A stretch of DNA of 33,090 bases from an uncultured Prevotellaceae bacterium. GTDB taxonomy: Bacteria; Bacteroidota; Bacteroidia; Bacteroidales; Bacteroidaceae. The position numbers were made by a program, and so were the translations under genes. The notes beneath the pieces are model-generated. The model searched no databases, was not told where the DNA came from, and saw only the letters and a program-made list of their open reading frames with translations. The DNA is taken from assembly GCA_945833925.1 (NCBI GenBank), contig CAMAFX010000023.1:1-33090 (forward strand), given 5' to 3'. Below are positions 1 to 33,090 of the stretch, piece after piece (positions within the stretch are counted from its first letter, which is position 1; each line of letters starts with the position of its first letter).

Positions 1-98
1 CCACGTTCATGCAGAAGGCAGTGTATAATGGACTCACGGTGACTTACGTCAATCAGTTTATGTTCAGCGGAGGCTACAAGACGATGAAGCTGAAATAG
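1..98 (+). CDS. C-terminal fragment of an unidentified protein (5' end outside window)
   Basis: An open frame enters the window at its left edge (codons in phase from base 3) and stops at TAG 96-98. About 31 residues are visible, ending in ..SGGYKTMKLK. The fragment is too short to assign a family. It is followed by a strong hairpin terminator, which supports it being the true end of a rightward gene. No function is proposed. Confidence 0.6.
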   Translation, partial: TFMQKAVYNGLTVTYVNQFMFSGGYKTMKLK

Positions 99-136
99 TC
101 TCGAGGACAAGATAAGAATCAATAATATTCAACAAC

Positions 137-185
137 TGTCTCCGCAAACGCAGTATATACATTATCCTGCCTGTTTGCGGAGACA
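137..185 (+). terminator. Hairpin terminator after the left-edge gene
   Basis: A perfect 13-bp inverted repeat, TGTCTCCGCAAAC (137-149) and GTTTGCGGAGACA (173-185). Inside the loop, GCAG (150-153) can pair with CTGC (167-170). It lies 38 bases after the stop codon at 98. A T-rich stretch follows further on rather than directly, so it may act as a terminator or as a 3'-end stabiliser. Confidence 0.7.
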
Positions 186-231
186 TCATTATTTAGTCGT
201 AAATTTCTTTCTCCGTTTCAGTTTTATTGAC

Positions 232-239
232 TAACTTTG
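232..239 (+). promoter_or_regulatory. Bacteroidetes-type -7 box TAACTTTG
   Basis: TAACTTTG matches the Bacteroidetes sigma-ABfr -7 consensus TAnnTTTG. A good -33 TTTG at the usual ~20-bp spacing is not obvious. If active, it would start a rightward transcript at about 245 that runs through the structured region to the hairpin at 597-622. Confidence 0.45.
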
Positions 240-245
240 CGTGCA

Positions 246-480
246 AAGTTTGGTTTTATTGAACCACAAACGCACACAAACATACAAAAACATTATTTAT
301 CAGAGAAAGAACAGGAGGTCACGGGCGCCTGCAGGCGCCGTAAAGCGTGACCACCGGACCCACAGCAGTCAATATTTAATAAAAGAAACAGAAGACATGT
401 CTTCATTGAAGGATATTCTTCGGATGCATAACAGACAAAATGGCGTGCTGACCACGATGGTTGGCACGCCATTGCTATAA
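246..480 (+). ncRNA. Candidate structured RNA or leader with three strong dyads
   Basis: No protein family is recognisable here, but the DNA is rich in compact inverted repeats. (1) At 317-352, GGTCACG pairs with CGTGACC around GGCGCC-TGCA-GGCGCC. (2) At 391-404 there is a perfect 14-bp palindrome, GAAGACATGTCTTC. (3) At 439-473, AATGGCGTGC pairs with GCACGCCATT with an inner ACCA/TGGT pair. The first 65 bases are A/C-rich and look unstructured. A -7 box lies just upstream and a terminator-like hairpin at 597-622. It could be a small RNA, a leader with a short peptide, or a mobile palindromic element. It does not match tmRNA, 6S, SRP or RNase P RNA as far as I can judge by eye. Confidence 0.35.
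397..480 (+). CDS. Possible 27-residue small ORF
   Basis: ATG 397 is preceded by an A-rich stretch (375-396) typical of Bacteroidetes initiation regions. It opens a 27-codon frame that begins MSSLKDILRMH and ends at TAA 478-480. The start codon sits in the centre of a perfect palindrome (391-404), and the 3' half of the frame overlaps a strong hairpin (439-473). That makes structured non-coding RNA the competing reading. No homologue is recognised, and coding status is uncertain. Confidence 0.2.
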   Translation: MSSLKDILRMHNRQNGVLTTMVGTPLL

Positions 481-500
481 GGGTATATACACCTTCAACC

Positions 501-580
501 AAAAGCTGCTGCAGCTTTTTCCAAAAGCAGTAGCAGCTTTTTCCGAAAGCAGTAGCAGCTTCGGAGAAAAGCAGTGTTAG
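501..580. repeat. 22-bp tandem repeat, three units plus a partial
   Basis: Units run 501-522, 523-544 and 545-564, with a degenerate partial to about 580. The core is AAAAGCAGTAGCAGC followed by TTTTTCC. Unit 1 contains a near-perfect dyad, AAAGCTGC-T-GCAGCTTT. The array lies between the structured region and the terminator at 597-622, with no coding frame of note. Confidence 0.7.
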
Positions 581-596
581 CGTCTTACAAACAACA

Positions 597-622
597 AAAG
601 GCCACCCAATCGGGTAGCCTTT
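597..622 (-). terminator. Hairpin terminator of the LRR gene, possibly bidirectional
   Basis: AAAGGCCACCC (597-607) and GGGTAGCCTTT (612-622) form an 11-bp stem with a 4-base loop. The one non-Watson-Crick position is a G-U wobble in the leftward RNA and an A-C mismatch in the rightward RNA. T-rich flanks occur on both sides. It lies about 95 bases beyond the stop of the leftward LRR gene. Confidence 0.65.
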
Positions 623-715
623 GTTTGTCTTTTATTGTCTTTTATTGAAAACCTTTCGGTGTTTTTGCGTTTGACTGTTTGTCTGTTCTTGAGTCTGCGG
701 TTGTCTGTTCAACGA

Positions 716-1609
716 TTACAGTTTCTCTATATTCTTAGAGTTCTGGAATGGACAGTCGTGGAACACCTTTGCTCCGACGCGTGTAGAGCGTGAAATCTCA
801 ACCTCCATCAACTTAGAGCAACCAGAGAATGCCTCGTCGTAGATCTGCATCACACTCTCGGGAATGATAATCTTGGTAAGTTCTCTGTTCTTGTAGAACG
901 CACGGTATCCGATGGTCTTGACTGTGCTTGGGATGATGATGCTACTCAGTTCAGGACATCCTACGAAAGCCTCGTCGCCGATGGCTGTGAGTCCCTCGTG
1001 AAGTGTGATGGACTGCATATTGTCGCATCCGTTGAACATGCCAGCCTCGAGGCGCTCTACGTTGCTTGGCACGCTGAGAGCCTGCAGGTTGTGACAGTTG
1101 TTGAAAGCGTAGGCACCGATCTTCGTCACGCCGTCGGGCAATGGCTGACTGGTGAGACTTACGCAGTTGTAGAATGCCGAGTCACCGATAGAGGTGACGG
1201 TGTTGGGCAGCTCTATGCTTGTGGCGTTCTCGCAGTCCTTGAACACAGCGTCGCCGATGGTCTCGAGCGAGAGGTTGCTGAGGTCGATGTTGCCGTGCAG
1301 GCCACTGCAGCCAGAGAATGCGTTGTTACCGATAGAGACGATAGAGTTGGGCAAGATGATCTCCGACAACTCGTAGCAGTCTCTGAAGGCGTTCTTGTCA
1401 ACGCTGGTGACGGTGCGCTCCACTCCGTTGAACACAAATGTGGAAGGAATGGTGATTACACCGGAATAAGAGTGTCCCGCTGGTCTGTATGTTACCGATG
1501 CAGTATTGTTGTCTTTGTTCAGGTTGTAGAAAATACCGTTAACCACAGCATCGTAGGCAGACGCTGTGAGTGGAAGAACGAGTAACAAAGCGAGTATAAG
1601 TCTCTTCAT
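716..1609 (-). CDS. BspA-like leucine-rich repeat surface/secreted protein
   Basis: The 297-residue protein has an N-terminal signal peptide (hydrophobic residues 4-16, likely cut after TASA). A run of ~23-residue Treponema-pallidum-type LRRs (LRR_5, BspA family) fills residues ~65-285. Each repeat follows the pattern I-x-I-P-x-x-V-x-x-I-G-x-x-A-F-x-x-C. In oral and gut Bacteroidetes, such proteins are exported and often bind host or bacterial surfaces. This one is small, has no visible C-terminal T9SS sorting domain, and ends shortly after the last repeat, so it may be periplasmic or secreted. It stands alone, with a promoter-like box at 1696-1703 and a terminator at 597-622. The family call is firm; the ligand is unknown. 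Confidence 0.88.
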   Translation of the reverse strand: MKRLILALLLVLPLTASAYDAVVNGIFYNLNKDNNTASVTYRPAGHSYSGVITIPSTFVFNGVERTVTSVDKNAFRDCYELSEIILPNSIVSIGNNAFSGCSGLHGNIDLSNLSLETIGDAVFKDCENATSIELPNTVTSIGDSAFYNCVSLTSQPLPDGVTKIGAYAFNNCHNLQALSVPSNVERLEAGMFNGCDNMQSITLHEGLTAIGDEAFVGCPELSSIIIPSTVKTIGYRAFYKNRELTKIIIPESVMQIYDEAFSGCSKLMEVEISRSTRVGAKVFHDCPFQNSKNIEKL

Positions 1610-1695
1610 CGTGAAAAGTTGATTTTCCTGTTTTTTTTATCTTTTTAACCTTGGTGATATGTATCAGGTTATTTCTCTCTATAGTTTTTGCGGTG

Positions 1696-1703
1696 CAAAT
1701 ATA
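1696..1703 (-). promoter_or_regulatory. -7 box for the LRR gene
   Basis: CAAATATA on the plus strand reads TATATTTG leftward, a match to TAnnTTTG. It is 87 bases upstream of the LRR start codon. The remaining sequence between the two flanking genes (1610-1891) is AT-rich and holds no convincing ORF or hairpin. Confidence 0.5.
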
Positions 1704-1891
1704 CAACATTTATTCCAAATGTACATCGATTTGGTGTTTTTATTTTTATAATTACGTAATAAAATGCGTGTTTGGCCTTGCGCTCGCTACCGTAAAAGGA
1801 GAAATTAGCTCCGTTTGCCTGTGGCTGATGATTAAAGGATATGCCAGACTCGATAAATTGTAAATCGCTAAAATGTAGGTTAATAATCGGT

Positions 1892-3334
1892 CTATCTGAA
1901 AAACTTTCCTACTACGGGCAGCGACCTGAGGGGCATGTCGTGGTATATGATATGCGCTACGAACAGGATGATGAGCAGGGTGTTGATGCCAAGCCGGCAC
2001 CACAGAGGCCATCCGGAAGGGACATACTGCATGATGGCAAAGAAGAGGGCGGTGATGCCGACGTATGCCATAATACTCTTCATGGGATATGCTATGGGGT
2101 TCTTTCTCTGACCTACCATGTAACTGAGAACCATGGCTGTTCCATAACCGGCAACGCCTCCCCACGCACATGCCATATAGCCGTATTCGGGGATGAAGAG
2201 AATGTTGACTGCCACCAGTACGGTACAGCCAGCCAGGGAGAACCAAGCTCCGTAGATGGTCTTGTCTATCAGTTTGTACCAGAACGACAGGTTGAAGTAG
2301 ACACCCATCATAATCTCGGCAGCCATGACGATAGGCACCACGCGCAAGCCCTCGCGATAGCCGTTGCCGATGATGAGTTTCAATATGTCGAGATAACCCA
2401 TGACGCACAGGAATGCCAGAAGCGTGAAAATGAGGAAGTACTTCATGCCCAGGGCGTATGTCTCCTTGCTGTCCTTGTCCTTTGCTATGCTGAACACCAA
2501 TGGTTCGTATGCGTAGCGGAACGCCTGTGTTATCATTGCCATTATCATGGCTATCTTGACACAGGCACCATAGATGCCCAGCTGCTGCGTGGCATCGGCG
2601 GGGTCAGCCACCAGTGGATAAGCCATCTTGTCGAAAGTCTGGTTGAGTATGCCGGCAATGCCAAGGATGAGCAACGGCCACGAATAACCCAGCATGCGAA
2701 GCATCAGGCGACCGTCGAAGTGCCACTTGATGTGCAGGAAGTCGGGTATGAAGAAGACGGTAATGGCACTGGTGCACCACAGGTTGATGAGGAAGATATA
2801 ATAAACCTCTGTCTTGCCCAGCACGAGGAAGTACAGGCAGTTGAGTGCTATGTTGAAGACGATGAAGAGCATCTTCAGCGTGGCGAACTTCAACGGACGC
2901 TTCTGGAACCGCAGGAAGGAGAATGGCAGAGCCTGGATGGCATCGAGCGTGACTACGGCAGCCATCATGAGCAGATATTCGTGGTGGTCGGAATATTTCA
3001 GCACGTCGGCAATGGGGGTGATGAAGCAGAACATAGCCGTCATGAACAGGGCGCTCAGTCCGAATACCCACACGAAGGCGGTAGAGAAGACCGTGTCGGG
3101 CTTGTACTCGTCCTTGTTGGCGAAGCGGAAGACGGTGGTCTCCATGCCGAAGGTGAGTATGACGAGGATAAGTGCGGTGTAGGCGTACATATTGGTCGAT
3201 ATGCCATAGTCGCCCGACTCCTTGGGCATGCAGTGTGTGTAGAGGGGCACCAGGCAGTAGTTCAGGAATCGTCCCAGAATGCTTGAAAGTCCGTAGATGG
3301 CCGTGTCCTTGGCCAATGATTTCATATTTGCCAT
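1892..3334 (-). CDS. Polysaccharide/oligosaccharide flippase (Wzx/MATE-like)
   Basis: The 480-residue inner-membrane protein has about 12-14 hydrophobic segments spread over its length. It opens with the family-typical SLAKDTAIYGLSSILGRF, as in polysaccharide biosynthesis proteins of the MOP exporter superfamily (Polysacc_synt). Such proteins flip lipid-linked saccharide units across the inner membrane. No glycosyltransferase genes lie nearby, so the substrate cannot be inferred. It begins 16 bases after the SpmAB-like gene ends, so the two are probably co-transcribed from the promoter at 4725-4732. ATG 3334 was chosen; a second ATG lies three codons in. No strong terminator was seen after its stop. 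Confidence 0.85.
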   Translation of the reverse strand: MANMKSLAKDTAIYGLSSILGRFLNYCLVPLYTHCMPKESGDYGISTNMYAYTALILVILTFGMETTVFRFANKDEYKPDTVFSTAFVWVFGLSALFMTAMFCFITPIADVLKYSDHHEYLLMMAAVVTLDAIQALPFSFLRFQKRPLKFATLKMLFIVFNIALNCLYFLVLGKTEVYYIFLINLWCTSAITVFFIPDFLHIKWHFDGRLMLRMLGYSWPLLILGIAGILNQTFDKMAYPLVADPADATQQLGIYGACVKIAMIMAMITQAFRYAYEPLVFSIAKDKDSKETYALGMKYFLIFTLLAFLCVMGYLDILKLIIGNGYREGLRVVPIVMAAEIMMGVYFNLSFWYKLIDKTIYGAWFSLAGCTVLVAVNILFIPEYGYMACAWGGVAGYGTAMVLSYMVGQRKNPIAYPMKSIMAYVGITALFFAIMQYVPSGWPLWCRLGINTLLIILFVAHIIYHDMPLRSLPVVGKFFR

Positions 3335-3350
3335 TTCTTATATCTTTATT

Positions 3351-4640
3351 TTAACCGAAGAAAATGTATGCCACACCGATGGCTGCAAGTATTCCGACCA
3401 AGTCTGTCAGCAGACCGGCTGCGACGGCATGGCGGGTGTTCCTGATGCCTACCGAACCGAAGTAGACGGCAAGGATGTAGAACGTAGTGTCGGTGGCACC
3501 CTGGAAGATGCACGACAGACGGCCGGCGAACGAGTCGGCACCGTAGGTGGTCATGGTGTCGACCATCATGCCCCTGGCGCCACTTCCACTGAGCGGTTTC
3601 ATGAGAGCTGTCGGCAGTGCCTCGATGAACGAGGCGTTGATGCCTACTGTCTCAAAGCACCATCTCACACCACCTATCAGAGCATCCATCGCTCCTGAAG
3701 CTCGGAACACGCCTATGCCGACCAGTATGGCAACCAGGTAGGGGATGATGCGCACGGCAGTCTCAAATCCGCCCTTCGCTCCCTCGATGAAGGCGTCGTA
3801 GACGTTCACCTTCTTGCGCACACCCGCCAGGATGAATCCGCAGATAATGAGGAACAGTAGTATGTTGGCAACCAGCGTGCTGCCGGTGTTCATCGTTTCG
3901 CGATCGAGTACCTGTGCCATCCACATCATACCCGACACCAGCAGACACATGCCTCCCATGAGCAGCATGACAGGCAGGTTGAGCAGATTGATGCGCTGGT
4001 ATGCGCTGGTGATGAGTATGCCTGCTATGGTAGCGGCAAGGGTGGCGATGAGTATGGGGATGAAGACGTCGGTGGGTTGTGCCGCACCCATCTGTGCCCG
4101 GTAGACAAGGATGCTGACGGGAATGAGGGTCAGGCCACTGGTGTTCAGCACAAGGAACATAATCATGGAGTTGGAAGCCGTCTGGTTCATCTCCTCCAGT
4201 TTCTCCTGGCTCAGCCAATTGCGTCGTGCCAGTTCCTCGTTCTTCTGTCGGTTCAGTGTCTGCATGTCCTCCATGGCCTTCAGTCCGAGTGGGGTGGCGG
4301 CATTGTCCAGTCCCAGCATGTTGGCACTGAGATTCATGAATATGTGTCCGAAGACAGGATGGCCTTTGGGTATCTCCGGGAAGAGGCGGATGAAGAGCGG
4401 TGTGAGCCATCGCGCAATGGCGTTGACGAGTCCGCCTTTCTCGCCAATCTTCATGATGCCCATCCAAAGCGAGAGCACACCTGTAAGTCCGAGCGAGATG
4501 TCGAAGGCAGTCTTTGCCGAGTCGAACGTAGAGTTCATGATGGCTGGGAAGGTGTCGACGTCGCCCATGACGATGAGCCTGAAGGCTGCCACAAGTAGTG
4601 CAACCAGAAAGAACGCTATCCAGATGTAGTTGAGTACCAT
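3351..4640 (-). CDS. SpmA-SpmB fusion, nucleoside-recognition (Gate) membrane protein
   Basis: The 429-residue polytopic membrane protein joins two homologous halves that are separate proteins (SpmA and SpmB) in spore-forming Firmicutes. The SpmA half (about 1-210) has the signature GLDNAATPLGLKAMEDMQ. The SpmB half (about 225-429) has IIPYLVAILVGIGVFRASGA and a glycine/serine-rich segment LSGSGARGMM. The family carries the Gate (nucleoside recognition) domain. In Bacillus the pair affects spore core dehydration; here there is no sporulation, so the transport role is unknown. It is first in a two-gene operon with the flippase, and its promoter region is shared divergently with ruvB. Confidence 0.82.
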   Translation of the reverse strand: MVLNYIWIAFFLVALLVAAFRLIVMGDVDTFPAIMNSTFDSAKTAFDISLGLTGVLSLWMGIMKIGEKGGLVNAIARWLTPLFIRLFPEIPKGHPVFGHIFMNLSANMLGLDNAATPLGLKAMEDMQTLNRQKNEELARRNWLSQEKLEEMNQTASNSMIMFLVLNTSGLTLIPVSILVYRAQMGAAQPTDVFIPILIATLAATIAGILITSAYQRINLLNLPVMLLMGGMCLLVSGMMWMAQVLDRETMNTGSTLVANILLFLIICGFILAGVRKKVNVYDAFIEGAKGGFETAVRIIPYLVAILVGIGVFRASGAMDALIGGVRWCFETVGINASFIEALPTALMKPLSGSGARGMMVDTMTTYGADSFAGRLSCIFQGATDTTFYILAVYFGSVGIRNTRHAVAAGLLTDLVGILAAIGVAYIFFG

Positions 4641-4724
4641 TTGCTGAATTGTTTTTGGATGGAGAGTTATGTGTCCGATGTTTCTCTAAGCAGTGTCAGC
4701 AAGCCGGCAGGGCAGAAAGACACG

Positions 4725-4732
4725 CAAAATTA
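4725..4732 (-). promoter_or_regulatory. -7 box for the spmAB-flippase operon
   Basis: CAAAATTA on the plus strand reads TAATTTTG leftward and matches TAnnTTTG. It lies about 84 bases upstream of the start codon at 4640. No clear -33 TTTG is present at the expected spacing. Confidence 0.45.
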
Positions 4733-4796
4733 CAAAAAAGTGTCGAATAAAAGAAATAAAACTCACCTCTTAATATTTCATTCCTGATTTATTTTG

Positions 4797-4804
4797 TATC
4801 TTTG
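4797..4804 (+). promoter_or_regulatory. -7 box almost abutting the ruvB start codon
   Basis: TATCTTTG ends at 4804 and the ruvB ATG begins at 4811, leaving six bases. If the box works, the mRNA is leaderless or nearly so. The same arrangement occurs at ispG. Confidence 0.5.
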
Positions 4805-4810
4805 TGCACT

Positions 4811-5848
4811 ATGGAAGGTAATTTCGACATAAGACAACAGGGAGCGCAGCGCGAAAAGGACTTCGAAAACGCTCTGCGCCCATTGCACTTTGAGGATTTC
4901 TCGGGTCAGCAGAAGGTTGTGGAGAACCTCAGGATATTCGTTGAGGCGGCAAAGTACAGAGGCGAGCCGCTCGACCACACTCTGCTGCACGGACCTCCGG
5001 GACTCGGCAAGACAACGTTGAGCAACATCATAGCCAACGAACTGGGCGTCGGTTTCAAACTGACCAGCGGTCCGGTGCTCGACAAACCGGGTGACCTGGC
5101 AGGTATACTGACCTCGCTCGAACCCAATGATGTACTCTTCATAGACGAGATTCACCGCCTGTCGCCTGTGGTAGAGGAGTATCTCTACTCGGCAATGGAG
5201 GACTATCGCATAGACATCATGATAGACAAGGGTCCGTCGGCGAGAAGCATACAGATTGACCTGGCTCCGTTCACGCTGGTGGGTGCCACTACGCGCAGCG
5301 GACTGCTGACGGCACCGTTGCGTGCTCGTTTCGGTATCAACATGCACCTCGAGTATTACGACTCGCAGACACTGCGCAGCATCATACAGCGTTCGGCTGG
5401 CATACTTGGACTGCCCATCGATGCCATGGCGGCTGGCGAGATAGCGGGTCGCAGCCGTGGCACGCCACGTATTGCCAACGCCCTCCTGCGCCGTGTGCGC
5501 GACTTTGCCCAGGTGAAGGGCAACGGACGCATCGACATTGCCATAGCACGCTATGCCCTCGAGGCGCTGAACATAGACAAGTACGGTCTGGACGAGATAG
5601 ACAACAAGATACTGATGACCATCATCGACAAGTTCAAGGGTGGTCCGGTGGGTATCAATACAATAGCAACCGCCATCGGTGAGGATGGCGGTACTGTGGA
5701 AGAGGTCTACGAACCATTCCTCATAAAGGAAGGATTCATCAAGCGTACTCCACGCGGACGCGAGGTGACAGAACTGGCATACAAGCACCTCGGCCGCAAG
5801 ATAAACAGCGCCGACGGTTTCGTGGGCGACCTCTTTGAAGGAATGTGA
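4811..5848 (+). CDS. ruvB: Holliday junction branch migration ATPase RuvB
   Basis: RuvB is the AAA+ motor that, with RuvA, drives branch migration of Holliday junctions during recombinational repair. The 345-residue protein is of usual length. It shows the Walker A site GPPGLGKTT (61-69), Walker [10 protein letters not shown], the [18 protein letters not shown] sensor/arginine-finger region, and a C-terminal winged-helix domain with TPRGR. ATG 4811 was chosen over the in-frame TTG at 4802 because the TTG lies inside the -7 box. ruvA and ruvC are not adjacent. The stop codon overlaps a hairpin terminator. Confidence 0.97.
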
Positions 5849-5881
5849 CGCCGCTCTGCAGGTGTGCAGCGCGACGTCACA
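5844..5881. terminator. Bidirectional terminator between ruvB and the S46 peptidase gene
   Basis: A long hairpin: TGTGACGCCGCT (5844-5855) pairs with CGCGACGTCACA (5870-5881) with two wobble-type positions, and CTGCA/TGCAG closes a GGTG loop. The left arm includes the ruvB TGA stop codon. It separates two convergent genes and probably serves both. Confidence 0.75.
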
Positions 5882-5907
5882 TCATTATATCGTCTGTCTG
5901 TGTGTGC

Positions 5908-8043
5908 TTACTTCAGGCGAAGCTCGTTGATAAGATTGTCAGCGTGTCCCCATTTGTCGATGAGGTAGAGCACGAAACGGATGTCAACACCGATACAACG
6001 CTGCAGTGCCGGGTCGAACTTGATGTCGCCTGACATTGCCTCCCAGTTGCCGTCGAAGGCAAGACCGATGAGTTCGCCCTTTCCGTTGAACATAGGAGAA
6101 CCGGAGTTGCCGCCGGTGATGTCGTTGTTGGAAAGGAAGCACAGCTGCATCTCGCCTGTACGCTTGTCGGCATAACGTCCGAAATCGCCCTTGTTGATGA
6201 GGCTGATGATGTCGTCCTCGAGCATATAGTCCTCAATCTCTTTCTGCTTGGCAGCCTTGTCGAGCAGACTCTTGGCATTGGTATAGTACTGGAAGTGCTG
6301 ACCGTTGGCGGTATAGTCCTGAATGATACCATAGCTGAGACGCATTGAGAAGTTGGCGTCGCTGTAGTGTGGCTGGTCCATATCCATCTCCATGACAGCC
6401 TGAGTCAGAAGGTTCTCGTTGTGTCTGACTGTATCGCCCAAGTTTGCAAGTTCCGAATTGATAGCACTGATGATAGAATAGATGTCGTTGGCAAAGAGGA
6501 TGGCAGGATCCTTCTCGATGTCTTTGCCGGCGAGAACAATGTTGCGCAGAACATCGGGAGAGGTGATGACGGTCTTGCTGAAGATGTCGTGAACGTATGC
6601 GGCATAGTCACCGTTGAACTGTTCCTTGACGGTCTTGCAGAAGTCGGGAAGATACTTCTCGTCAATCTTCTCCATAGCCAACTTGACCATGGCGATGGTT
6701 GTCTCCTCGTCTACACGAACGTCGTAATCCTTATGGAATTCCTCGATAGCCTTGATGGCGTCGGTTGCAGAGGCACTGTCGTTGGCAACGCTGAAGTTTT
6801 CAACCAGTTGTGCCAGTGTGGTAATCTCCATACCGCTTCTTGTCTCGCTGGCGTACATGATGTTGCGGATGATTGACTGACGCTTGTCATAGCAGTTCTT
6901 CAGGGTTGGGAGCATCGAACCGAAACGCTTCTGACGATCCTCGTCCTGGGTAGCCCACTTGCTGATGCGCTCTTCCAACTCCTCCTTCTCCTTGACAACA
7001 CCCAGCTCCTGGAGTGCCTTGTTCATACCGATGCTGTTCTTCCAGTAGTTGCTCGAGTGGGCAAACTTGGTGGCATACTTGATGCCTATGCTACGCTCGC
7101 TCTTCATCCACTTTGTCCATACATCCTGCTTGATGCCGCGAACCTCGATGCGTGGAGCATTCTGCTGTTCTATACGCTCGGTGATACCGTAGCTGCTGAG
7201 GTAGCGGCTGGTGGAACCAGGATAACCGATGGTCATACAGTAGTCGCCAGGGGCATAACCATCCAGACTGACCTGTGCCCAACGCTTTGGGTGCAGAGGC
7301 TGGTTGTCTGCACTGTAGTCGGCAGGTTCGCCATCCTTGTCGGCATAGACACGGAAGACAGAGAAGTCGCTGGTCTGGCGAGGCCACATCCAGTTGTCGG
7401 TGTCGCCACCAAACTTGCCGAGGCTCTGTGTAGGGGTGAACACCAGACGGATGTCGCGGTACTCCTTGAATATAGACACAAAGAACTGGCTGCCACCACA
7501 GAATGACTGTACGCGAACCTCACGGTTGGGGTTGGCTGCCCTGTACTCTTTGTCAACTACATCCATGGCAAAAGACAGCAGGTGACTTTCGGGTAAATCA
7601 CCTTTCGCCGCCTTGATGCTGTCGCTGGCTGCCTTGACGCGTGCAGTGACGTCGTCGGTGCGCTGCAGGAAGAATACAGAGAGACCTTCTGCCGGACGCT
7701 CCTCGGCATAACTGTGAGCCACAAAACCATTCTGAAGGATGTCGTCCTCGGTTGTGCTGAGTGCCTGGATGGCACCGAAACCGCAGTGGTGGTTGGTGAA
7801 TACCAGACCGTCGGGACTTACAACAACACCCGAACAGAAGTCGCCGAAGTCAACTACGGCATCCTTCAGCGACACGCCGCTCTCGGGGTTGTAAAGCTCG
7901 TCTGCAGTCAACTTCAAACCTAACTGTTGCATTGCCTGCTGTGTGCGGGCATCAATCTTGTGAAGCACCCACATTCCCTCGTCAGCCATAGCCGATGTAA
8001 GGAACGAGATGCCGAATGTGAATAATAGAAATCTCTTGAACAT
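5908..8043 (-). CDS. dpp7: S46 family dipeptidyl-peptidase, DPP7-like
   Basis: A periplasmic serine exopeptidase that removes dipeptides from peptide N-termini, feeding the amino-acid metabolism of asaccharolytic Bacteroidetes. The 711-residue protein starts at ATG 8043, where a signal peptide (MFKRFLLFTF.. cut near SAMA) begins; the longer frame from 8121 would overlap deaD. Catalytic signatures are TNHHCG (His85/86), WMWPRQTSDF (the Asp region) and GGNSGSP (Ser647). The residue 18 after the catalytic Ser is Gly (in FDGNWE). In DPP11-type enzymes this position is Arg, which selects Asp/Glu, so Gly points to DPP7-like hydrophobic P1 preference; this is inferred from remembered family residues. 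It lies 44 bases after deaD and is probably co-transcribed with it. Confidence 0.92.
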   Translation of the reverse strand: MFKRFLLFTFGISFLTSAMADEGMWVLHKIDARTQQAMQQLGLKLTADELYNPESGVSLKDAVVDFGDFCSGVVVSPDGLVFTNHHCGFGAIQALSTTEDDILQNGFVAHSYAEERPAEGLSVFFLQRTDDVTARVKAASDSIKAAKGDLPESHLLSFAMDVVDKEYRAANPNREVRVQSFCGGSQFFVSIFKEYRDIRLVFTPTQSLGKFGGDTDNWMWPRQTSDFSVFRVYADKDGEPADYSADNQPLHPKRWAQVSLDGYAPGDYCMTIGYPGSTSRYLSSYGITERIEQQNAPRIEVRGIKQDVWTKWMKSERSIGIKYATKFAHSSNYWKNSIGMNKALQELGVVKEKEELEERISKWATQDEDRQKRFGSMLPTLKNCYDKRQSIIRNIMYASETRSGMEITTLAQLVENFSVANDSASATDAIKAIEEFHKDYDVRVDEETTIAMVKLAMEKIDEKYLPDFCKTVKEQFNGDYAAYVHDIFSKTVITSPDVLRNIVLAGKDIEKDPAILFANDIYSIISAINSELANLGDTVRHNENLLTQAVMEMDMDQPHYSDANFSMRLSYGIIQDYTANGQHFQYYTNAKSLLDKAAKQKEIEDYMLEDDIISLINKGDFGRYADKRTGEMQLCFLSNNDITGGNSGSPMFNGKGELIGLAFDGNWEAMSGDIKFDPALQRCIGVDIRFVLYLIDKWGHADNLINELRLK

Positions 8044-8087
8044 ATTAGTTTTGTTTTTGTATTTGTTAGGTAAACGCCTATAAAAAA

Positions 8088-10073
8088 TTATTTCTTCTTC
8101 TTCGGAAAACGGCGTGCCCATCCCTCTTCGCTGAAGTCGGGTTCTTCGCCCACGAAGTCTTTCTTCTTGTTGCGCTTTGGGGCTATGTCTGGATTGAGGA
8201 ACTGCATCCAGTCCTCCTTGGTGGTCTTCCTGCCTCGTGGTGCAGTATAGCCACGCTCCTCGCGCGAAGGCTTGTTCTCCTTGATCTTGCCTTCTGCCTT
8301 TGCCTGTGCACGGCGCTCGGCACGGTTGGGAGCCTTCTTCGAGCGGCCGGAATTTGAACCTTCGCTCTTACCGCCATCGCCAGATGTGGCGTCTGCTCTC
8401 TCTATCTTGACCATTCTGCCCTTCACCTTCGCTCCGTTCAGTGCGCGGATAACGCGGTCGGCATCCTGCTCGAGCACCTCAACGAACGAGTAGTTCTTCA
8501 TAAGGTCGATGCGTCCAACCTCAATCTTCTCGCCCATATTGTTGTCGATGAGCTTTATCATCTCGCGTGCATAGACACCATCGGTCTTGCCGACTGTGAC
8601 AAACAGACGTGCGTAGCCAGCCTGGGCTGTGCGCTTGCCACGTTCGCGCTTGCCGCGCACGCCATCGTTGGAGTGGTCGGGTGCCTGGTCTATCTCGGGT
8701 GCGTTGGCATAGTACTGAAGGAAACGGCCGAACTCGCGACTGAGCACTCGCTTGATGAGGTCTTCCTTGTCAAGCCACTCCCAGCGACGGTTCACCTCGG
8801 GCAGGAAACTTGCAATTTCCTCCTCGTCAACCTCCTCGTGCTCGATGTCGTCGATGACACGGTAGAGTTGCTTGGCGCAGATGTCCTTGCCGCTTGGCAG
8901 TTCGCCCTTGATGAACTGCTTCTGTATGATGTTTTCCACCAGTTTTATCTTGCTGCGCTCGCGTGAGTGTACGATGCAGATGCTGGTTCCCTTCTTGCCG
9001 GCACGACCGGTACGACCTGAACGGTGAGTGTAACTCTCGGTGTCGTCGGGCATACCGTAGTTGATGACGTGGGTCAGGTCGTTGACGTCGAGACCACGTG
9101 CAGCTACGTCGGTGGCAACGAGCAGTTGGGTGCGGTGCTGGCGGAACTTCTGCATGGTAAGGTCGCGCTGTTGCTGCGAAAGGTCGCCGTGCAGTGCGTC
9201 GGCATTGTATCCGTCGCGGATAAGGTTGTCTGCCACCTCCTGTGTCTCCATACGTGTGCGGCAGAAGATGATGGCGTAAATCTTGGGATGATAGTCGACA
9301 ACGCGCTTCAGTGCCAGGTACTTGTCCTTGGCGTGCACCATATAATAGATGTGGTTCACGCTCTCGGCACCCTCGTTGCGGCTGCCCACCTGTATCTCTT
9401 CTGCGTCGCGCAGGTAGTTTTTTGCAATGCGCTCTATCTCGCGGCTCATGGTAGCGCTGAAGAGTAGTGTGCGATGGTTCTCGGGAACACCCTCGAGAAT
9501 GGTGTCGAGGTCCTCCTGGAATCCCATAGAGAGCATTTCGTCGGCCTCGTCAAGTACCATGAAGCGCAAGCTGTCGAGACGAGCGGCACCACGGTTCATG
9601 AGGTCTATCAGACGTCCGGGTGTAGCAACGATGATGTCCACGCCGTGCTTCAGTGCACGTATCTGTGGTTCGATGTTGGTGCCACCGTATACGGCAAGTA
9701 TGCGAAGGTCTTCCATATGCTTGCTGAAACCTTCGAGGTCGTCGGCAATCTGCAGGCAGAGTTCTCGTGTAGGGGCAAGTATGACAGCCTGAACAAATCT
9801 GCTGACCTTTTTTTCGTCGCGCCAGTAACCGTTCATCTCGTCATTGTTCTTCATCTTCGAAGAACTTTGCATGAAATCGTTTATTCTTTGAAGTACGGGC
9901 AGTCCGTATGCTGCTGTTTTTCCTGTGCCGGTTTGAGCAAGTGCCACTACGTCGCGATCCTGATGGAGTAGGAAGGGAATCACTGCTTCCTGTACGGGCA
10001 TAGGTTGTACATAACCTGCCTCTTCGATGGCTTTCAGAATAGAGTCTGAAAGTCCGAGTTCGTTAAATGTCAT
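8088..10073 (-). CDS. deaD: DEAD-box RNA helicase with DbpA-type RNA-binding domain (DeaD/CsdA-like)
   Basis: An ATP-dependent RNA helicase, probably acting in ribosome assembly and RNA turnover. The 661-residue protein has all superfamily motifs: Q motif near residue 25 (QPMPVQ), Walker A AQTGTGKT (46-53), PTREL, TPGR, DEAD, SAT, ARGLDV and HRSGRTGRAG. A ~20-residue polar insert (SSSKMKNNDEMNGYWRDEKK) lies between motifs I and Ia. Residues ~490-570 form a DbpA RNA-binding fold (FVTVGKTDGVYAREMI..). The tail is long, basic and disordered and ends PKKKK. It is transcribed divergently from pfkB and heads the pair with the S46 peptidase. Confidence 0.95.
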   Translation of the reverse strand: MTFNELGLSDSILKAIEEAGYVQPMPVQEAVIPFLLHQDRDVVALAQTGTGKTAAYGLPVLQRINDFMQSSSKMKNNDEMNGYWRDEKKVSRFVQAVILAPTRELCLQIADDLEGFSKHMEDLRILAVYGGTNIEPQIRALKHGVDIIVATPGRLIDLMNRGAARLDSLRFMVLDEADEMLSMGFQEDLDTILEGVPENHRTLLFSATMSREIERIAKNYLRDAEEIQVGSRNEGAESVNHIYYMVHAKDKYLALKRVVDYHPKIYAIIFCRTRMETQEVADNLIRDGYNADALHGDLSQQQRDLTMQKFRQHRTQLLVATDVAARGLDVNDLTHVINYGMPDDTESYTHRSGRTGRAGKKGTSICIVHSRERSKIKLVENIIQKQFIKGELPSGKDICAKQLYRVIDDIEHEEVDEEEIASFLPEVNRRWEWLDKEDLIKRVLSREFGRFLQYYANAPEIDQAPDHSNDGVRGKRERGKRTAQAGYARLFVTVGKTDGVYAREMIKLIDNNMGEKIEVGRIDLMKNYSFVEVLEQDADRVIRALNGAKVKGRMVKIERADATSGDGGKSEGSNSGRSKKAPNRAERRAQAKAEGKIKENKPSREERGYTAPRGRKTTKEDWMQFLNPDIAPKRNKKKDFVGEEPDFSEEGWARRFPKKKK

Positions 10074-10102
10074 TGATAATATTTAAAATTCTAAATTGTC
10101 TG

Positions 10103-10110
10103 CAAAGTTA
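10103..10110 (-). promoter_or_regulatory. -7 box for deaD
   Basis: CAAAGTTA on the plus strand reads TAACTTTG leftward, 29 bases upstream of the deaD start codon. A -33 TTG at usual spacing is not clear. Confidence 0.5.
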
Positions 10111-10215
10111 CTAAAAAGTTTCCGTATTCCTTTTCGATTGTGTCTAAAGTTGCCGTTTTGTACATCTTTTATGCTGAAAATTAGTGTTTATGTTCTTTAT
10201 TAGACACCTATTTGC

Positions 10216-10223
10216 TAATTTTG
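10216..10223 (+). promoter_or_regulatory. -7 box for the pfkB block
   Basis: TAATTTTG matches TAnnTTTG and ends 19 bases before the pfkB ATG (10243). It is divergent from the deaD promoter; the two boxes are about 105 bp apart. Confidence 0.5.
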
Positions 10224-10242
10224 TGTCAAATAATCATTCATA

Positions 10243-11166
10243 ATGCGAAAAGTAGTAGGTATAGGCGAGACAATACTCGATATTCTTTTCAAGAACAATC
10301 AACCGGTAGCGGCAGTGCCAGGCGGAAGTTGTTTCAATAGTATAATATCTTTGGGCAGAACAGGTATACCGACCGTGTTTGTCGGTTACACGGGTGACGA
10401 CAAGGTGGGAAGGGACACTGCAAGTTTTTTGCGCGACAATGGCGTGTCGTCCGAGTTCTTCTGTCTGCGCCAGAATGAGAAGAGTGCCGTGTCGTTGGCG
10501 TTTCTCGACGAGAACGGGGACGCCGACTATATGTTTTACAAGTCGATGCCGATGGCAGGCGAGGAACTGCCTCTGCCAGAGATGAACAGCAACGATGTTA
10601 TGCTTTTCGGTTCCTTCTATGCGGCATCCGAGGGAACGCGTCCTCAGGTAAGCAAACTGCTGAACGCGGCAAACGCGTCTGGTTCCATTGTCTATTATGA
10701 CCTGAACTTCCGTAAGTCGCACGCTCACGAACTGGAAGAACTGATGCCGACTCTCATCGACAACTTCAGGAAGAGCACCATAGTTCGTGGTTCGGCCGAC
10801 GACTTTGAGGTGATGTATGGCGAGCGTGATGCCCGAACCATCTACAGGAAACATATAAAGGAGTACTGCGACATATTCATCTGTACGAGCGGTCCGGGGC
10901 AAATAACCGTGTGCACACCCGAGAAGACAATGGATTTCTCTGTACCTCAGGTGAAGACCGTCAGCACGGTAGGTGCCGGCGACAATTTCAATGCAGGTTT
11001 CGTATTCTCGCTCATTCGCGACAATGTTGATTCGGAGGCATTGAGAGGTCTTTCGGAGGAAGGATGGACAAGACTTGTAGAGACGGGCTGCGCCTTTGCT
11101 TCGCAGGTGTGCCAGAGTCAGCACAATAGCATAAGCAAGGAGTTTGCCGCAACGCAGAGTTTGTGA
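10243..11166 (+). CDS. PfkB-family carbohydrate kinase (fructokinase-like)
   Basis: The 307-residue ribokinase/PfkB-fold enzyme phosphorylates a sugar or nucleoside with ATP. N-terminal signature 1 is PGGSCFNSIISLGRTG (26-41), with VGYTGDD close behind. C-terminal signature 2 is VGAGDNFNAGF, with catalytic base Asp247 in the anion-hole motif GAGD. Bacteroidetes members are often annotated as fructokinases, but the substrate cannot be read from sequence alone. No sugar-uptake or glycosidase genes adjoin. A 46-base gap separates it from the methyltransferase gene downstream, so co-transcription is likely. Confidence 0.87.
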   Translation: MRKVVGIGETILDILFKNNQPVAAVPGGSCFNSIISLGRTGIPTVFVGYTGDDKVGRDTASFLRDNGVSSEFFCLRQNEKSAVSLAFLDENGDADYMFYKSMPMAGEELPLPEMNSNDVMLFGSFYAASEGTRPQVSKLLNAANASGSIVYYDLNFRKSHAHELEELMPTLIDNFRKSTIVRGSADDFEVMYGERDARTIYRKHIKEYCDIFICTSGPGQITVCTPEKTMDFSVPQVKTVSTVGAGDNFNAGFVFSLIRDNVDSEALRGLSEEGWTRLVETGCAFASQVCQSQHNSISKEFAATQSL

Positions 11167-11212
11167 CTCTGATAACACTCAGGCTGGCTGACAATCCCAA
11201 AAACTTTCAAGG

Positions 11213-12448
11213 ATGACCAACGAAGAGTTTGTTCTCGCCCATCGCAACGATGACGTCCGTAAGTTGGCATTTGCCAAGGTGCCAGATGGGGTAGACGTGC
11301 GCTGGTGTCTGCAGCAGATAGAGGGATGGCAGCTGGCAAGGAAGAAACTGCCGGAATGGGCTGCACGCGACGGAGTATGGTTTCCACCACGCATCTCCAT
11401 GGAGCAGTGCTCGAGCGAACAGACGGCTGTCTACAAGAGAAGTGTGATAGAGGCTTTGCTGCCCGATGCGGCAGAGCGCAACAACCTTGCCGACCTGACA
11501 GGAGGGTTCGGCATCGACTTCAGTTATATGGCTGTGGCATTTCGCCATGGCGTTTATGTGGAGAGGCAGTCTCACCTGTGTGAGATAGCCCGTCACAATC
11601 TTAGTGCCTTGCTTGACGATACGACGTTTGAGGTATGCAACGAGGATAGTGCCGAGGCTATAACGGGTGCAGCAGAAACAGGTACGTTCTGTTCGCGCTC
11701 CTTCGATGTGGTGTTTCTTGACCCTGCACGCCGCGACGATGTCGGTCGCAAGGTGGTTGCACTCGAGGATTGCACCCCGAATGTCATCGACCTCTTGCCG
11801 TGGCTGCGCAGTCACACCCGATATTTTGTCGTTAAACTGTCACCAATGCTCGACATCACGCAGTCGCTCAGACAGCTGAAGTGTGTGAGTCAGGTTCATG
11901 TGGTAAGTGTCGGCGGTGAGTGCAAGGAGTTGCTGCTCGTGTGCCGGTCGGAAGCCGATGTCGAGATGTCTCTTGTGTCCTATCACTGCGTAAATCTGGC
12001 TTCGGGCGACTCGCCTTTCATCTGTGACAACAAGACCGAGGCAGTGGCATCAATCATCGAGGCAGACGAACTGCAGAATGGTGACTGGCAATATCTGCTC
12101 GAACCTAACGCCTCGCTGCTGAAGGCTGGTGTGCAGGATGCTCTGTGCAGACACTTTGATGTAAGGAAACTGCATCCGATGAGCAATCTTTTCGTATCGA
12201 AGGAACCTGTCTTCTCGTTTCCCGGAAGGCTGTTTGCCGTTGAGGCGGTGGGTGACTTTACCAAACAGAGCCTCAGGGAACTGGTTGGCAAGGTCCAGAA
12301 GGCAAACCTTACCGTACGCAATTTCCCTGCTACTGTTGCCGAACTGCGCAAGAGGTTGAAACTGAAGGAGGGAGGCGACACGTATTATTTCGCCACCACG
12401 CTGAGCAACGGCAAGCATGCTTTGTTCCGTTGCCACAAGCATAATTGA
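11213..12448 (+). CDS. THUMP-like domain class I methyltransferase, PG1098 family
   Basis: The 411-residue protein resembles the Bacteroidetes family typified by Porphyromonas gingivalis PG1098. An N-terminal helical part is followed by a Rossmann-type SAM-binding domain with NNLADLTGGFGIDFSYMA (motif I). The catalytic-like motif is FLDPARR, comparable with the DPPY/DPPR motifs of base methyltransferases. The C-terminal part is a ferredoxin-like/THUMP-like region, suggesting an RNA substrate. The exact modification is unknown. It lies between pfkB and sufS, and sufS has its own promoter box. Confidence 0.8.
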   Translation: MTNEEFVLAHRNDDVRKLAFAKVPDGVDVRWCLQQIEGWQLARKKLPEWAARDGVWFPPRISMEQCSSEQTAVYKRSVIEALLPDAAERNNLADLTGGFGIDFSYMAVAFRHGVYVERQSHLCEIARHNLSALLDDTTFEVCNEDSAEAITGAAETGTFCSRSFDVVFLDPARRDDVGRKVVALEDCTPNVIDLLPWLRSHTRYFVVKLSPMLDITQSLRQLKCVSQVHVVSVGGECKELLLVCRSEADVEMSLVSYHCVNLASGDSPFICDNKTEAVASIIEADELQNGDWQYLLEPNASLLKAGVQDALCRHFDVRKLHPMSNLFVSKEPVFSFPGRLFAVEAVGDFTKQSLRELVGKVQKANLTVRNFPATVAELRKRLKLKEGGDTYYFATTLSNGKHALFRCHKHN

Positions 12449-12466
12449 AAAATTGTTTTTGTTTTC

Positions 12467-12499
12467 TTTGCTTTATTCGTTGTTTATTTTGTAACTTTG
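12467..12499 (+). promoter_or_regulatory. Promoter of sufS: TTTG-N21-TAACTTTG
   Basis: A -33-like TTTG (12467-12470) is followed 21 bases later by the -7 box TAACTTTG (12492-12499). This is one of the best matches to the Bacteroidetes promoter in the window. The sufS ATG lies 27 bases beyond the -7 box. Confidence 0.6.
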
Positions 12500-12526
12500 T
12501 CATTGCAAACAACGAACGACAGTTTT

Positions 12527-13759
12527 ATGTATAATATAAATAAGGTAAGAGAGGATTTTCCAATTTTGTCGCGTACCGTGTACGGCAAGCCTCTCGTTTA
12601 CTTGGATAATGGTGCTACAACCCAGAAGCCACGCATTGTGGTGGACTCGATGGTTGACGAGTACTACAACGTGAATGCCAATGTGCACAGAGGTGTGCAC
12701 TTCCTCTCGCAGCAGGCAACCGATCTGCACGAGCAGAGCCGTGAGACGGTGCGCCGTTTCATCAATGCAAAGAGTATTTCAGAGATTATCTTCACACGAG
12801 GAACAACAGAGAGCGTGAACCTTGTGGCAACGTGCTTCGGCGAGTATCTGAGATGTGGACGTAATACTGCAGACGGATGCCCCGAGATTATCATTTCGTC
12901 GGTAGAGCATCACAGCAATCTCGTGCCATGGCAGTTGATGTGCGAACGCATAGGGGGAAAACTCAGGGTCATACCTATGAATGACGAGGGTGTGCTTGAC
13001 CTTGAAGCATACCGCAGCCTGTTCAACGAGAATACTCGCCTTGTGGCTGTTGCTCATGTGAGCAATGTGCTTGGTACGGTGAATCCTGTCAAGGATATGG
13101 TTGCCATGGCTCACGAGCACGGCGTGCCTGTACTTGTGGACGGTGCGCAGAGTACTCCTCATTTTGCAATCGACGTCCAGGACATCGACTGCGAGTTCTT
13201 TGCCTTCTCTGGTCACAAGATATACGGACCTACTGGCATCGGCGTACTCTATGGCAAGGAGGAATGGCTTGACAAACTGCCTCCGTACATGGGGGGTGGC
13301 GAGATGATAAAGACCGTAACTTTCGAGAAGACAACATTCAACGAACTGCCTTTCAAGTTTGAGGCAGGAACTCCCGACTTCGTGGCTACGACAGGTCTTG
13401 CGCGAGCATTGGACTACGTTTCCGACCTTGGCATGGACAACATCTTTGCCCACGAGCAGGAACTGACGCGTTATGCCATACAGAAGATGAACGAGATAGA
13501 GGGCATGAAGATATATGGCAGTGTGGACGTGCACGATGCTGTCATCAGTTTCAATGTCGGTGAAATACATCACCTCGATCTCGGCACCTTGCTCGACCGT
13601 CTTGGGATTGCTATCCGAACAGGTCACCATTGTGCCGAACCATTGATGCACCGACTTGGCATACAGGGTACGGCACGTGCGTCGTTCGGTCTCTATAATA
13701 CAAAGGAAGAGATAGACGTGCTCTGTGCCGGAATAGAGAGAGTAAGAAAGATGTTCTGA
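12527..13759 (+). CDS. sufS: Cysteine desulfurase SufS
   Basis: A PLP-dependent enzyme that takes sulfur from cysteine to form a persulfide for Fe-S cluster assembly by the Suf system. The 410-residue protein has the usual group II length. The PLP lysine is K231 in SGHKIYGPTG, and the active-site cysteine is C369 in RTGHHCAEPL. The substrate-site motif DGAQSTPH is also present. ATG 12527 (MYNINKVREDFPILS) was chosen over TTG 12497, which lies within the -7 box. In many Bacteroidetes sufBCD lie just upstream of sufS; here they are absent and sufS follows an unrelated methyltransferase gene. Confidence 0.95.
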   Translation: MYNINKVREDFPILSRTVYGKPLVYLDNGATTQKPRIVVDSMVDEYYNVNANVHRGVHFLSQQATDLHEQSRETVRRFINAKSISEIIFTRGTTESVNLVATCFGEYLRCGRNTADGCPEIIISSVEHHSNLVPWQLMCERIGGKLRVIPMNDEGVLDLEAYRSLFNENTRLVAVAHVSNVLGTVNPVKDMVAMAHEHGVPVLVDGAQSTPHFAIDVQDIDCEFFAFSGHKIYGPTGIGVLYGKEEWLDKLPPYMGGGEMIKTVTFEKTTFNELPFKFEAGTPDFVATTGLARALDYVSDLGMDNIFAHEQELTRYAIQKMNEIEGMKIYGSVDVHDAVISFNVGEIHHLDLGTLLDRLGIAIRTGHHCAEPLMHRLGIQGTARASFGLYNTKEEIDVLCAGIERVRKMF

Positions 13760-13800
13760 CAGAACCAGAACGAGTGTTTTTAGAAAGAGTTAAGGATGGT

Positions 13801-13826
13801 GTGTTCTTGCAAAACAGAAAGAACAC
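13801..13826 (+). terminator. Short hairpin between sufS and rnhB
   Basis: GTGTTCTT (13801-13808) and AAGAACAC (13819-13826) form a perfect 8-bp stem with a 10-base loop in the 100-bp gap. It may be a weak terminator or mRNA-processing hairpin. No T tract follows. Confidence 0.4.
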
Positions 13827-13859
13827 TTTAGAAATAATCAAGAGAATATTCTGTTGCCT

Positions 13860-14504
13860 ATGCTTTCTCCGTTCTTCAAAGAGGGTTTAGTCGAGGCTGG
13901 CTGCGATGAGGCTGGCAGAGGATGTCTGGCAGGTCCAGTCTACGCCGCTGCTGTGGTGCTTCCGCCCGATGTCGAGACGCGATGTCCCGAACTGTCAGCA
14001 GGTCTGAACGACAGCAAGCAGTTGTCAGAGAAGAAACGCTACCAGTTGCGCGAACTCATAGAGCGTGATGCTGTTGCGTGGGCTGTGGGTGTATGCGACA
14101 ATCATGAGATAGACGAGATGAACATTCTGCGCTGCAGCATACTCGGTATGCACAGGGCGCTGGATAAGTTGGCTGTACGTCCGGAGAATATCATCGTGGA
14201 TGGTAACCGTTTCTATGCGTACAAGAATCCGGAAGGTGTACTCGTTCCACATACCACCATCGTCAAGGGTGACGGCAAGTATATGAGTATCGCTGCAGCA
14301 TCAATCCTTGCAAAGACCTATCGTGATGACTTCATGAAGGCAATACACGAGGAGTACCCCATGTATCACTGGGATTCGAACAAGGGGTATCCAGCAAAGA
14401 TTCACCGTGCTGCAATCCGTGAGCATGGTACGTCACCCTATCATCGTCTTACCTTCAACCTGCTTGGAGAAGACCCTCAGCTGACTTTAGATTTCGGAGA
14501 GTAA
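13860..14504 (+). CDS. rnhB: Ribonuclease HII
   Basis: Cleaves the RNA strand of RNA-DNA hybrids and starts removal of single ribonucleotides from DNA. The 214-residue protein is of normal length. Catalytic Asp/Glu lie in CDEAGRG (D16, E17), with further acidic residues in IIVDGN and TYRDDFM. Other signatures are LNDSKQLSEKKR and AAASILAKTYRD. ATG 13860 is preferred to the in-frame TTG 13854. It ends just before a bidirectional terminator facing the first ompA gene. Confidence 0.96.
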   Translation: MLSPFFKEGLVEAGCDEAGRGCLAGPVYAAAVVLPPDVETRCPELSAGLNDSKQLSEKKRYQLRELIERDAVAWAVGVCDNHEIDEMNILRCSILGMHRALDKLAVRPENIIVDGNRFYAYKNPEGVLVPHTTIVKGDGKYMSIAAASILAKTYRDDFMKAIHEEYPMYHWDSNKGYPAKIHRAAIREHGTSPYHRLTFNLLGEDPQLTLDFGE

Positions 14505-14508
14505 AAGA

Positions 14509-14536
14509 AGGGGTGAGCACCAACGTGCTCACCCCT
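14509..14536. terminator. Bidirectional terminator between rnhB and ompA-like gene 1
   Basis: A perfect 12-bp stem, AGGGGTGAGCAC (14509-14520) and GTGCTCACCCCT (14525-14536), with loop CAAC. It lies between convergent stop codons (14504 and 14568). Confidence 0.8.
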
Positions 14537-14567
14537 GATAGTATGCGGTAAGTAATCGCAGTCTGTA

Positions 14568-15746
14568 TTAGTTTACGCGAACCTTGCGCTCGCTGGTCTT
14601 GAACTTGCGTGTTACAACTTTTTCCTTCTGTACATATACGCCATGACCGGTGATGATACATACGCGGTTTTTGTCGTTGTCGTTTTCGTATGGCTGAACG
14701 GTGTCACCCTTCCACTCGGTTGTCTTGATCATTTTCTCGTCAACACCGTTTGCTATAAGAGCTTTCTTTGTCTTGAGAGCACGGTCCTTAGAATACTGCA
14801 TGTTGAGTCTTGGGTTACCAGTACCCTTGTCAGCATAAGCAGTGATTACAACCTCGCCATTTTCAACTTCCTTGAGGAATTCTGCAACCTCCTTGATCTG
14901 TGGCTCGTCTGCGTTGATGTCACTCTCGCAGATTGCGTAGAAGATGCGCTTGTCGATGTCGCCTTCCTTCTTGACGTCCTTGTAAGTGATGTCGTCGTAC
15001 CATGTTGTGTCGATAACGGTTTCGTAGATTGGCTCTGGCTCTGGTTCAACAACAACCGGTGCAGGAGCAGGCTTCTTGTAACCGAACTTGAAAGCGAGAC
15101 CGAGCTGAGCTGTAAGCTGCCAGTCGTCCTTGCTGTTAATCTTGCTGTTGTAGCGGTCGCTGAGACTGTTTGCTGCAACTTCAAGGTTGAGGCTTACGTT
15201 CTTGCAGAGGTTAACGTCAACCTGTGCACCAATACGAGCGTTGTGGCTGAAACGTGTACCATCCCATGCGAGAGGCATTGCTGAATTCATGGCAAGAGCT
15301 TCGTCGTTATCCCAAGCAGTGTTGAGACCGATACCACCGATAAGGTAAAGGTTTACTGGATAGTAATCCTTCTTGCCGAACAAAGTAACGAGGTTAACCA
15401 TAAGGTCGAGGTCGGTTGTGATGTACTTGTAGTCGTACTTGCCGAGGTCTACCTTAGAACCTGTGTTGTCATAATAGCGATATCCACCCTCGTTCCACAT
15501 GCCGTTGACATGGAGACGTGCACCTACAACAGGGGTGAACCATCCACCTACGCTGAGACTTGCGGTTGGTGTGATAAGCTTTGAGTTGTCATAATTGGTA
15601 AGAGTTGTCTGCACGCCACCCTGTACACCGATGAACATGTGTGGGAAAGGCTTGTAGTTGAGTTCTGTGTTCTCCTGTGCCATTGCTGGTGCAGAGAAGA
15701 ATGCTGCAGCGATTGCAACAGAGAATAGTTTAATAAAGCTTTTCAT
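14568..15746 (-). CDS. OmpA-like outer membrane protein 1 (barrel + peptidoglycan-binding domain)
   Basis: The 392-residue protein has a signal peptide cut after AMA (residue 23). An N-terminal eight-strand-type beta-barrel fills about 28-225, opening with FIGVQGGVQTTL and ending with LGLAFKFGYKK. A Pro/Glu hinge follows (225-241, PEPEPIYE), then an OmpA_C domain (about 265-370). The domain keeps the Asp and Arg that contact diaminopimelate, in ITAYADKGTGNPRLN and YSKDRA. It would anchor the outer membrane to peptidoglycan. The last 113 codons are identical at DNA level to the neighbouring paralogue, while the barrels differ strongly. It has its own promoter (15906-15937), a ~150-base leader and a terminator. 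Confidence 0.9.
   Translation of the reverse strand: MKSFIKLFSVAIAAAFFSAPAMAQENTELNYKPFPHMFIGVQGGVQTTLTNYDNSKLITPTASLSVGGWFTPVVGARLHVNGMWNEGGYRYYDNTGSKVDLGKYDYKYITTDLDLMVNLVTLFGKKDYYPVNLYLIGGIGLNTAWDNDEALAMNSAMPLAWDGTRFSHNARIGAQVDVNLCKNVSLNLEVAANSLSDRYNSKINSKDDWQLTAQLGLAFKFGYKKPAPAPVVVEPEPEPIYETVIDTTWYDDITYKDVKKEGDIDKRIFYAICESDINADEPQIKEVAEFLKEVENGEVVITAYADKGTGNPRLNMQYSKDRALKTKKALIANGVDEKMIKTTEWKGDTVQPYENDNDKNRVCIITGHGVYVQKEKVVTRKFKTSERKVRVN
14571..14909 (-). repeat. 339-bp identical segment, copy 1 (3' end of ompA-like gene 1)
   Basis: Base-for-base identical, as read, to 16064-16402. The identity stops exactly at the last sense codon: the stop codons differ (TAA here, TGA in the other copy) and the sequence beyond is unrelated. 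On the other side it decays into about 150 bp of scattered differences. Confidence 0.9.
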
Positions 15747-15905
15747 AACTTCGTTATTTTAGATTAATTAGACTCTTTTAGCATACAGTCATGTTGCACA
15801 CAATCCGCTTAGGCGGTGTCGGTGCTTGTGAACAGGTGTCTTACAAGGTGCTCAGGCGGCATGTGCTTTTCGCTTTTTTCATGGAGGTGTGTATAGACAC
15901 GTATG
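15747..15905 (-). other. Long 5' leader of ompA-like gene 1
   Basis: About 150 bases separate the likely start of transcription from the ATG at 15746, unusually long for this window. The leader contains a small GC-rich hairpin (CCGC 15805-15808 with GCGG 15813-15816) and several GGTG/GTGT repeats. No known riboswitch was recognised. A role in translation control or sRNA pairing is possible but only inferred. Confidence 0.35.
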
Positions 15906-15937
15906 CAAAGTTAATTTCTTTTAATGTATTTACCAAA
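15906..15937 (-). promoter_or_regulatory. Promoter of ompA-like gene 1
   Basis: Read leftward: TTTG (15937-15934), 20 bases, then TAACTTTG (15913-15906). Both elements and their spacing fit the Bacteroidetes consensus. Confidence 0.65.
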
Positions 15938-15980
15938 TAATTGTTAATGAAAAGTTGACGTGTAAAGTGCATAAAACAGT

Positions 15981-16025
15981 AAAATGCCCATTTTTAAGGA
16001 TAATTCTCCTCGAAATGGGCATTTT
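15981..16025 (-). terminator. Terminator of ompA-like gene 2
   Basis: AAAATGCCCATTT (15981-15993) and AAATGGGCATTTT (16013-16025) form a perfect 13-bp stem with a 19-base loop, 36 bases beyond the stop at 16061. It separates the two paralogues, so each is probably its own transcription unit. Confidence 0.8.
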
Positions 16026-16060
16026 GGCTGATGGTCGTGCCGACCATTATGCGTTTGTTA

Positions 16061-17233
16061 TCAGTTTACGCGAACCTTGCGCTCGCTGGTCTTGAACTTG
16101 CGTGTTACAACTTTTTCCTTCTGTACATATACGCCATGACCGGTGATGATACATACGCGGTTTTTGTCGTTGTCGTTTTCGTATGGCTGAACGGTGTCAC
16201 CCTTCCACTCGGTTGTCTTGATCATTTTCTCGTCAACACCGTTTGCTATAAGAGCTTTCTTTGTCTTGAGAGCACGGTCCTTAGAATACTGCATGTTGAG
16301 TCTTGGGTTACCAGTACCCTTGTCAGCATAAGCAGTGATTACAACCTCGCCATTTTCAACTTCCTTGAGGAATTCTGCAACCTCCTTGATCTGTGGCTCG
16401 TCAGCGTTGATGTCACTCTCGCAGAGTGCGTAGAAGATGCGCTTGTCGATGTTACCATCCTTCTTTACGTCGTTGTATGTCACGTCGTCGTACCATGTTG
16501 TGTCAACAACAGTCTCGTAGATTGGCTCTGGCTCTGGTTCAACAACCTCAGCATGAACCTTCCTGTAACCAAACTTGAAGGTAAGACCAGCGAGGAGAAT
16601 AATCTCCTGATTGTCGCGGGCAAACCGCTTATTGTCACCAACGTGAAGGTTGTATGTACCCTCGATATTGAAAGCAACGTTCTTGCAGAGGTTTGCCTCG
16701 ATCTGCAAACCGACACGTCCGTTGAATGCATTACGCTTCAGACTGTAAGGGTTGTTGATAGTGTAGCATGGGTTGTTCTCGTACAGACCCTTTGCTTCGT
16801 CGTTGTTCCATGCGTGGTACAAGCCAACACCGCCAATCAGATAAACATTTACAGGATAAGTCTCCTTGATACCAAAGGCAGCGCAGAGATTTTCCATTAC
16901 ATCAATGTTTGATGTAAGGTAGTTGAAGTTGTAGTATCTGGTTTCGGGACTGATTACAGAAGATGCTGCCTCCTTGTTCCAAATGCCGTTGAAATTGGCG
17001 CGAACACCAACCTTTGGACTGAAAAAGTGACCTATGCTGAGTGCTGCTGTTGGGGTAAATGTTTTCCAGTTGTTGTAGTTGTTGTTAAGTGTGTTCTGTA
17101 CACCACCCTGTACACCAATGAATGTGTAAGGAATTGGATAGTAGCCTTTCTCGTTTGCCTCCTGTGCCATCACTGGCATCGCTGTCATAATGGCTGCAAA
17201 AGCTAAGGCACAAATCGTCATGAATCTTTTCAT
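16061..17233 (-). CDS. OmpA-like outer membrane protein 2 (paralogue)
   Basis: The 390-residue paralogue has the same layout: signal peptide ending PVMAQE, an N-terminal barrel (about 28-225, again opening with FIGVQGGVQ), a PEPEPIYET hinge and an OmpA_C domain. The barrel differs in sequence from protein 1, with different loop segments, so the surface-exposed part has diverged while the periplasmic part is identical. ATG 17233 (MKRFMTICALAF) was chosen because it gives a standard signal peptide; the frame also opens at GTG 17245. It is transcribed from 17318-17348 and terminated at 15981-16025. The pair resembles the paired OmpA-like proteins (Pgm6/7 type) of Porphyromonas, a comparison based on arrangement only. 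Confidence 0.9.
   Translation of the reverse strand: MKRFMTICALAFAAIMTAMPVMAQEANEKGYYPIPYTFIGVQGGVQNTLNNNYNNWKTFTPTAALSIGHFFSPKVGVRANFNGIWNKEAASSVISPETRYYNFNYLTSNIDVMENLCAAFGIKETYPVNVYLIGGVGLYHAWNNDEAKGLYENNPCYTINNPYSLKRNAFNGRVGLQIEANLCKNVAFNIEGTYNLHVGDNKRFARDNQEIILLAGLTFKFGYRKVHAEVVEPEPEPIYETVVDTTWYDDVTYNDVKKDGNIDKRIFYALCESDINADEPQIKEVAEFLKEVENGEVVITAYADKGTGNPRLNMQYSKDRALKTKKALIANGVDEKMIKTTEWKGDTVQPYENDNDKNRVCIITGHGVYVQKEKVVTRKFKTSERKVRVN
16064..16402 (-). repeat. 339-bp identical segment, copy 2 (3' end of ompA-like gene 2)
   Basis: Second copy of the identical segment at 14571-14909. The offset is 1493 bp, in direct orientation, with the first mismatch at 14910/16403. Confidence 0.9.
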
Positions 17234-17317
17234 CTTTATTACCACTTTTTATATTGAATAGTTAAATACATACTGTTGTTAATGACAATATTTACATAAT
17301 TAGCCTAAAATATACTG

Positions 17318-17348
17318 CAAAATTACTCTCTTTTGTTCTATTAACCAA
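17318..17348 (-). promoter_or_regulatory. Promoter of ompA-like gene 2
   Basis: Read leftward: TTG (17348-17346), 20 bases, then TAATTTTG (17325-17318). The leader is about 75 bases long. Confidence 0.6.
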
Positions 17349-17431
17349 GAAAATCGTCTTTTTTTAGCCTTTTTGGCTTGAATATAATACAATAATCAAG
17401 CAAGATGGAATATTATTTTATATAAATAATG

Positions 17432-17439
17432 TATCTTTG
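17432..17439 (+). promoter_or_regulatory. -7 box for the GNAT-parE-coaD-ctp-ybeY operon
   Basis: TATCTTTG matches TAnnTTTG and ends 57 bases before ATG 17497. The surrounding DNA is very AT-rich. No clear -33 TTTG was found. Confidence 0.5.
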
Positions 17440-17496
17440 TACGAAATTTGACGTATTGTCGAGATTGCAGATACTGATTGAATAAAAGAATTATAT

Positions 17497-18657
17497 ATGA
17501 GCGACTCAAAAATTATAATAAAGGAAGTTGAGAGTAAGAGCGAATTGAAGAAGTTCATACGTTTCAATTACGAACTTTACAAAGGCAATGCCTATGCCGT
17601 ACCCGACTTCCTCGAGGATACACTCGACACGTTTAACCCCAAGAAGAACGCAGCATACGAGTTCTGTCAGTCAAAGTTGTTTCTTGCTTACCGCGACGGA
17701 AAGATTGTTGGTCGCGTGGCTGGTATAATCAACGACAGGGCCAATGCCACATGGAACGAACAGAACGTTCGTTTCGGATGGATTGACTTCATCGATGATA
17801 TCGGGGTGAGCAGTGCACTTCTCGATGCCGTGGCAAAATGGGGCAAGGAGAAGGGCATGACAAAGCTTGTCGGTCCTCTCGGTTTTACGGATATGGACCC
17901 CGAGGGAATGTTGGTTGAGGGATTCGACCAACTGAGCACCATGGCAACCATATATAACTACCCATACTACCCGGAGCACATGGACAAGCTTGGCATGGAG
18001 AAGGAAGTGGGATGGGTAGAGCGCAAGGTCACCGTTCCAACCCCCGGTCATCATGCCAACGACGAGAAGTACTTCCGTGTTGCCAAGATTGCGCAGGACC
18101 GTTTCCATCTCAAGGTTCGCAAGTTCAAGAGTTTCGAAGAGATAAAGAAGGGTGGATATGTTGATAAGATATTCAATGTCATCAACAAGGCTTATGCACC
18201 TCTGTACGGTTTCAGTCAGTTGAGCGAGCGTCAGGTTGACACCTATGCCAACAATTACCTGCGTTTCATCGACCTCCGTCTTCTGACTGTCGTTGAGAAC
18301 GAGGAGGGCGAGATTGTCGGAATGGGTGTTGGTATGGCATCGCTGTCATATGCATTGCAGAAGGCAAAGGGAAAGCTGTTCCCATTCGGATGGTTCCACC
18401 TGCTGCGCGCCCTGAAGTGCGAGAAGCACCGTTCGCCATATCTTGACTTGCTGCTCGTGGGTGTGATACCAGAATACCAGGGCAAGGGTGCCAACGCATT
18501 GCTCTTTGCCGACCTTATTCCTGTCGGCATGAGTATGGGCTTCAAGTGGGCAGAGACACATCTGCAGCTCGAGGACAATAACAAGAGTCAGGACCAGTGG
18601 GCATACCTTGACTGTGAGATTCACAAGAAGAGAAAGTGCTATAAGAAGGAACTCTAA
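17497..18657 (+). CDS. GNAT-like N-acetyltransferase family protein
   Basis: The 386-residue cytoplasmic protein is of a type common in Bacteroidetes and often annotated as N-acetyltransferase or hypothetical. The C-terminal part has LLLVGVIPEYQGKGANALLF, which fits the acetyl-CoA pyrophosphate loop (Q/R-x-x-G-x-G/A) of GNAT enzymes. The N-terminal half (LFLAYRDGKIVGRVAGIIND, then GPLGFTDMDPEGML) looks like a second, divergent GNAT-type fold. The substrate is unknown. It is first in the operon, 9 bases before parE. Confidence 0.65.
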   Translation: MSDSKIIIKEVESKSELKKFIRFNYELYKGNAYAVPDFLEDTLDTFNPKKNAAYEFCQSKLFLAYRDGKIVGRVAGIINDRANATWNEQNVRFGWIDFIDDIGVSSALLDAVAKWGKEKGMTKLVGPLGFTDMDPEGMLVEGFDQLSTMATIYNYPYYPEHMDKLGMEKEVGWVERKVTVPTPGHHANDEKYFRVAKIAQDRFHLKVRKFKSFEEIKKGGYVDKIFNVINKAYAPLYGFSQLSERQVDTYANNYLRFIDLRLLTVVENEEGEIVGMGVGMASLSYALQKAKGKLFPFGWFHLLRALKCEKHRSPYLDLLLVGVIPEYQGKGANALLFADLIPVGMSMGFKWAETHLQLEDNNKSQDQWAYLDCEIHKKRKCYKKEL

Positions 18658-18666
18658 TCTATTAGA

Positions 18667-20694
18667 ATGGCTGATACTATGGAGGAAACGCTGAATACAG
18701 TAGCAAACGAACAAGTTAATTATACAGACGACAACATAAAGCATCTCTCCGACATGGAGCATGTGCGTCTGCGCCCTGGTATGTACATCGGTCGATTGGG
18801 CGATGGCAGTCATGCCGAGGACGGAGTCTATGTGCTTCTTAAGGAGGTCATCGACAACAGTATCGATGAGTTCAAGATGAATGCCGGCAAGCGCATCGAA
18901 GTGAACATCAACGAGCAACTGACAGCCACAGTGCGCGACTATGGTCGAGGCATTCCTCTTGGCAAACTTATCGAGGCGGTGTCGATGCTGAACACCGGTG
19001 GTAAGTACGACTCTAAGGCGTTCAAGAAGAGCGTCGGACTGAACGGTGTCGGTCTAAAGGCGGTAAATGCTCTGAGCAAGAACTTCGAGGTAAGAAGTTA
19101 CCGCGACGGTCAGATGCGCTGCGCTACCTTCAAGCAGGGTGTGCTGCAGAGTGATGTCACCGAGACCACCGAGGAAGAGAACGGAACATACGTTTATTTC
19201 GAGCCTGACAGTTCGCTCTTCAAGCACTATACGTTCCAGAACGAGTTTATCGAGACGATGCTGCGCAACTACACCTACCTCAATACGGGGCTTGCCATCA
19301 TCTTCAACGGCAGACGCATCATCTCGCGAAACGGTCTGTCCGACCTTCTCGTCGACCGTATGACGTCGCCCACTCTCTACGATGTGATTCACCTTACCGG
19401 TGAGGACATCGAGATAGCATTCACACACTGCCGTCAGAACGGTGAGGAATACTATTCCTTTGTCAATGGTCAGCACACCACTCTTGGAGGTACTCATCAG
19501 GCTGCATTCAAGAAGTATATAGCCGAGGTCATCAAGGACTATAGCGGCAAGGCATACGACTACGGAGATATTCGTAACGGTATGGTGGCTGCCATAAGCA
19601 TAAACATACAGGAGCCTTTGTTCGAGAGTCAGACAAAGGTAAAGCTTGGTTCGCTTTCCACCATTCCCGACGGAGGAATCTCCATAGACAAGTTCATTGG
19701 CGACTTTGTAAAAGAGCAGGTGGACAACTACCTGCACCGCAACACGGACGTGGCTGACGTTATTCTGCAGAAGGTACAGGAGAGTGAGCGCGAGCGCAAG
19801 GCTATGGCAGGTGTTGCCAAGAAGGCACGCGAGATGAGCAAGAAGGCCAATATGCACAACCGTAAGTTGCGCGACTGCCGTGTGCATCTCTCAGATGCCA
19901 AGGGCGACCTCAAGGAGGAGTCGTGCATCTTCATCACCGAGGGTGACTCTGCCAGCGGCAGCATCACCAAGAGCCGTGACGTAAACACACAGGCTGTGTT
20001 CTCGCTTCGCGGAAAACCACTCAACTGCTTCGGCATGACCAAGAAGGTATGCTACGAGAACGAGGAGTTCAACCTGCTTCAGGCTGCTCTCGATATAGAG
20101 GACGGACTCGACACTCTGCGCTACAACAAGGTTATCGTTGCTACGGATGCCGATGTCGACGGCATGCACATCCGTCTGCTGATGATTACGTTCTTCCTGC
20201 AGTTCTTCCCCGACCTTATCAAGAAGGGACACGTATACATTCTTCAGACGCCTCTCTTCCGTGTTCGCAACAGGAAGACGAAGATTGGCAAGAAGAAACT
20301 GGAGCAGATAGAAAATGAACTCAAGCGTCAGGAGAGTGACGACGAGTCGCGAGGACCGAAGCGCAGCATAAGTTTCGGTAACGATTTCGTTACACAGTAT
20401 TGCTACAGTGAGGATGAACGTGTTCAGGCCATCGCAGATCTCGGACCAGACCCCGAGATAACCCGATTCAAAGGTCTTGGCGAGATTTCCCCCGACGAGT
20501 TCCGTCACTTCATCGGTCCCGACATACGTCTGGAACAGGTAACGCTAAACAAGAGCGATCAGGTGGCTTCGCTGCTCGAATACTATATGGGCAAGAACAC
20601 CATGGAGCGCCAGAACTTCATCATCGACAACCTCGTCATCGAGGAAGACCTTGCCGAGGAGGATGAGGAAGAGGCAAAAGAGTATAATATCTAA
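18667..20694 (+). CDS. parE: DNA topoisomerase IV subunit B
   Basis: ATPase subunit of topoisomerase IV, which decatenates sister chromosomes. The 675-residue protein has a GHKL ATPase domain ([24 protein letters not shown], and the lid [15 protein letters not shown]), a transducer domain, a TOPRIM domain (EGDSASGS.. and [10 protein letters not shown]) and the C-terminal KGLGE motif. ParE is preferred to GyrB because of [13 protein letters not shown] and [20 protein letters not shown]. parC is not adjacent. It sits 9 bases after the GNAT-like gene and 12 before coaD, so it is operonic. Confidence 0.93.
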
Positions 20695-20706
20695 TAGGGG
20701 GGCAAG

Positions 20707-21144
20707 ATGAGAACTGTTCTTTTTCCTGGTTCCTTCAATCCGTTCACCAAGGGGCATGCCGACATTGTAGAGCGTGCACTCGCACTGTTCGACCGTGTGG
20801 TCGTCGCTGTTGGATATAACGAGAATAAGGCAGACCTATCAGGCATCGACGAACGACTTGATACCATCCGCAGGATATATGCCGGTGAGGCAAGGGTGGA
20901 GGTTTTGTCCTACAGTTGTCTGACGGTCGACGTAGCCCGACAGGTGGATGCTTCTGCCGTTCTGCGTGGCGTGCGCAGCTTCAAGGACTACGAGTACGAG
21001 ATGCAGATGGCAGACGTCAACCGACAGCTGACGGGACTGGAGACAGTCATCCTCTTTGCACGTCCTGAGTATGCCAGCATAAGCAGCAGTGTGGTGCGCG
21101 AACTTCAGCATTACGGTCATGATGTAACAGACTTTCTCCCATAA
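20707..21144 (+). CDS. coaD: Phosphopantetheine adenylyltransferase
   Basis: Catalyses the fourth step of CoA synthesis, joining AMP to 4'-phosphopantetheine. The 145-residue protein is slightly shorter than the usual ~160. It shows the nucleotidyltransferase signature FPGSFNPFTKGHADI (T/HxGH type), VLRGVRSFKDYEYEMQMA and the ISSSVVREL motif. It is downstream of parE and 18 bases before the S41 peptidase gene. Confidence 0.95.
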   Translation: MRTVLFPGSFNPFTKGHADIVERALALFDRVVVAVGYNENKADLSGIDERLDTIRRIYAGEARVEVLSYSCLTVDVARQVDASAVLRGVRSFKDYEYEMQMADVNRQLTGLETVILFARPEYASISSSVVRELQHYGHDVTDFLP

Positions 21145-21162
21145 ATATCTTAATACACACTA

Positions 21163-22731
21163 ATGAAGAAACTCGCTTTATTAATTCTTATAACTGTCTT
21201 TGGTTCTTTCTCGGCATCTGCACAGAAGGACATAGAGAGTGCCATCCGTAAGTTAATGATGGCAACTATAATGACAAACAACTTCTATGTTGATACTGTC
21301 AATTGCGACAAACTGGTAGAGAATGCCATCAAGGGTATGATAGGCAAGCTCGACCCTCATTCTGCCTATACCAATGCAAAGGAGACAAAGGCTTTCACCG
21401 AACCGCTGCAGGGCTCGTTTGAGGGTATCGGTGTGCAGTTCAATATGCTCGAAGACACTCTTTTCGTCATTCAGACTGTCTCAAAGGGTCCGTCAGAAAA
21501 GGTCGGCATACTGGCAGGCGACCGCATAGTAAATGTAAACGATACTGCCATTGCCGGCGTCAAGATGTCTCGTGAGGACATTATGCACAGACTGCGTGGA
21601 CCTAAGGGCACCAAGGTTAAACTCGGAATAAAGCGTTCTGGCATCAGTGACCTTGTCTACTTCAATGTTATCCGCGACAAGATTCCTGTCACCACACTCG
21701 ATGCTGCCTTTATGGTCACTCCTACCATCGGTCTCATCCGTTTCAGCAGTTTTGCGGCAACTACTCACGACGAGGTTGTAAAGGCTGTCAACGACCTGAA
21801 GGTAAAGGGGATGAAGTCGCTCATCATCGACCTGCAGCAGAACGGAGGCGGTTTCCTCAATGCAGCAGCCGAGATAGCCAGTGAATTCCTTCCCAAGGGT
21901 GACCTCGTTGTCTATACTAAGGGACGCAGCGTACCGACACAGGAATTCTGCAGTTCCGGCAATAACCTCTTTGAAGGCGACATCGTGGTCCTCATCGACG
22001 AATATTCGGCCTCTGCAGCAGAGATTCTTACAGGTGCCATTCAAGACCAGGACCGCGGACTTGTGGTCGGCAGACGAAGTTTCGGCAAGGGACTCGTACA
22101 GCGCCCCATCGACCTTCCTGATGGTTCGATGATTCGTCTCACAATCGCTCACTACTACACTCCGTCGGGACGTTGCGTGCAGAAACCTTACGAGATGGGT
22201 AACAAGGAGGCTTACAGCAAGGATGTGCTGAACCGTTTCAACAGCGGCGAACTGACCAACGTAGATTCGATGAAAGCACATATTCCAGACTCGCTAAAGT
22301 TCGAGACTCTGCGCAAGCATCGCATCGTGTATGGTGGCGGTGGCATCACTCCCGACTATTTCATCCCACTCGACACCACCATCTACACCAAGTATTATCG
22401 TGAGTTGTCTGCCAAGAGCATAGTGATTCAGGCAAACCTCCGCTATATGGACAAGAACCACAAGCGTATATCCAAGCTTTATCCGAGCTTTGACAAGTTC
22501 GAGGCTGAGTATGAGGTTCCCGACGAAGTCATCGAGAAGATATTTGCAGAAGGAGAGAAGCAGAAGGTGACGCCAAAGGACGATGCCGAGCGACAGGAGA
22601 CAATACCTCAGCTCAAGCTTACGCTGAAGGGACTCGTAGCACGCGACATCTGGGATATGTCCGAGTACTTCCAGATTATCTACAAGGATAATGAAATGGT
22701 CAAGAAGGCTGTCGAACTGCTTTCCAAGTAA
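21163..22731 (+). CDS. S41 C-terminal processing peptidase (Ctp-like)
   Basis: A periplasmic serine protease of the tail-specific protease family. The 522-residue protein has a signal peptide ending ASAQ, then a PDZ domain (about 85-160, GIGVQFNMLEDTL.. GPSEKVGILAGDRIV). In the catalytic core the Ser/Lys dyad is S284 (YSASAAE) and K309 (SFGKGLVQ). The 25-residue spacing equals that of the plant D1 processing protease. A long C-terminal extension follows. It lies between coaD and the ybeY-birA fusion with gaps of 18 and 9 bases. Confidence 0.93.
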   Translation: MKKLALLILITVFGSFSASAQKDIESAIRKLMMATIMTNNFYVDTVNCDKLVENAIKGMIGKLDPHSAYTNAKETKAFTEPLQGSFEGIGVQFNMLEDTLFVIQTVSKGPSEKVGILAGDRIVNVNDTAIAGVKMSREDIMHRLRGPKGTKVKLGIKRSGISDLVYFNVIRDKIPVTTLDAAFMVTPTIGLIRFSSFAATTHDEVVKAVNDLKVKGMKSLIIDLQQNGGGFLNAAAEIASEFLPKGDLVVYTKGRSVPTQEFCSSGNNLFEGDIVVLIDEYSASAAEILTGAIQDQDRGLVVGRRSFGKGLVQRPIDLPDGSMIRLTIAHYYTPSGRCVQKPYEMGNKEAYSKDVLNRFNSGELTNVDSMKAHIPDSLKFETLRKHRIVYGGGGITPDYFIPLDTTIYTKYYRELSAKSIVIQANLRYMDKNHKRISKLYPSFDKFEAEYEVPDEVIEKIFAEGEKQKVTPKDDAERQETIPQLKLTLKGLVARDIWDMSEYFQIIYKDNEMVKKAVELLSK

Positions 22732-22740
22732 CGCGTAGTA

Positions 22741-24027
22741 ATGGCTGTTACATATAATTCGGAGTGTATCGAACTGCCAGTTCTCAATCAGCAGGCAGTA
22801 ACAGAGTGGATAGTGCGTGTTGCTGCTACCTACCAGCGTCGTGTTGGTGATATCAATTTCATCTTTGTCAACGACGAACGTATTCTCGAGATAAACAGGG
22901 AGTTCATAGGTCACGACTACTACACCGATCATATCGGTTTTGACTATTGCGAGGGAACGATTCTGTCGGGTGACATATATATATCACTCGACACTGTTCG
23001 TACCAATGCCGATTTGTTCAAGGTGTCCTATAACAACGAGTTGCACAGGGTCATCATTCACGGAGTGCTTCATCTGTGCGGTATCGAGGATAAGGAACCC
23101 GGTCAGCGAGCTGAGATGGAACGCGCTGAGAATATTGCTTTGGCAGATATTGATTTTCTTTCTGAATCTTGCCATAAAGAGGGAGAGAGATTTGCTTCTG
23201 AACCAGCCAGGACATCAGCAGAAGAGGGAGTTTCCGAGTCGTGCTCTGCGATTAGAACTTCAATTCCTGCCGAGATTACTCATATTGCACTTGACACAGT
23301 CGATTCCACCAATAATTATCTCAAGACCAATGCCAGTCAGTTGCAGGATGATGTGACTCTTGTGACTGCCGATTTTCAGACGTCGGGACGTGGACAGCGT
23401 GGTAATTCCTGGGAGTCGGAGGCAGGCAAGAACGTCGTTTACAGTCTGCTCATCCACCCCTCTCGCATCAAGCCTTCGCAAATGTTTGTCATATCCGAGA
23501 TTTCGGCGTTGAGCATCTGCTGTGCACTCAATGATGTTGTGACGTCGATGCCTGTTGGTATAGAAACGGATTGTTTTAGCATCAAGTGGCCCAACGATAT
23601 TTACTATGGCAACCGCAAGGTGGCAGGCATTCTTATAGAAACAGACATCCTCGGCAATAAGATAGAGAATGCCGTTATTGGCGTGGGTGTCAATGTCAAC
23701 CAGCAGCAGTTCGTCAGCGATGCGCCCAACCCGGTTTCGCTGTTCCAGATTTTAGGCAGGGAGACGGAGCGTCAGTCTGTTATCGGACAGATAATGCATC
23801 GTTTCATGCAGTATTATGATTTGCTGAAATGTGGTGAACTTGAATCAATTCATCAGATGTTCATGCAGAACCTTTTCCGTAGAGATGGAGTGCACAAATA
23901 TCGTGATTCAAACGGTACGTTCGAAGCATCTGTTCAAGAAGTCGAACTGACAGGCCATCTTATCCTGCGCGACACTGAAGGAACGCTCAGACGCTACGCT
24001 TTCAAGGAGGTTGAATACTTGTTCTAA
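22741..24027 (+). CDS. ybeY-birA: Fusion of YbeY rRNA-maturation RNase with BirA-type biotin ligase
   Basis: One uninterrupted 428-codon frame encodes two enzymes. Residues 1-142 are YbeY, a zinc-dependent endoribonuclease acting in 16S rRNA maturation and ribosome quality control. It has FVNDERILEINREFIGHDYYTDHIGF and the metal motif HGVLHLCGIED (H107, H111; the usual third His is replaced by acidic residues, as in other Bacteroidetes as I recall). Residues ~143-178 are a polar linker. Residues ~180-428 are a class I biotin protein ligase without a DNA-binding domain: DSTN (188-191), SGRGQRGNSW (from 215), KWPND (282-286) and KVAGILIE (293-300). No internal ATG lies near the domain boundary, so one polypeptide is expected. 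It is the last gene of the operon, before a strong terminator. Confidence 0.9.
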   Translation: MAVTYNSECIELPVLNQQAVTEWIVRVAATYQRRVGDINFIFVNDERILEINREFIGHDYYTDHIGFDYCEGTILSGDIYISLDTVRTNADLFKVSYNNELHRVIIHGVLHLCGIEDKEPGQRAEMERAENIALADIDFLSESCHKEGERFASEPARTSAEEGVSESCSAIRTSIPAEITHIALDTVDSTNNYLKTNASQLQDDVTLVTADFQTSGRGQRGNSWESEAGKNVVYSLLIHPSRIKPSQMFVISEISALSICCALNDVVTSMPVGIETDCFSIKWPNDIYYGNRKVAGILIETDILGNKIENAVIGVGVNVNQQQFVSDAPNPVSLFQILGRETERQSVIGQIMHRFMQYYDLLKCGELESIHQMFMQNLFRRDGVHKYRDSNGTFEASVQEVELTGHLILRDTEGTLRRYAFKEVEYLF

Positions 24028-24053
24028 TCCCTCGCGCGCGTATATATATAAAT

Positions 24054-24092
24054 AAGGTGGGCTTTGACGCTTTCTCTGTCAAAGCCCACCTT
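24054..24092. terminator. Bidirectional terminator between ybeY-birA and ispG
   Basis: A perfect 15-bp stem, AAGGTGGGCTTTGAC (24054-24068) and GTCAAAGCCCACCTT (24078-24092), with a 9-base loop. It is the strongest hairpin in the window and lies between convergent genes. Confidence 0.85.
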
Positions 24093-24125
24093 GTTGTTTC
24101 GGTTCGGCACGTTGTTCACGACCTG

Positions 24126-24207
24126 CCCTCTTTCAATTGAAAGCCAAAGCATCCTACTGTTTTTGCTTTTCCCCTCTTTCAACTGAGAGCCAAAGTATCC
24201 TACTGTT
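24126..24207. repeat. 36-bp direct repeat (46-bp period) overlapping the ispG 3' end
   Basis: CCCTCTTTCAATTGAAAGCC.. (24126-24161) recurs at 24172-24207 with three differences in 36. The second copy runs through the ispG stop codon into its last codons, so the first looks like a duplicate of the gene's end. Copy 1 contains the perfect palindrome CTTTCAATTGAAAG, which is broken in copy 2. Confidence 0.8.
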
Positions 24208-25366
24208 CTGAGTCGATGAGTTGCAGAAGACGCTCCACAGCCTCTCCCTCAGGGATGTTCTTCTCTACACATTCCTTGCCACGATAGAGGCTAACCTTGC
24301 CACGAGCAGCTCCGACATATCCGTAGTCGGCGTCGGCCATCTCGCCCGGTCCGTTGACGATACATCCCATAATGCCAATCTTGAGTGTGGCATAGCGTGG
24401 GTTATGCTTTGCACGTTCGGCAACGGCAGACTTGATACGTCGTATGGTGTCTTGCAGATCGTACAGCGTGCGTCCGCAACCTGGGCACGAGATGAACTCC
24501 GTCTTTGTGCGCTGAACGCCGGCAGCCTGGAGCAGACCCAGTGCAACGGGAATCTCGCATTCGGGTTCTTCGCTCAGACTGACACGTATGGTGTCGCCGA
24601 TGCCGTCTATCAGCAGACTGCCTATGCCTACGGCACTCTTCAGACGTCCGTCCTCGCCTTCACCGGCTTCTGTTACTCCAAGATGCAGAGGGAAGTCCAT
24701 TCCCTCTTTCTCCATCTCTTTGCATAGCAGGCGCACGCTCTCCACCATTACTTTGACGTTGCTTGCCTTTATGCTGACAACGACGTTGGGGAACTTCTCC
24801 CGTTCACATATTCTGAGGAACTCCATGCACGACTCAACGATACCGCTTGGGGTGTCTCCATAGCGCGACATTATGCGGTCGCTCAACGAACCGTGGTTCA
24901 CACCAATGCGTATGGCTGTGTTGTGCTCGCGGCAGATGTTGAGGAAACGACAGAAACGCTCGTCGAGTCGCTTCAGTTCCTGAGCGTACTCCTCGTCGGT
25001 ATATTCCAGTTCCTTGAACTGGCGTGCAGGGTCAACGTAGTTTCCCGGATTGATGCGCACCTTCTCGACGATGGTGGCGGCAACGTCTGCCACGTTAGGG
25101 TTGAAGTGTACGTCAGCGCATAGTGGGGTGTCGCCGTATCCTCTTTCGATGAGGCCTGCCTTTATGTTGCGCAGGTTCTCTGCTTCGCGCGTGCCCTGGG
25201 TGGTTAGTCTTACCAGGTGAGCACCAGCGTCGATGATGCGAATACACTGCTCTATGCATCCCTCTGTGTCCATAGTCGAGCAGGTTGTCATGCTCTGTAC
25301 GGCAACTTTGTTTGTTCCGCCTATGCGCAGTTTGCCTATCTTTACTTCGTGTGTGTGTCTTCTCAT
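24200..25366 (-). CDS. ispG: 4-hydroxy-3-methylbut-2-enyl diphosphate synthase (IspG/GcpE), short form
   Basis: A [4Fe-4S] enzyme of the MEP isoprenoid pathway, converting MEcPP to HMBPP. The 388-residue protein has a TIM barrel (about 1-270) and the Fe-S domain with C294 and C297 (CPGCGRT), C335 (MGCIVNGPGE) and E342. The barrel carries signatures I associate with the long, three-domain enzymes of plants, Chlamydia and Bacteroidetes: NHGSLSDRIMSRYGDTP and GEGEDGRLKSAVGIG. The ~200-residue middle domain of that form is missing: PVALGLL leads directly to the Fe-S domain. ATG 25366 is preferred to TTG 25378, which overlaps the -7 box; the mRNA may be leaderless. Confidence 0.93.
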   Translation of the reverse strand: MRRHTHEVKIGKLRIGGTNKVAVQSMTTCSTMDTEGCIEQCIRIIDAGAHLVRLTTQGTREAENLRNIKAGLIERGYGDTPLCADVHFNPNVADVAATIVEKVRINPGNYVDPARQFKELEYTDEEYAQELKRLDERFCRFLNICREHNTAIRIGVNHGSLSDRIMSRYGDTPSGIVESCMEFLRICEREKFPNVVVSIKASNVKVMVESVRLLCKEMEKEGMDFPLHLGVTEAGEGEDGRLKSAVGIGSLLIDGIGDTIRVSLSEEPECEIPVALGLLQAAGVQRTKTEFISCPGCGRTLYDLQDTIRRIKSAVAERAKHNPRYATLKIGIMGCIVNGPGEMADADYGYVGAARGKVSLYRGKECVEKNIPEGEAVERLLQLIDSEQ

Positions 25367-25375
25367 ATCAAAAAA

Positions 25376-25383
25376 CAAAAGTA
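25376..25383 (-). promoter_or_regulatory. -7 box for ispG, nearly abutting the start codon
   Basis: CAAAAGTA on the plus strand reads TACTTTTG leftward. Nine bases separate it from the ATG at 25366, suggesting a leaderless or very short-leader mRNA. The 99-bp gap after purE also suggests a separate ispG transcript. Confidence 0.5.
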
Positions 25384-25465
25384 CTTATTTGCTTTTGCAA
25401 GTTTGTGTTTGCTCAGGTTTATACTTGATAAAGTTTAATCCCGGGCTTCGCTTGCAAGGCTTAAA

Positions 25466-25972
25466 TCAGTTGACCTTGAAGTCGTACTTCACTTCTGCCA
25501 GTTCGGCGTTTGCCTTGACAATCTTCTGTCCCAACCCACTCTTGTATGCCACAAGACGCTCGTGCAGTTCGTTGTCGCTCAGTGCCATCATCTCGACAGC
25601 GAGAATGGCAGCGTTCAGTGCTCCGTTTACGCCGACTGTTGCAACTGGTATGCCTGGAGGCATCTGGATGATTGAGAGCATGGCGTCGAGTCCATCGAGC
25701 ATGCCCTTGATGGGTACACCGATAACAGGCAGTGTTGTGCTGGCTGCAATGACACCTGGCAGAGCAGCAGCCATACCGGCACCGGCAATGATAACCTTGA
25801 GGCCACGTTCCTCAGCACCGCGTGCAAACTCCTCCACCTCTGCAGGTGTGCGGTGTGCCGACAGTGCGTTCATTTCGAATGGCACTTGCATCTCGTCAAG
25901 AAACTTTGCTGCTTTCTCCATTACGGGCAGATCGCTTGTGCTGCCCATGATAATGCTAACTTTTGCGTTCAT
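25466..25972 (-). CDS. purE: N5-carboxyaminoimidazole ribonucleotide mutase
   Basis: A class I PurE of the purine pathway, which moves the carboxyl group of N5-CAIR to make CAIR. The 168-residue protein has GSTSDLPVM (10-18), the active-site SAHRTP (H40), AGAGMAAALPGV and the MPPGIPVATVGVNGALNAA loop. The partner purK is not adjacent. It is downstream of the PAP2-like gene by 57 bases. Confidence 0.96.
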   Translation of the reverse strand: MNAKVSIIMGSTSDLPVMEKAAKFLDEMQVPFEMNALSAHRTPAEVEEFARGAEERGLKVIIAGAGMAAALPGVIAASTTLPVIGVPIKGMLDGLDAMLSIIQMPPGIPVATVGVNGALNAAILAVEMMALSDNELHERLVAYKSGLGQKIVKANAELAEVKYDFKVN

Positions 25973-26029
25973 TGTTGTTATGTTGTTTGTTTCTGTTTTC
26001 TCTATCTTTTATAGTTTTTATAGTTTCTC

Positions 26030-26674
26030 TCAAACTGTGAGATAGAGTATACCAAGGAAGCCACACAGGAAGCCGATGAGCAGTCCGATGACCAGTTGCG
26101 ATAGGTTGTGCTGGCGCAGAATCATACGGCTTGTTCCTACCAGTCCACTGACGATGATGGCGGTGCATAGCCATGGCAGTGGGTTGAAGTTAAGTATGAA
26201 TCCGTAGGCTGCAAGGGCACCTATTATAGCACCGGCTCCAGCCATATGTACACTCACCTTCCATACAAGGCTTATCAGTGTGCAGGCTATCTGTATGCAC
26301 AGTGCCACGATGATTACCGATACCAGGGGGTAGGGGATGCTTGCCTCCCGCATCATATAGTAGTATATGGTGTAGAAGATGATGTATATGGCGTATGGTA
26401 CAATCTTGTTGTGTCGTTTGGTCAGGTCTACCGTTCCGATGTGGCATAACCTCATATACATGATAGTGCTGAGCCATGGTATGGTTATGGTGAAGAGCAT
26501 CATGGTAAGAAGATGCAGTGCCTTGTACTCCAGTGGAAGGAGTGAAAGGGGTGTCATGGTGAGCAGTATGGCAGACCCCAGCAGTGGATAGTACATAGGG
26601 CGGAAGATAGTGCTGACAATCTTCGCTGCCTCTATGAGTCCTCTTATTTCTGTTCTCTTCTTTATCTTTTTCAT
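26030..26674 (-). CDS. PAP2-like integral membrane protein with a degenerate active site
   Basis: The 214-residue protein has about six hydrophobic segments. The last third resembles the PAP2 phosphatase fold: VWKVSVHMAGAGAIIGAL in the place of the PSGH motif, and SRMILRQHNLSQLVIG in the place of SRxxxxxHxxxD. The Ser of PSGH is retained in altered context and the final Asp is replaced by Gln, and no KxxxxxxRP motif was found, so classical phosphatase activity is doubtful. ATG 26674 was chosen because it lies 10 bases after the rpoN stop; the longer frame from 26716 overlaps rpoN. Probably co-transcribed with rnr-rpoN. Function unknown. Confidence 0.7.
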   Translation of the reverse strand: MKKIKKRTEIRGLIEAAKIVSTIFRPMYYPLLGSAILLTMTPLSLLPLEYKALHLLTMMLFTITIPWLSTIMYMRLCHIGTVDLTKRHNKIVPYAIYIIFYTIYYYMMREASIPYPLVSVIIVALCIQIACTLISLVWKVSVHMAGAGAIIGALAAYGFILNFNPLPWLCTAIIVSGLVGTSRMILRQHNLSQLVIGLLIGFLCGFLGILYLTV

Positions 26675-26684
26675 TTGTGTTGCG

Positions 26685-28196
26685 CTATCTTCTAAGTCGT
26701 GAGGTTGGAATGCCAAGTTGCTCGCGGTATTTTGCCACGGTGCGTCGTGCTGTGTCGTACCCTTGCTTTTTCAGTTCGGCGGTCAAGGCTTCGTCGCTCA
26801 GTGGTTTGCGCTTGTCTTCGGCATCGACCAGAGCCTTGATGGCTGAGAGGATGTTGCGAACTGAGTATTCAGTGCCCTCCTTCTTCGTTCCGCTGGTGAA
26901 GAACCAGCGCAGGCTGTAGGTTCCGTATGGTGTTTCTACCGACTTGGAGCGGCAGACACGGCTCACCGTGCTTATGTCGAGGTTGGTTATTGTTGCCACA
27001 TCCTCCAGTTTCATTGGTCGAAGCAAAGTCTCGTCACCTTCCACGAAGAAAGGTTTCTGCAGTTTGATGATGGTGTGCATCACGAGATTCATCGAACGTC
27101 TCCTCTGTGCCAGAGCCTCGATGAACATGTTTCCGCGTTCTATCATGTTGCGTTGATAGCGGAATGCTTCTGCTACGTCCTGGCTCAGCGTCTTCTCGTC
27201 CATTGCGTCGTATTCGCTCATCCACTCCTGTGGGTCATCGCTCATCTGTAGTGCCGGTATGCCAGTTTCGCATATCTGGAACATCACTTCGTTGTTGTCG
27301 TCCACCTGTATCCTGAAGTCGGGAACGATGGTGCGAGCCGACTCCTGAGGCAGCGAGCCTACACTGTTTCCAGGTCGTGGATTGAGTCTTGTTATAGACC
27401 GTTTCATTGCCGCAAGTTCACCTTCCGACAGTTTCATCTTACGTTTGATGACGTCCCAGTGTTTCTGCACAAACTCGTCGGCGTACTGGCTGAACATGGT
27501 TATGAGTTGCTTGCGCATTGGCAGGTCCTCCTTGTGCTTTGCCTGTATCAGCAGACATTCGCACAGGTTGCGTGCACCGACTCCGAATGGTTCGAACTCC
27601 TGCAGTATGGCAAGTATCTTCTCCATTTCCTGCTGGTTGGTCCTTATTCCCTGGTAGATGTCCAGTTCGTCTTCTATCTGGTAGAGTGGTGTGCGCAGCA
27701 TGCCGTCATCATCAAGCGAGCCGATGAGATATTCCAGTATGGTCTGTTCGTGTTCGTTCAGTTCGTATTCGCCGACTTGCTGCATCAGCAGTTCGTGGAA
27801 ACTCATATTGTCGCCGTCGTCCTGGTGATGAGCATCGTCTGGAGCCCCCATGGTGGGAAACTCATTGCCGTCCCAGTCTATTTCTGATTGTGCAGAGTCA
27901 TTGCTGTCTGGTCGTTCTTCGTCAGGAGAACCGTCGTCACTGTCGTTGTAGCCACCGTCGTCGCTGTCGTAGTTGTCACCACTGCCATAGTCACTACCGG
28001 CATATACGTCGGTTCCGTCTCCGTCGTACGAGGTCTGCTCCTTCCTTTCAAGCCATGGGTTCTCCACACACTCTGTTTCGATACGTGCACGCAGCTCCTC
28101 CACCGACAGTTCGGTGAGTTTTGCCACCAGCACCTGCTGTGCAGACAGTTGCTGTCGCTGTTCCAGTTTTTGTGTTTGTGTAAGAACCTGTGCCAT
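26685..28196 (-). CDS. rpoN: RNA polymerase sigma-54 factor
   Basis: The alternative sigma factor that needs AAA+ enhancer-binding activators. The 503-residue protein has the glutamine-rich activator-interacting region (residues 1-50), an unusually long Asp/Gly/Ser-rich acidic region II (about 55-125), the core-binding domain, a helix-turn-helix and the RpoN box ARRTVAKYRE near the C-terminus. It starts 11 bases after rnr stops and is followed by the PAP2-like gene. No sigma-54 activator is in the window. Confidence 0.95.
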   Translation of the reverse strand: MAQVLTQTQKLEQRQQLSAQQVLVAKLTELSVEELRARIETECVENPWLERKEQTSYDGDGTDVYAGSDYGSGDNYDSDDGGYNDSDDGSPDEERPDSNDSAQSEIDWDGNEFPTMGAPDDAHHQDDGDNMSFHELLMQQVGEYELNEHEQTILEYLIGSLDDDGMLRTPLYQIEDELDIYQGIRTNQQEMEKILAILQEFEPFGVGARNLCECLLIQAKHKEDLPMRKQLITMFSQYADEFVQKHWDVIKRKMKLSEGELAAMKRSITRLNPRPGNSVGSLPQESARTIVPDFRIQVDDNNEVMFQICETGIPALQMSDDPQEWMSEYDAMDEKTLSQDVAEAFRYQRNMIERGNMFIEALAQRRRSMNLVMHTIIKLQKPFFVEGDETLLRPMKLEDVATITNLDISTVSRVCRSKSVETPYGTYSLRWFFTSGTKKEGTEYSVRNILSAIKALVDAEDKRKPLSDEALTAELKKQGYDTARRTVAKYREQLGIPTSRLRR

Positions 28197-28207
28197 TGCC
28201 GTCTTAT

Positions 28208-30478
28208 TTATTCAGAATCAGCCAGAGCAAAGTCCAGCAGTTTGCGTTCGAGGTTTGCCTTTGCTACCTTGATGCGTATCGAGTCACCCAGTGCATATCG
28301 GTGGTGATGTCTGCGTCCTATCAGGCAGTAGTTCTTCTCGTCAAACTCATAGTAATCATCGTCCAGGTCGCGCAGTGGCACCATACCCTCGCACTTGTTC
28401 TCGATTATTTCAACGTATATGCCACTCTCTGTCACACCGCTTATCACGCCGTCATATTCCTCGCCGAGGTGGTCTTGCATATATTCCACCTGCTTGTATT
28501 TTATGCTCGAGCGCTCAGCCTGTGCAGCCAGTTGCTCCATCTCGCTCGAGTGATCGCACAGTTCCTCGTACTTCTCTCGCAGGGCGCTGCGTCCTCCCTC
28601 GGCATATCGTGTCAGCAGACGGTGAACCATCAGGTCGGGATAGCGTCGGATGGGTGATGTGAAATGGGTGTAGTATTCGAATGCCAGACCATAGTGTCCG
28701 ATGTTGAGGGTGCTGTAGCGTGCCTTCATCATGGCGCGGAGCGTGATCATCTCAACCATGTTCTGTTCCTTTCTGCCCTTGCAGTCAGCCAGCATCTTGT
28801 TTATGTTCTTGCTGACCTCTTTCATGTTGCCGTTGGTCTTCAGTTTGTGACCGAACTTGCTTACGAAGTCACTCAGGTTCATCAGTTTCTGCTGGTCGGG
28901 CAGGTCGTGTATACGATATACGAAGGTCTTTCCCTTCGGCTCCTTTCCGTTGGCTGTCTTTTTCTTCTTGCCGTCGGTCACCTTGCCGATGCTCTCAGCC
29001 ACTGTGCGGTTGGCAAGCAGCATGAACTCCTCCACCAGTTTGTTGGCATCCTTGGCACACTTGAAGTAAATACCCAGTGGCTTGCCTTTCTCGTCTATAT
29101 TGAATTTCACCTCCTCGCGGTCGAAGTCAACAGCACCGCTCTCGAAACGCTTGGCGCGCAGTTGCTTGGCAAGTCGGTTGAGAGTTATCAGTTCCTCTGC
29201 AAACTCCTCCGCCGGACGATAGTTCGGGTCGGTCGGCACAGCCTTGTCACCTGGGCGCTTGTAGTCCTCCTCGCTTGCTTCGTGGTGATCCTCCAGCACC
29301 TTCTGTACCTCCTCGTACGTAAATCTGCGGTCGCTCTTTATCACTGTGTGAACGATGCGGTATGTCTTGACTTCTGCTTTCGAGTTCATCTTGAAGATGA
29401 CGCTGAATGCCAGTTTCTCCTCGTCTGGTCTGAGCGAGCAGATGAAGTTGCAGAGTCGCTCAGGCAACATCGGTATGGTGCGGTCCACCAGATATACACT
29501 TGTGGCACGCTTCACAGCCTCCTTGTCGATAACGCTTCCTTCGCGAACGTAGTGCGACACGTCGGCAATATGTACACCCACCTCGTACCACTGTTCGCCG
29601 TTTGCTGTGTCGTCGAGCACCTTTATTGAGATGGCATCGTCAAAGTCCTTGGCATCGTATGGGTCTATGGTGAATGTCATCACGTCGCGGCAGTCCTCGC
29701 GGCGGTTTATCTCCTGCTCGGTGATTCCGGGTTCAATGTAGTTGGCGGCATCCTCCACATTCTTCGGGTAAGAGTATGGCAGGCCGTATTCAGCGAGTAT
29801 GGCGTGCATCTCTGTGGTGTTTTCGCCGGCATGACCCAGTATGTCGATGACCTTTCCTACGGGGTTCTTGCTCTTGCGTGGCCATTCCACTATCTTCACC
29901 ACAGCCTTGTCGCCGGTCTTTCCCTTCTTGGTGTCTCGCAATGGTATGAAGATGTCGTTTGCAAGAGTGCGGTCTTCGGTCAGCAGATATGCAAAGTTCT
30001 TGCTTACCTGAAGTGTTCCTACAAACTGCTTGTCCGAGCGCTTCACGATTTCCACCACCTCTGCCTCACGAACGTGATTCTTGCGTCGAGCCATCATCGA
30101 AGCCTTCACTATGTCGCCATCCATGGCGTTGAGCGAGTTGCGCTCAGCAACCAGTATGGGTTCGCCGCCTTCGCTTGGCACGAATGTGTTCTTGCCGTTT
30201 GCCTTGCGGTGGAACACACCCTCCATAACCTGCGACAACTCTACGTTAAGGCGATACGAGTAGCGAGGCTTTTCCAGAATGAAGTCGTCCATCAGCATAT
30301 CGTTGATGATATCCATGCACAGCATTTTGCTTGGATGTGTGTCAAGTTTAAGTTCGCGGTAGATGTCTTTCAATGGAATGCTCTCTCCACTTCTCGACTG
30401 GAAGAAGGCAACCAGTCTGCCTATCAACTCTTTCTTGGTGATTCTCTTGCCACCTTTTTTATTACCTTGTTTACCCAT
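28208..30478 (-). CDS. rnr: Ribonuclease R (RNB-family 3'-5' exoribonuclease)
   Basis: A processive exoribonuclease that degrades structured RNA. The 756-residue protein begins with a basic stretch and winged-helix domain (about 1-85), then two cold-shock domains. The RNB catalytic domain carries DPYDAKDFDDAIS (272-284) with the metal-binding aspartates. A C-terminal S1 domain (about 665-745) has GEEYDGVISGVTESGIYV. ATG 30478 (MGKQGNKKGGKR) was chosen; the frame stays open upstream to 30580 but that part is not conserved-looking and crosses the promoter region. First gene of the leftward rnr-rpoN-PAP2 block. Confidence 0.94.
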   Translation of the reverse strand: MGKQGNKKGGKRITKKELIGRLVAFFQSRSGESIPLKDIYRELKLDTHPSKMLCMDIINDMLMDDFILEKPRYSYRLNVELSQVMEGVFHRKANGKNTFVPSEGGEPILVAERNSLNAMDGDIVKASMMARRKNHVREAEVVEIVKRSDKQFVGTLQVSKNFAYLLTEDRTLANDIFIPLRDTKKGKTGDKAVVKIVEWPRKSKNPVGKVIDILGHAGENTTEMHAILAEYGLPYSYPKNVEDAANYIEPGITEQEINRREDCRDVMTFTIDPYDAKDFDDAISIKVLDDTANGEQWYEVGVHIADVSHYVREGSVIDKEAVKRATSVYLVDRTIPMLPERLCNFICSLRPDEEKLAFSVIFKMNSKAEVKTYRIVHTVIKSDRRFTYEEVQKVLEDHHEASEEDYKRPGDKAVPTDPNYRPAEEFAEELITLNRLAKQLRAKRFESGAVDFDREEVKFNIDEKGKPLGIYFKCAKDANKLVEEFMLLANRTVAESIGKVTDGKKKKTANGKEPKGKTFVYRIHDLPDQQKLMNLSDFVSKFGHKLKTNGNMKEVSKNINKMLADCKGRKEQNMVEMITLRAMMKARYSTLNIGHYGLAFEYYTHFTSPIRRYPDLMVHRLLTRYAEGGRSALREKYEELCDHSSEMEQLAAQAERSSIKYKQVEYMQDHLGEEYDGVISGVTESGIYVEIIENKCEGMVPLRDLDDDYYEFDEKNYCLIGRRHHHRYALGDSIRIKVAKANLERKLLDFALADSE

Positions 30479-30569
30479 AGTGATAGTTCTTTTCTTCTTA
30501 GAGACTGCAAATAAAGCAAAAAAACGCGAAGTAAACGAACGTTTAACTTTATTTTTAATAAAAATTTCA

Positions 30570-30577
30570 TATCTTTG
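30570..30577 (+). promoter_or_regulatory. -7 box for the SDR-PAP2 pair
   Basis: TATCTTTG matches TAnnTTTG and would give a leader of about 125 bases before the SDR start at 30709. The leader holds a short ORF (30592-30660). The same AT-rich gap (30479-30708) must contain the divergent rnr promoter, where only an imperfect box was found (CAAATAAA at 30508-30515, leftward TTTATTTG). Confidence 0.5.
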
Positions 30578-30591
30578 CACCGCTTTAAGAT

Positions 30592-30660
30592 ATGCCCATT
30601 GTCAATTCCGTGAGCATCGTTAGTGTGCCGGGGAAATATTTGAGGTTTATTGGTGATTAA
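30592..30660 (+). CDS. Possible 22-residue upstream ORF
   Basis: ATG 30592 opens 22 codons (MPIVNSVSIVSVPGKYLRF..) ending at TAA 30660, inside the predicted leader and 48 bases before the SDR start. It could be a leader peptide, but there is no runs-of-codon signature or paired hairpin to suggest attenuation. Confidence 0.2.
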   Translation: MPIVNSVSIVSVPGKYLRFIGD

Positions 30661-30708
30661 GGTAATGCATGGGTATACGTTTCATAATTTACTAACAAAA
30701 GTGTGACA

Positions 30709-31752
30709 ATGGCAAGAATTCTGGTGACAGGAGCAAGTGGCTTTGTGGGCAGTTTCATCGTCAGCGAGGGACTGAAGGTCGGGCACGAAATGTGGGCAGG
30801 CATGCGCAGGTCCAGCAGCCGGCAGTACCTGTCTGACGAACGCATCCGTTTTGCCGAACTCGATCTCTCCTCTCTGGATACACTGAGGCACCAGTTGTCC
30901 GCATTGCGCAGCCAGATGGGCGGCACGGGTTGGGATTACGTGGTCCATGCGGCTGGAGCCACTAAGAGTCGTACTCGCGATGGTTTCTTCCACACCAACA
31001 CACTTGGTACACAGAACCTCGTTTCGGCACTCATTGCAGAGGGCATGGTGCCACGTCGCTTCGTCTTTGTCAGCAGTCTGAGTGTTTTTGGTCCTGTTCG
31101 TGAAGAGCCCGTTCCGACACCTTCGTCACCATTTGCATATGCACCAATTCTGTTGGACGACACTCCTTTCCCAAATACGGCATACGGAGAGAGCAAACTC
31201 AAAGCGGAGGAGTTCTTGCGTGGCACAAAGGATTTTCCTTACGTCATCCTGCGTCCTACAGGAGTGTATGGCCCACGCGAGAAGGACTATTTTCTCATGG
31301 CAAAGAGCATAGTGCAGCATGTCGATTTTGCTGTCGGTTTCAAGAAGCAGGAGATAACGTTTATATATGTTCTTGATTTGGTTCGCGCCATCTACCTTGC
31401 TCTCGAAGCCGAGGGTGTCGAGGGAGGCAGTTACTTCCTCACCGATGGATGTGTGTACGACAGTCGTCGTTTCAGCGACCTGCTGCAGAAGGAACTCGGG
31501 GTGAAGCATGTCTTGCATATTACGGCTCCCCTTTGGTTTCTCCGACTTGTATGTGCTGTCTCTGGTGCCGTCAGTGGATGGTTTGGTAAGATGAGTACAC
31601 TCAACCTTGACAAGTACCACATACTGAGCCAGCGCAACTGGCAGTGCGACATCGAACCAGCCAGGCGCGACCTCGGTTATCAGCCTCAGTGGCAACTTGA
31701 GCGAGGCGTTGCCGAGAGTGTGCGTTGGTACAAGGAGAACGGACTGCTCTAA
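30709..31752 (+). CDS. Extended short-chain dehydrogenase/reductase (NAD(P)-dependent epimerase-like)
   Basis: The 347-residue extended SDR has the cofactor motif TGASGFVG (7-14) and catalytic Tyr/Lys in YGESK (Y159, K163), with the Ser of VSSLSVFGP upstream. A hydrophobic stretch in the C-terminal part (PLWFLRLVCAVSGAVSGWFG) could touch the membrane, as in 3-beta-HSD or dihydroflavonol-reductase-like enzymes acting on lipids. It precedes an Aur1/PAP2-like membrane protein by 36 bases. A role in lipid (sphingolipid) metabolism, such as 3-ketosphinganine reduction, is inferred from the pairing and architecture and not shown. ATG 30709 is preferred to GTG 30703. Confidence 0.85.
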   Translation: MARILVTGASGFVGSFIVSEGLKVGHEMWAGMRRSSSRQYLSDERIRFAELDLSSLDTLRHQLSALRSQMGGTGWDYVVHAAGATKSRTRDGFFHTNTLGTQNLVSALIAEGMVPRRFVFVSSLSVFGPVREEPVPTPSSPFAYAPILLDDTPFPNTAYGESKLKAEEFLRGTKDFPYVILRPTGVYGPREKDYFLMAKSIVQHVDFAVGFKKQEITFIYVLDLVRAIYLALEAEGVEGGSYFLTDGCVYDSRRFSDLLQKELGVKHVLHITAPLWFLRLVCAVSGAVSGWFGKMSTLNLDKYHILSQRNWQCDIEPARRDLGYQPQWQLERGVAESVRWYKENGLL

Positions 31753-31788
31753 AGCACTCTTGCCTAATATATCAAGAATCAAGAAGAA

Positions 31789-32778
31789 ATGATGAATATA
31801 CAAACATGGTTGCTTCGTAGGTTTACGAAGGAGGAGGCACGTACTGGTCTGTGGCCTTTGGAGTGGACGATGATGGTATACATGATGTTTACCTTTGTCC
31901 TTATGGCATTCCTCTGGAATGAACTTGTCGATGTCAAGTCGATGCTTCTCAACCGACTGTTCTTTGTGCTGATACTTGGTGCAGTATGGATGGTCTATCA
32001 CTTTCGCCCATGCCGACTGACAGCCTATCTGCGTGTTGTTCTGGTAATGTTCACGCTGGGCAGTTGGTACCCCGACACATACGAGTTCAATCGTTTGTTC
32101 TTGAACCTCGACCACGTCTTTTCGACCTTCGAACACAATATCTTCGGTTGCCAGCCGTCGCTTGTCTTTGGCGAGAAGTTTCCTCAGTGGTGGGTCAGCG
32201 AACCGCTCTATCTTGGCTACTTCTCATATTTTCCAATGATGATTGTACTGGTCACGACGGTGTGGCTCAAATGTATCGAACATCTCCAGCGTGTCACTTT
32301 CATAATGATGGCTTCGTTCTTCCTTTATTATGTGGTCTACATCTTCCTGCCCGTGGCTGGTCCTCAATACTATTTTCTGGCGCCAGGTGTTGATGCGGCA
32401 GCCGGAATCTTCCCCAACGTGGGTTATTATTTCCATGAGATGCGCTCCATGTATCCGGCAGCTGGCAGCGATGGTCTTTTCCACGATCTCGTCAATATGG
32501 CACACAATGCAGGCGAGCGTCCTACGGCTGCCTTTCCCAGCAGCCACGTCGGCGTTGCCACCATCATCCTTTTGCTCTGCCGTCGTTGCGGGCTTACCAA
32601 GTTGATGCTTGTTCTGTTGCCTTTCTACATCCTGATGTGTCTGGCTACGGTCTATATCCATGCCCACTATGTCATCGATGCCATAGCAGGTTTCATCACA
32701 GCCTTTGCTCTCTACAGTCTTCTCGACAGGTGTTTCACTTTGATGGAGAAGAGGAGGGATAAATGGGGGCACCCGTAA
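31789..32778 (+). CDS. PAP2/Aur1-like membrane phosphatase or phosphotransferase
   Basis: The 329-residue protein has about six to seven transmembrane segments. The motifs are AFPSSHVG (P250-H253) and YIHAHYVIDAIAG (H291, H293, D297). They fit the lipid phosphatase/phosphotransferase family that includes Aur1-type inositol-phosphorylceramide synthases, with HYxxD rather than the plain SRxxxxxH. A conserved-looking periplasmic segment with PQYYFLAPG precedes them. It would act on lipid phosphates at the outer face of the inner membrane. Likely co-transcribed with the SDR gene. The frame starts ATG-ATG; either codon could be used. Confidence 0.85.
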   Translation: MMNIQTWLLRRFTKEEARTGLWPLEWTMMVYMMFTFVLMAFLWNELVDVKSMLLNRLFFVLILGAVWMVYHFRPCRLTAYLRVVLVMFTLGSWYPDTYEFNRLFLNLDHVFSTFEHNIFGCQPSLVFGEKFPQWWVSEPLYLGYFSYFPMMIVLVTTVWLKCIEHLQRVTFIMMASFFLYYVVYIFLPVAGPQYYFLAPGVDAAAGIFPNVGYYFHEMRSMYPAAGSDGLFHDLVNMAHNAGERPTAAFPSSHVGVATIILLLCRRCGLTKLMLVLLPFYILMCLATVYIHAHYVIDAIAGFITAFALYSLLDRCFTLMEKRRDKWGHP

Positions 32779-32818
32779 AAACGTGTGGATAATCTAACAC
32801 AATAAGACAAGATTTATA

Positions 32819-33041
32819 GGAAATTCTTTCTCACCGTTTCTTCAATTTCCCACGATATAATTAGACTCGTACGAAAAATAGGAAACAAAGGAAATAATTT
32901 CTCACCGTTTCTTCCAATTTCTCACGATATAAAAGACTCGTAGGAAAGGTAGGAAACAAAAGAAATCTTTCTCACCGTTTCTTCCAATTTCTCACGAAAA
33001 TATAAAGCTCGTAGGAAATATAGGAAACATAGGAAATTTTT
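32819..33041. repeat. Three ~70-bp tandem repeats after the PAP2 gene
   Basis: TTTCTCACCGTTTCTTC begins at 32827, 32898 and 32968 (periods 71 and 70). Each unit has a pyrimidine-rich first half, TCACGA, an AT spacer, TCGTA, and a purine-rich second half (GGAAA..GGAAAC..GGAAA), so it can fold on itself with mismatches. Units differ at scattered positions. There is no ORF across the array, and nothing recognisable from 33042 to the window end. Confidence 0.85.
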
Positions 33042-33090
33042 GATTAAAGATAGAGATCACACGATGAGGGGTTAATGTTTGTTTTTGTGC

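Follow-up and report, generated by a model that had tools for sequence, protein, structure and literature searches.

The window analysed here, a stretch of 33,090 nucleotides (contig CAMAFX010000023.1, forward strand), belongs to the draft genome of an uncultured Prevotellaceae bacterium, which comprises 2,495,276 bases in 117 contigs and is 87.24 % complete and 1.83 % contaminated. Translation of the window revealed a single uninterrupted frame at 22741–24027 on the forward strand, which starts with ATG, encodes 428 amino acids and carries a YbeY domain that is followed, after a flexible linker at about residues 142–178, by a monofunctional biotin protein ligase (BPL) domain. The initial annotation had described YbeY and biotin ligase as one polypeptide, with a frame open across the junction and signature motifs kept in both halves. 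This description held throughout, with both domains scoring above their curated cut-offs within a single frame and all of the named motifs (HGVLHLCG; GRGQRGNSW, KWPND and KVAGIL) in the translation. The features of the locus were as follows:

20707..21144, forward strand: coaD, pantetheine-phosphate adenylyltransferase (TIGR01510, 160.2 bits against a cut-off of 103.3)
21163..22731, forward strand: S41 protease gene, ending 9 bp upstream of the fused gene (PF03572 and TIGR00225, over cut-off)
22741..23163, forward strand: YbeY domain, residues 1–141 (PF02130, TIGR00043), by family an endoribonuclease of 16S rRNA maturation
23164..23274, forward strand: linker, residues 142–178, predicted to be disordered at residues 143–168 (pLDDT <50)
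23275..24027, forward strand: biotin protein ligase domain, residues 179–428, stop codon included, without a DNA-binding domain
24051..24095, forward strand: terminator-like hairpin of 19 pairs behind the fused gene, from a scan whose total of 4 sites was not above that of shuffled sequences (mean 6.7)

The 9 bp gap after the protease stop codon and the downstream hairpin suggest that the fusion is probably the last gene of a transcript that also contains coaD. Between the hairpin and ispG, positions 24128–24202 contain a pair of direct repeats, each about 40 bases long (CTCTTTCAAyTGArAGCCAAAG...), and a 108-base query of these repeats matched only itself in the source genome.

Both YbeY and the monofunctional biotin ligase are familiar enzymes. 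The N-terminal half of the fused protein matched PF02130 over residues 21–134 at 78 bits (Pfam cut-off 25) and TIGR00043 at 87.2 bits (NCBIfam cut-off 45). R53, D63, H107, H111 and D117 were invariant in all 29 aligned YbeY rows, including that of the window, and R53, H107, H111 and D117 comprise the arginine and metal-site residues of the family; the third metal position is Asp in the window, as it is in each of the 29 rows. As the structure matches listed for the whole model were taken up by ligases, a separate model of the YbeY half was made and used as query. This model reached a pLDDT of 93.4, and its six Foldseek matches at E≤0.001 were all YbeY/UPF0054 entries. Residues 1–141 thus share with the YbeY endoribonucleases (TIGR00043/PF02130) the family cut-offs, the metal-site and Arg residues and the fold of solved structures, placing this half in the YbeY family by sequence and model, with a putative role as a 16S rRNA endoribonuclease that follows from the family. 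In relatives (20 + 12), YbeY is a separate protein of about 140–150 residues, whereas that of the window carries a C-terminal ligase.

The C-terminal half matched PF03099 (BPL_LplA_LipB) over residues 186–318 at 79.4 bits (cut-off 21), and the fused protein scored 145.5 bits against TIGR00121 (cut-off 83.1). A structure search with the predicted model also matched this half to the fold of solved ligases. Residues 179–428 therefore share both cut-offs and the fold with the group I biotin protein ligases (TIGR00121/PF03099), and this half is assigned to that group, with biotinylation as the activity predicted by family; it differs from a group I ligase in having no start of its own and in bearing an RNase on its N-terminal side. 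Three biotin/lipoyl carrier domain matches, on two contigs of the source genome, represent possible substrates. The group II ligase BirA, as described in PMC3199775, has an N-terminal DNA-binding module, and the protein of the window resembles it in placing a second functional module N-terminal of the ligase. It differs in that this module is YbeY; no helix-turn-helix or other DNA-binding domain was found, Pfam at E≤0.01 returning just YbeY and BPL_LplA_LipB. The bifunctional biotin ligase/type III pantothenate kinase (NF009862, PRK13325) likewise unites, by its name, a ligase and a housekeeping enzyme in one chain. Identity with NF009862 was rejected, as the match reached 50 bits where the cut-off is 761 and covered profile positions 110–311 of 592, the ligase part only. 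Ligases joined to other modules are a known kind of protein, as illustrated by NF009862 and by the DNA-binding domain of BirA (PMC3199775).

Our search of the protein database revealed a second case of the same architecture. The best match to the fused protein, P0001 (416 amino acids, encoded on a single 4386-base contig with the source label lgn), shares the domain order and is 78 % identical to the window's protein over its full length. The YbeY segments share 128 of 141 residues and the ligase segments 197 of 250, and the two proteins form a pair in both trees, with support of 100/100 for the ligase and 100/99 for YbeY. The linker of P0001 is shorter and strongly diverged, with 23 of 37 residues aligning and 10 identical. 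Conserved domains on either side of a freely changing, in-frame linker would be hard to obtain by assembly error, judging from these two sequences, and an assembly accident is unlikely given that P0001 comes from another contig and repeats the domain order with a diverged linker kept in frame.

The initial annotation had also claimed that no internal ATG offers the ligase a separate start, and this proved true of further codons: ATG, GTG, TTG and CTG are all absent in frame between codons 135 and 199, and a TTG at codon 134 falls within the YbeY domain. Residues 141–171 of P0001 include no Met, Val or Leu, so none of these four codons is possible there. ATT, a rare start codon, occurs in frame at codons 137, 171, 175, 179 and 182, and in an alignment with 19 standalone ligases, seven of them have their first Met in the column of Ile179. 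From this alignment the former ligase start position seems now to be the ATT at codon 179, which could act as a rare start. One gene might thus yield two products, with a restart at ATT (for example at codon 179) or cleavage of the linker freeing the ligase, and the join would then exist at the level of the gene only. The four ATT codons from 171 to 182, the alignment of Ile179 with standalone start positions and a linker whose predicted disorder would permit cutting are consistent with this, but ATT is rare as a start and the usual start codons are missing from the window and impossible at P0001 residues 141–171, and we regard two products as fairly unlikely. The linker DNA matched only itself when compared with the source genome and a set of retrieved loci, and no source for it was found there.

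Following a proposal of the initial annotation, the source genome was searched for another ybeY or birA, and neither was found in the 87.24 % of the genome that is represented. The single PF02130 match lay inside the fused ORF (10 of 14 control genomes were positive with this profile), as did the single PF03099 match (14 of 14 controls positive). Since no other copy was found, the fused protein is probably the source of both activities.

The join is rare among relatives. Among 139 genomes of the same genus, the window's included, 138 had a match to the fused protein: 113 had two, nine had three, fifteen besides the window's had one and one had none. The window's row was the only one among the matches listed to span both halves, and the next best reached 352.6 bits over residues 171–426; a full fusion would be expected to outrank single halves in such a listing. 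A sample of 399 genomes of the family, which overlaps with the same-genus set, gave a match in 398, with the window's row again alone among those listed in spanning both halves and the next best at 267.6 bits over residues 181–427. Genus and family rows that reached the linker columns were not counted as fusions because they contain internal stops. The search for this domain order in related genomes, as the initial annotation had advised, yielded P0001 from the protein database and, among the listed genus and family rows, no case other than the window.

The whole-protein database search scored the 7998 candidates that shared most words with the query, and one of the best 120 matches, P0001, carries both domains. 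A query with the YbeY segment (residues 1–140), in a search that admits proteins of 235–749 amino acids and is blind to YbeY proteins sharing no words with the query, gave 34 matches among 146 candidates, with P0001 the sole one to have PF03099. At least 592 stretches of genomic contigs gave at least 589 relatives, and none of the 80 that were retained matched along both halves. No relatives were present in 122 stretches of viral contigs, and none of 43 plasmid records covered 80 % of the query. The initial annotation took a YbeY–ligase fusion as not known to be described, and none was found among the titles and abstract openings listed in searches of open-licence literature.

Other long YbeY proteins were observed among the 34 matches. 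Ten carry PF07670 (nucleoside recognition; P0122–P0126, P0131, P0135, P0136, P0143 and P0147) and perhaps represent another recurring YbeY join; three have RuvB domains and two have PF01467. These partner families are those of genes that neighbour ybeY in relatives, and some of the long proteins may therefore be real joins or read-throughs. Of eight that were inspected, several were judged by eye to be chance or assembly joins.

In all 12 relatives whose ybeY locus was read (L101–L104, L110, L112–L114, L116, L117, L119 and L120), the gyrB-like gene, coaD, the S41 protease gene and a separate ybeY are kept in this order, with the gyrB-like gene of L117 split over two overlapping frames. The initial annotation had held that separate genes at this locus in close relatives would speak against the fusion. 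One part of that pattern was seen, as ybeY is separate in all 12, but the ligase gene is absent from the locus. A separate ybeY at a locus without a ligase indicates a recent origin of the fusion rather than an error. The site behind ybeY seems prone to rearrangement. A ruvB frame overlaps the 3′ end of ybeY in L110, L112, L113, L114 and L116, ruvB faces ybeY in L117, and the ruvB of the window lies at 4802–5848, about 17 kb from ybeY. Two near relatives (L101 and L102; G061:C57 and G069:C145) have contigs that end within about 200 bases behind ybeY.

The ligase gene occupies a different place in relatives. It adjoins pyrH in seven of the nine whose ligase locus was read (L105–L109, L111, L115, L118 and L119), the two genes facing each other in L107 and L108 and sharing one direction in L109, L111, L115, L118 and L119; in L105 and L106 pyrH lies some kilobases away. 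A relative of yraN (UPF0102) precedes the ligase gene in six of the nine, and in L119 a single contig carries both the ligase gene and ybeY, separated by about 8 kb. The source genome's pyrH retains its other-side neighbours as in L107 and L108, and is faced by a DUF3109 gene, uracil-DNA glycosylase and phosphoglycerate mutase. No ligase remnant was found in the two stretches of this genome around pyrH and dacB (best E 3.5). Nor was yraN found in the source genome, 13 % of which is missing, by one protein query and PF02021 (8 of 14 controls positive); the gene may have disappeared as the ligase gene was relocated, or may lie in the missing part.

With the ligase located elsewhere in relatives and non-ligase genes at the genome's own pyrH, birA has probably moved behind ybeY and then fused. 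In the ligase tree the nearest relative of the window/P0001 pair is G061, of the same genus (support 91/89), whereas in the YbeY tree the pair's next neighbour was not resolved and the pair does not stand beside G061. As the nearest ligase relatives are of the same genus, no foreign donor is needed. The ligase gene would have left its old place, beside pyrH in most relatives read, in an ancestor shared with the organism of P0001, and would have arrived behind ybeY at the end of the gyrB-like/coaD/S41 protease/ybeY cluster. There it would have lost its start codon and become joined in frame to ybeY through a flexible linker of about 25–37 residues. We infer a single fusion event before the lineages of the window and P0001, which is known here as a protein sequence, separated.

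These loci also bear on whether an assembly chimera or sequencing error joined two genes. The genome is a draft of 117 contigs, and several other long YbeY-containing database proteins look like chance joins. However, the same join occurs in P0001, 78 % identical and on another contig, neither gene was found a second time, the pyrH side is without a ligase and the upstream cluster is in its usual order; we consider an artefact extremely improbable.

Against a genuine fusion protein stand the small number of known sequences, of which there are two (that of the window, in a draft genome 87 % complete, and P0001, known as a protein), the ATT at codon 179 as a possible rare start, and a YbeY tree that does not place the pair beside G061 as the ligase tree does. 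A real fusion is supported by the homologue with a diverged linker, by the separate copies not found and by the loss of the usual start codons, and we think it likely that the gene encodes a genuine two-enzyme protein, made as one chain with independent activities. One chain would be translated from the ybeY start and, we infer, stay intact with both halves active, the YbeY half acting on 16S rRNA and the ligase half biotinylating carrier proteins, each by its usual chemistry. To our knowledge, these are housekeeping enzymes without a known link. The initial annotation had proposed that ligase supply becomes stoichiometric with the RNase, coupling biotin enzymes to ribosome maturation; this would hold only for a chain that escapes both cleavage and re-initiation. 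Possible but improbable is a coupling device under selection in one small clade, probably within the Bacteroidales from the names of similar loci, in which a ligase held on YbeY near the ribosome would biotinylate carriers as they are made, or ribosome maturation would set biotinylation capacity. The fusion would presumably be mainly neutral, or a change in expression level, rather than such a device.

In summary, the fusion gene is a new architecture built from ordinary, known parts. Housekeeping enzymes are known to become fused and, with ordinary parts, the importance of this one is moderate unless coupling is shown. The fusion offers a naturally occurring case in which to ask if YbeY can bear a large partner at its C-terminus and if the dose of a biotin ligase can be tied to a ribosome factor.
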